64,000 bases of DNA from contig JAQBQE010000001.1 in NCBI GenBank assembly GCA_028287135.1, positions 1 to 64,000 of the forward strand, in the 5' to 3' direction. This document shows, piece by piece, positions 1 through 64,000 of this stretch (position 1 is the stretch's first letter; every line of letters starts with the position of its first letter). A model generated the notes under the pieces. The model saw only the letters and a program-made list of their open reading frames with translations, was not told the DNA's origin and did no database searches. The translations under genes were made by a program, and so were the position numbers. The stretch comes from Myxococcales bacterium (GTDB lineage Bacteria > Myxococcota_A > Polyangia > Haliangiales > Haliangiaceae).

Positions 1-197
1 CGTGTTCAGCCGAACCGGCGAAACGCGAGGGGGTCTGGATGCGCAGCAGCCAGAACCCCGAGCAGCGTACGTGCCGTGGGCCCATCCACCCATCCGGCTA
101 CGAACAGCGTACGCGCACCCCATCCGCAGCGGATCGTCGACGTGGACGTACGTGCACGTACACGACGACGGAACCCGCTAACTGACCAGCATTCGCG

Positions 198-1118
198 CTA
201 GGGCGCCGTGACCATGGCCGCGACCTCTTCCGCGCAGCCGCGGCACATCGTGAAGCCTGCGCCGCCATGACCGTAGTTGTGGATGATCCGGCCCTCTCGC
301 TCGAGCCGGACCTCGAGGCGATACGGCCGCAGCCCGACACGCTCGGTGCGCACGCGGCCGACGGCGAGCCCGAGCGAGCGCGCCTGATCGAGGATCCGCG
401 CCGTGATCTCCGGGTTGATCTCCGCGGGCGCGCCGGGCGGCCACGGCAACGAGCACCCACCGAGCACGAGCTCGTCGCGGCGCGGGATCACGTAGAAGAT
501 CGAATCGGCGTTGCGGTGATCGGTGATCGAGACCGAGAGATCCACCGTTCCCGGATCGGTGATCACGATCTGGCCGAGCAGCGGGTAGATCAGGTCGTCA
601 CCCGCGAGCTCGCGCGCCGCGAGTCCCGTGCAGTTGATCACCGCGTCGCCGGGCTCGGCCGCGAGATCGAACACGGCGCGATGTTCGATCTGTGCGCGGA
701 GCCGTGCTGTGATCCAGCGCAGGAATCGCGCGGGCTCGACGCGCGGAGCGTGAAACTTCCACGCCATGTGGCCGTCGATCACGGGGGCCGGCTCGCGCGT
801 GACCTCGATGTTGGCGGCCCACCACGGAATCGGGGGGTGCAGGCCTTCCTCGGTCGTGATCTCGTACCCGGTCAGCAGGTCGATGCCGGCCTCCGGATCG
901 TGCGCGAGCTGCTCGAGCCAGGTCCGGGTGTGTGAGGACCAGGCGGCGACCTTGGCCGGTGGTCCCGCTCGATACGGGAACCACACCGCGCCCGCCACGG
1001 CCGACGTCGTCTGCGGCCCGTTGCCCGCGGCGACGATCCGGACGGTGTGGCCCTGCTCCTCGAGCGTGAGCGCGGTGGTCAGCCCGATGATGCCCGCGCC
1101 GACAACGGTGATCTGCAC
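198..1118 (-). CDS. FAD-dependent oxidoreductase, D-amino-acid oxidase-like
   Basis: N-terminal Rossmann motif MQITVVGAGIIGLTTALTLEEQGHTV; DAO-like C-terminus (GLRPYRLEVRLE...NYGHGGAGFTMCRGCA). Confidence 0.85.
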   Translation of the reverse strand: MQITVVGAGIIGLTTALTLEEQGHTVRIVAAGNGPQTTSAVAGAVWFPYRAGPPAKVAAWSSHTRTWLEQLAHDPEAGIDLLTGYEITTEEGLHPPIPWWAANIEVTREPAPVIDGHMAWKFHAPRVEPARFLRWITARLRAQIEHRAVFDLAAEPGDAVINCTGLAARELAGDDLIYPLLGQIVITDPGTVDLSVSITDHRNADSIFYVIPRRDELVLGGCSLPWPPGAPAEINPEITARILDQARSLGLAVGRVRTERVGLRPYRLEVRLEREGRIIHNYGHGGAGFTMCRGCAEEVAAMVTAP

Positions 1119-1174
1119 TCACAGAGCATAGCGAGGACCTACGCCCGCGACGAATTAACGGTACGGTCGCCGCC

Positions 1175-1921
1175 GTGGACCCGCTGGTCATCGCGCTGCT
1201 GACGGTGACCGCACTGCTCGCTGGCACCGTCGACGCGATCGCCGGCGGCGGTGGACTGATCACGCTGCCCGCACTGCTGACGGCGGGCCTGCCGCCCCAC
1301 GTGGCGCTCGGCACGAACAAGGGTCAGAGCGTGTGGGGCTCGGGGGCGGCGCTGGTCGCGTTCTGGCGGGCGGGTCGCGTCGACGGCCGGCAAGCCGGAT
1401 TCACGTTCCCGCTCGGCTTTCTCGGATCGCTCGCCGGCGCGCAGCTCGTGCTCCTGATCTCGAAGGATGCACTGCGCCCGATCGTGATCGTCCTGTTGAT
1501 CGGTGCCGCTGTGCTGCTCGTGGTGCGAAAGCCGAGCGGCGAGGGCGACGACACCGAGGGCCGGCCGTGGATCGCCGCGGCGCTCGCGCTCGGCATCGGC
1601 GCCTACGACGGATTCTTTGGCCCGGGCACCGGAACGTTCCTGATCGTCGGATTCGTTGCGCTGTGCGGGCGAAGCCTCGTGCGCGCGACCGCCGACGCGA
1701 AGGTCGTCAACTTCGCGTCGAACCTGGCGGCGCTCGCAGCGTTCACGCACAACGGCAGCGTGATGTGGGAGGTCGCGTTGCCGATGGCCGTGGGGCAGCT
1801 GTTCGGCGGTCTCATCGGTGCACGGCTCGCGATCAAGGGCGGCGCTCGCCTGATCCGCGCGATGGTGCTGATCGTCTCCGGCGCGCTCGTGATCAAGCTC
1901 GGCTACCACCTGATCAGGTGA
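1175..1921 (+). CDS. TSUP family (TauE/SafE) membrane permease
   Basis: DAIAGGGGLITLPALLTAGLPPHVALGTNK motif, repeated hydrophobic segments, YDGFFGPGTGTF second half-repeat. Confidence 0.9.
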   Translation: MDPLVIALLTVTALLAGTVDAIAGGGGLITLPALLTAGLPPHVALGTNKGQSVWGSGAALVAFWRAGRVDGRQAGFTFPLGFLGSLAGAQLVLLISKDALRPIVIVLLIGAAVLLVVRKPSGEGDDTEGRPWIAAALALGIGAYDGFFGPGTGTFLIVGFVALCGRSLVRATADAKVVNFASNLAALAAFTHNGSVMWEVALPMAVGQLFGGLIGARLAIKGGARLIRAMVLIVSGALVIKLGYHLIR

Positions 1922-2867
1922 CGGGCGCGAGACCCTTGGCCGCTCGCAGGTCGCGAACGAGCTGCGCCTGACCATCGGCGTGATAGCTCGAGCGCACCAG
2001 CGGACCGGCGACGACATGCGTGATCCCGAGCGAGCGCGCGAAGGTCTCGAGCTCGGCGAACTCCGTCGGATGCACGTAGCGCTCGATCGGCAGGTGCTGC
2101 TTGCTGGGTGCGAGGTACTGGCCGAGCGTCACGATGTCGACGCCGAGATTGGCGACATCGCGCAGGACGTCCTCGACCTCCTCGCGAGTCTCACCGAGGC
2201 CGAGCATCAATCCGGTCTTGGTGACCGCGTCGCGCTTGCGGGCGTGCTCGAGGATCTTGTAGCTGCGCGGATAGCTCGCCTGCACCCGGACCTGGCGCGA
2301 AAGCCGCGGCACGGTCTCGAGGTTGTGGGCAAACACGTCCGGGTCGGCGTCGAGCACGATGTCGACGAGCTCGGTCTTTCCCTTGAAGTCACCGGCGAGG
2401 ATCTCGAGCGTCATGCCGGGGCACGCGTCCTTGACCCGGCGGATCGTCTCGGCCCAGTGCGCGGCACCGAAGTCGGCGAGGTCATCGCGGTCGACGCACG
2501 TGATCACCGTGTGCTCGAGCGAGAGCCGGCCCAGCATCTCGGCGACCCGGCGCGGCTCGTCCGGATCCGCGGGGAGCGGGCGCCCGGTGGTGACATCGCA
2601 GAACCGGCACGACCGGGTGCAGATATCGCCGAGGATCATGATCGTCAGCGCGCGGCGGGTCCAGCACTCGCCGATGTTCGGGCAGCTCGCGCTCTCGCAC
2701 ACGGTGTGGAGCTGGAGCTCCTTCACCATCGCGCGCAGCTCGAAGAACGCGGGCTTGGTCGGCAGCGTGGCGCGGATCCACTCGGGATGGCGGCGCCGGG
2801 TCGCCGGAGGCTCGGGCGCGACGGGGGCCTGACCCACGACCGGCAGGTGCACGCGCGTCTCGGACAT
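1914..2867 (-). CDS. lipA: lipoyl synthase
   Basis: Radical SAM CTRSCRFCDV, auxiliary cluster CESASCPNIGEC, RSSYHADGQ C-terminus; start taken at MSETRVHLP. Confidence 0.97.
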   Translation of the reverse strand: MSETRVHLPVVGQAPVAPEPPATRRRHPEWIRATLPTKPAFFELRAMVKELQLHTVCESASCPNIGECWTRRALTIMILGDICTRSCRFCDVTTGRPLPADPDEPRRVAEMLGRLSLEHTVITCVDRDDLADFGAAHWAETIRRVKDACPGMTLEILAGDFKGKTELVDIVLDADPDVFAHNLETVPRLSRQVRVQASYPRSYKILEHARKRDAVTKTGLMLGLGETREEVEDVLRDVANLGVDIVTLGQYLAPSKQHLPIERYVHPTEFAELETFARSLGITHVVAGPLVRSSYHADGQAQLVRDLRAAKGLAPVT

Positions 2868-3008
2868 CCCCGGATCCATACTCCACGCGGCCAGGGAAGG
2901 CGAGCGCCGTGTCCGCGGTGCGCGCTACACACGTGAGATCCTGCTCCCGACCGGCAGTTCCGTCGTGCGGCACGCAGCGCGTGTGCCCAAGGTCGCGAGG
3001 AGGTCCCG

Positions 3009-3536
3009 ATGAAGCGCGCTGTCCTGTTGGTCCCGCTAGCGGTCGCGATCGCTGCTGCCGAGGGATTGCCCGAGATGCGCATGACGCCGACTGAGATCGT
3101 CTCGCGCGAAGTGCTGGTGGTGGAGACCTCCCGCGATCCAGCGGGAACGTCGGGTGTCACCGGCATGCATTCCACCGTGATCGCGGGCGATCCGTCGAAG
3201 CCCGGCTACTACGCGATCCTGCTGTTCGTGCCTCGCAATTCGAGGATCGAAGCGCACTCGCATCCCGACGACCGGATCGCGACGGTCGTGTCGGGCATGT
3301 GGAGCTTTGGCTATGGAAAGAAGTTCGATCCGAAGGTTCTCGTCGAGCTCCCACCGGGGAGCGTCTACACCGAGCCCGCGGGTCGCGACCACTTCGCACA
3401 GACCGGCAACGAGCATGTCGTCATCCAGATCTCGGGCGTCGGCCCGTCGGGGACGCGCTACGTCGATCCCGCGCTCGATCCGTCGCGCCCGAACAAGTCG
3501 GCCACGGCAGCGCCGGTCCGGCGACCGCGGCGGTGA
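3009..3536 (+). CDS. secreted cupin-domain protein
   Basis: Signal-like N-terminus MKRAVLLVPLAVAIAAAEG and cupin motif EAHSHPDDRIATVVSGMWSFGYG. Confidence 0.75.
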   Translation: MKRAVLLVPLAVAIAAAEGLPEMRMTPTEIVSREVLVVETSRDPAGTSGVTGMHSTVIAGDPSKPGYYAILLFVPRNSRIEAHSHPDDRIATVVSGMWSFGYGKKFDPKVLVELPPGSVYTEPAGRDHFAQTGNEHVVIQISGVGPSGTRYVDPALDPSRPNKSATAAPVRRPRR

Positions 3537-3542
3537 CGCGAC

Positions 3543-4988
3543 CTACAGATCGATCGCGTGGCCGAGAGCATCCTCGGTCGCACTCTTGATCGCCTCGGCG
3601 AACGTCGGGTGCGCGTGGATCGTCGCGATCAGGCTCTCGGCGTTGACCTCGGTCGACTTCGCGAGCGTGAGCTCGGCAACGAGGTCGGTGACCGCGGGAC
3701 CGATCATGTGGGCACCGACCAGCGCGCCGGTCTCGGCATGCCACAGCACCTTGACGAACCCGGTCGTCTCGCCTGCAGCGCGCGCCTTCGCGAGCGCGGT
3801 GAACGGGAACTTGCCGACCTTGACCGGGACGTTCTGCTCCTTCGCCTTCTCCTCGGTGAGGCCGACCGAGGCGATCTCCGGAGAGCAGTACGTGCACGCG
3901 GGGATCGCATCGTAGCGAACCGGTTCCGCGTGGACGTTGGCGATCTTCTCGGCGACGAACACGCCTTCGGACGACGCCACGTGCGCGAGCCCGCGGCCGA
4001 TCACGTCGCCGATCGCCCACAGGCCATCACCGCAGCGATTCTCGCTGTCGACCTTGATGTAGCCGCGGTCGAGCTCGACCTTGTGCGCTTCGAGGCCGAG
4101 GTTCTCGGTGTTCGCCGCGACGCCGACCGCGACGAGCAGGATGTCGGCCTCGAGCGTGATCGCGGCCTCGGCCGAGTCGCGCGACGGCGCACCGGGCACG
4201 CCCTTGGGCTCGACCGTCATCACGACCTTGTCCGCGCTCGGCTTCGCCGAGGTCAGCTTGTGATCGAGGAGGAACTTGATCCCGCGCTTGTCGAACGCGC
4301 GCGACAGCTCCTTGCTGATATCCGGATCCTCGTTGGGCACGAGGCGCGGCAGGAACTCGACGATCGTGACCTCGGTGCCGAGCGAGCGATAGAACGATGC
4401 GAACTCGACACCGATCGCGCCGGCGCCGAGGACCACCATCGTCTTTGGCTGGTCGGGCAGGGTCATCGCCTTGCGGTACTCGATGACGCGCTTGCCATCG
4501 ATCTCGATCCCGGGCAGGGACCGCGCGCGGGCGCCGGTCGCCAGGATCACGTTCTTCGTCGAGAGGGTTCGCTTCGCGCCGTCGGCCGTGGTGACCTCGA
4601 TCTGGTGCGGCTTCCATGCACCGGGCCGGGGCAGGAGCTTCGCGGTGCCGGCGATCGAGTCGATCTTGTTCTTCTTGAACAGAAAGCCGATGCCCTTGCT
4701 GACCTTGTCGGCCACGCCGCGGCTGCGCGCGATGATCGCCGGGAAGTCCGCCTTGACCTCGCCGACCGTGATCCCGAAGTCCTTGGCGTGCTTGAACGTG
4801 TCGAACACCTCGGCGGAGCGGAGCAGGGCCTTGGTCGGGATGCAGCCCCAGTTGAGGCAGATGCCCCCGAGGCTCTCGCGCTCGATGCATGCGGTCGATA
4901 GTCCGAGCTGCGCCGCGCGGATCGCCGCGACATAACCGCCCGGGCCCGAGCCGATCACGATGACGTCGTAGATCTTCTCGTCGCTCAC
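3543..4988 (-). CDS. lpdA: dihydrolipoyl dehydrogenase
   Basis: GSGPGGYVAAIRAAQLG, GGICLNWGCIPTKALL redox motif, HAHPTFAEA C-terminus; GTG start overlaps the E2 stop (GTGA). Confidence 0.95.
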   Translation of the reverse strand: MSDEKIYDVIVIGSGPGGYVAAIRAAQLGLSTACIERESLGGICLNWGCIPTKALLRSAEVFDTFKHAKDFGITVGEVKADFPAIIARSRGVADKVSKGIGFLFKKNKIDSIAGTAKLLPRPGAWKPHQIEVTTADGAKRTLSTKNVILATGARARSLPGIEIDGKRVIEYRKAMTLPDQPKTMVVLGAGAIGVEFASFYRSLGTEVTIVEFLPRLVPNEDPDISKELSRAFDKRGIKFLLDHKLTSAKPSADKVVMTVEPKGVPGAPSRDSAEAAITLEADILLVAVGVAANTENLGLEAHKVELDRGYIKVDSENRCGDGLWAIGDVIGRGLAHVASSEGVFVAEKIANVHAEPVRYDAIPACTYCSPEIASVGLTEEKAKEQNVPVKVGKFPFTALAKARAAGETTGFVKVLWHAETGALVGAHMIGPAVTDLVAELTLAKSTEVNAESLIATIHAHPTFAEAIKSATEDALGHAIDL

Positions 4989-6556
4989 AGCGCGAGCGAC
5001 TCCGGCTTCTCGAACAGCTCGCCGAATGCCTGCAGCCACTTCGCGCCGAGCGCGCCGTCGATCACGCGGTGGTCACACGACATCGTCACCGTCAGGCGCT
5101 TGCCGGCGACGATCGCGCCGTCCTTGCCGACCACCGGCTCGTCGACCGTGCCGCCGATCGCGAGGATGCCGCCCTCGGGCGGATTGATGATGGCGGTGAA
5201 CCGCTCGATGCCGAACATGCCGAGGTTCGACACGCTGAACGTCGACCCCGTGATCTCGTGGCCCTTGAGCTGCTTGTTCTTGGCGCGCTCCGCGAGGTCC
5301 TTGACCTCGGCCGCGATCGAACCGATGCCCTTCTGATCGGCATCGCGGATCACCGGCGTGACCAGGCCATCGGGGATCGCGACAGCGACGCCGATGTGGA
5401 CGCGGTGATAGCGCCGGATCGAATCGCCCTGCCAGCTCGCGTTGCACTCCGGCACGCGACGAAGCGCGAGCGCGGCGGCCTTGATGATCAGATCGTTGAC
5501 GCTGACCTTGCCGCGATCACCGAGCAGATCGTTGAGGCGCTGGCGGAACCCGAGCAGCGGCGCCGCGTCGAGCTTCCGCATCAAGTAGAAGTGCGGGACA
5601 TCGCGCTTCGCCTCGGTCAGCCGCGAGGCGATCCGCTTGCGCATGTTCGACGCAGGAACGTCCTCGTAGTCCCCGTCTCCCTCCGGGACGATCTGCCGCG
5701 CGTGGCGGACCGCGATCGCCTGGGTGACCTGGTGGTCGCCCACATCCTCGGCCGCATGCCCCTCGGTCGGCTCGGGCTCGCCGTGGCCGTTGCCCGTTGA
5801 CGGCTGCGCGCCTCCGCCCTCGGCGGCCTGCTTCACATCGCGCTCGACGATCCGCCCACCCGGACCGGAACCCGTGATCGTCCGCAGATCGATCCCGAGA
5901 TCGATCGCCAGCGTCTTCGCGAGCGGCGACGCGAGCAGCTTACCCGGCGCTGCCTGCGCGGCAGGTCGCTGCTGCGGCGTCGGGGTTCCCGCCCGCGGGA
6001 TCGGTCCTTTGCCCTGCGCCGCCCGCTGCTCGCTCGAGACCGCGTTCTTCTGCGCTGCCGGCGCATTCGCCGAATCCTCGACACCCATCTGCGGAGGCGC
6101 GCCGGCGCTCGCGGTCGTCGCCTTGGCTCCGCCATTGCCATTGCCATTGCCGGTTGCCTGTTGCCTGGTGCCTGGTACCTGTTTCTGAGTCGCCGGGGCA
6201 GGGGCCGCTTTACCGGAAGGGGCAGGAGCGGCGGCAGGCGCTGGCCCAGGAGCGGCGGCAGCCGAAGCGCCACCACCACCACCAGCGGCCGACGCCACCA
6301 GCGAGGCAATGTCCTCCCCCGCCTTCCCGATGATCGCCACCGGCGCCCCGAGCTTGACGGTGTCTCCCTCCTTCACCAGGAACTTGAGCAGCACGCCCTC
6401 GTCCTCGACGTTGAAGTCCATGTTCGCCTTGTCGGTCTCGACCTCGGCGATCAGGTCACCGGGCGACACCTTGTCGCCCTCCTTCTTGGTCCAGCGAACG
6501 AGGACGCCTTCCTCCATCGTCGGAGACAGCTTCGGCAAACCGAGGATCTGAGCCAT
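4985..6556 (-). CDS. pdhC: pyruvate dehydrogenase complex E2 (dihydrolipoyllysine acetyltransferase)
   Basis: Lipoyl domain ETDKANM, E3-binding region, catalytic SCDHRVIDGALGAKWL; one lipoyl domain and a low-complexity linker. Confidence 0.95.
   Translation of the reverse strand: MAQILGLPKLSPTMEEGVLVRWTKKEGDKVSPGDLIAEVETDKANMDFNVEDEGVLLKFLVKEGDTVKLGAPVAIIGKAGEDIASLVASAAGGGGGASAAAAPGPAPAAAPAPSGKAAPAPATQKQVPGTRQQATGNGNGNGGAKATTASAGAPPQMGVEDSANAPAAQKNAVSSEQRAAQGKGPIPRAGTPTPQQRPAAQAAPGKLLASPLAKTLAIDLGIDLRTITGSGPGGRIVERDVKQAAEGGGAQPSTGNGHGEPEPTEGHAAEDVGDHQVTQAIAVRHARQIVPEGDGDYEDVPASNMRKRIASRLTEAKRDVPHFYLMRKLDAAPLLGFRQRLNDLLGDRGKVSVNDLIIKAAALALRRVPECNASWQGDSIRRYHRVHIGVAVAIPDGLVTPVIRDADQKGIGSIAAEVKDLAERAKNKQLKGHEITGSTFSVSNLGMFGIERFTAIINPPEGGILAIGGTVDEPVVGKDGAIVAGKRLTVTMSCDHRVIDGALGAKWLQAFGELFEKPESLAL
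6131..6180. repeat. Microsatellite in the E2 linker: GCCATT x3 followed by four heptamers
   Basis: GCCATTGCCATTGCCATTGCC then GTTGCCT GTTGCCT GGTGCCT GGTACCT (6153-6180). Confidence 0.85.
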
Positions 6557-6568
6557 GAGAAGGGACCC

Positions 6569-7561
6569 CTATTCGAGATACAGAGCGCGACGAACTGCAG
6601 CGACGACGTCCTTCACCTGCGGCTGGACCTCGTCCTCGAGGTTCTTCGCGTACGGCATCGGAACGTCATCGCTGGTGACGCGCTCGATCGGCGCGTCCAG
6701 CGAATCCATGCAGTGCCTCTGCATCTGGTATGCGACCTCGGCACCGAACCCAGCGACCGGCCACCCGATCTCGACGATCACGCAGCGGCCTGTCTTCTTC
6801 ACCGACTCGACGAGCGTGGGGACGTCGAGCGGGCGCAGCGTACGGGGATCGACGACCTCGCACTCGATGCCTTCCTCGGCGAGCACCTTGGCGGCGTCGA
6901 GGCAGGTCCACACCATCTTCGACCACGCGATCAGCGTGATGTCCTTGCCCTCGCGCTTGATGTCAGCGACGCCGATCGGGATCAGGTCGTCCGCGCCGCC
7001 GGTCGGCTCGGGGACTTCCCACGTCGTGTTGTAGAGGGTCTCGCCCTCCATGAACACGACCGGGTTCTCGTCGCGAATCGCGCTCTTCAGCAGGCCCTTG
7101 GCATCGAGCGCCGTCGACGGCATCACGACCTTCAGACCCGGGACGTGAGCGTAGTAGCTCTCGAGTGCCTGGCTGTGCTGCGAGCCGACCTGCACCGCAG
7201 GGCCGCTCGGGCCGCGGAACACGATCGGGATGTTGTACTGCCCGCCGCTCATCTGGAAGATCTTCGCCGCGTTGTTCACGATCTGATCGATCGCGACAAG
7301 CGAGAAGTTGAACGTCATGAACTCGATGATCGGGCGCAGCCCGACCATCGCTGCGCCCACGCCGATGCCTGCAAAGCCCATCTCCGCGATCGGCGCGTCG
7401 ACGATCCGGCGCTCGCTGAACCGCTGAAGCAGACCCTGCGTCACCTTGTAGGCGCCGTTGTAGTGACCGACCTCTTCGCCCATGACGAAGACGTTTGGAT
7501 CGCGATCCATCTCCTCGCGCATCGCCTGGTTCAAGGCTTCGCGATAGCTGATGACGGCCAT
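6569..7561 (-). CDS. pdhB: pyruvate dehydrogenase E1 component, beta subunit
   Basis: MAVISYREALNQAMREEMDRDPNVFVMGEEVG...APIAEMGFAGIGVGAAM; downstream of pdhA. Confidence 0.95.
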   Translation of the reverse strand: MAVISYREALNQAMREEMDRDPNVFVMGEEVGHYNGAYKVTQGLLQRFSERRIVDAPIAEMGFAGIGVGAAMVGLRPIIEFMTFNFSLVAIDQIVNNAAKIFQMSGGQYNIPIVFRGPSGPAVQVGSQHSQALESYYAHVPGLKVVMPSTALDAKGLLKSAIRDENPVVFMEGETLYNTTWEVPEPTGGADDLIPIGVADIKREGKDITLIAWSKMVWTCLDAAKVLAEEGIECEVVDPRTLRPLDVPTLVESVKKTGRCVIVEIGWPVAGFGAEVAYQMQRHCMDSLDAPIERVTSDDVPMPYAKNLEDEVQPQVKDVVAAVRRALYLE

Positions 7562-7565
7562 CGTC

Positions 7566-8570
<1,005 letters not shown>

Positions 8571-8661
8571 GGAGGCGGTCACCACGCCGCGGACTCTACC
8601 CATGGAGAGCCCCGGACGCTACGACCGCAGGCGCCCATAACGTCGCCGCGGACCTGAAGAA

Positions 8662-9072
8662 TCAGCGCAGATCGATCATGACGCTGTTGGTCGAACCGAT
8701 CGAACGGATCTCGGAGGCAAATCCGCCCTCGGTACCCAGCTCGACCTGCCCGAACCGGTCGGGGAGCTTGTCGATCGAGAACTGACCCAGCTTGCACGGG
8801 ACGGGCGTGAACCCGAGCGTGTCTCCCTGGTCGCGGCCGAGAAAGTTGATGAACAGATCAGGGTGGCTCGCGCACGTCGTCGCGTTCGCCTCGGCGCCCT
8901 GGACCGTCCAGGTCGTGACCACGGCGCGGACCGCCGAGCTTTCGGCGCACATGCTGTCCCGCGCGCAGACCTCGCCGGTCCCGCACGAAGAATCCGTGGT
9001 GCACTCGCTGCCGCCGCTGGTCGGGCATCCGGCCAGGCTGAAGAGAGCTGCCGCGATCAAAGCTGGGCGCAT
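8662..9072 (-). CDS. small Cys-rich lipoprotein, function unknown
   Basis: Lipobox MRPALIAAALFSLAGCPTS; ECTTDSSCGTGEVCARDSMC cluster. Confidence 0.6.
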   Translation of the reverse strand: MRPALIAAALFSLAGCPTSGGSECTTDSSCGTGEVCARDSMCAESSAVRAVVTTWTVQGAEANATTCASHPDLFINFLGRDQGDTLGFTPVPCKLGQFSIDKLPDRFGQVELGTEGGFASEIRSIGSTNSVMIDLR

Positions 9073-9101
9073 CGAGCCCGAAGCGTAGCGCCTGTTCCCG
9101 C

Positions 9102-10499
9102 TCACTGCACGTAGAACGGATTCGCGTACACCCATGGCAGCTCCACCTCCGCCATCTCGGTCCCCAGATCGCCGAGGTACGGCCCGAGGTGCGATGGCAC
9201 GATCGTGATCTCGACCCGATACGCACCGGACGCGCCGATGTGTGCGTTGATCTGACCGTCCGGATAGCCATCGCCCTGCGCGATGATCTGGGGCGGGCCG
9301 TCGGGATCGATCCAGTACACCTTGCCGCGGATGGTCGGCTGCGGCAGCGACGGGTCGAGGCCGCGAACACGCGGCAGATCCACCGTCAGCATCGCGCCTT
9401 CGCTCCGCGCGATGGTCCCGCCGAGCTCGATCGTCTGACCACCGGGCGTGACCGCACGGATGTCGAGACCCTCGGGGGTGCCGAGCAGCTCGAACACCGA
9501 GAACATCCGGCCGACGGCGAGGGCCGCCTGGATCTGATCGATGTCGTGGGGATCCTCGACCAGTGCGATGTTCCCGAACCAGCGAAACACCCGGCGATAC
9601 GCGTCGCCGCGCTCGCCGTCGGCCAGCGGCACCGGGATCGCATTCTCGTGCGCGTCGCTGCCCGCGGTCACCGAAACGTGGTGGCCCTCCTTGAGCAGCG
9701 CGTGCCACGCGTCGATCGCCGGCTGATTCGGCGAGAGGAACGCGAGCATCGCGAGATCGGGCTCGGGATGGCCGGGGTTGGTATCGGCGAACTCGGCCGC
9801 GCCCGCGATCGCTCCACCGGCATCGAGGCCGAGGAAGTCCTTGCGAATGTCGGGATCGATGTTTGCGTGGAGGTTGTAGACCTCGATCCCGTCGGGCTGG
9901 ACCGCGCGCAGGGTCTCGAGGGTCTTGCTCTCGGTGTGTGCGACCCAGACCAGGCCACCCGCAGCACGGAACGCGGCAGCCGACGCCCCATCGTTCCCGT
10001 TGTAGATGTCATGGCGCTCCTGGACCGTTCCAAGAACGTGGTGGTCGAGCATGATCGGCATCAGATCGTTCTCGCCGCCGATCGTGACCAGCACCTGGTG
10101 CCCGCCGTCGCACAGGATCCGCGACGCGATCTGATCACCGCCGCGCATCACCGGCTGATCGGTGCTGCGCATGCTGAACAGGGTGGGGAACGCCTCGTCC
10201 GCCATCGAGTCGTCATGGTCGGTGAGGTTGGCGAAGTCGATGTTCGTGGTGCACAGCGCCTGGCGCAGGCTCGCGAGGCAGGCCTCATTCGGTGCGCCAT
10301 TCGCGGCGCGCGGCTGGCCGTCGCAGGCGTCATGCGAGTACGGGGAGTGCAGGTGGACGATGCCGCGTGCCGGTGTGAGCCCACGCCGCACCCCCATCAC
10401 CGATGCCTCGGGGAGCGTCTTGTCCCACGTGGGCAGCTCGGGCGGCGTCGTCGGGCCGCCACAGGCCGCCACCACCACCACGGCTATCGAGGTCCTCAC
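9102..10499 (-). CDS. PHP-domain metallohydrolase (CehA/McbA-like)
   Basis: RGIVHLHSPYSHDACDG, NLTDHDDSMADEAFP, GSDAHENA motifs. Confidence 0.75.
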   Translation of the reverse strand: MRTSIAVVVVAACGGPTTPPELPTWDKTLPEASVMGVRRGLTPARGIVHLHSPYSHDACDGQPRAANGAPNEACLASLRQALCTTNIDFANLTDHDDSMADEAFPTLFSMRSTDQPVMRGGDQIASRILCDGGHQVLVTIGGENDLMPIMLDHHVLGTVQERHDIYNGNDGASAAAFRAAGGLVWVAHTESKTLETLRAVQPDGIEVYNLHANIDPDIRKDFLGLDAGGAIAGAAEFADTNPGHPEPDLAMLAFLSPNQPAIDAWHALLKEGHHVSVTAGSDAHENAIPVPLADGERGDAYRRVFRWFGNIALVEDPHDIDQIQAALAVGRMFSVFELLGTPEGLDIRAVTPGGQTIELGGTIARSEGAMLTVDLPRVRGLDPSLPQPTIRGKVYWIDPDGPPQIIAQGDGYPDGQINAHIGASGAYRVEITIVPSHLGPYLGDLGTEMAEVELPWVYANPFYVQ

Positions 10500-10576
10500 C
10501 GGCCGGACTCTATAGGAGATCGAGGCGCAGATTGCAGGGAACCACGGGCTCGCCGCATCGCGTCGCGTCGAGGACG

Positions 10577-11089
10577 ATGCTACATTTGCACCCCAGCGTG
10601 ACGTTCGATCGGGGTGCGTTCTTGAGCTTCTTGCTCATCGGTTCGATGGGTTGCGGCCCGTCCGCGCCCAGCGCGACCGGCACCGCGAACCCGGTCGAGA
10701 CCAGGAAGATGTTCGTCGTCGTGCCGGCCGAGAGCGATGCATTTCCGCTCGCGGCCCGCGCCACGACCGAACGACTTCGCCGCGCTCGGGTCAAAGGTTT
10801 CCAGGAGCCGGAGGTGTCCAAGGTGTCCTTGGAGGTCGTCCAGCTGTCGATCGAATGCGTCGAGCCCACCCCGACCTGTTACGAGGCCGTCGGCAAGGAG
10901 CTGTCGGCGAGCCAGCTGCTGTTCGCCGAGATCGATCCCGGCCCCAAGCGCGATCAGGTCAAGGTCACCGTGACGCTGTTCGATGTCGAGGGCCGGAAGC
11001 GCAAGCGCGCCGTCGCCAAGATCTTCGCGACCGAGGACGACGTGCCGTTCGGCGTCGCTGACGTCGTGTCGGAGGCGACCAAGCCGTGA
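10577..11089 (+). CDS. putative lipoprotein, unknown function
   Basis: ATG start MLHLHPSVTFDRGAFLSFLLIGSMGCGPSA (lipobox-like); overlaps next gene by GTGA. Confidence 0.6.
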   Translation: MLHLHPSVTFDRGAFLSFLLIGSMGCGPSAPSATGTANPVETRKMFVVVPAESDAFPLAARATTERLRRARVKGFQEPEVSKVSLEVVQLSIECVEPTPTCYEAVGKELSASQLLFAEIDPGPKRDQVKVTVTLFDVEGRKRKRAVAKIFATEDDVPFGVADVVSEATKP

Positions 11090-13500
11090 GCAACAAGCCC
11101 GTGCCGCCCGGTTCGACTCCGACCGAGGAGCTCGTCGAGATGGAGGCGATGGACCTCGACGAGTGGGAGAAGGATCAGCACACACCGCAGGCCAACGACG
11201 CCAAGCTCGCGGCGCTGGTCAAGCAGAGCGCCGAGGCACCGCCCGCGCCGCTACCACCGGCGCAGCCGCGCAAGACGCAGACCGTGGCGCGTGTCGTCGC
11301 CAAGCCACCGGTCACACCGCCGGGGCCGCCGCCCCCGACGCCCGGTGCGCGGGCACCGGGTGCACCGCCGGTCGCGCCCCCGTCGAACGGGCCCAATCCG
11401 TTCGACGGTCCGACGATGCGCAATGCGGGCGCCGCGCTCCCCGTGAAGCGCGGCGACGCGGCAACGCCCGTGTCGCGGCTCGCCGATGGCGCGGCCACGC
11501 CCGCCGGTGGGGTTCCGGCCCGCACGCCGGCGATCAGCCGCAACACGACGAACCGCGCTGCGACGCCGGTCGGCGGAACGCCGGCGCTCGGCCCCAAGGC
11601 GACGCAGGCCATCGGTGCGGTGACGGTCACGCCCGCCGCGCCTGCGCCCGCGCCGCCGGTGGATCCCAAGGCGACCCAGGCGATCGGTCAGATCACGCGC
11701 GCGCCCGCCGCGGCAGCGCCCGATCCCAAGCGCACGCAGGCGATCGGCGCGGTGACGGTGACGCCCGCGATGGGGGTTCCGGGCTCGGCGACCAGGACCG
11801 CCGCCGCACTTCGCGATCTGTCGACACCGGCGGGCGGTAGCCTGACGCCGGCAGCCGGTACACCTGCGAGCGCTCGACCGGCCACGGCGCCGACCGCACC
11901 ATCGTCGCTGTCGTCTCCTCCCGGCGCGCGACCGGCGTCGAGCCGCGCCGCGACGCCTGCCGCCGGCACTCCGTCGAGTACGCGACCCGCCATGGCACCG
12001 GGCCGCGCCGCGACGCCTGCCGCCGGAACGCCGAGTGCGATCAGCGCTGCGAAGCCTGGCGCGCCGGCGAGCCGCACCGCGACGCCCGCCGCTGGCGTCG
12101 CCGCACCGATCAGGACGGGCACCGTGCCGACCCGCACCGCAACGCCCGTCGGTGGCGTGCCGGCAGCGACGGCACCGCGCACCACGACATCGGTCGGCGG
12201 CGCCCCCTCGACGCCTCCACGCGCGACGCTTGCTGCGGGTACGCCGATCGCCAAGGCCGCGACGCCGGCCCCCGAGGAATCAGAAGGCTGGTCGCTGCCC
12301 GACGACTTCGATGAGGTCGCCGCGCAGGAGTGGAAATCGACACCGGCGAAGATCGACGTGGCTCCTCCGACCGCGCAGGCCGTCACCCCGGTGCCCGCCG
12401 AGGCAGCGTCGTCGCCCGAGCCGCAGGAGGAATCGTTCGCGAGCCTCGCCTTCACGCCGGAGCCAACCGCGGCGCATGCGCGCGCCTTCGGTCCCCAGCC
12501 CACGCCGGTGGCCGCGGCGCCCGTCGTCGCCGAGGCTCCGGTCGAGGCTGCTGCTGTAGTGGTGCCCGAGCCGCCGGCGCCGAAGGCACCCGCACCTCCG
12601 CCGGCCGCGCCGCCGCTGCAGCCGTTCGTCACGCAGTCGTCGGTGCAGCCGCACTCGCAGCCGATCCAGCCGATCATGGGCGCGCAGCAGCTACCGCCGG
12701 TGCAGCCGATGCAGCCGGCCGCCCCGCCGATCGAGCCGACCTACCCGCGAGCGCCGGTCCGAGCACCCGAGCCCGAGCCGGTGTTCGAGGTCCGTCCCCA
12801 GCGTCACGCCACGACCGACTCGCATCGTGCGATCGGCGGGCGCTCGAAGAAGCCGCTCCTGATCATCGGTGGTGTGGTGGCCGCGATCGGCATCGTCCTC
12901 CTCATCGCGCTGACGCGCGGCAAGGACGAGACGAAGCCGGTGGCCAAGGCGCTGCCCACGGATCCGACACCGCCGATCAAGGAGCCGGTGGTCACGCCGC
13001 CCGATCCCCCGACCGATGTCGCGGTCACCGACCCGGTGCCGACGGATCCGACGCCGACCGACCCGACGCCCACCGATCCGACGCCGACGACGAAGGTTCC
13101 TGGCCGGGTCGATGGCCGGATCGATGGAAAGACCGGCGGCATCAAGCGCCCGGGTACGGGCAAGATCCGGGGCGGCACGAATACACCCGTCGAGACCGGT
13201 GGCCCGTCCGATCCGATCGGCGAGCCGGTCGCGGCTGACAAGGCGGCGAAGGCACGCGCTGCCTATAACGTCGGCAACCAGAAGCTGTTCGCCGGAGACG
13301 CCGACGGTGCGATCGTCGCGTACCGCCAGGTGATCGGGCTCGGCTCGTCCTCGGGATATCGCGGACTCGGGCTGGCCTACGCCCAGCAGGGCGACAAGGC
13401 CAACGCGATCGCGGCGTTCAAGAAGTACCTGTCGTCCTCGCCAGGCGCGAAGGACGTTCCGCTGATCAAGAAACGCATCGAAGCGCTCCAGGGCAAGTAG
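11086..13500 (+). CDS. low-complexity Ala/Thr/Pro-rich protein with one TM helix and C-terminal TPR-like segment
   Basis: Multiple RxATPxxGxP repeats, three KxTQAIG repeats, TM KKPLLIIGGVVAAIGIVLLIAL, TPR-like AARAAYNVGNQKLFAGDADGAIVAYRQVI. Confidence 0.7.
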   Translation: MSNKPVPPGSTPTEELVEMEAMDLDEWEKDQHTPQANDAKLAALVKQSAEAPPAPLPPAQPRKTQTVARVVAKPPVTPPGPPPPTPGARAPGAPPVAPPSNGPNPFDGPTMRNAGAALPVKRGDAATPVSRLADGAATPAGGVPARTPAISRNTTNRAATPVGGTPALGPKATQAIGAVTVTPAAPAPAPPVDPKATQAIGQITRAPAAAAPDPKRTQAIGAVTVTPAMGVPGSATRTAAALRDLSTPAGGSLTPAAGTPASARPATAPTAPSSLSSPPGARPASSRAATPAAGTPSSTRPAMAPGRAATPAAGTPSAISAAKPGAPASRTATPAAGVAAPIRTGTVPTRTATPVGGVPAATAPRTTTSVGGAPSTPPRATLAAGTPIAKAATPAPEESEGWSLPDDFDEVAAQEWKSTPAKIDVAPPTAQAVTPVPAEAASSPEPQEESFASLAFTPEPTAAHARAFGPQPTPVAAAPVVAEAPVEAAAVVVPEPPAPKAPAPPPAAPPLQPFVTQSSVQPHSQPIQPIMGAQQLPPVQPMQPAAPPIEPTYPRAPVRAPEPEPVFEVRPQRHATTDSHRAIGGRSKKPLLIIGGVVAAIGIVLLIALTRGKDETKPVAKALPTDPTPPIKEPVVTPPDPPTDVAVTDPVPTDPTPTDPTPTDPTPTTKVPGRVDGRIDGKTGGIKRPGTGKIRGGTNTPVETGGPSDPIGEPVAADKAAKARAAYNVGNQKLFAGDADGAIVAYRQVIGLGSSSGYRGLGLAYAQQGDKANAIAAFKKYLSSSPGAKDVPLIKKRIEALQGK

Positions 13501-13541
13501 CGCTTTCCTCCGCGGCGAGTGTGGGCTACAACGCGCGCCCC

Positions 13542-13904
13542 ATGCGGACGCGCCTCGAGCGGTTGTACCGGTTCGAAGCGGCACACTTTCTCCCGAGAGT
13601 GCCGCCGGGCCACAAGTGCGCGCGGATGCATGGCCACAGCTACTGCATCGAGGTCGTGATCGAGGGCGAGATCGACCCCGAGCGCGGCTGGGTGATGGAC
13701 TTCGCCGAGATCGACGAGCAGGCGTCACCGCTCGTGAAGCAGCTCGACCATCAGGTGCTCAACGAGATCGAGGGCCTCGTGAATCCGACGAGCGAGCTCC
13801 TCGCAGTGTGGTGGTGGACCAAGCTCGCGCCACGGCTGCCGGGCCTCGTCGAGGTCGTGGTCTCCGAGACGACGACCTCGCGCTGCATCTATCGCGGCGC
13901 GTGA
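13542..13904 (+). CDS. queD: 6-carboxy-5,6,7,8-tetrahydropterin synthase family protein
   Basis: RFEAAHFLPRVPPGHKCARMHGHSY Zn/catalytic motif, LDHQVLNEI, VSETTTSRCIY. Confidence 0.88.
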   Translation: MRTRLERLYRFEAAHFLPRVPPGHKCARMHGHSYCIEVVIEGEIDPERGWVMDFAEIDEQASPLVKQLDHQVLNEIEGLVNPTSELLAVWWWTKLAPRLPGLVEVVVSETTTSRCIYRGA

Positions 13905-13919
13905 GGTAACGTTTCGCGC

Positions 13920-14798
13920 GTGGGTCCGAACCTTCGCGTGATCACGCTGAACCTGTGGGGCACCGAGCCTCCGCTCCAGCACAGGCTCGACCTCGCGATC
14001 CGTCAGCTCCGCGCGCTTGCCCCGGACGTCGTGTGTCTGCAGGAAGTGCGGCCGCTCGATGGCAAGCAGGGAACGACGACCGCCGAGGTGATCGCCGAAG
14101 CGCTCGGGCTCAGCGCTCACTACGCGGTCGCGGTCGCATGGGAGGCCGGCGTGCACGGCAACCTCCCGGCAGGGCAGGAGGGTCTCGCGATCATCGCGCG
14201 CTCGATCCGCGATGCGCGCGTGCTGCCGTTGCCCGAGCCGCGTCCGGGTGACGCGCGGGTGCTGCTATCGGCGCAGATCGACACCGACGGCGGACCGATC
14301 TGGATCCACACCACGCACCTTCACTACCGGCTCGACGACGGGCTCGCCCGCGAGCACCAGGTGCTCGCGATCGACGAGGCGATCCGCGGGTTCGGGCGGA
14401 CCAACGACAGTGCTCCGCAGATCCTGTGTGGCGACTTCAATGCGACGCCCGACAGCGACGAGATGCGGTTCCTCCGCGGACTCACCACCCTCGGCGGCCG
14501 GCGCACGCACTTCCAGGATGCGTGGCTCCGTCTACATCGCGAGCCGATTCCCGGCGAGGGGCCCGCCGAGGGCATCACGTGGTCGAGCGAGAATCGATTC
14601 ACGCGCCCGTTGCGCTCTCTCGATATCGATCGCCGCATCGACTACGTCTACGCGACGAGTCGCAAGAAGGACGGTCGCGGCACCGTCCACGTCTCGAAGG
14701 TCGTGATGACCGATCGCGAGGGCGACGGCGAGCACCAGATCTGCGCGAGCGATCACTACGGCGTCCTCGCGGACGTCCAGGTGATGCCGAACGCCTGA
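13920..14798 (+). CDS. endonuclease/exonuclease/phosphatase family protein
   Basis: LRVITLNLWG..., VCLQEVRPL, CGDFNATPDS, IDYVYA, SDHYGVLADV. Confidence 0.88.
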   Translation: MGPNLRVITLNLWGTEPPLQHRLDLAIRQLRALAPDVVCLQEVRPLDGKQGTTTAEVIAEALGLSAHYAVAVAWEAGVHGNLPAGQEGLAIIARSIRDARVLPLPEPRPGDARVLLSAQIDTDGGPIWIHTTHLHYRLDDGLAREHQVLAIDEAIRGFGRTNDSAPQILCGDFNATPDSDEMRFLRGLTTLGGRRTHFQDAWLRLHREPIPGEGPAEGITWSSENRFTRPLRSLDIDRRIDYVYATSRKKDGRGTVHVSKVVMTDREGDGEHQICASDHYGVLADVQVMPNA

Positions 14799-15470
14799 CT
14801 ACTTCGGAAGCGCGGCTTCGACGGCTGCGATCACGGTCGGATCATCGGGCGTCGTCTGCGGATGGAACCGCGTGATCTTGGTGCCATCCGCACTGACCAC
14901 GAACTTCTCGAAGTTCCACCGGATGTCGCCGGTGTAGCCCTTGGCATCGGCGAGCGCGGTCAGCTCCTTGTAGATCTCGTGACGGCCCGTGCCGTTGACG
15001 TCGACCTTCTCCATCATCGGAAACGTGACGCCGTAGGTCGTCGAGCAGAACTCCTCGATGTCCTGGGCGCTGCCCGGCTCCTGGCCACCGAACTGGTTGC
15101 ACGGGAACCCGACGACGGTGAAGCCCTTCGGGCCGTACTTCTTCTGCAGGGCCTCGAGCGTGGAGTACTGCGGCGTCAGCCCGCACTTCGAGGCGACGTT
15201 GACGAGCATCAGGGCCTTGCCCTTGAAGTCGGCGAGCTTGGCGTCCTTACCCTGCAGAGTCTTGAGTGCCACGTTCCACATCGGAATCTCCTTGTCGACG
15301 GTGACCGGGGGCGGCGCGGTGCCGGCCGGAGGGAGGTTGACGGGGTCCGCCTTGGCGGCCGTCGGACCCTGCACGACCTGCGGCGGGGCAGGATCCTTCG
15401 GCGCTGGAGGCTCCTTCTTCGCGCACGCAGACGCAGCCAGGACCGTTGCAACCAGGGCGATCCGCTTCAT
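14799..15470 (-). CDS. lipoprotein-anchored glutathione peroxidase-like protein
   Basis: Lipobox VLAASACAKK; MLVNVASKCGLTPQYSTLEALQKKY, GFPCNQFGGQEPG, WNFEKFVV. Confidence 0.9.
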   Translation of the reverse strand: MKRIALVATVLAASACAKKEPPAPKDPAPPQVVQGPTAAKADPVNLPPAGTAPPPVTVDKEIPMWNVALKTLQGKDAKLADFKGKALMLVNVASKCGLTPQYSTLEALQKKYGPKGFTVVGFPCNQFGGQEPGSAQDIEEFCSTTYGVTFPMMEKVDVNGTGRHEIYKELTALADAKGYTGDIRWNFEKFVVSADGTKITRFHPQTTPDDPTVIAAVEAALPK

Positions 15471-15528
15471 GGGCTGCACCATACAATAATGAGCCACCAG
15501 CGCCACGTCGTTTGCTATACGTCCGGCG

Positions 15529-18474
<2,946 letters not shown>

Positions 18475-18903
18475 ACAACGCGTGATCCCGCCGGGGTCAC
18501 GCACGTGGTCCGCGTGGATCCAACGTTCTACGAACGACTCGAGGAGCTCGATCTCGAGCGACTCGGTGGGCGCGTCGACCAGATCTCCGTCGAGGTCGTC
18601 GGCCATGACTTCGGCAATCGGGAAGCGATGGGGGACGTCGGTGCTACCGGCTGGGTCCGGCTGCAATGGGACACTGCACCGCCGTTGCTGATGGGCGCCT
18701 CGATCGTGCGCACGGATCTCCCGGGTACGATCATCAGCGCCGCCGGGCTCTTCATCGGTTACGACGTCGCCTACCAGGTCGCACAGCGGTTCACGGTACG
18801 TGCCCAGGTCTCCTACGGATCACGTGACGGTGGGTCACACGTCGGCGGCGGCGTCGGTACGGCCGTCGACTTCCAGGGCGGCGTCGCATGGTATGTACGC
18901 GCC

Positions 18904-19662
18904 GTGGCGATCAGCCTGTCGGTCAATCTCAACAAGGTCGCGCTGCTTCGTAACTCGCGAGGTGCGACCAATCCGTCGCCGAAGGTGGCGGGGCAGGCGT
19001 GCCTCGACAACGGCGCGTACGGGCTGACGCTGCACTGGCGCGCCGACAACCGTCACACCCGCGCCGAGGACGTTCGCGACCTCCGCGCGCTGTGCGACCA
19101 GCGCGGTGCGGAGTTCAACCTCGAGGGCGACGATCGCGAGGAGCTGATCGCCCTGGCGATCGAGCTGTCGGTGACCCAGTTCACGCTGGTCCCCGTCCGC
19201 CCCGGCGAGGTCACGAGTGATCACGGCTGGGAGGTTCCGCGCCAGCACGATCTGATCGCGCCGATCATGGAGCGGCTCAAGCGCAAGGGCATCCGGACCG
19301 CGATGTTCATGGACTGCGAGCCGGCGGCGATGGCCGCAGCGGCAGCGACCGGTGTCGACCGCGTCGAGCTCTATACCGAACCGTACGCATCCTCGTTCGG
19401 CACGCCGGCGTTCATGACCGAGCTCGACCGCGTCAAGCAGACCGCCCAGGCGGCGGTCGCGGCCGGGATGAAGGTCAACGCAGGTCACGATCTCAACCTG
19501 CGCAACACGCCGATGCTCGCGCGGAGGGTGCCGGAGATCGTCGAGGCGTCGATCGGTCACGCGCTGCTCGCCGACGCGCTGTACATCGGGATCCCCGAGG
19601 CGGTGCGGCGGTACGTGCGCGTCTGCAAGGGCGAGGCGGTCGATGCTCCCGTCACGCAGTAG
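18904..19662 (+). CDS. pdxJ: pyridoxine 5'-phosphate synthase (frame open back to 18505)
   Basis: [45 protein letters not shown]. Canonical start near GTG 18904; ORF continues upstream in frame. Confidence 0.9.
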
Positions 19663-20287
19663 CGCGCTCGTTCTTGCGCTCGCTCTGGCCGGGTGTCCCG
19701 GGACGCGCACCGCCGGCACCCCGAAGTGCCCGCGCGACCGCACCGTCACGCTGACCTCCCAGGAGGACGTCGAGAAGCTCGCCGGCTGCACGACGCTGAG
19801 CGGACTGACGATCCGCAGCGGCGCCACGATCCAGCTCGGACCGCTGCGCGCGCTCGAGACGATCACGGGTGACCTGATCGTGGGTCCGACGGTGGGTGTC
19901 GAGGAGCTCTCGCTGACCGAGCTGCGCGACGTCGGCGGCTCGATCCAGGTGATGAGCAACGGTTCGCTGCGCGGCCTGTTTCTGCCGCGGCTCGAGCGCG
20001 CCGGCCGGATCTCGATCGAAGGCAACTCATCGCTGGTGACGATCTCGCTACCCCGGCTGGTCAGCGTGCTCGGCTCGTTCGTGATCACGGAGGATGCCAG
20101 CCTCGAGCTCGTCGACCTGTCGGTGCTCGCGTCGGTCGGCAAGGATCTCGTGATCACGCGAAACCCCGAGCTCATCCTGATCGAGGCCGACAAGCTGGCG
20201 CAAGTACTCGAGGTCCGGATCGAGGAAAACCGGAAGTTACCGACGGACCAGAGCGACGCGCTCCGCGCGAAGTCACCTCCGCCCTGA
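19643..20287 (+). CDS. lipoprotein with receptor-L-domain-like leucine-rich repeats
   Basis: Lipobox ALALAGCPG; repeated pattern ([21 protein letters not shown]..., [14 protein letters not shown]..., [42 protein letters not shown]). Confidence 0.6.
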
Positions 20288-20324
20288 GGACAGCTGGGGC
20301 TCCAGGCGCTATCCTCGCCGCACC

Positions 20325-23180
20325 ATGTCTCGTGATGTCCTCGAGCTCGCGACGTCCCTCGGTTATCTCGACGAGCTGTACCGGCAGTACCGGGATCAAC
20401 CCGCCGAGATCGATCCGAGCTGGCACGACCTGCTCGCGGATGGCCACGGAACAGGCCCGAACGGGGGCCACGGCACCAACGGTCATGGCACCAACGGCCA
20501 TGGCACCAACGGCGCCAGCGCTGCGATCGCTGCACCGGCGACCGCATCGTCGGTGACGCGCTCCACCTTGCCCGCCTACGGGAGGCCGGACATCGTCTCG
20601 ATGCAGCCGGTCGTCACCCAGGGCGTGCCATCGGTGTGGCCGCTGGTCAACGCGTTCCGCAGCCGCGGCCACTTCGCCGCCAACCTCGATCCGCTCGGGC
20701 TGCTCGAGACCCCGAAGATCAGCGAGCTCGATCCGGCGACGTGGGGCTTCTCGCCGCGTGACCTCGACCGCGTGATCGAGCCGACCGGTGTCCATGGGAT
20801 GCCGAGGGCGACGCTGAGGGAGCTGGTGGCCCACCTCCAGAAGATCTACGCGGAGTCGGTCGGCCTCGAGTTCATGCACATCTCATCGCCATCGCGCAGG
20901 TCGTGGCTCGCCGAGCGGATGGAGACCCAGCACGAGCGCCCGCTGTCGACCGAGGTGCGTACGCGGATCCTCGCGCTGCTGATCAATGCCGAACAGTTCG
21001 AGCGGTTCTGCCACACGAAGTATCCCGGCACGAAGCGGTTCAGCCTCGAGGGCTCGGAGAGCCTGATTCCGCTGCTCGACCTCGTGTTGACCGACGGTGC
21101 CGAGCTCGGCGCGATCGAAGCCGTGCTCGGGATGGCGCACCGTGGTCGGCTCACGACGATCGAGCAGATCCTGCGTCGCCCGGCACGTGACCTGTTCGGT
21201 CACTTCGAGGATGTCGAGCCCGAGAAGGCAATGGGTGGCGGCGACGTCAAGTACCACCTCGGGTTCTCGACCGACCGGACCGATCCGCACGGACATTCGA
21301 TGCACGTCTCGCTCGCGTTCAACCCGAGTCACCTCGAGGCGGTGGATCCCGTGGTGACCGGCCGCGTGCGTGCGAAGCAGACGCGTCACGGAGACGTCGA
21401 GCATCGCCGCGTGATGGGCGTACTCGTCCACGGCGACGCGGCGTTCGCAGGGCAGGGCCTGGTCGCCGAGACCCTGCAGCTGTCGAGCTTGCCCGGTTAC
21501 CGAACCGGCGGGACCGTGCACGTGATCGTCAACAACCAGGTCGGCTTCACCGCGTCCCCCGCGGAGCAGCGTTCGACCCCGTACTGCACCGACATCGCCA
21601 AGATGCTCGAATGCCCGATCTGGCACGTCAACGGCGAGGACCTCGACGCGCTCGCCCACGTCGTCGACATCGCGTGCGAGTACCGCGCGCAGTTCGCGTC
21701 GGACGTCGTCATCGACATGTACTGCTATCGCAAGTACGGCCACAACGAGAACGACGAGCCGAGCTTCACGCAGCCGCTGATGTACGACCGGATCAAGCAG
21801 AAGGCGTCGCCGGTCGAGGTGTACTCGCGCCACCTGATCGAGCAGGGAGTGGTGTCGCCCGAGGACGTCACCGCGATGACGCAGCGCCGCGTCGCCGAGC
21901 TCGAGACCGAGCTCGAGGCAGCGAAGGCTACGAAGCAGCGCCCCGATGCACCGACGATGACCGCGATGTGGCGCGGCTACCGCGGCGGCATCACCGAGCA
22001 TCCGGTCGATGCCGACAGCAAGGTCCCGCGCGCGCTCCTCGCGCACATCGCGGAATCGATGACCGAGCTCCCGGATGGCTTCACGCCGCATCCCAAGATC
22101 GAGCGCCTGTTCACGCAGCGCGCGGAGATGGGTCGTGGCGAGCGGCAGGTCGACTGGGGTATGGCCGAGCTCCTCGCGTACGGTTCGCTGCTCTACCAGG
22201 GCATGAACGTGCGGCTCAGCGGACAAGACTGCTCGCGCGGTACGTTCAGCCACCGCCACGCGATCGTCACCGACATCAAGACCGGCCGTGAGCACCTCGT
22301 CCTCGGGGGACTGCATCCCGATCAGGGCCAGTGTCGGATCTACGATTCGCCACTCTCCGAGGCGGGTGTCCTCGGCTTCGAGTTCGGATTCTCGCTCGAC
22401 TATCCCGATGCGCTCGTGATGTGGGAGGCGCAGTTCGGGGACTTCGTGAACGGCGCGCAGGTGATCATCGATCAGTTCATCACGTCGTCCGAGGACAAGT
22501 GGAAGCGCCTGTCGGGCCTCGTGCTGCTGCTTCCGCACGGCTACGAAGGGCAGGGACCCGAGCACTCGAGCGCGCGGCTCGAGCGCTTCCTCGAGGCATG
22601 CGGTGAGCACAATATCCAGGTCGCGCAGCCGACGACGCCGGCGCAGATGTTCCACCTCCTGCGCGAGCAGCAGCTGCGGAACGCCCGCAAGCCGCTGGTC
22701 GTGATGACCCCGAAGAGCCTGCTGCGGCTCCCGGCGGCGACGTCGCACCTCGACGAGCTCGCGACCGGCAAGTTCGAGCGCGTCCTCCACGACAAGGACG
22801 CCGATCCGGCCAAGGTGACGCGCCTCCTGGTGTGCACCGGCAAGATCTATTACGAGCTGTTCGAGGAGCGCGCCCGGCGCGGAGATCCGACGGTCGCGAT
22901 CGTCCGGATCGAGAAGCTCTACCCGTGGTGGGAGCACCTGGTGGCGGCGGCGACGACCGAGAAGTACAGCAAGCTCGAGGACCTGTTCTGGGTCCAGGAC
23001 GAGCCTTGCAACATGGGAGCGGGCAACTTCGTCACGCCGCGCCTGAATGCCCTGCTCGCCGGCAAGCCCATCAGGTACGACTTCATCGGCCGCGCCGAGA
23101 GTGCAAGCCCTGCGACCGGCTCACACAAGGCGCACGTGCTCGAGCAGCAGCAGATCCTCAAGCAGGCGTTCGATCGTTAA
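20325..23180 (+). CDS. sucA: 2-oxoglutarate dehydrogenase E1
   Basis: E1o motifs: GMAHRGRLTTIEQIL, KYHLGFSTDR, NNQVGFTASP, GQDCSRGTFSHRHA, LLPHGYEGQGPEHSSARLERFL. Confidence 0.97.
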   Translation: MSRDVLELATSLGYLDELYRQYRDQPAEIDPSWHDLLADGHGTGPNGGHGTNGHGTNGHGTNGASAAIAAPATASSVTRSTLPAYGRPDIVSMQPVVTQGVPSVWPLVNAFRSRGHFAANLDPLGLLETPKISELDPATWGFSPRDLDRVIEPTGVHGMPRATLRELVAHLQKIYAESVGLEFMHISSPSRRSWLAERMETQHERPLSTEVRTRILALLINAEQFERFCHTKYPGTKRFSLEGSESLIPLLDLVLTDGAELGAIEAVLGMAHRGRLTTIEQILRRPARDLFGHFEDVEPEKAMGGGDVKYHLGFSTDRTDPHGHSMHVSLAFNPSHLEAVDPVVTGRVRAKQTRHGDVEHRRVMGVLVHGDAAFAGQGLVAETLQLSSLPGYRTGGTVHVIVNNQVGFTASPAEQRSTPYCTDIAKMLECPIWHVNGEDLDALAHVVDIACEYRAQFASDVVIDMYCYRKYGHNENDEPSFTQPLMYDRIKQKASPVEVYSRHLIEQGVVSPEDVTAMTQRRVAELETELEAAKATKQRPDAPTMTAMWRGYRGGITEHPVDADSKVPRALLAHIAESMTELPDGFTPHPKIERLFTQRAEMGRGERQVDWGMAELLAYGSLLYQGMNVRLSGQDCSRGTFSHRHAIVTDIKTGREHLVLGGLHPDQGQCRIYDSPLSEAGVLGFEFGFSLDYPDALVMWEAQFGDFVNGAQVIIDQFITSSEDKWKRLSGLVLLLPHGYEGQGPEHSSARLERFLEACGEHNIQVAQPTTPAQMFHLLREQQLRNARKPLVVMTPKSLLRLPAATSHLDELATGKFERVLHDKDADPAKVTRLLVCTGKIYYELFEERARRGDPTVAIVRIEKLYPWWEHLVAAATTEKYSKLEDLFWVQDEPCNMGAGNFVTPRLNALLAGKPIRYDFIGRAESASPATGSHKAHVLEQQQILKQAFDR
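20469..20513 (+). repeat. 15-nt tandem repeat (x3) encoding HGTNG in the SucA linker
   Basis: CACGGCACCAACGGT / CATGGCACCAACGGC / CATGGCACCAACGGC. Confidence 0.9.
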
Positions 23181-23244
23181 ATCACTGCGCAAGACGCCGT
23201 CACGTGCGGGCGAGACGACCGATCCGAGGTAGCATGCGCGCCAT

Positions 23245-24513
23245 ATGGCTGATCTGGTCGTACCCCAGCTAGGCGAATCGATCTCGGAAGCGGTCGTTGC
23301 GCGCTGGCTCAAACAGGTCGGTGAGACCGTGGCTGCTGACGAGCCGATCGCAGAGCTCGAGACGGACAAGATCACGGTCCAGCTGCCGTCGCCCGTGGCC
23401 GGTGTGCTCACCGAGCAGCGCGCGAAGGTCGGCGCGACCGTCAAGGTCGGCGAGGTGATCGGTGGTGTCGACGCGAGCGCTGTCGCCAAGGCAGCACCGG
23501 CCGCCGCGAAGCCTGCCGAGGCAAAGCCCGCCGAGGCGAAGCCCGCCGAGCCCAAGCCGGCCGTCGGGAAGGCGATCGCTCCGCCGAACCAACCGACCGG
23601 GCGCCAACCGGCCGTGGGGGCAGGGATGGCAGCGGCCGCCGTGCCGGCGCGCGGCGGTAATGGCCAGTCGCTCGACAAGGATGCGCTGCTCAAGCTGACG
23701 CCGTCCCAGCGTGCGCAGGCCCGCGAGGTCGGCTCGATCCCGAAGGCGGCCCCGACGGGCGCGCCCGCCGCAGCGAGCGGACCGAACGACGAAGCGCGGC
23801 TCCAGCGCGTCGATCCGCGCGACGAGGTCGTGCCGATGTCTCCGCTGCGCAAGCGCGTCGCCGAGCGCCTCGTCCAGGCACAGCACGAGAGCGCCTCGCT
23901 GACGACCTTCAACGAGGTCGACATGACGGCGGTCATGGAGCTTCGCAGCAAGTACAAGGACAGCTTCGAGAAGACCCACGGCGTGAAGCTCGGCTTCATG
24001 TCGTTCTTCGCGAAGGCGTGTGTCTACGCGTGCAAGCTGTACCCCGGGATCAACGCCGAGGTGATCGGCGGCAGCATCGTCTACAAGAAGCACTACGACT
24101 TCGGGATCGCGGTCTCGACGCCGAAGGGCCTGGTCGTCCCGGTGCTTCGCGATGTCGACGCGCTGTCGTTCGCCGGCATCGAGAAGGGCATCCTCGACCT
24201 GGCCGAGCGTGCGAAGACCGGCAAGCTCGGCCTCGAGGATCTGAGCAACGGTACGTTCAGCATCACGAACGGTGGGATCTACGGGTCGATGATGTCGACG
24301 CCGCTGCTCAACTACCCGCAGACGGGCATCCTCGGGATGCACAACATCGTCAAGCGCGCGGTCGTGATCGCTGACGAGATCAAGATCCGTCCGATGATGT
24401 ACCTCGCCCTGTCGTACGACCACCGCGTCGTCGACGGCAAGGAAGCCGTCTCGTTCCTCGTTGCGGTCAAGGATCGCCTCGAGGCGCCCGACCGCATGCT
24501 GATCGAAGTCTGA
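23245..24513 (+). CDS. sucB: 2-oxoglutarate dehydrogenase E2 (dihydrolipoyllysine succinyltransferase)
   Basis: Lipoyl [11 protein letters not shown]; catalytic [20 protein letters not shown]; follows sucA. Confidence 0.96.
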
Positions 24514-24514
24514 G

Positions 24515-25873
24515 TCAGCGCACCGGGCGAACGACGATCGCGGACCCGGCGAAGGGATCCGTGGGCGCGGGCAGGGAGGCATCGCCGACGGCCAGCGTGG
24601 CCGTGTGCGCGACGCCCGCGACAAACCCGCCGGCGACCTCGGCGAGCGCTGCGACCTCCTCGCGGCCGGGGCCACTGACCTCCCACTGATCGACGATCAC
24701 GCCGTTCGGGTCGAGCGCGGCCAGGAACGCGTCGTCCCCACCGGCGGCCGTGATCGTCCGATCTCCCAGGCGCATGGAGCCCGAATAGAACCCGGCGACG
24801 ACGATCCGATCGCCCGCAGCGGTGATCGCGCGCAGGCCATCGAACTCGGGACCGCCGAGGAGGATCGCGTGACTCGCGGTGCCGTCCTTGGTCCACCAGG
24901 CGACCAGGCCATCCGCGAGACCCTGCGCGACGAGATCTGCGCCACCGACATGGACCACGTCGCGCGCGCTGGCCGCGACCACGACCCGCCCGGCGCCATC
25001 GATCGCGACGCCCGCGACGGTGTCCGCCAGCTTGCCGCCGAACGTCGCCGCCCACACGCGGCCGCCGCTGGGATCGAGCGACGCGACGAACACGTCGCCG
25101 TACGGGGACTTCTCGTCGAACGCCGGCAGTGGTTGCCCGAGGAGATCGGCACCCGCGCCGAACGTGCCGGCGATCGCGATCTGAGGGCCGCGCACGGCGA
25201 CCCCCTGCACGGCATCAGCGCCGCCGCCACCGAGGCGCACCAGCCACGCGACCGTGCCGGTCTTGGTCAGCTTGGCCACGAAGCCATCGGACCGGCCACC
25301 ACTCGCGACGACGCGGTCCGCCGCGCGCAGTGATCCGCTGAACGAGCCCGCGACCAGCACGCCCTCGGAGGATGCGGCCATCGCACTGACGACGACCCAT
25401 TCGCTGGCGTCGAGGGCGACGCGCCACGCGCGCCGGCCGTGCGTGGCATCGAGCGCAACGATCGCCGCGCCGGGCTCGCCGCCGACGCTCGCGGGCTGGG
25501 GCGGGTGTTCGTCGTCGCCGACGCGGCCGGTTCCCGACAACGCGGCGAACACGAGGTCACCCGCCGCGGCGAGCGGGCCGCCTTCACCGGTGAGCGTCCG
25601 ATCCCACAGAGAGGTCGCACCGCGCCGCGCCTCGATCGTGGTCCACGGGATCGGCGCGGTGATGCCGAGGTCGGCGTTCACCGGCTTGACGAGCGTCACC
25701 GCCGCGTAGGTGCGCGTGCCATCGCTGGCAACACCCCGCACGGATCCACCACCGCGACCCGTCGCGGCGGTGAGGGGCTCGGCCGCAGACACACGAGGTG
25801 TGCGCGGACCTGGACAGCCCAGGGAGAGACTACAAACGGAAGCGATCGCAGCGAGCGACGCGCGCCCGCTCAT
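24515..25873 (-). CDS. lipoprotein with beta-propeller-like repeats
   Basis: Lipobox CSLSLGCPG; recurrent 'GDRVVASGGRSDGFVAKLTKTGTVAWLVRLGGGGADAVQGVAV'-type repeats. Confidence 0.65.
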   Translation of the reverse strand: MSGRASLAAIASVCSLSLGCPGPRTPRVSAAEPLTAATGRGGGSVRGVASDGTRTYAAVTLVKPVNADLGITAPIPWTTIEARRGATSLWDRTLTGEGGPLAAAGDLVFAALSGTGRVGDDEHPPQPASVGGEPGAAIVALDATHGRRAWRVALDASEWVVVSAMAASSEGVLVAGSFSGSLRAADRVVASGGRSDGFVAKLTKTGTVAWLVRLGGGGADAVQGVAVRGPQIAIAGTFGAGADLLGQPLPAFDEKSPYGDVFVASLDPSGGRVWAATFGGKLADTVAGVAIDGAGRVVVAASARDVVHVGGADLVAQGLADGLVAWWTKDGTASHAILLGGPEFDGLRAITAAGDRIVVAGFYSGSMRLGDRTITAAGGDDAFLAALDPNGVIVDQWEVSGPGREEVAALAEVAGGFVAGVAHTATLAVGDASLPAPTDPFAGSAIVVRPVR

Positions 25874-25881
25874 CGTTCGAT

Positions 25882-26118
25882 CTAGAACTTCTCGCCGCGA
25901 GCACGGAGCTCGGCGAGCACCGTCGGCAGACCGAGCTTGTCGATCCGACGCATTCCGCGCGCGGACACCCGAAGGTTGATCCAGCGCTTCTCGTCCTCGA
26001 GCCAGAACCTCTTGTTCATGAGGTTGACCTCGAAGCGCCGCTTGGTGTGGCGGTTCGAGTGGCTGACGTTACAGCCGACGAGCGGCTTCTTCCCGGTGAC
26101 CTGACATACGCGCGACAT
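25882..26118 (-). CDS. rpmB: 50S ribosomal protein L28
   Basis: [33 protein letters not shown]; start at 26118, downstream of the track's upstream M. Confidence 0.95.
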
Positions 26119-26131
26119 GGGGCACGTCTCC

Positions 26132-26305
26132 TTAGATCTTCGACTCTTTGAATTCGACGTGCTTACGGACAACGGGGTCGTACTTCTTCAGTACGAGCTT
26201 GTCCGGCGTGCGCTTGCGGTTCTTCGACGTCGTGTAGAAGAAGCCGGTATCGGCGGTCGACACGAGCCGAATGAGCTCGCGTCCTGATTTAGACTTCTTG
26301 GCCAT
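26132..26305 (-). CDS. rpmG: 50S ribosomal protein L33 (absent from supplied ORF track)
   Basis: Manual translation [57 protein letters not shown], 57 aa. Confidence 0.95.
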
Positions 26306-26425
26306 GGCAGTACTCCGGGGACGGACTTATGGCATGCCCCGCGCGAGCTTGGCAAGCCCCTTGGGCACGCGCAACGGCAGTTCCCGGGCAAACCTCCTCG
26401 GCGAGGTTCGCAGAACCGTAAGTCC

Positions 26426-28273
26426 TCACGTCTTCACGGGTTCCTCGGGGGCCGCGGGCGGAGTTTCTCCGCTCGAGAGCACCGTCTTGATCTGCTGACC
26501 GGCCAGGTCGGCGATCGCCACCCCGGGCAAGGTGGTGGTCTTGCGCTTGGCGCGGCGCTGCTCGATCGCCATCGCGACGATGGTCATGTCATCGCCCTGG
26601 GTCTGATCGGCGGCGTGGCTATCGAGGTCGGCAAGGATCGCCTTCACGACCTCCTCGGAGCTGCCGCGCGCGGTCCGGATGCGGCGCGAGAGCCGGGACA
26701 GGCCGTACTCGTTGCCCTTGCCGTCACGCGCTTCGAGGATGCCGTCCGACACCATGATCAACATGTCGCCGGGAAGCAGCTGCACGCGCGCTTCGCCCGC
26801 CTCGAGCTCGGGCGTGACGCCGAGCGGTGGCGTGTGGGCGCGCTCGGCCTGGAGAGGGAACACGCGGTCGCCGCGGCGGAGCAGGGGCACGCAGTGGCCG
26901 GCGTTGGTGAATACCAGCGTGCGGCTGTCGAGATCGTAGATGCAGTAGACGAGGGTCGCGAACATGCCGTCGTCGCCGAGGCCGACGATCTCCTGGTTGA
27001 CGCGACGGAGCAGCCGCGCCGGCGTCTTCGCGATCGCCGCACGCGAGCGCAGCTCCGACGTCAGCCGCGCCATGTAGAGCGCTGCGCTGATCGCCTTGCC
27101 GGCGACATCTCCGACCGCCACCCCGAGGTGCGACGGGTCGTGCCAGATGAAGTCGTAGAAGTCGCCACCGATCTGATAGGCGGGCTCGTAGTGGACCGCG
27201 AAGTCGAGCCCGACGATCTGCGGGACGCTCGCCGGCAGCAGGCTGCGCTGGATCTGTCGCGCCATGCGGAGGTCGCGCTCGAGGCGGTCGCGCTTCGCGA
27301 GCTGACCTGCGACCCGCGTCGCGTGCATCGCGAGGCCGACCTGCGTGGCGATCGTCTGGAGCAGATCGACATCCTCCTGGCGGAAGCCGATCGACTTGCT
27401 CTCGACGTAGACCACACCGTAATGAGCCCCGTGATAGATGAGCGGCGCACCCATCCGGTTGCCGACGCTCTCGCCGTCGGAGCCCATGCTGCCTTCGCCG
27501 GCCTCGCCGAGCAGCACGCTGCGGTGGTCACTGATCACGTGCTGGATGATCGTCCCCGGGACGCGCAGGTGCCCCGCCTGGCTCTGCGTCTTCGCCGACT
27601 CGGGCTCGGCTTCCTGGGCATACGGGACCAGGTGCTGGCGATGGCGCTGGCACTGCACGCGGAGCTCGCCCGTGCGCTCGTCCTCGACGAGGACGCCGAC
27701 ATCGTCCGCTTGCGGGAATAGCTCGAGCAGCGCGTCGACGACCTTCTGGAGCAACGCCTCGCCGGTATCTGACGACGCGGTCGCGTGGAGGACCTGGGTC
27801 AAGGCGTCGAGCTTTCGCTCGATCAACCGCACCGCGCGCTGGTCCTGGATGTTGACCATCCCGGAGCTGACGAGCGGCAGTCGGCCCGAGCCGAGCTCCT
27901 CGCGGCTGCGGATCAACGCGGCATCGCCGACGTCGACGATGGTGACGGCGTTGCCTTCCGGGAAGCGCGGGGCGGGCGTCACGTCGCGTGCCTCGACGCG
28001 GATCCGGTTGTTCGCGATCAGGATCTCGTCGTCGTGACGGACCGTCGTCGAGTGCTGGACCCGCACGCCGTTGACGTAGGTGCCGTTGTTCGAGCCGAGA
28101 TCCTCGAGCGTCCAGCCGTCGCCGTCCTTCCACAACCGGGCGTGCTGCCGCGAGACGCGCATGTCGGGGACGAACACCTGGCAGTCGGACCGCCGCCCGA
28201 TCACATACTCGCCCTCGCCGAGCTTGAAGCGCCGCCCAGCGATCGGTCCGGCGAGGAAGACCAGCGAGGGCAC
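26426..28273 (-). CDS. FHA-GAF-PP2C (RsbU/SpoIIE-like) Ser/Thr phosphatase
   Basis: FHA IGRRSDCQVFVPDMRVSRQHARLW...DLGSNNGTYVNG; GAF segment; phosphatase ...GGDFYDFIWHDPSHLGVAVGDVAGKAISAALYMA and QGDDMTIVAMAI. Confidence 0.9.
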   Translation of the reverse strand: MPSLVFLAGPIAGRRFKLGEGEYVIGRRSDCQVFVPDMRVSRQHARLWKDGDGWTLEDLGSNNGTYVNGVRVQHSTTVRHDDEILIANNRIRVEARDVTPAPRFPEGNAVTIVDVGDAALIRSREELGSGRLPLVSSGMVNIQDQRAVRLIERKLDALTQVLHATASSDTGEALLQKVVDALLELFPQADDVGVLVEDERTGELRVQCQRHRQHLVPYAQEAEPESAKTQSQAGHLRVPGTIIQHVISDHRSVLLGEAGEGSMGSDGESVGNRMGAPLIYHGAHYGVVYVESKSIGFRQEDVDLLQTIATQVGLAMHATRVAGQLAKRDRLERDLRMARQIQRSLLPASVPQIVGLDFAVHYEPAYQIGGDFYDFIWHDPSHLGVAVGDVAGKAISAALYMARLTSELRSRAAIAKTPARLLRRVNQEIVGLGDDGMFATLVYCIYDLDSRTLVFTNAGHCVPLLRRGDRVFPLQAERAHTPPLGVTPELEAGEARVQLLPGDMLIMVSDGILEARDGKGNEYGLSRLSRRIRTARGSSEEVVKAILADLDSHAADQTQGDDMTIVAMAIEQRRAKRKTTTLPGVAIADLAGQQIKTVLSSGETPPAAPEEPVKT

Positions 28274-28456
28274 GGTGGCCTTGTAGCACAGGCGACCGCG
28301 CCCAACACGCCGGGATCGCGACGGTTTTTGGTAGGAGTGCGTGAGATCCGCGCCACCGTCGAACACGCGCGATGCGGGATGGGGCGACGCTCTGGCCCAG
28401 TCCCGCGGGGGCTCGTGGCCCTTGACCCGGTGATCCGGGGGCGCTGTACTTCGCCG

Positions 28457-31400
28457 GTGCAGCCGCTCGGTAACTTCATTGGAGGCGCGTTCGTGCCGCC
28501 TTCGGGCAAGGCCCTCGTGTCGCGGAACCCGGCCGCCGATGGCGCCGTGGTGTTCGAGACCGGGTACACGGTCAGCGCGGTCGCGGACGCAGCCGCTGCA
28601 GCGGCGAGCGCGCAGCCCGCGTGGGCCCAGCTGACGCAGGCGCAGCGCGCGAATCACCTCGAGCGGTTCAAGCAGCAGATCGCAGCGCGTGCCGATCAGC
28701 TCGCGGACGCGATCGTGATCGAGACCGGCAAGATCCGCAGCGAGGCCAAGCTCGAGATCCAGACGCTGCTCAATCGCTTCGAGCTGGTGAAGACGGCGAT
28801 GGCGGGCGATCTCAAGCCCGGCCAGGTCGCGCCGGGTGAGCACCTCCGCTACCAGGCGCTCGGCGTCGTCGGTGTGATCGGTCCGTTCAACTATCCGCTG
28901 CACCTGTGTCACGCCCACGTCGTGCCGGCACTGCTCGCGGGCAACACCGTCGTGATCAAGCCGAGCGACATCACGCCGCTGTGCGGTCAACGCTACGCAG
29001 AGGCCGCGCTCGCCGCTGGCTTGCCGCCCGGCGTGCTGAACGTCGTCGTCGGCGGAGGCGAGGTCGGTGCGGCGATGGTCGAGTCACCGCTGCTGCGCGG
29101 GCTGTGCTTCACGGGAAGCTGGACCGTGGGCCGGCGGATCCTCGAGGGCTCGCTCGACCGTCCCGAGCTGCTGGTCGCGCTCGAGATGGGCGGCAAGAAT
29201 GTCTGCGTCGTTCTCGACGATGCAGCGATGCGGCAAGCCGTGCACGAGGTCGCCGTGGGAGCGTATCTGTCGGCCGGGCAGCGCTGTACCGGCACCGAGC
29301 GCGTGCTCGTGCATCGCAAGATCGCGGACCGGTTCATCGCCGGTCTCGCCAAGGTCGCGCGCGAGCTGAGGTTCGGGAATCCCGAGGATCCGAGCGTGTT
29401 CGCAGGTCCGCTCGCCACGTACGGTGCGCTGACCAAGCTCGAGGCGGCGATCGAGACCGGGAAGAAGGGTGGCGCCGAGCCGATCGTCCCCGGTCAGCGG
29501 ATCGCGGGCGGGTACTACCGCACCGCGTCGTTGCACCGGCTCCCCGATGGAGCTCACCACGTCGCGGGCTACACCGACCTCGAGGTGTTCGGTCCCGATC
29601 TGTGCATCGAGGTGATCGATTCCGACGAGGAGGCGATGGCGGTGCTCGAGGCGAGCCCGTACGGGTTCGCGAACTCGGTGTTCACGGGCTCGAAGGCGCG
29701 GTTCGAGCAGTTCTTCGCGCGGACCCGCTCGGGGATCCTGAATCGCAACCGCTCGACCAACCTCGCGAGCCCCAAGCTGCCGTTCGGCGGCGTCGGCAAG
29801 AGCGGCAATCACCGTCCCGCCGGTGCGTGGGCACATCGCAACGTCATCGTTCCGGTCGCCGTCCTCGAGAATCCGATCGGTCCCGTCACCGCACATCCGC
29901 ACCTCGCGGCCCTGCTTCCCCCGTTCGATCTCGAGCGGCTCGAGCAGCAGCACACGCAGGAGGAGACCGCGGAGGCGGTCCGCACGCTGATCGATCTGCC
30001 GCGCCCGATGCACATCCATCGCCCGCTCGGCGGGCGGCTGCCCGAGAGCGAAGGGTTGCTCGCCCGGCTCTACGCCGGCGATCGCGTGCCGCGCGAGAAG
30101 AAGCCGCCGGTGTTCGATCACCTGCGGTCGGCGGGCCCGTGGATGGTCTCGATCGACGCCGAGCCGATGGCGGTGATCGACGGCATGAGCCAGACCGCGA
30201 CGGTGGTCGGCGGGTTTGCCGAGGATCCGGTCGTCCGCGCGTACGTCGAGGGCGAGCTCGGCGACACGCTGGTCGTCAACGAAGACACCGCGATCGGCGA
30301 GACCTGGGCCGCGTCGGAGTACGCGTCGACGCTGCGCCAGCTCGTGCCCGGTCTGCCGCACGTCACGTTCGTGGCGTCGGGTGCCGAGGCCAACGAGAAG
30401 GCGATGGCGCTGTGCAAGATCAACTGCCCCCGCAAGGATGCGACGAAGGTGTTCGCGTTCGAGGGCAGCTTCCATGGCCGCACGCTGCTCGCTCTCCACG
30501 CGACGCACTCGCCGAGCAAGCGCGCACCGTTCGAGATCAAGGGCTACGAGACCGAGTTCGCACCGTTCCCGGTCTGGAACGAGCCCGGCGAGGAGCCGAC
30601 GGCCCCGAGCGGGTTCTACGCCGCGGCAGCGACCGGCGGGATCGACGAGCTGCGCGAGCGGTTCGGCGATGCGAAGGATGATGCACTGCTCGCAGCCGAG
30701 GTCGCGTCGCTCGCGGCGGTGCACGACGCGCTGAAGACGGGCGCGTACACCTGCGTGATCGTCGAGCCGATGCAGTCCGAGGGTGGCGATCGCTACGCGA
30801 CCGAGCGGTTCTTCCGCGCCTTGCGCCTGCTCACTCGCCACCACCAGACGTTCCTCGTGTTCGACGAGGTCCAGGTCGGCTTCGGTCTCGGTGGACCGTT
30901 CGCGTGGCACTCGAAGTTCCGGCTACTCAACTCGCGCGGTCAGCCCGACTATCCCGATGCCGTGACGTTCGCGAAGCGCGCGCAGGTCGGCGTCGTGATG
31001 TCGCGGTTCTCGGATCCCGAGCCGGCGAGTGCGCACAACGCATCGCTCGTGCGCGGCCGGATCCACGCGGACATGGTGTCGACGAGCCACAACGCCGAGC
31101 GCCTCGAGAAGCTCGTGGAGCCGCGGCTCCAGCAGATCGCCCGCGCGTATCCGCACCTGGTCGGTGCACCGCGCGCGACCGGCTATGCGTTCGCGTTCGA
31201 TCTCCCGACCCCGGCGATGCTCGATGCATTCCTCGGCCAGCGGTTCTGGCGCGGTGCCGTCGTGTTCGGTGCGGGCACGCGGACCGCACGCTACCGGCTG
31301 TCCGACAGCTTCCTCGCGCGCGAGATCGACATGCTGTTCGAGACGATCCGTCGCTCTCTATCGTGGCTCGATGCGCACGACGGCAAGAAGCCGCCGGAGT

Positions 31401-33136
31401 GGGAGGATGTGTCGCCTCCGGGGACCCATGCGCCCGCGGTGATGCCCGACGTCGAGTACCGGATCGTCCCGCACAGCGAGGCGATGACGCACCTGCCGGC
31501 GATCCTCGATATCGAGTACCAGGTCTACGAGCCCGCGCGACGCACCCCGCCGGCGGAGATCCGCGCAGCGATCGAGGATGCGGAAGGCTTGCTGATCGTC
31601 GGCGAGGCCCCGGGGCCGGGCGGCGGAGCGAAGCAGCTCGTCGCGTTCGCGATCGGCGCGCCGCTCGAGCAGAGCCACGACGTCGAAGGTCCCGACGATG
31701 ATCCGATGCTCGGTAAGCAGAACACGATGTACTCGCTGTCGATCACCGTGGCGCCGAGCTATCAGAGCTCGGGGGTCGGCAGGAAGCTCAAGGAGCTTCA
31801 GCTTCGCGACGCGTACGCGCGCAAGAAGTCCGATGGCACGCCGCGCTATCGCTACGTCACCGGTCGCAACCGCGTCGGTCGCACCGCACAGATGACGCAC
31901 CTCAACCGCGTGTTCGGTGCGCACGTGGTCTCCATCCTCACCGGCCAGTACGAGGATCCCGAGGGGCAGGCGATCTACTACCGGATCCCGCTCGGCACGA
32001 TCACCCCCGATCCGGTGGTCAAGGCCGAGGTCCTGCGCCGCCGCGAGGCCGCAGCGCACGAGGACGACGAGGTCACGTTCGACCTCGCGTCGGGCATGAC
32101 CAAGCCGTTTGCGAACGGTCCGGCGTCGCTGCGTGCGCTCGAGGATCGTGGGCTGCTCTATGGCCCCGCGGTCAACAAGCTGACGCTGATGAACTACACG
32201 ACGCCCGCGACCGTGCGTGCGCTCGAGTGGTTGAGCGCGCTGGTCCCCGAGCTGCCGCACCTCTACCTGACCTCGTCGCGTGACGAGTCGATCGACAAGG
32301 CCCTGCGCCTCATCCGCGTCACCCGCAAGACGGGGCAGGTCGCGATCGGGCTCGCCGGCGGTTACTACGGTCACACCGCAGCCACGTGCCGCTCGCTCTC
32401 GGACCCGGACGTCCATCAGGGCGGTCCCGGTCACTTCGCGTGGCCACGCGTGCCGCATCCGGCGGTGGCCGGAACCGAGGCGACGATCGCGTCGCTGCGC
32501 GCGGCGGTCGAGGCCGCGGGTGGTCCGGGCAACGTGCTCGGCTTCGTCTACGAGCTCGTCCAGGAGCGCACCGGCCACGTGCTGCCGGCCGACTTCATCA
32601 CCGCGCTCGCGACGCTGCGCAAGGAGCTCGACCTTCCGCTGATCGCGGTCGAGACCACGACCCACACGTATCGCAGTGGCCGGGGCGCGTTCCTGTCGAC
32701 GGCGGCCGGCATCACGCCCGATGTCCTCGCGTGGTGGGGCGGCGGCCAGACCGGCTATCTGCACACCTCGTCGAGGTGGTACGTCGGATCGCCGCTGACC
32801 CTGGTCTCGACCTGGGATGGCGACGAGCTCTCGCTGGTCCGCCAGCACCATCAGCTGCGCGCCGCCCGTCACCTCGACATCGGCGGTGCCTCGGCGGCCC
32901 TCGATCACGCGCTGTCCGCCCTCGGCACGGGCGGCCTGACCGACATCCGGGCTGCCGGCCTCGGCGCCTACCGCGTGATCTCCGCCGGCCAGCGTGCCGC
33001 GGCGATCGCCGACCTGCTCGCGGACCGCGGCATCCTCGTCCGCCGGTTCCCGGGCGGCCGGCTCGGCCTGATCCCCGCCCTCGATCAGATCGAGGCGGCA
33101 GCGTCCGCCCTCGGCACCGCCCTGCGGGAGGTCTAA
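28457..33136 (+). CDS. Four-domain fusion: aldehyde dehydrogenase / class-III (Lys-6-aminotransferase-like) aminotransferase / GNAT / degenerate class-III aminotransferase
   Basis: ALDH: FNYPLHLCHAHVVPALLAGNTVVIKPSD, LEMGGKN, AGQRCTGTER. AT1: VFDEVQVGFG and DAVTFAKRAQVGVV. GNAT: VAPSYQSSGVGRKLKE. AT2: GGYYGHT, GITPDVLAWWGGGQTGYL. No stop across the whole span; start taken at GTG 28457. Confidence 0.88.
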   Translation: MQPLGNFIGGAFVPPSGKALVSRNPAADGAVVFETGYTVSAVADAAAAAASAQPAWAQLTQAQRANHLERFKQQIAARADQLADAIVIETGKIRSEAKLEIQTLLNRFELVKTAMAGDLKPGQVAPGEHLRYQALGVVGVIGPFNYPLHLCHAHVVPALLAGNTVVIKPSDITPLCGQRYAEAALAAGLPPGVLNVVVGGGEVGAAMVESPLLRGLCFTGSWTVGRRILEGSLDRPELLVALEMGGKNVCVVLDDAAMRQAVHEVAVGAYLSAGQRCTGTERVLVHRKIADRFIAGLAKVARELRFGNPEDPSVFAGPLATYGALTKLEAAIETGKKGGAEPIVPGQRIAGGYYRTASLHRLPDGAHHVAGYTDLEVFGPDLCIEVIDSDEEAMAVLEASPYGFANSVFTGSKARFEQFFARTRSGILNRNRSTNLASPKLPFGGVGKSGNHRPAGAWAHRNVIVPVAVLENPIGPVTAHPHLAALLPPFDLERLEQQHTQEETAEAVRTLIDLPRPMHIHRPLGGRLPESEGLLARLYAGDRVPREKKPPVFDHLRSAGPWMVSIDAEPMAVIDGMSQTATVVGGFAEDPVVRAYVEGELGDTLVVNEDTAIGETWAASEYASTLRQLVPGLPHVTFVASGAEANEKAMALCKINCPRKDATKVFAFEGSFHGRTLLALHATHSPSKRAPFEIKGYETEFAPFPVWNEPGEEPTAPSGFYAAAATGGIDELRERFGDAKDDALLAAEVASLAAVHDALKTGAYTCVIVEPMQSEGGDRYATERFFRALRLLTRHHQTFLVFDEVQVGFGLGGPFAWHSKFRLLNSRGQPDYPDAVTFAKRAQVGVVMSRFSDPEPASAHNASLVRGRIHADMVSTSHNAERLEKLVEPRLQQIARAYPHLVGAPRATGYAFAFDLPTPAMLDAFLGQRFWRGAVVFGAGTRTARYRLSDSFLAREIDMLFETIRRSLSWLDAHDGKKPPEWEDVSPPGTHAPAVMPDVEYRIVPHSEAMTHLPAILDIEYQVYEPARRTPPAEIRAAIEDAEGLLIVGEAPGPGGGAKQLVAFAIGAPLEQSHDVEGPDDDPMLGKQNTMYSLSITVAPSYQSSGVGRKLKELQLRDAYARKKSDGTPRYRYVTGRNRVGRTAQMTHLNRVFGAHVVSILTGQYEDPEGQAIYYRIPLGTITPDPVVKAEVLRRREAAAHEDDEVTFDLASGMTKPFANGPASLRALEDRGLLYGPAVNKLTLMNYTTPATVRALEWLSALVPELPHLYLTSSRDESIDKALRLIRVTRKTGQVAIGLAGGYYGHTAATCRSLSDPDVHQGGPGHFAWPRVPHPAVAGTEATIASLRAAVEAAGGPGNVLGFVYELVQERTGHVLPADFITALATLRKELDLPLIAVETTTHTYRSGRGAFLSTAAGITPDVLAWWGGGQTGYLHTSSRWYVGSPLTLVSTWDGDELSLVRQHHQLRAARHLDIGGASAALDHALSALGTGGLTDIRAAGLGAYRVISAGQRAAAIADLLADRGILVRRFPGGRLGLIPALDQIEAAASALGTALREV

Positions 33137-33147
33137 TGCGCTCGGAA

Positions 33148-33228
33148 GGGACGCTTTCCACGATCTCAACTCTCGGCGCGGAACTGCCTGAGATCACACT
33201 GGGCACCGGGGACGGTCTCCACTTTCTC
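33148..33228. repeat. Solo 81-bp copy of the RAYT-flanking repeat (copy A)
   Basis: GGGACGCTTTCCACGATCTCAACTCTCG...GGGGACGGTCTCCACTTTCTC, same ends as copies at 37423 and 38489. Confidence 0.9.
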
Positions 33229-33239
33229 GAAGGTATCCG

Positions 33240-34373
33240 ATGAGAATCCTCGAGCTGCCTGCGGGCAAGCTGCCGCGCGACTGGGGCCGGATCCACGGCG
33301 AGAGCTTCCGCGGCGAGATCAAAGCGCTCTCGGCGATCCGGGTCTACCTGTGCACGAAGGTCGGCGGGTTCAAGACCGCGGACCAGGTACTCGCGGCCGC
33401 GAGTGCCCATCTCCCCGTGCTCGCGAGCTATCACGTGGGCCTCTACAACGAGCTGCTCGGGATCGCCGAGGGAGCGGGTGTGTCCCCCGAGGAGATCGTC
33501 GTCGCGAACCACTACACGGATCTGCGGGACCTCGATCCAGATCCGTCCCTGTGGCAACCGGCACCGACGCGCGACTCGCCGGACGCCGCGATCGTGGAGC
33601 CCGGCGTCGTCAACGGTGGCGATCCAACGCTGGGTGGTGATGGCTGCAGCGTGATCTGGTCGGAGTCACCGACGGGACGGATCCTCGCGCAGACCTGGGA
33701 CATGCACGCCACTGCGATCCCGTACGTCATGGTGCTGCGCGTCCCCGAGTCAGCGGCGGGACCTGCGGCGACGCTGTTGACGGTCACGGGGTGCCTCGGC
33801 ATGGCGGGGATGAACGCGGCCGGCGTCGGGATCGCGATCAATAACCTGTTCTCAACCGACGCGACGCTCGGCGTCGTGTGGCCCGCGATGGTGCGCCGTG
33901 CGCTGTACGAGCGGGACGCCGTGGCGGCCCGCGAGGTGATCGCGGCGAGCCCCATCGGCTCGGGGCATCACTACTTCGTCGCCGACAAGGCGAACGCGTT
34001 CGCGATCGAGACCTCCGGCACGCGGCGCAAGATGGTGTTCGCCGGCGGCCGCGCGTACTGCCACACCAACCACTGCCTCGACTCCGAGATCGCGGAGCGC
34101 TCGAAGGTCCCGTCGACGAGCACGACCCACGACCGCATGCGCTGGCTCGAGGCGGACCTCGAGCGGGCGCCCGTCCGCGACCTCGACGATGCGTGGCGCC
34201 GGCTCGGCTCCGAGGATGGATGGCCACGCAGCGTGTGCACGAACATGTCCACGCCGGAGTCCCCGCACGGAGCGGCGACCTGTGGCGCGATCGCGATGAA
34301 CCTCGACACGCGCGAGCTGTGGGCACAGCAGGGCTTCATCCACAACGTCGCCGCCGAGCGCTGGGAAGTCTGA
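33240..34373 (+). CDS. C45-type (acyl-CoA:6-APA acyltransferase-like) Ntn hydrolase/acyltransferase
   Basis: [25 protein letters not shown] (candidate autoprocessing Cys), [40 protein letters not shown]. Confidence 0.8.
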
Positions 34374-34376
34374 GTC

Positions 34377-35645
34377 ATGAGTAACGATCACCCCTTCTTC
34401 TTCACGTGGACGGCGCAGAACACCGCGAAGGCTTTCGAGCTCACGGGCGGCGAGGGCGCATGGTTCACCACCGCCGACGGTGGCCGCTGGCTCGACCTCG
34501 GCTCGCTGAGCTATCAGGTCAACGCGGGCCATGGGCGCCAGAGGATCGTCGAAGCGATCAAGCGCCAGGCGGATCAGCTGTGCTTGTCAGCGCCGAACGC
34601 GGTGTTCCCGGCAAAGACCGAGCTCGCGCAGCGGCTGCTGGCGATGGCGGGGCCTGGCTTCTCGAAGGTGTTCTTCACGCTGGGTGGCGCCGAGGCCAAC
34701 GAGAACGCGATCAAGATCGCGCGGCTGGTCACCGGCCGGTTGAAGATGATCGCGCGCTATCGCAGCTATCACGGTGCCTCGATGGGCGCGCTCGCGCTGA
34801 CCGGTGACTGGCGCCGGGCGCCGCTCGAGCCACTGATCCCCGGCGTTGTTCACGTCCACGATTGCGAGTGCGAGCGATGCGCGTCGGGAAATCGGCCCGG
34901 CAACGTGTGCGATCGCGAGTATGGACGCGAGATCGGCCGCACGATGAAGCTCGAGGGAGAGCGCACCACGGCGGCCGTGTTCATCGAGCCGGTTCCTGGA
35001 GCCAATGGCGTGTGGATCCCACCGCCGGACTACTGGCCCACGGTGCGCGCCGCGTGCGATGCCGACGGTGCGCTGCTGGTCGCCGACGAGGTGCTGACCG
35101 GGTTCGGGCGGATCGGGAAGCCGTTCGGGTTCCAGCACTGGAATGTCGTGCCTGACATGATCACGATCGCGAAGGGCCTGGCCTCGGGGTACGCGACGAT
35201 CGGCGCCGTGATCGTGCACGAGCGCGTCGCGAAGCACTTCGACACCAACGTCCTCGCGTGCGGACTGACCTACTACGCGCATCCGACCGCATGCGCCGCG
35301 GCGCTCGAGACGATGAAGCTGTACGAGGACGAGGCGTCGTTCGAGACCAGCGCGCGGCTCGGTCCTGTGCTGCTGCGCGAGCTCGATGCGGTCGCTGCGA
35401 AGATCGCGGTGCCCGCGCACGTCCGCGGCCTCGGTCTGCTCGCGGCGCTCGCACCGCAGGCATCGCCCGACCAGTGGGCCAGGCTCAACGCCGAGCTCGC
35501 GACCCGCAGACTGTCCCTGCATGTCGACGGCAAGCGCGGTACTGCGATCTTCGCGCCGCCGCTGTGCATCACGGAGGAAGAGCTCGTGCGAGGCATTCGT
35601 TCGTTCGGTGAGGCGGCCGTCTCCGCCTTTGGAGCTCGGGCATGA
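34377..35645 (+). CDS. class-III PLP aminotransferase (acetylornithine/4-aminobutyrate aminotransferase-like)
   Basis: [52 protein letters not shown] (PLP lysine present). Confidence 0.9.
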
Positions 35646-36364
35646 TCGGTCGTCATAGCGAGAAGGTGTTTCCGTCGATCGCCGAGGCGCTCGTCCCGCT
35701 CAAGGACGGGATGACGATCCTCGTCGGTGGATTCGGTCTCTCGGGCAACGCCGAGGCGCTGATCAAGGGCGTGGTCGAGCGAGGTGTGCGCGATCTGACG
35801 CTGGTCTCGAACAACGCGGGCAACATGGGTAAGGGGCTCGCGCAGTGGCTGCGCGCCGGCATCATCCGCAAGGTGATCTGCAGCTACATCGGCGGCAACG
35901 AGGACCTCCACACCCGGATGGCCTCCGGCGAGGTGCAGGTCGAGATCACGCCGCAGGGCACGCTCGCCGAGCGGATGCGCGCCGCGGGTGCCGGGATCCC
36001 GGCGTTCTACACGCCGACCGGGGTCGGGACCGTCGTCGAGGACGGGAAGGAGACCAAGGAGATCGATGGTCGCCGCTACATCCTCGAGCGTGCGCTGCCG
36101 GGCGATGTCGCGCTCGTGCGCGCGCAGCAGTCCGATCGATTCGGCAACCTCCGGTTCTGGCGGACCGCTCGCAACTTCAATCCGGTGGTCGCGACCGCGG
36201 CGAAGCTGACGATCGTCGAGTGTGACCGGCTCGTGGAGAACGGCGCGATCGATCCCGATGACGTTCACCTGCCGGGCATCTTCGTCCACCGCATCATCCA
36301 CGTGCCCGAGCACGAGGATGCGTTCGAGTTCCGGACCCTTCGCAAGCGCGAGACGGCGAGCTGA
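35642..36364 (+). CDS. 3-oxoacid CoA-transferase subunit A
   Basis: [43 protein letters not shown] overlap with upstream gene. Confidence 0.9.
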
Positions 36365-36367
36365 CCC

Positions 36368-36757
36368 GTGGCCACACCGCAACCTCCCTTCGCGCTGGCT
36401 CCCTCGGAGAACCACGTCCTGTGGAAGCCGGCAGGCTCGCTCAAGGGCATCAGCCTGACCACCGGCCGGGTCTGGCTCACCACGGACCGTGTGGTGTTCC
36501 AGCCCGTCGTCCTCTGGGTGTTCTGGCTGGCGCCGCTCGTCGGTCTGATCATGTGGCTGATGAACAAGGCGCACCGGCTCGACCTGCCGCTGTCCCAGAT
36601 CACGTCGAACAAGCGGATCACGTTCGGCCGGAACCCCAACGTGCTCGTGCTCGGGACCGCGACCGGCGAGCACAAGCTGATCGTCGATGACTTCGCGCCG
36701 TTCGCCGCCGCGCTGATCGCGCAACCCGCCTTCACGCCCAAGCAGCTCACCTCCTAG
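36368..36757 (+). CDS. membrane-associated GRAM/PH-like hypothetical protein
   Basis: ENHVLWKPAGSLKGISLTTGRVWLTTDRVVFQP (GRAM-like) plus hydrophobic LWVFWLAPLVGLIMWLM. Confidence 0.55.
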   Translation: MATPQPPFALAPSENHVLWKPAGSLKGISLTTGRVWLTTDRVVFQPVVLWVFWLAPLVGLIMWLMNKAHRLDLPLSQITSNKRITFGRNPNVLVLGTATGEHKLIVDDFAPFAAALIAQPAFTPKQLTS

Positions 36758-36765
36758 GAGCCTGG

Positions 36766-37386
36766 ATGTACTCGACCGAAGACATGGCCCGCCGCGCCGC
36801 TCGCGAGATCCCCGCGGGCTCGATCGTCAACCTTGGCATCGGCCTTCCGACCCAGGTGGCCGACTACCTCCCCGAGGGCCACGCATGGCTCCACTCCGAG
36901 AACGGCCTCCTCGGCACCGGTCCGTTCCCCTACGAAGGCGACGAAGATCCCAACCTGATCAACGCCGGCAAGCAGACCGTCACGGTCCTCCCCGGCGGCT
37001 CGACGTTCGACTCGGCGTTCTCGTTCGCGATGATCCGTGGCGGTCACGTCGACCTCGCGATCATGGGAGCCATGCAGGTCTCCGCCGGCGGTGACCTCGC
37101 GAACTGGGCCATCCCCGGCGGCAAGGTCATGGGCATCGGCGGCGCCATGGACCTCGCCTCCGGATGCCGCCGCCTGATCGCGATGATGCAGCACACCACC
37201 AAGAAGGGTGAGCACAAGCTCGTCCAGCGCTGCGACTACCCACTGACCGCCGCGCGCGTCGTCTCGCTCGTCATCACCGACCTCGGCGTCTTCGAGCCCA
37301 CCGGTCACGGTTTCCGGATCATCGAGCTCGCGCCCACGGTGACGCGCGCAGCCGCCGAAGCGGCCACCGGCGCGCCCCTGACCTAG
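36766..37386 (+). CDS. 3-oxoacid CoA-transferase subunit B
   Basis: GSIVNLGIGLPTQVADYLPEG, HSENGLLGTGPFPYEG (catalytic Glu motif), GGKVMGIGGAMDLASG. Confidence 0.93.
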   Translation: MYSTEDMARRAAREIPAGSIVNLGIGLPTQVADYLPEGHAWLHSENGLLGTGPFPYEGDEDPNLINAGKQTVTVLPGGSTFDSAFSFAMIRGGHVDLAIMGAMQVSAGGDLANWAIPGGKVMGIGGAMDLASGCRRLIAMMQHTTKKGEHKLVQRCDYPLTAARVVSLVITDLGVFEPTGHGFRIIELAPTVTRAAAEAATGAPLT

Positions 37387-37422
37387 CCCCCCAAAAAAAA
37401 GCACCTGGGCGCCCCTGATCTA

Positions 37423-37503
37423 GGGACGCTTTCCACTGTCTCAACTCTCGTCACGTAACTACCTGAACCGTTGGTTAGCTCAGGGGACGGTCTCCACTTT
37501 CTC
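37423..37503. repeat. RAYT-flanking repeat, copy B (left)
   Basis: GGGACGCTTTCCACTGTCTCAACTCTCG...GGGGACGGTCTCCACTTTCTC. Confidence 0.9.
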
Positions 37504-38454
37504 CCCGCGCGCGGTCAGCTCGTCGGCGACCTGATCTGCCGCGGTACCAGCGATCCTCAGCGCCTCGGGATCGAGCGGCTGTAGCGACAGCTTCGACACT
37601 GCCTGTGGGCTGATGCCGATAGCTGCGGCGATATCACTGCCGGCAATTCCCAACGCTCGTGCGGCGTGCACCGTTGCTCGTCTGGCTCGGACTGCCGCCG
37701 GGACGTTTCGGCGAGAGCAAAGGATCGTCTCGGGAACGCCGAACAGTGCCGCGACCAACAAGATCAATCGTCGAGGATCGGGCCGGATGCGTGCGAAGGA
37801 GCGTGCGGTCAGCGGCACGACCGTTCTGGCGCCCACGATCGGAGTCGCGATCTCGATGGAACCGCGTTTGCGCGCAGCGGGATGAATCCCTGCGATGGCT
37901 GGCCCTACGTTCTCGTCCCGGCTCGTGACGTCGACCCAAGCATCGAACGTGTCCGGATCATCGAATCCGCCGCGCCGGAGGCCGTCACTGACACCCAACC
38001 AGCCGGGGATCCGGACAAGGCCGGTGTAAGCGCGGTGGCTCGTCCATGTGCTTTCGGCGGCGCGCCGCACGACTCCGGCACGGACGGGGTTGTTGTGGAT
38101 GTACGCAATCAGGTCGCGCTCGTGCTCAGGTAGTACGGCGTGCGCCTTTGCACGATCGGCGAATACGCTGCCGAGCCGGTGATGGAGACCGTTGAGCCAT
38201 CGTGCGAACGGTGAGTTCACACGCTTTGCCCATCGCCACATCTCCGTTCGCCCTGCCAGGAGCGCGAGATGGATATGGTTGCTCATCAGCGCGTAGGCGA
38301 GGCATCGCCAATCCGATGCCGTCAGGGCGTGACCAAGCAGCCGCAGGTAGTTTGTGCGCTCCTCGTCCCCCCGGAGCAGCCAGGCACGATCTGAGAAGCG
38401 CCAGATGGCGTGATAGACGACTCCCGGACAGGTTCGGCGAGCGATACGCGGCAT
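37480..38454 (-). CDS. REP-associated tyrosine transposase (RAYT / Y1_Tnp)
   Basis: MPRIARRTCPGVVYHAIWRF, LMSNHIHLALL (HUH), ERDLIAYIHNNPVRAGVV (Tyr). Confidence 0.9.
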   Translation of the reverse strand: MPRIARRTCPGVVYHAIWRFSDRAWLLRGDEERTNYLRLLGHALTASDWRCLAYALMSNHIHLALLAGRTEMWRWAKRVNSPFARWLNGLHHRLGSVFADRAKAHAVLPEHERDLIAYIHNNPVRAGVVRRAAESTWTSHRAYTGLVRIPGWLGVSDGLRRGGFDDPDTFDAWVDVTSRDENVGPAIAGIHPAARKRGSIEIATPIVGARTVVPLTARSFARIRPDPRRLILLVAALFGVPETILCSRRNVPAAVRARRATVHAARALGIAGSDIAAAIGISPQAVSKLSLQPLDPEALRIAGTAADQVADELTARGEKVETVP

Positions 38455-38488
38455 CTGCAGCGTATCGGACCGTCGCGCGCTCGGTTGC

Positions 38489-38568
38489 GAGAAAGTGGAG
38501 ACCGTCCCTTTCGGCCGAGGAATCTCGACAGCTTAGTCAGCGAGAGTTGAGAGAGTGGAAAGCGTCCC
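38489..38568. repeat. RAYT-flanking repeat, copy C (right, inverted)
   Basis: GAGAAAGTGGAGACCGTCCC...CGAGAGTTGAGAGAGTGGAAAGCGTCCC. Confidence 0.9.
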
Positions 38569-39385
38569 TAGCTCACCAGGGTGGTGCCGACCGAGCCGGG
38601 CTCTCGCACGGCGCGCACGAGGTCGCCGGCGCCGAGCTTCCCGAGGATGTGGATCGCGCCGACGCCCTGGTCGATCACGGCCATGGCTTCTTCGAGCTTC
38701 GGGATCATGCCGCCGCTGACGGTGCCATCGGCGATGGCGGCCTTGGCCTCGTCACGGCTGAGCCTCGGGAGGCGCGAGGACGGATCGTTGATGTCCTTGA
38801 GCACGCCCGGGGCGGAGGTGACGAGGAACAGGCGCTCGGCCTGGAGCGCGGCGGCGAGCTGGTTGCCGACCATGTCGGCGTTGATGTTGTAGACGCCGCC
38901 GGAGGCATCGGCTCCGAGGCAGGCGATGACGGGGACGTGGCCGGCGGACCACAGGGTCTCGAGGAGCGCGAGGTTGAAGCCGGTGACGTCACCGACGAAG
39001 CCCATGTCGACGGGGACGTCACCTGCACCGGCGTAGACCTTCGGAGGACGCCGCGTTGCCTTCACCATCTGGGCGGAGGCGCCGTGGAGACCGACGGCCG
39101 AGACACCGGCTGCGGTGAGCGCCGCGCACAGGTCGACGTTGAGCTTGCCGGCGAGCACCATCTTCATCACGTCGAGCGTGGCGGCATCGGTGACGCGGCG
39201 ACCGGCGACCTGCTTGGTCTCGATGCCGAGCTGCTTCTGTAACGCGGTGGCCTGCGGGCCGCCGCCGTGGACGATCGCGACGCGCGCGCCATCCTCGACG
39301 AGCACGCGCAGATCCGCCGCGAGGACGTGCGCCTCACCGGAGCCGACGACCTCGCCACCGATCTTGACGACGATGGGACGCTTGG

Positions 39386-39389
<4 letters not shown>
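38568..39389 (-). CDS. argB: acetylglutamate kinase
   Basis: VVKIGGEVV, VHGGGPQATALQKQLGI, ADMVGNQLAAALQAERLFLVTSAPGVL. Confidence 0.93.
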
Positions 39390-40441
<1,052 letters not shown>

Positions 40442-40459
40442 CGTGGCCCGAGGTATGCC

Positions 40460-41644
<1,185 letters not shown>

Positions 41645-41645
41645 G

Positions 41646-41876
41646 CGTAGGCGTAGGCCTAGGCGAGCATGAGCGTGGGCCGTACGAACGCACCGCACGC
41701 CTGCTAGAAGAAATCAGTAGCGGAAGGGTAGTGGTTCACGAGCGCTGCCCAACGGCGCACCGCGCGGTCGGTGGTTGCGCGGCGTTCGCGTAGACGGCGC
41801 TTGTTCACGGCGCGCCATCCGTTCGCGCATCGAGAGCCCGAGCGATTCGTGGTGCTCGCCGAGGCCTACGCCTACG
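41646..41876. repeat. 231-bp intergenic segment with 24-bp terminal inverted repeats
   Basis: CGTAGGCGTAGGCCTAGGCGAGCA (41646-41669) versus TGCTCGCCGAGGCCTACGCCTACG (41853-41876), 23/24 complementary. Confidence 0.7.
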
Positions 41877-41880
41877 GCGG

Positions 41881-43878
41881 TCAGCGCCCGAGCAGGTGCT
41901 TCTCGAAGAACGCGACCGTGTGACCCGTCTGGAGCACGCGATTCGAGCGCTTGCTCGCGCCGTGGCCCTCGTCGGCAAACAGGATCAGCCCGCCCGGAAT
42001 CTTCCGGCGCTCGAGCTCCCGGTAGACCTGCACCGCTTCACCGACCGGCACGCGCGGATCGTTGACGCCCTGGATCACCAGCAGCGGCGCCTTGATCTTC
42101 CCGATGTGGGTGATCGGTGACAGCTGCGTGAGCGCCTCGCGATCCTTGACCGGATCGCCGTACTCGCTGGTGCGCAGGATCCGCCGGTAGGGCGCGGTGT
42201 TCATCAGGAACGTGTAGAGGTTGCTGATCCCCACGTTTGCCACACCCGCGTCGTACGCACCGGCGAAGAACGTCATCGCCATCAGGGACGAGTAGCCCCC
42301 GTAGCTGCCCCCCATCACGCCGATCCGCGGTGGCTTGCCATCGCGTCCCCAGTTCGCCCGGATGAACCTGGCCGCATCCTCGATGTCGCTCACGACATTC
42401 AAGCGCTTGGGGCCGTCATCCGCGTGCAGCCATGCCTTGCCGTACCCCGTCGAGCCGCGCACGTTCGGCTGGACGAAGATGAAGCCCGCGTCGACGAACA
42501 GCTGCGCGCCAGCGGAGAACCCGGCCACCGACTGACCCTCGGGGCCGCCATGGAAATCCACAACGACGGGGCAGGGACCGGTGCCCGCACACGCCTGGGG
42601 GCGGCGCACGAACATCGGGATCTTGGTGCCGTCACGCGCGGGATAGAACTCGAGCGTCGCCTTTGCGAACTGCTTGGTGTCGATCTCGGGCGTCATCGGC
42701 AGGCGCCACGTGGTGGCCTTCCGGGTCTTCCAGTCGTAGGTCACGCTGGTCGACGGCAGGGTCGCTCCATCGACGGAGAGCTGGACGAACCGGCCGTTGC
42801 GCGACACGCCCGACAACACGACGTTCTCGGCCTCGGGCAGCCTGGGCAGCGCGAGCGGCTTCAGCGTCTTCGCGTCGACGACCTGGAGCTGCTGATAGCC
42901 GTCGGCGTTGATGCGGAAATAGATCCGCGTCCGCGTCTCGTCGATCGTGAAGCTCTCGACGTCGTGCTTGATGTCGGGGGTGATCGGCGTGAGCTTGCCG
43001 TTCTCGAGGCTGTAGACCCGCTGGAAGTCGCCGAGCTTGTTGGTGCGGACCAGCACCTGCCCGGGCCGGGCGCCGAACGCCACGTCGTACTCCTCGGACT
43101 CGCCTTGTCCGAGCAGCGGCGTCAGCTTCTTCGTCGCGAGCTCGTACTGAAACACCTCGGACTGCGCATTGCCGAGCTCCTTGACCATCAGCCAGGTCGC
43201 CCCCCGGTGGTCGGCGATGTACCAGAGGCCGGGCGTGTCGAACACGAGCTCCTTCGTGCCCGCCTTCACATCGAACCGGTAGATCGCGTACGACGCCGGA
43301 TCGATGTCGTTCGCCTTGAAGTACAGCGTCTTCGCGTCGTCCTCGATGAACTGCAGCGAGGTCTGGACCTTGGGCGTGTGCTGCACGATGCGCAGCGCTC
43401 CACCGTCGGGGCTCATCAGGTAAAGCCCGGGATTCTCCTGTCCACCGACATCCCGGCTGACCGCGATGAACGAATCATCCGGCGCGAGCCCCACCACGCC
43501 CGTCCGATCCTCACCACCTGTCAGCTGGAGCGGGAACTTCATCGGCCCGTCCTGGCGCCAGACCTGGTTCGTGCCGGTGACCGAGGACGTGTAGTACATC
43601 CGATCGCCCCTGGCCGTGATCGCGCCGCTGCCGGCGCCACGGACGTCGAGCATTGCCTGCATCCGCCGCGAGACCTGCGCATCGAGCGCCGGCGCAGCGA
43701 ACTTCGCAATCTCCTCGGGCGCCATGCTCTCGGCGCCGAGGCCGGTGTAGCCGGCCGGAGCTGTCACCGGCGGCTTCTTGGCCGGCCGTGGCGAATCGAA
43801 CGGCGACGATTTGGCGTTGTCCGCCACGGCAACGGGCGCGACCACGCACAGCAGGGGCAGGACGATCCACCGGTTCAT
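41881..43878 (-). CDS. S9 family serine peptidase (prolyl oligopeptidase-like)
   Basis: [17 protein letters not shown] nucleophile elbow; [25 protein letters not shown]. Confidence 0.93.
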
Positions 43879-43938
43879 CACCGGCGAACGTATCACTACC
43901 GATGCTGCACGCAGCCGCGATTTTGCGGCCGCAGCGCC

Positions 43939-45342
43939 TTACATCTCGACGTGGCCGCGGTGCTCGCGCTCGAGGGCGCGCTTCAGCTTGTCGAGGGCCG
44001 AGTTCTGGATCTGACGGATGCGCTCGCGCGACAGGTGATACTGGTCGCCGATCTCGCGGAACGTCCGCTCCTCGTCGTCGCCGAGCCCGAAGCGCTTGGT
44101 CAGCACGTCGGCCTCGATCGGAGACAGGTGATGAAGCAGACGCTTGACCTGACCGGTCAGCGTATCCGTCGTCATGTTGTCCTCGGGCGAATGCTCCTCG
44201 GAGTTCGGATCGGCCATCGTGTCGCCGAAGCTGCGATCGTCGTCATCGTGGACCGGCCGGTCGAGGGACATCGGCTGACCCATGATGTAGCGATGCATCT
44301 GGTTGAGCTTGGCGAGCGGCACGCGCGCCGCCTTGGCAAGCTCCTGTGGCGTCGGCGGACGACCGAGCTCTCCGACCAGACCCTGCCGCACCTTCTCGAG
44401 CTGCTGCTGCGCCTCGAGCATGTGCACAGGGATCCGGACCGCGCGCGCCTTGTCCGCGAGCGCGCGACCGATCGCATGCCGGATCCACCAGCACGCGTAC
44501 GTCGAGAACCGGAGACCACGGCGGTAGTCGAACCGCGACACCGCGTGCATCAGACCGAGATTGCCTTCCTGGATCAGGTCGGCGAGCGGCATGCCGCCAC
44601 GGTCGTAGCGACGCGCCATCGTGACGACGAGACGCAGGTTCGCGCGCACGAACTCGTCGCGCAGGTTCGCGGCGTCGCGATGTGCCTGACGAACGTCATC
44701 GAAGAACGCGCCCGCATCGCGCGCGCCGCCCTCCGACCACCAGCTCTCCTGGCCGGCGATTGCGGCCTCCCGCGCACGGTAGAGCTCGCGCACCACCGCA
44801 TCGATGTGAACGCGATCGAGATCGAGCGCGCGCATCTCCTTCGCGTATTCCTTGGCAGCGACCGCAAGCTTCTTCTGGAGCTTGCTGTCCTTCTGCGCCT
44901 TCTTCGACTTCAGCATCTCGTCGAGCACCTTCTGCAGCTTCGGGAACTTCACCGGCTGCTCGAGGTTGGGCTCGACGATCGCGAGAAGCGGACGTACGAC
45001 ATCGGCGCGCGAGAGCACACGCTCCCACGTCAGGATCTCGGTGTCCTCGATGCCCTGGGACAGCTCGCGCTCGTCCTCGGGCGTGAGCAGGTCGTGCTCC
45101 GCCAGCTGGCGGAAGTACGCCGCCAGGTGATCATCAGAATCCGGGGATCGCATCGGTCGCACCGCCTTGACGGCGACGGCCGGAGCCTCGGCATCGGGAG
45201 CGAGCGGCGTTGCCACAGCGCCAGGTGCTGCTGCGCGATTCTGTCGCGTCCCCACCGTCTGGTGCGGACGCGTCACAGCCTTGGCCGTTGTCGCGCGACG
45301 CGACCCGTGTTGCGCTCGACGAGCTGATTGCGTGGTGGCCAT
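43939..45342 (-). CDS. sigma-70 family RNA polymerase sigma factor
   Basis: [21 protein letters not shown] (1.2), [14 protein letters not shown]...[36 protein letters not shown] (2), [31 protein letters not shown] (4.2). Confidence 0.95.
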
Positions 45343-45697
45343 GGCGAGTTACTCCCTATCCTCGTGATGAGACGACGTGTGGAACCGAACCGTTGCACCC
45401 TGGCTTCGATTCCCGTCACAGGAGTACGAGCGAGGACACATAACCGTTACCCGTGCACGATGCGCACCGATCACCGTCGGCGAACCTCGTCAATGAGGTA
45501 GGTGCAGATCTGCCCGAGCAAAACCAGATGCTTGGCGGGTCGCTGTCTTCCGTTTCAGGAAATCAGCAGGGGCGCACTCTGGATCGGAACGCTGTTTTGT
45601 CCAGGAGAAAGGATCTGGGTGTCAGACTGACTGACAATCATCGACGAAGCGACAGGCTGCGACACGGGCGCCAACTGACCGGCGTGTCATTGCCGCA

Positions 45698-46153
45698 CTA
45701 CGCCGATGTTTTTTCGGCAGCTGTCGTACCGTTCTCGGCGCCCAGGTGACGCTGCAATCGATCCAGCAAGGCGGCCTGGTCGGGATGGATGATCCGCCGG
45801 GCCCGCGTGATCTCGATGAACTCGACCTTGTCGACTTCCCACGACGCGCAGCGGGGCGCGGCATCGACCGGGGCAGGAGCTGCGTACGCGTGAACGCGTT
45901 TCTTGGATCGCGTGTAATCGACGAAGCCCATGTCGATCAGAGGAGTCGTGATGTCGAGGCCGGTCTCCTCGAGCGTCTCGCGCCGGGCGGTCGCCTCGAG
46001 GGTCTCATCCGGGTCAGGGGCGCCCTTGGGGATTCCCCAGGGTGCGCGCCGGTTGTAGTTGCCGGCCGGATGGACGAGCAGGACCTCGACGGAATCGTTG
46101 ACGTACCGGTAGAGCAGGGTGCCTGAGGAGAGCTTTGCGCGTGTCTCCGGCAT
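45698..46153 (-). CDS. NUDIX hydrolase
   Basis: Nudix box GIPKGAPDPDETLEATARRETLEETGLDI. Confidence 0.92.
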   Translation of the reverse strand: MPETRAKLSSGTLLYRYVNDSVEVLLVHPAGNYNRRAPWGIPKGAPDPDETLEATARRETLEETGLDITTPLIDMGFVDYTRSKKRVHAYAAPAPVDAAPRCASWEVDKVEFIEITRARRIIHPDQAALLDRLQRHLGAENGTTAAEKTSA

Positions 46154-46286
46154 CCCACATTGACCGTGCAAGACGGGGCCGTGCAAAGCAAGCATCTTGC
46201 AGTCGATTCGAGCAATCTCACGGGGTTGTCCCAACTGTTGCGCCGGTCGTGGTGCCCCGAACTGGGCGGGTGTACCGTCGAACGGG

Positions 46287-46583
46287 ATGAGCTCAGATCA
46301 GCGTCAGGCGTGGTTTGCTCGGATGATGGAATCGGGCCTCGAGCACTCGATCTTCCAGCCGAGCGACGTGCTCGCACACGCAACCCCGGATGTGCTCGCG
46401 ACTCATCTTCCGCCTGAGCTCCTGAGCAAGGTGCTCCAGGCTTCTCTCGCATCGGGGTCGATGACTCCCGATCGCGTGCTCGAGACGGTAACGCCGGATC
46501 TCCTCGCCAAGCACCTGCCGCATGACGTGCTGTGGGCCTGCATCGCCGCGGCCGCTGCCCGCTCCGGGGTCTCGACGTCGTGA
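46287..46583 (+). CDS. hypothetical protein with two ~37-aa 'TPDVLAxHLP' repeats
   Basis: QPSDVLAHATPDVLATHLPPELLSKVLQASLASG / MTPDRVLETVTPDLLAKHLPHDVLWACIAAA. Confidence 0.65.
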   Translation: MSSDQRQAWFARMMESGLEHSIFQPSDVLAHATPDVLATHLPPELLSKVLQASLASGSMTPDRVLETVTPDLLAKHLPHDVLWACIAAAAARSGVSTS

Positions 46584-47359
46584 ACATGAAGGCGTTCTTC
46601 GTCGATGCGCTGACCTCGGCGCTCGACCTCGGCATCGCGACGCCGGAGGACCTTCTCCGGCACGTCACGCCTGACGTGCTCGCTGCGAATCTGCCGCGTC
46701 CGCTGTGGGCACGCCTGCTCACGGCGTGCGTCGGAGCCTCGCGCGTCGACGCGCAGCTCGTCGTCGAGACGCTCGGCGTGTCGAACCTGTGCGAGCACAT
46801 GCCAGCTGCCGTGATCTGGTCGTGCGTCGCCGAGGTTGGTCAGCGCTCGCTCGGTGATGCTGCCACTGCCGCTCCGGCGATCGTCACACGACCGGCGGCC
46901 AAGGCGGCCGCCACGCCGCTCTCGATCACGAGCCCGCCCGCACCGGATCCGGTGAAGACGCCGGCCTCGCCGCCGCCCGCCGTCCGTGGTCCGAGCATTC
47001 CGGCACCCGGCACGAGCTCGGACACCGACGAGGATCGCGCACCGCTGCGCGCACGGACGCCGACCCGTCAGCCGTTCCGCGCGACCAGCACCGGCATCGG
47101 CCGCCTCGCGAACACGACCAGCTCCCGTCGCCCACAGGCGCAGGCACCTGCGCCCGCACCGGTCACGCTCGATCCGACGACGGAACGTCCCGTGCGTCGC
47201 GGCGAGACCGTGGTCGAAGCCGAGGTCGAGGTGGAGACACCCGCTCGCGAGGACTGGCGCAATGCGCTCGCCGTCGAGGACGAGCAGCTCGTCGACTGGT
47301 CATCGTCGGAAGAGACGCTGACCGCTGCCGGCGACGACCCGACGTTTCGCAAGCGCTAG
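46580..47359 (+). CDS. hypothetical protein with the same repeat plus Pro/Ala-rich tail
   Basis: ATPEDLLRHVTPDVLAANLPRPLWARLLTACV / QLVVETLGVSNLCEHMPAAVIWSCVAEV; GTGA overlap with 46287 gene. Confidence 0.65.
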   Translation: MNMKAFFVDALTSALDLGIATPEDLLRHVTPDVLAANLPRPLWARLLTACVGASRVDAQLVVETLGVSNLCEHMPAAVIWSCVAEVGQRSLGDAATAAPAIVTRPAAKAAATPLSITSPPAPDPVKTPASPPPAVRGPSIPAPGTSSDTDEDRAPLRARTPTRQPFRATSTGIGRLANTTSSRRPQAQAPAPAPVTLDPTTERPVRRGETVVEAEVEVETPAREDWRNALAVEDEQLVDWSSSEETLTAAGDDPTFRKR

Positions 47360-47360
47360 G

Positions 47361-47519
47361 TCACGTCGCCCGACGACCGCGGGCGGCGCCGACGAAGTGC
47401 GCGATCAGCGCGACCACCGCGAGGATCACGAGCACGTGGATGATCCCCGAGGCGACGTGGAACACGGTGAAGCCGAGCAGCCAGGCGATGCCGAGAATCA
47501 CTGCAAGTGCGATCAGCAT
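47361..47519 (-). CDS. small Lmo0937/DUF5670-like membrane protein (absent from ORF track)
   Basis: Manual translation MLIALAVILGIAWLLGFTVFHVASGIIHVLVILAVVALIAHFVGAARGRRAT* (52 aa). Confidence 0.85.
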   Translation of the reverse strand: MLIALAVILGIAWLLGFTVFHVASGIIHVLVILAVVALIAHFVGAARGRRAT

Positions 47520-47727
47520 GGTGATGTCCTCCTGGTCCGAGGAGATTGCATAGACCTCGCCAGCTCCGCTGCCATGTAGATCCGGGCCTCTACACTGCGA
47601 GCGGCCCGTTGCTCGACGAGCACACCGCGGTACCGGCGCCGGATTCTGCGCTCACGTTGCGAAGGTTCGCGCACGTGCGTCGTGCGCGCGCTCAGGATTG
47701 TTGGCAGCCGACGGCCCGAAACGTGAC

Positions 47728-47758
47728 GACGCCCGGGACCTTTCGGTCACCGGGCGTC
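47728..47758 (-). terminator. stem-loop downstream of tRNA-Val, probable terminator
   Basis: Minus-strand GACGCCCGGTGACCGAAAGGTCCCGGGCGTC: strong GC stem with GAAA loop; no clear U tract. Confidence 0.55.
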
Positions 47759-47772
47759 TCGTGTCGCGTCGT

Positions 47773-47847
47773 TGGTGGGCGTTGAGGGGATTGAACCCCC
47801 GACTTATTCCGTGTGAAGGAATCACTCTCCCGCTGAGTTAAACGCCC
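47773..47847 (-). tRNA. tRNA-Val (anticodon CAC), CCA encoded
   Basis: Minus strand GGGCGTT TA ACTCAGCGGGAGAGT G ATTCC TTCACAC GGAAT AAGTC GGGGG TTCAATC CCCTC AACGCCC ACCA folds as a cloverleaf. Confidence 0.93.
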
Positions 47848-47952
47848 TGAGGGCCATGGAATTACCGCTCGCGCGGCGCGCTGTCAACCTGTCTGAGTTC
47901 TCACCGACGCGCCAAGGGTGGGTCTCTGCGGGGGCGTGATACGACAGGCCCC

Positions 47953-48348
47953 ATGCAACGCACCATCGTCAGCACCGCGCAGGCGCCTGCCGCGATCGGC
48001 CCGTACTCGCAGGCCGTGGCCGTCACCGTCGGGGATGGCAAGCAGATGATCTTCTGCTCGGGCCAGATCGCCCTCGATCCGGCGACCGGAGCGATGGTCG
48101 ACGGGGACGTCTCGGCCCAGACCCGGCAGGTCCTGGCCAACCTCGGCGCGGTGCTCGAGGCCGCCGGGGCCTCGTTCGCGAACGTCGTGAAGACCACGAT
48201 CTTCCTCGCGGATATGGCTGATTTCGCGACGGTGAACGCGCTCTACGGCGAGCGATTCCCGACCGAGCCGCCGGCCCGCGCGACGGTGCAGGCCTCCGGG
48301 CTGCCCAAGAACGCTCGCGTCGAGATCGACGCGATCGCGATCGTCTGA
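47953..48348 (+). CDS. RidA family protein
   Basis: [54 protein letters not shown]. Confidence 0.93.
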
Positions 48349-48368
48349 TCCCCTACCAAGGAGCGCGC

Positions 48369-50366
<1,998 letters not shown>

Positions 50367-50371
50367 GCGGA

Positions 50372-52108
50372 CTACGGCGCGGTCGTAGCGGTAGCGGCCA
50401 GCGACGTCACCGGCGCGGTGTCGACCGCGGACGTCTCGCCCTCGAGCGCCTCCGGGTCGGTCTCCTCGGCTTCCTCGAGCGCGGGCGGCACGGCGGCGGG
50501 CGGTGGCCCCACCGTGGGCACGCTGACCTTCATGGTCTTCGACAGGTAGTTGCACAGGGTGCTGAGCACCTGGTCGTGGGCCTTGCGAACGCGCCCCTTG
50601 GCGATCGGGACGTCGGTGTTCGTGATCAGCGAGAACGCGAGCGGGCGCGTCGGATCGAGGTCGAGGATGCCCGACATCGCGATCACCGTCGACAGCGTGC
50701 CGGTCTTGCCGCGAACGCGCGCGCGGAGGTCGGAGTCGCGCAGGCGGTGGCGCAGCGTCCCATCGGTCCGTGCGATCGACAGCGAATCGAGCCACGCCTG
50801 CGAGACCGACGGATCGACATCATCATCACCGGCGAAGCCACCCGCGCTGCGGACCACGGCGACCAGATCCGTCGGGGTGATCTGGGTGCGGTACGACAGC
50901 CCCGAGCCGGTGTCGAGCACGAGGCCTTTGGTGGCGAGGTGGGGATGACGCGCCAGCCAGCCGTACATCGCCTCGAGGGCGACGGTCATCGATGGCGGCT
51001 GACGGCGAACGAGCGCGGACGCGGTCATGATCACGCGATCCGCGAGCCAGTTGACGCTCCACTTGTTGACGCGCGACACGATGTCCGCGAGCCGGCGCGA
51101 GTCGTGACGACCGAGCTCGACGGGCAGGGCGCCCGTGCCGACCGCATCGCCGATGAAATCACCGAGCTCCATGATCTTCATGTCGCCGGTGAACGAGATC
51201 GAGTGGGCACGCAACGAAGCGCGCATCGCATACGCCGCGGTCGCCGTGCGCTCGCGCGTCCACAGCGGATACATCGTCGACGCGCCCTTGCCGATCGTCC
51301 CACCGATCGTCACGGTGATCGTGGGGGCCGCTCCGTCGCGCTTCGTGGTCTCGGTCTTGTAGGTCAGGCGCGACCGCTTCATCGCGCGCTTGCTCGTCGT
51401 CGCCGTGACCACGACGGTGACGTGCTCGGCGCCGAGCGGCACAACGGCGGTCGGCGGCTGACCCGGCTCGCCCGCTGTCACCTCGATCGGGACGATCGCG
51501 CGGAAGATGCCATCGCGGGTCGGATCGGCGCCGACGACGATATTGCCATCGATCGCGGTGATCCCCCGCGCGGCGACGGCAGCGGCGATGTCGTCGAGAT
51601 CGGAGGCGGACAGGGTCGGGTCGTAGCTGCCGAGCAAGAACACGTCGCCCTTGACCACGCCCTGGTGGGGCTCGGGGCCGAGCAGGCGCGTCGGATAACG
51701 GAACTCGGGGCCGAGCAGCTCGAGTGCCGTCGCGGTCGAGATCATCTTCACGTTCGACGCGGGATTGAACGAGTCGGTCGCGTTGACCGCGAACAGCGGC
51801 TCGCCGGTCCTGGCATTCGCGACGAGCAACCCGGTGACGCCGTTGCGCAGGCCCGGCCCGCGCAGGAGCTTCATGATCGTCTTCGCGGTCTCTTCCTCGA
51901 TCGTCAGCGGCTCTTCGCGGCGGCCGACGATCTCGCGGGCAGGGCGCAGCTCGCCGGCGCGCGTGATCGCCACGCGGGCCGAGGCGCCTTTCTTCGTCGC
52001 AGCGAGCGCGGCCTTCGCGGGCCGCTTGCTGCGGCTCGCAGGCTTGGCCGCCACGGGGGCGACCAGGGCGAGGACGAGGGCAGCGACCAGCGCGACGCGT
52101 GCGTTCAT
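50372..52108 (-). CDS. dacB: D-alanyl-D-alanine carboxypeptidase/endopeptidase (PBP4 type)
   Basis: FNPASNVKMISTATALELLG (SxxK), DTGSGLSYRTQ (SGLS), RGKTGTLSTVIAMSG (KTG). Confidence 0.92.
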   Translation of the reverse strand: MNARVALVAALVLALVAPVAAKPASRSKRPAKAALAATKKGASARVAITRAGELRPAREIVGRREEPLTIEEETAKTIMKLLRGPGLRNGVTGLLVANARTGEPLFAVNATDSFNPASNVKMISTATALELLGPEFRYPTRLLGPEPHQGVVKGDVFLLGSYDPTLSASDLDDIAAAVAARGITAIDGNIVVGADPTRDGIFRAIVPIEVTAGEPGQPPTAVVPLGAEHVTVVVTATTSKRAMKRSRLTYKTETTKRDGAAPTITVTIGGTIGKGASTMYPLWTRERTATAAYAMRASLRAHSISFTGDMKIMELGDFIGDAVGTGALPVELGRHDSRRLADIVSRVNKWSVNWLADRVIMTASALVRRQPPSMTVALEAMYGWLARHPHLATKGLVLDTGSGLSYRTQITPTDLVAVVRSAGGFAGDDDVDPSVSQAWLDSLSIARTDGTLRHRLRDSDLRARVRGKTGTLSTVIAMSGILDLDPTRPLAFSLITNTDVPIAKGRVRKAHDQVLSTLCNYLSKTMKVSVPTVGPPPAAVPPALEEAEETDPEALEGETSAVDTAPVTSLAATATTAP

Positions 52109-52695
52109 CGGTTCCCTCGCAGCATCAGGTAGGTCGCGCCTTCTCCACCGTCGGCAGGCGCGGCGGTCGACAGGGCACGGACGAACCCGGAGCACTCGCC
52201 GAGGAGCTCGCCGAGGACAGCTTCGCGCAGGGGCGCGCCATGATCCGAGTGCGTTCCCTTGCCATGCACGAGCAGTACGCATCGGCGACCGATCCGGTTC
52301 GCCTCGAGCAGGAACACGCGCAACCGCGCGACACCCTTCTCGACCGTCTCGCCGTGCAGGTCGAGGGTGTCCTCGATGTGGACCTTGCCGCGACGTAGCT
52401 CGGCGGCCTGCGTGTGTGACACACCCGGCGCGCGTGCCGCGTAGCGATGTCCGTCGCCTTCGACGGTCAGCGAGATCGCCGGTGGCAACGTCGCGACGCG
52501 GACCACGGCGGCCGGCTTCACGGCCACCGGCACGCGATCACGACCGTTCAGCGGCGTCGCGCCACCGATCGCCTCGAGGAACAATGCCTGCTCCTCTGCA
52601 GACACGGCCGGTCGCTTGCGTGACACCCATTGATTGTGTACCCGGTCGGACCAAGCTCCGCCAGAAATCTGGATCACATGAGGGATACGCCGCAC
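52105..52695 (-). CDS. Smr-domain protein (start uncertain; GTG near 52626 also possible)
   Basis: IEDTLDLHGETVEKGVARLRVFLLEAN, VLLVHGKGTHSDHGAPLREAV. Confidence 0.88.
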   Translation of the reverse strand: MRRIPHVIQISGGAWSDRVHNQWVSRKRPAVSAEEQALFLEAIGGATPLNGRDRVPVAVKPAAVVRVATLPPAISLTVEGDGHRYAARAPGVSHTQAAELRRGKVHIEDTLDLHGETVEKGVARLRVFLLEANRIGRRCVLLVHGKGTHSDHGAPLREAVLGELLGECSGFVRALSTAAPADGGEGATYLMLRGNR

Positions 52696-52707
52696 GCTGT
52701 CGCTTGT

Positions 52708-52741
52708 TCACGGGTGACAACTTCCACACATGTGGTTGTTG
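52708..52741. promoter_or_regulatory. dyad-symmetric candidate operator between divergent smr and glgP
   Basis: TCAC-GG-GTGA (52708-52717) abutting CAAC-TT-CCACA-CA-TGTGG-TT-GTTG (52718-52741). Confidence 0.4.
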
Positions 52742-52859
52742 CAGCGGGGGCGGAGCGCCGCTTCGTTGTATTTGGCAACGCTGGCGCGGCTTTGGCCCCA
52801 CGTCCCTTGCACAGCCTCGTGGGCGCGGGCAACGTGCGCCGCCTCGGAGGTAGTAACTG

Positions 52860-54509
52860 ATGTCCTCGCACCCGCGCGTCGCGTACTTCTGCATGGAGTA
52901 CGGACTCGACTCGACGTTCCCGATCTACGCCGGCGGTCTCGGTATCCTGGCCGGCGATCACATGAAGTCCGCCGGCGATCTGCGGGCGCCGATCACCGGA
53001 GTCGGACTGTTCTGGGACGAGGGTTACACACGTCAGGTCGTCGGACCGGGGGGCGGCCTCGAGGACCAGTACCCGAAGACGCCGCGTGATGCGGTGCGTC
53101 GGCTCGACGTGATGGTCGAGGTCACGGTCCGCGGCAAGCGGGTCCCGCTCCGCGCGTGGAAGGTCGAGCGGTTCATCACGTCGAACCTGTACCTGCTCGA
53201 GCCCGAGCACGAGGAAGATCGCTGGATCACGCAGCGGCTGTACGGCGGCGCCAGCGAGGATCGCCTGGCCCAGGAGATCCTGCTCGGCGTGGGCGGCGTC
53301 CGGCTGCTCGAGGTCCTCGGCGTGCCCGTCGACCTCTATCACTTCAACGAAGGCCACGCGGTGTTCGCGGGGCTCGAGCTGCTGCGGTCGTCGAAGTTCG
53401 GCGGCTCGACGCTGCGTGAACGCCTCGACCGCTTGCGGCCCCACGTGGTGTTCACGACGCACACGCCGGTCCCCGCGGGCAACGAGGTCCACGAGCTCGC
53501 GCTGATGCGCAAGATGGATGCGGACCTCGGCTTCACCGACGCGGAGCTCGAGGTCGTGGGCGGTGATCCATTCTCGATGACCGTCGCGGGGCTCCGGCTC
53601 GCACGTCTCGCCAACGGTGTCGCAGAGCTCCATGGCGAGACCGCGCGTGAGATGTGGCGAACCGTCGACGGCGCGGCACCGATCATCGCGATCACCAACG
53701 GCGTTCACGCGCCGACCTGGCAGGACGCACGGGTTCGCGCCGCGCTGGTCGCGGACAAGCCGCGCGAGCGCCAGGATGCGCAGCTGTGGCACGCGCACCA
53801 GGTCATGAAGGCGGAGCTGATCGAGGAGATCGCTGCTCGCACCGGGATTCGACTCGCGGTCGATCGCTTGCTGATCGGCTTTGCGCGACGCGCTGCCACG
53901 TACAAGCGTGCCGACCTGCTGATCAGCGACGAGCGCGCGCTCGCGCGGCTGTTCGAGCAGGGCGTCCAGATCGTCTACAGCGGGAAGGCACATCCGCGCG
54001 ACACGCAGGGCAAGGCGCTGATCGGCAAGCTGATCGAAGCGTCGAAGAAGCATCCGCGCGAGATCGTGTTCCTCCAGAACTACGACATGCGGCTCGGCGC
54101 GCTGCTGACCCGCGGGACCGATGTGTGGCTCAACAATCCGCGGCGCCCGCTCGAGGCATCGGGGACATCCGGCATGAAGGCGGCGATGAACGGGATCCCG
54201 AACCTGTCGATCCTCGACGGCTGGTGGCCCGAGGGATGCGAGCACGGCGTCACGGGCTGGAAGATCGGCGATGCGGATCCGAGCGATGACGCGTTCGACG
54301 AGAAGGACATGGCCCGCGTCGACAAGCGAGATCGCGACCTCCTGAACTCGGTGATCGAGCGCGAGGTGCTGCCGTCGTACAAGGAGCGCGCGCGCTGGGT
54401 GTCGATCATGCGCGCCAGCATCGCGATGTCGGAGTGGCGGTTCTCCTCGGACCGGATGATCGAGGACTACCTGACCAAGGTCTACGGCGCGACCGAGGCC
54501 GCGCGGTAG
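52860..54509 (+). CDS. glgP: alpha-glucan (glycogen) phosphorylase, GlgP family
   Basis: VAYFCMEYGLDSTFPIYAGGLGILAGDHMKSAGDL, HFNEGHAVF, TNGVHAPTW, SGKAHPRD, EASGTSGMKAAMNG. Confidence 0.95.
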   Translation: MSSHPRVAYFCMEYGLDSTFPIYAGGLGILAGDHMKSAGDLRAPITGVGLFWDEGYTRQVVGPGGGLEDQYPKTPRDAVRRLDVMVEVTVRGKRVPLRAWKVERFITSNLYLLEPEHEEDRWITQRLYGGASEDRLAQEILLGVGGVRLLEVLGVPVDLYHFNEGHAVFAGLELLRSSKFGGSTLRERLDRLRPHVVFTTHTPVPAGNEVHELALMRKMDADLGFTDAELEVVGGDPFSMTVAGLRLARLANGVAELHGETAREMWRTVDGAAPIIAITNGVHAPTWQDARVRAALVADKPRERQDAQLWHAHQVMKAELIEEIAARTGIRLAVDRLLIGFARRAATYKRADLLISDERALARLFEQGVQIVYSGKAHPRDTQGKALIGKLIEASKKHPREIVFLQNYDMRLGALLTRGTDVWLNNPRRPLEASGTSGMKAAMNGIPNLSILDGWWPEGCEHGVTGWKIGDADPSDDAFDEKDMARVDKRDRDLLNSVIEREVLPSYKERARWVSIMRASIAMSEWRFSSDRMIEDYLTKVYGATEAAR

Positions 54510-55435
54510 AGGATCTGCTTGCGCTTGCCGCGCCACTCGAGGAGCACGGCATCTCCGAGCTGTTCGGCGGTCGCTTCGTCGAGAGCGCGGTGCGGCGTGA
54601 CTCGCAGGCACGGGTGGTCGCCGGGGTCGGCCGCGCGCTCGTAAAAATGCCAGTGCTCCTCCTCGCGCTGGCCATCGAGCACGTACGCATCGTCGTAGCT
54701 CCAGCTCGACGCGTTCGCGCACGCGATCTTCGAACCGTCCGGGCTGCGGACCGTCACGCGCCGGCGATAGGTCGCGTCGAGCCGCGTCTCGCTGCGGCGG
54801 ATGATCTCCCACCACTCGGTCTCGTCGCGGACGTTGCCATCGTCGTCGTAGCTGGTCGCGTCCCAGCGCCACGGTCCATAGAGCGAGGGCTTCGCCGGCC
54901 ACGGATCCTCGGGAAGCTCGGCGACCTTGGCGTCGACCTGGAGCAGCGTCTGTGTGCCGCCAGGCCAGCGCAGGCGGAGCCGCTCGCCGTCGAGGTCGGC
55001 GCTGTACTCGCCGGCGTGACGGAAGCCGTGGTCACACGGGCCAGGCTCGGCACGGTAGCCGGTCTCCTTGATCATGAAGCCTGTCCGCGTGATCTCGACG
55101 CGGACGTCGAACACCGCCCGCTGGCGATACCAGGGTCGTTGGTTGCACGCGAACGGAACGCGGTTGTCGGAGTGCACCTCGACGGTGCGAACGTACCGAC
55201 CGACGAGCTCGGTCGGCGTCGCGCCGGGGCGAAACTGCCACGCTTCGTCCTCGACCCGCGTGGTCCCGGCCTCGGCCGTGCGCAGCATCCAGCGCCAGCT
55301 CCCCACGAGCTTCGCGAGCGTGAACATCCGCTCGGGAGGTCCTGGACGCGTCGCGGCAGGCGCACCCGCGCCGGGCGGCTGACACGCGGCGATCAGCACG
55401 AGGCACACCGCGCCGAGAAAGCGCGGAGCCGTCAT
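54482..55435 (-). CDS. lipoprotein, unknown function
   Basis: Lipobox VCLVLIAACQPPG; Trp-rich segments (VGSWRWMLRTAEAG..., LYGPWRWDATSYDDDG). Confidence 0.65.
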   Translation of the reverse strand: MTAPRFLGAVCLVLIAACQPPGAGAPAATRPGPPERMFTLAKLVGSWRWMLRTAEAGTTRVEDEAWQFRPGATPTELVGRYVRTVEVHSDNRVPFACNQRPWYRQRAVFDVRVEITRTGFMIKETGYRAEPGPCDHGFRHAGEYSADLDGERLRLRWPGGTQTLLQVDAKVAELPEDPWPAKPSLYGPWRWDATSYDDDGNVRDETEWWEIIRRSETRLDATYRRRVTVRSPDGSKIACANASSWSYDDAYVLDGQREEEHWHFYERAADPGDHPCLRVTPHRALDEATAEQLGDAVLLEWRGKRKQILYRAASVAP

Positions 55436-55701
55436 CAGCGGGGACGGCGCGCGTACGTGTCGGTGACGATCTTCGCGATCGCCTGGTCGGATAGGGCCGC
55501 GGGCCGCTGGTGCGCACCCTTGCCGGGCTGGTCGAACTCCCACGCGACCGTCGCCGCGAGGCGCTGCGTGGCATCCGCCTCCGTGTAGCCGAGGCGGAAC
55601 AGGAGCCCGGCGCGGCTCGCGAGCTCGGCGGCAGCGACCTTGGCGCGCTGATCGGCGCCGTCGGTGCGAGGTGGCGCGGTGTTCATCCAGGAGAAGGCCA
55701 T
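55435..55701 (-). CDS. hypothetical small protein
   Basis: Open frame overlapping the start of the downstream lipoprotein gene; no family recognised. Confidence 0.45.
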   Translation of the reverse strand: MAFSWMNTAPPRTDGADQRAKVAAAELASRAGLLFRLGYTEADATQRLAATVAWEFDQPGKGAHQRPAALSDQAIAKIVTDTYARRPR

Positions 55702-55721
55702 GGCGCGAGTATACTGTGGCG

Positions 55722-56927
55722 GTGAGGGTGCTGATCGCGTGCGCGCTGATCATCGTGATCCCGTGCGAAGCGCGGGCCGATGGCGCAGGTGTGATCGCCG
55801 TCAGCAAGGGGGAACGGGCCACCGTCGGTGCGGCCATGGCGCAGGCGATGACGGGCAGGGCGGGCCGGATCGTCGAGGATGCCGTGGGCGAGGCGCGAGC
55901 GGCGCTCAGCGCAGGCGCAGTCCCGATCGAGCGCGTGCAGAAGTTTCGCCGGGTGGTCGATCTGGTCAACGAGGGCTGGCGCGCGTACACGCGGGTCGCG
56001 GTCGAGGTCGCTGCCGGTCGGCTCGCCGCGGCGCGCACCGAGGCCGAGCCACTGGTGGCGCTGCCGGGTGGCCCCGAGCTCTATGCCGACGCCGCGCTGC
56101 GCCTGGGTGCCGTGCTCGGGCATCTCGGTCGGCGCGCGGAGGCACAGGCGGTCCTCGCGCTCGCGATCGCACTCGACCCCGAGCGACCGATCACACTCGC
56201 CGAGTTCTCGCCGGATGTCGTCGAGGCGGTCGATGCGGCGCGCGCCGCGCCGGTTGCCTTGCAGCGGGTTCGCATCGTGACCCGGCCCGCCGGTGCGCTG
56301 ATCCGGATCGACAGCAAGGACGTCGGTCGGTCGCCGCTCGAGGTCCAGCTCACGCGTGGCCAGCACCTCGTGATCGCGCGCGCGCCGATGCATCATCCGG
56401 CGGTGCAGGGCGTGCCGATCGATGCAGCCTCCGTCGAGATCGATCTCGAGCGTGACGACGAGGCAGCGCGGATCGCGGCGGGCGCCACGCAAGGGCTCGA
56501 GGAGCCGGCGGCCCAGCAGCTGATCACCGCCACCCTGCGGTTCGCGGATCTCGACGAGGTGGTCCTGGTCGCCGACACCGTTCGTCGGGGTGGGCCGACG
56601 CTGCTCGTCCAGCGCTGCGCGGGCGTGCCGGCCCGGTGCAGCGCGGTCGTCGACGTCGGCTATGGCGATCGCAGCGGGCTTGCGGCTGCGGCGCGCACGG
56701 CGTGGGATGCGGCGCGCAGTGGCGACCTCCGGTATCCGCCGTCGGTCCTCGGCGAGCGTGACGGTCAGACCGATGACGGCCGCTGCAAGGCATGCCGAAA
56801 TCCGTGGCTGTGGACCGGCGTGGGAGCTGCGGTCGTCGCCGCGACGGTGATCACGATCGCCGTCGTGTCAGGATCGCAGCCTCCACCGATCGTCGGCGTC
56901 GATGGCGGCGCGTTCGGTGCGCGTTAG
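55722..56927 (+). CDS. PEGA-domain protein with C-terminal TM
   Basis: Signal VRVLIACALIIVIPCEARA; PEGA-like VRIVTRPAGALIRIDSKDVGRSPLEVQLTRGQHLVIAR; TM WTGVGAAVVAATVITIAVV. Confidence 0.7.
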   Translation: MRVLIACALIIVIPCEARADGAGVIAVSKGERATVGAAMAQAMTGRAGRIVEDAVGEARAALSAGAVPIERVQKFRRVVDLVNEGWRAYTRVAVEVAAGRLAAARTEAEPLVALPGGPELYADAALRLGAVLGHLGRRAEAQAVLALAIALDPERPITLAEFSPDVVEAVDAARAAPVALQRVRIVTRPAGALIRIDSKDVGRSPLEVQLTRGQHLVIARAPMHHPAVQGVPIDAASVEIDLERDDEAARIAAGATQGLEEPAAQQLITATLRFADLDEVVLVADTVRRGGPTLLVQRCAGVPARCSAVVDVGYGDRSGLAAAARTAWDAARSGDLRYPPSVLGERDGQTDDGRCKACRNPWLWTGVGAAVVAATVITIAVVSGSQPPPIVGVDGGAFGAR

Positions 56928-56934
56928 CCGTCGC

Positions 56935-58131
56935 CTACGGGGCCGACCAGTTACAGCCGAGCTCGTCCTGCGCGATGTGGCAGCGCAGGCACATCCGGCG
57001 ATTGCCCCGATCGAGCGCCTCGCAGCGAGCACTTCCGCGCCAGCCGCGCGGGTGCGGTGATGCGCCGAGCTTGCCGGGCTCGTTGCTGTGGCAGGTCAGG
57101 CAATCCTCCTCGCGGTGACACGAGGCGCAGCTCGTGATGTTCTTCCGTGCCTCGCGTGCGTGGCCGTTCGGTCCCATCCCGGCGGTGGCCCAACCTGGCG
57201 GGTGAAACGCGCCGCCCGGCTGCGCGGCATCGAAGCCCGACGTGACGCGCGTGCCGACCCCGGAGCGCTCGTGACAGGCGACGCAGAACGACTGCGCGCG
57301 ATGACACGCGGAACAGTCAGGCGTGCCGCGCTTGGCCTCGACGCCGTGGGTCAGCACGTAGTTTCCTGGATGGAACTCCATCGGCTTCACGACGCCCTGG
57401 TGACACGCGAGGCACTCGGAGCGGTCGTGACACGCGGTGCACGTGGCGCCGACCTGCCGGGCCTCCTGCTTGTGATCTCTCGCAAAGCTCGGGCCGTGCG
57501 CATCACCGAGCCCGGTGCTGCGCGGCACCAGCGCGCCGTGCGCGAACTGGGTCTCGATCAGTCCGCCGAGCTTGGTCACGTGGCAGTCGGCGCATCGCCG
57601 CTCCTGCGTTCCATCGGTGTGGCACGACAGGCAGGAGCTCATCGTCGGCAGCTGCCGTGTCGTCGCGAGGTCGACCTTGGTCATGTCGCCGTGGCAGGTC
57701 ACGCAGGCCGTCTTGACGTGTGCGCTGTGATCGAACTTGAGCGGTGGCGGCGTCAGGTAGACCCGCTCGACGACGCGCTCGGGCGTCCATCCGGGATGGC
57801 ACGCGACGCATGCGGCAGGTGGCGCTCCGGCGACGACCCTGGTCGGCTCGGCGCGATCGATCGGATGACACGCGCGGCACTCCGCCTCGGTCGGGATCAG
57901 GTTGTCCACGGCGGATCGTGACGTGGCCGCGGCCGCGTGACAGCTCGCGCACGTGGCGCCGCGGGCGAGGTGCATGCGATGCGAGAACGTGAGGGGCAGG
58001 CGCTGCTCGGGATACACGACGGGTGACCACGAGGTGGATCCGGTGACCGCGTCGTCGCGTTCGGCGCGCACGACCGCGGCGCCGAGCCCCGCGGCGATCA
58101 CGAACAGTGGGAGGAACCGGAGGAACTTCAT
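56935..58131 (-). CDS. multiheme c-type cytochrome with 13 CXXCH motifs
   Basis: CASCH, CRACH, CVACH, CVTCH, CLSCH, CADCH, CTACH, CLACH, CSACH, CVACH, CASCH, CLTCH, CLRCH; N-terminal hydrophobic segment. Confidence 0.93.
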   Translation of the reverse strand: MKFLRFLPLFVIAAGLGAAVVRAERDDAVTGSTSWSPVVYPEQRLPLTFSHRMHLARGATCASCHAAAATSRSAVDNLIPTEAECRACHPIDRAEPTRVVAGAPPAACVACHPGWTPERVVERVYLTPPPLKFDHSAHVKTACVTCHGDMTKVDLATTRQLPTMSSCLSCHTDGTQERRCADCHVTKLGGLIETQFAHGALVPRSTGLGDAHGPSFARDHKQEARQVGATCTACHDRSECLACHQGVVKPMEFHPGNYVLTHGVEAKRGTPDCSACHRAQSFCVACHERSGVGTRVTSGFDAAQPGGAFHPPGWATAGMGPNGHAREARKNITSCASCHREEDCLTCHSNEPGKLGASPHPRGWRGSARCEALDRGNRRMCLRCHIAQDELGCNWSAP

Positions 58132-59720
58132 GGCTCGGGCGCGAAGGCGAGGTCGAGGATCGCGAACACCCGCGTCTGGAACTGGTGAATCTGATCGTGA
58201 TCAGCCTCGGCGACCACATGCAGGCCGACCGAATCGGCGATCCGCAGCGAGCTCGATAACACCGCGGAGCTGGTGACGAAGTCGGAGCGATCTTCGCGCC
58301 GAACCCCGAGCACGATCACGCGCCCGCGCAACCACAGCGACGGCCGCGCCTGCCACGCGAGCTCTCCGGTGCCGCCGATCCGACGCCCGCCGTAGCCGTC
58401 GTCCCACAGGCCATCGATCCGTCCGCGCACGCCGCGAGCGAGCGGATGCTCGACGCCGGCGTCGACGCCCCCGGCGAACGCTCCATCCTCTGCGTTCGCG
58501 TAGCGGCGGAGCCAGCCGTTCGCGCGAATGCGCAGCGCGCCGGCAAACTGGTAGCCGAGCCGCAGATCGGTGGTCGGCTCGATCGAGAACGCATTGAAGA
58601 TCGAGTCGCCGTCGAACGTGGGCAGGAAGTACTCGACCGTGGGCTCGACGATGTGATCGCCGCGACGCACCCGGATTCCTGCATCGGCCCGATCGATCGC
58701 GGCATGGAGCAGCGACAGCCGCGCGTTCGCATACGGCGAGATCGCGAACGATCCAGCGCGCAGCTCGCCGTGCACGCGCGCGTGGATGCGCTCCTCGTTG
58801 ACGCCGGTCGCCGGTGCTTGCCCGGCATCGTCGGGATACAGCCCGAGATCCGGGTAGGGCAGGCGATCGACCTCGTCGAACACGCCGACGGTCTCGGACC
58901 ACGTCCGCCGGTACCCGATCTCCGCGCCGATCCGACGCGTCCGCGAGGTCGCGACGGTGAAGCCGACGGTGGGCTGGCGCACCTGCCGTTGCGGACACAG
59001 CTCGTAGTCACTCGCGAGCTTCGAGCCCGTGATCGTCCGGTTGCGGTCGATCAGCTTCCAGGTGCCGGCCCCAGGGGTGGGGCCCTCGACATACTCCTGG
59101 CAGCCCGCGCCGGAGGTTCCATCGAGCTCGAACGCGGACAGCGCCAGTGGCGAGGCCGCGCGGACCCGCAGGCCCGCGGCCGCAGTGATCGCGAGTGGCA
59201 TCGGTAGCTCGTAACGCAGCGTTCCGCCGTCGAGGCCCGCGCTGCCCCAGCCATCGTCGGCGAGCACGCGGCCGAGCTGCAGGGTCACCCGGTCGTCGGC
59301 GAGGCCCTCGAGCGTCATGTGGGCGTAGAGCACGTCGAGCGCGGCAACCGATTCTGCGAGCTCGGGGATCACGTCGATCGAGTCGCGCTGCACCGACGGC
59401 GTCAGCTTGATCCGCCGCGTGATGAACGTTCCGAAGTCGTGATCGATGCGGAGATAGCTCTGCCACGAGATCCGGAGGCCGCGGTCGGGCAGGCGCTTCT
59501 GCCGGCGCGTCGCGGACAGGTTGCCGACATCCGTGATCCGGAGAGCGAGCGTCTGGCTGTAGCGGCGGCGGCCGAGGAACAGGTCGGGACCAACCAGCCG
59601 GTACTGCCGGAGCTGATACGCCTGGCCGATCGACTGCGCGCGCAGCCAGAACTCGTACGCGTGGGCATCGGAGGTCGTGGCAACCGCGAATGCGATCGCA
59701 GCGACGACGACCCTTCGCAT
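58128..59720 (-). CDS. predicted outer-membrane beta-barrel protein
   Basis: Signal peptide MRRVVVAAIAFAVATTSDAHA; alternating-pattern amphipathic strands (LRLGYQFAGALRIRANGWLRRYAN..., SVGLHVVAEADHDQIHQFQTRVFAILDLAF); ATGA overlap with cytochrome gene. Confidence 0.7.
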   Translation of the reverse strand: MRRVVVAAIAFAVATTSDAHAYEFWLRAQSIGQAYQLRQYRLVGPDLFLGRRRYSQTLALRITDVGNLSATRRQKRLPDRGLRISWQSYLRIDHDFGTFITRRIKLTPSVQRDSIDVIPELAESVAALDVLYAHMTLEGLADDRVTLQLGRVLADDGWGSAGLDGGTLRYELPMPLAITAAAGLRVRAASPLALSAFELDGTSGAGCQEYVEGPTPGAGTWKLIDRNRTITGSKLASDYELCPQRQVRQPTVGFTVATSRTRRIGAEIGYRRTWSETVGVFDEVDRLPYPDLGLYPDDAGQAPATGVNEERIHARVHGELRAGSFAISPYANARLSLLHAAIDRADAGIRVRRGDHIVEPTVEYFLPTFDGDSIFNAFSIEPTTDLRLGYQFAGALRIRANGWLRRYANAEDGAFAGGVDAGVEHPLARGVRGRIDGLWDDGYGGRRIGGTGELAWQARPSLWLRGRVIVLGVRREDRSDFVTSSAVLSSSLRIADSVGLHVVAEADHDQIHQFQTRVFAILDLAFAPEP

Positions 59721-59739
59721 CGAGGCGAACGGTATCACG

Positions 59740-61632
59740 TCACCTCGCGAGGAAGACCGTCTCGACGACCACCCGCGCACCGGTGCCGAGGGCAGCCACA
59801 CCCCATGCGCCACGTTGCCCGCCCTCGACGCTGCACGCCAGCAGCTCGGTGCCACCGAACACGAGTCGTGCCGACGAGCCTGCCAGCTCGAGGCGCGTGG
59901 TGACCGCCACCGCAGGATCGATCGGCGGGACCACCTTGCCGCTGCACAGGGTGCGGGTGGTGCCGCCCGAGCGCTGGACCAGGCGGGCTGCGACGCCGGG
60001 AACGACCTCGGCGACGAGCTCCTGCCCGGGCCCGAGGTGGCGCGCGACGAGGCCGACGCCGCCCTCGCGAACGAGCGTCGTTGCCGTCACCGAGCCGGTG
60101 GTCATCCGTGGCCCGCCGACGAGCGCACGCGCGATCTCCGAGAGCGCGGTCAGCTGCCAGCCATCGGTTCGCGAGACGGTCGCGGGGTCCGGTGCGCTCA
60201 GCACGGTCGTCGTCGCGGTGGTTCCACCGGGGACGACCGTGATCGTTCCCGACTGCGGACCGACCAGCGAGGGGCGGTAGATCCACGCCTGCTGCGATGC
60301 GTTCGCACCGTCGATCACGAGGACACTGCCATCCGCCAGCGCGATCAGCGAAGGCGCGAACAGGGCAGGGGGCGCATCCTCCGCGCGCCCGGTCGGCATC
60401 ACGGTCTGCCAGCGATCACTCGTCGGATCGTAGACCAGGAGCCCCGGAGCCGGCGAGCCGCCGATGCCGACCACGCGACCATCCTCGAGGCCGAGCAAGC
60501 GAACCCCCGCGAGGTCGGGCGCCCTGCTGATCGGACGCGCGATGTCGACGCCGGGTGCGATCACCGACGCGAGCCCGCTCGGGACCGCAGGATCCTCGGC
60601 GAACGCGGTGAGCACGGCGCCGCCTTCGAGCCGCGCTGCTTGCGCGTGGGTGTCCATGATCACGACCGAGCGTTCGGTCTCGAGCGTGAACCGATCCGCG
60701 GCGGTGAGCAGCACGGGGTTCGGCGTTCCGCCGGCGATCACGTACGCACGCTGGCCGGTGTCGTCGATCCCCGTGTCGAACACCGTGGCCCCGGTGCGAC
60801 CTGCTTCGAGCCTGGGCCCGTCGGTGTACGAGCCGAGCTCGCGGGTGTCGTAGATCTTGGTGCTCTTGCGAATGCCGCTGCCGGCGCACACCCCCGCGGC
60901 GACCTCCGCGCAGCCGCCGGCGATCAGGACGTGATCGTCGTCGGTCGCGATCGAGGTGTGGAACGCGCGCGACTCGATCAACACGGACTCCCCGAAGTCC
61001 GCTGGACCGTACAGCGTGATCACCTGACGTGGGCCACCGCTGATCGCCACCCGTCCATCCGGTAGCGGCGCGAGCGCGGTCCCCGCGAACCCGTTCTCGC
61101 CGAGGACCTCCGGCACGTCGATCGCGGTGAACGTCGCGGTCGCGGGATCGTAGTACTCGGCCGTGGACAGCCAGACGCCGGCGGCGTCGTAGCCTCCGAC
61201 GACGAGCACGCCCTCACCCGCGCGAGCGAGCAGTGGTGCGGTCCGTGGCTCGGTCAGCGTGCCGACGGTCGGGCAGAACCCGTTCGGGGGCGCCATGAAC
61301 ACCGGGATCGTCGCCGCGTCGGGGAGGTCCGAGAACGCCAGGACCGCGGTCTTGCCGATCGCACCGATCGCGCCACCACCGGTCACGACCTCGACGCCGA
61401 GCTGCTCGGTATCGGCCGGGAAGTCGGCAAGGTCGACACGCTCCTCGAGGCCGACGGCGCGCGTGACGTCGCGGCTCGACGCGAACGCCGTGACGCGAAT
61501 CCCGGTCGCGCCGCTCGGCCGCCCGCATGCGTGGTCGATCGGCGCGAGCGTCACGCGCGCAGCCGGCTCGCCACAGCCAAGGGCTGCGACGCAGGCCACG
61601 AGGGCACACGAACGGGACACCACCGAGCACAT
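59740..61632 (-). CDS. kelch/beta-propeller-like lipoprotein
   Basis: Lipobox ACVAALGCGEPA; repeats such as GVLVVGGYDAAGVWLSTAEYYDPATATFTAI and RVAISGG. Confidence 0.7.
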   Translation of the reverse strand: MCSVVSRSCALVACVAALGCGEPAARVTLAPIDHACGRPSGATGIRVTAFASSRDVTRAVGLEERVDLADFPADTEQLGVEVVTGGGAIGAIGKTAVLAFSDLPDAATIPVFMAPPNGFCPTVGTLTEPRTAPLLARAGEGVLVVGGYDAAGVWLSTAEYYDPATATFTAIDVPEVLGENGFAGTALAPLPDGRVAISGGPRQVITLYGPADFGESVLIESRAFHTSIATDDDHVLIAGGCAEVAAGVCAGSGIRKSTKIYDTRELGSYTDGPRLEAGRTGATVFDTGIDDTGQRAYVIAGGTPNPVLLTAADRFTLETERSVVIMDTHAQAARLEGGAVLTAFAEDPAVPSGLASVIAPGVDIARPISRAPDLAGVRLLGLEDGRVVGIGGSPAPGLLVYDPTSDRWQTVMPTGRAEDAPPALFAPSLIALADGSVLVIDGANASQQAWIYRPSLVGPQSGTITVVPGGTTATTTVLSAPDPATVSRTDGWQLTALSEIARALVGGPRMTTGSVTATTLVREGGVGLVARHLGPGQELVAEVVPGVAARLVQRSGGTTRTLCSGKVVPPIDPAVAVTTRLELAGSSARLVFGGTELLACSVEGGQRGAWGVAALGTGARVVVETVFLAR

Positions 61633-61647
61633 GATACTCTCGCGGCG

Positions 61648-63492
<1,845 letters not shown>

Positions 63493-63499
63493 AGGCCGC

Positions 63500-63988
63500 T
63501 CATCCGGTGTTGGCGCGCATCGAGCCGCGTCGCCACGCGGCGAACCGGATGAACGCGATGACGATCAGGATCAGCGTCGGGATCGCGAACACGATCGACG
63601 TTCCGATCGCGAGCGCGTAGGTCGACATGAACGGCACCCACGCGAGGTGGATGCCGAACTGATGGAGCCGCCGCCACGTCATGTGCTTCATCCGCTTGCG
63701 GATCGCGGTGATCGACGTGATCGCCATCGCGAACACCGCGATGAACGTCACCACGGCGACCAGGATCACCGGGCTCTGCGAGCGCACGAACGCGGCGGGA
63801 TCCGGTGACGCGAGCCAGAGGATGCCGGCGAGATGAAACAGGTGGGACACGGCGAAGCCAAGGCCGATCCACTTGCGATACGCGAGCAACGTCTTGGTCT
63901 GGCGCGACGGCCAGAGCTGACACGCCGGCCTCGCGACGTACGCGAGCGCGAACATCACGAACGAGGTGCGAGCGGTCCACCGGATCAC
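63500..63988 (-). CDS. ferric-reductase-like/MsrQ-like transmembrane protein (frame open to window edge; probably partial)
   Basis: Multiple TM helices with spaced His (GFAVSHLFHLAGILWL...WRRLHQFGIHLAWVPF). Confidence 0.7.
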   Translation of the reverse strand: MIRWTARTSFVMFALAYVARPACQLWPSRQTKTLLAYRKWIGLGFAVSHLFHLAGILWLASPDPAAFVRSQSPVILVAVVTFIAVFAMAITSITAIRKRMKHMTWRRLHQFGIHLAWVPFMSTYALAIGTSIVFAIPTLILIVIAFIRFAAWRRGSMRANTG

Positions 63989-64000
63989 CAGGTGCGCATC

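Follow-up and report, generated by a model that had tools for sequence, protein, structure and literature searches.

A probable porin-cytochrome conduit of Myxococcota combining a predicted 22-strand barrel with a 13-heme cytochrome

Research on outer-membrane electron conduits has centred on Shewanella and Geobacter. Here we report a gene pair from a myxobacterial genome, encoding a predicted outer-membrane beta-barrel and a 13-heme c-type cytochrome, which very probably forms a porin-cytochrome conduit in the outer membrane. This assignment is based on the gene structure, the conservation of the pair, the heme motifs, the ligand histidines and the homology with three-part clusters. The kind is already known; what appears to be new is the branch itself, how widely it is spread, the modular build of its cytochrome and the lipoprotein encoded next to it. 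Two-gene clusters have been published for Anaeromyxobacter, and the pair described here thus belongs to a known kind, of which it is a widespread variant. In the open-licence papers searched, no conduit of such type was found for Polyangia, and Anaeromyxobacter was the only myxobacterium linked to porin-cytochrome genes. If the assignment, which was made from sequence, is correct, a conduit branch would be common to much of Myxococcota, cultured predators included. With Nannocystis and Enhygromyxa among the cultured carriers, its conservation opens extracellular electron transfer in predatory myxobacteria to direct tests.

Gene layout of the locus

The window, i.e. the whole stretch of 64,000 nucleotides that was analysed, is part of a 94.5-kb contig from a 4.8-Mb assembly with an estimated completeness of 59.5%. 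ORF analysis of the window placed the lipoprotein, barrel and cytochrome genes co-directionally on the minus strand at positions 56935-61632, next to a divergent kinase gene. The features are as follows.

56935..58131, minus strand: 13-heme c-type cytochrome, 398 aa, exactly 13 CXXCH motifs (Pfam Cytochrome_C7, 2.3e-17)
57562..58014, minus strand: N-terminal 6-heme module of the cytochrome (residues ~40-190), resembling ActA and QrcA, missing in 7-heme short forms
56938..57534, minus strand: C-terminal 7-heme module of the cytochrome (residues ~200-398), the sole remainder in barrel-adjacent short forms
58128..59720, minus strand: predicted 22-strand outer-membrane beta-barrel, 530 aa with signal peptide (AF2, Foldseek)
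58128..58131, minus strand: ATGA stop/start overlap of barrel and cytochrome genes, read from the sequence; 1- or 4-base overlaps in most relatives
59740..61632, minus strand: kelch-propeller lipoprotein, 630 aa (Kelch_1, 4.5e-8; lipobox Cys20; distribution)
61648..63492, plus strand: divergent Ser/Thr kinase with PEGA domain (Pkinase, 1.5e-37), head-to-head with the lipoprotein gene in relatives

The lipoprotein gene begins with an ATG at 61632 and the last base of its stop codon is 59740, leaving a spacing of 19 bp to the barrel ATG at 59720. Three tightly spaced co-directional genes, 13 CXXCH motifs, a 19-bp gap and an ATGA overlap had been described in the original prediction, and all were confirmed in the sequence. 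Among the ORFs of the window, the cytochrome was the only one with at least two CXXCH motifs.

The start codons of the lipoprotein and kinase genes face each other ~15 bp apart (61632-61648), and this head-to-head arrangement is conserved in Kofleriaceae. The kinase is a conserved neighbour and is not claimed as part of the conduit. On the other side of the locus, a TPR/PEGA protein encoded at 55671-56927 is convergent with the cytochrome and recurs as a locus neighbour. A ferric-reductase-like transmembrane protein (PF01794, 1.7e-11) is encoded at 63500-63988.

Conservation of the pair and architecture of its proteins

Fetched loci were searched with profiles of the barrel, the cytochrome and the lipoprotein. 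The barrel was present in 72 of 95 genomes, own genome counted. It was directly followed by the cytochrome in 86 distinct myxobacterial loci, and the gene arrangement is therefore not due to chance. Within these loci the cytochrome had 13 hemes in 75, 12 in four, 7 in six and 9 in one, the single 9-heme cytochrome being one that runs off the contig end. In most loci the two genes shared 1 or 4 bases, and short gaps separated them in others. Only two barrels were without an assigned cytochrome, and both cases are explained: in the first, the contig ends 458 bp away and a truncated cytochrome follows the barrel, and the second (L094) results from the choice of ORF, the barrel ORF stopping 6 bp before the cytochrome. 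Named carriers include Nannocystis exedens DSM 71, N. pusilla and Enhygromyxa salina, together with numerous Kofleriaceae or Myxococcales MAGs. In a phylum-wide sample, a match at 1e-40 or better was obtained in 109 of 284 genomes, paralogues included.

The AF2 model of the barrel, built with 58 sequences, had a pLDDT of 84 and a pTM of 0.79. Its 22 strands were counted from the DSSP list of the model, and the strand residues mostly alternated between polar and apolar. Foldseek matched the model to TonB-dependent receptors (22 strands) and ushers, the matches listed being outer-membrane barrels; MtrB (6r2q_B) appeared at rank 35 (7.3e-5) and was not favoured over other large barrels. At the sequence level, the window's barrel gave nothing convincing in Pfam, no family match to a plug domain in Pfam and NCBIfam, and no matches in the PDB sequence search. 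The 58 barrels likewise gave no convincing known family and no MtrB_PioB match against Pfam and NCBIfam. Standard barrel geometry puts the backbone radius at ~19-22 A with 22 strands and at 23-26 A with 26. Without a plug, a barrel of 22 strands would leave a very wide opening and the cytochrome is thus favoured as its filling, which is an argument and not a measurement. Lumen-facing strand residues were no more conserved than lipid-facing ones (p 0.87), so conservation alone gives no proof of an insert.

The signal peptide of the cytochrome, read by eye, is likely cleaved after VRA at residue 23, and the protein is not a lipoprotein. Among 50 relatives, the His of all 13 motifs was invariant, as were 11 His outside the motifs, and bis-His ligation therefore fits most of the hemes. 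NCBIfam returned sub-threshold matches only, the best being QrcA across the first six hemes (3.9e-9; 36 bits against a cut-off of 180 bits), and the DmsE-type decaheme model TIGR03508 scored 18 bits against a cut-off of 192. The N-terminal hemes were matched by ActA of alternative complex III in the PDB sequence search (5.2e-10), and the cytochrome family profile matched MtrA (6r2q_A) weakly (6.6e-5). The AF2 model of the cytochrome was weak (pTM 0.56), and Foldseek with this model found only ActA, weakly.

The two modules of the cytochrome differed in conservation, the C-terminal one being somewhat more conserved (42% vs 36% mean identity, heme motifs excluded). Short forms in one family (f34) keep the C-terminal seven hemes only and are still encoded directly downstream of the barrel. 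Since the 7-heme forms retain this pairing, their sequences suggest that hemes 7-13 cross the outer membrane as a wire and that the six N-terminal hemes are a periplasmic extension. Such short forms, without the first six hemes, were seen at loci L116, L134, L138, L139 and L140. One cytochrome thus exists in versions with 7 and with 13 hemes, which offers a natural experiment on the number of hemes needed to cross the outer membrane.

We infer an arrangement in which the lumen of the barrel with its 22 strands would hold the C-terminal seven hemes, carrying electrons across the membrane, and the N-terminal six would project into the periplasm, passing electrons to or from carriers located there or in the inner membrane. 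Electrons would most likely move outward when oxygen is short; candidate extracellular acceptors are Fe(III), Mn(IV), humics or a separately encoded surface cytochrome.

The kelch lipoprotein and related clusters

Pfam identified Kelch motifs in the lipoprotein (4.5e-8), and its lipobox (...VAALG/C) places the Cys at residue 20, which is kept in 95% of 19 relatives. The original prediction had proposed this propeller lipoprotein as the surface partner of the conduit; the propeller and the lipobox were borne out, and the partnership was only weakly so, the protein being missing beside most conduits. It was found next to the conduit in 21 of the 86 loci, belonging to Kofleriaceae, neighbouring families and one more distant family (G075). 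In several loci ~1.7-2.2 kb lie between the lipoprotein and barrel genes, and in one locus (L039) a Peptidase_M19 gene is located between them. In a 99% complete genome (G021:C98, L166) the kinase and the kelch lipoprotein are kept, and neither the barrel nor a close cytochrome match was found in that genome. Among the 19 relatives no His or Tyr of the lipoprotein was invariant, one His being kept in 84%. A galactose oxidase-like copper redox enzyme was considered for this protein and rejected, as the Tyr/His copper ligands are not conserved.

The lipoprotein gene occupies the position of the 26-34-heme protein in the related clusters described below, and it adjoins the barrel in Kofleriaceae-type loci, with a 4-base overlap in a few. 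These features would be expected of an obligate surface subunit standing in for a surface cytochrome. However, its limited distribution, the gap to the barrel in several loci and its retention with the kinase in a genome without the conduit make that role rather doubtful. On these grounds, and with no invariant His or Tyr, the lipoprotein was treated as accessory. In Kofleriaceae-type loci it would be an accessory protein of the outer membrane and might serve as a non-heme cap or a docking surface; it may also be an unrelated envelope protein. Only tentatively do we propose a large, undescribed Myxococcota conduit branch with a cytochrome made up of a 7-heme wire and a removable 6-heme arm, in which the non-heme propeller lipoprotein of Kofleriaceae would cap the pore in place of a surface cytochrome.

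In two further families (f32 and f36), a gene for a 26-34-heme protein comes first, followed by a barrel-sized gene and, downstream of it, the gene for a homologous 13-heme cytochrome; the 26-34-heme protein carries a lipobox in the cases with an unambiguous start. Several of these barrels matched the profile of the window's barrel weakly and as a group they were homologous to it (hhalign 98.3%, 1.4e-14); some cytochrome relatives in f32 and f36 adjoin a gene that the barrel profile does not recognise. The arrangement agrees with the classic layout of three-part porin-cytochrome clusters. Clusters of a 26-34-heme protein, a barrel and a 13-heme cytochrome were located at L135, L146, L147, L153 and L154, in other Myxococcota families. 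Together with the near-invariant, mostly overlapping pairing and the predicted 22-strand barrel, the homologous three-gene clusters with multiheme lipoprotein-type cytochromes support the proposed conduit.

A second, larger electron-transfer-type cluster was observed in the window's own genome (L136, G000:C3, positions 10831-18848), near cbb3 oxidase and ccoG genes. It encodes an OmcA/MtrC decaheme lipoprotein (8.4e-119) together with another 10-heme protein, a NapC/NrfH-type three-heme protein and a 27-heme protein. A barrel-like protein and a 13-heme cytochrome that is 29% identical to that of the window are encoded there too, a pair paralogous to the window's. OmcA/MtrC was present in 33 of the 95 genomes, mostly Kofleriaceae. 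It was not found in the family of Enhygromyxa (f10), which has the conduit, indicating that the conduit is independent of OmcA/MtrC.

Comparison with known systems and alternative interpretations

Two-gene Pcc clusters that lack a surface cytochrome and encode a cytochrome of 12 or 14 hemes have been described in Anaeromyxobacter and Kuenenia (Shi et al. 2014, PMC4245776). Published Pcc porins are predicted to have 18-22 strands and Pcc cytochromes to carry 5-14 hemes (PMC4245776); an outer-membrane multiheme cytochrome is present in most, not all, of the published clusters. The locus described here likewise has a barrel gene beside a multiheme cytochrome gene, with 22 strands predicted and 13 hemes. 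A gene for an outer-membrane multiheme cytochrome is absent from the window's cluster and present in the homologous clusters. The closest parallel in layout is the two-gene cluster of Anaeromyxobacter spp. (Group IV, PMC4245776), which is also myxobacterial and comprises a porin and one periplasmic multiheme cytochrome with no surface cytochrome; compared by description, the published cytochromes of two-gene clusters have 338-344 aa and 12 or 14 hemes, against 398 aa and 13 hemes here.

MtrAB, MtoAB and PioAB are similar in that a barrel and a multiheme cytochrome form a unit, but they have 26 strands by structure or 28 by prediction, together with 10 hemes, in contrast to 22 strands and 13 hemes here. 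Assignment to the MtrAB/PioAB type, which the original prediction named as a parallel, was not upheld: by sequence the barrel falls outside the MtrB/PioB family, and the cytochrome is not decaheme. The OmbB-OmaB-OmcB and Ext systems of Geobacter, compared by description, share a barrel (18-22 strands predicted), a periplasmic multiheme cytochrome and an outer-membrane lipoprotein. The surface protein of Omb-Oma-Omc is a cytochrome, whereas the window's family has a non-heme kelch protein or none. ExtH is a non-heme member of an ext cluster.

The direction of electron flow may also be the reverse, the conduit importing electrons by PioAB- or MtoAB-like oxidation of Fe(II) or another donor. Nannocystis and Enhygromyxa, two of the carriers, are aerobes, which would suit import, as would the layout itself, two-gene clusters without a surface cytochrome being common among Fe(II)-oxidising mtr clusters (PMC4245776). 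Homologous clusters elsewhere, however, contain large multiheme lipoprotein-type cytochromes, and the genome under study has an OmcA/MtrC and NapC/NrfH set of the kind usual for export; we consider import unlikely.

The original prediction had named two findings that would count against a conduit, a barrel too small for a cytochrome and without an interface to it, and a cytochrome localised only to the inner membrane in an unrelated complex. The 22 strands predicted by AF2 fall within the range of published Pcc porins, and no genes for such a complex were found beside the cytochrome in the window. The resemblance of the N-terminal hemes to QrcA and ActA could still point to a cytochrome of a periplasmic or inner-membrane quinone complex, with the barrel as an unrelated co-transcribed channel. 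In the alignment with ActA and QrcA, hemes 1-6 align, and hemes 7-13 and the barrel partner are without counterpart. The QrcA score is far under its cut-off, no partner subunit gene of such a complex adjoins the cytochrome in the window, and the short forms drop exactly the QrcA/ActA-like part and retain the barrel, all of which make a quinone complex highly improbable.
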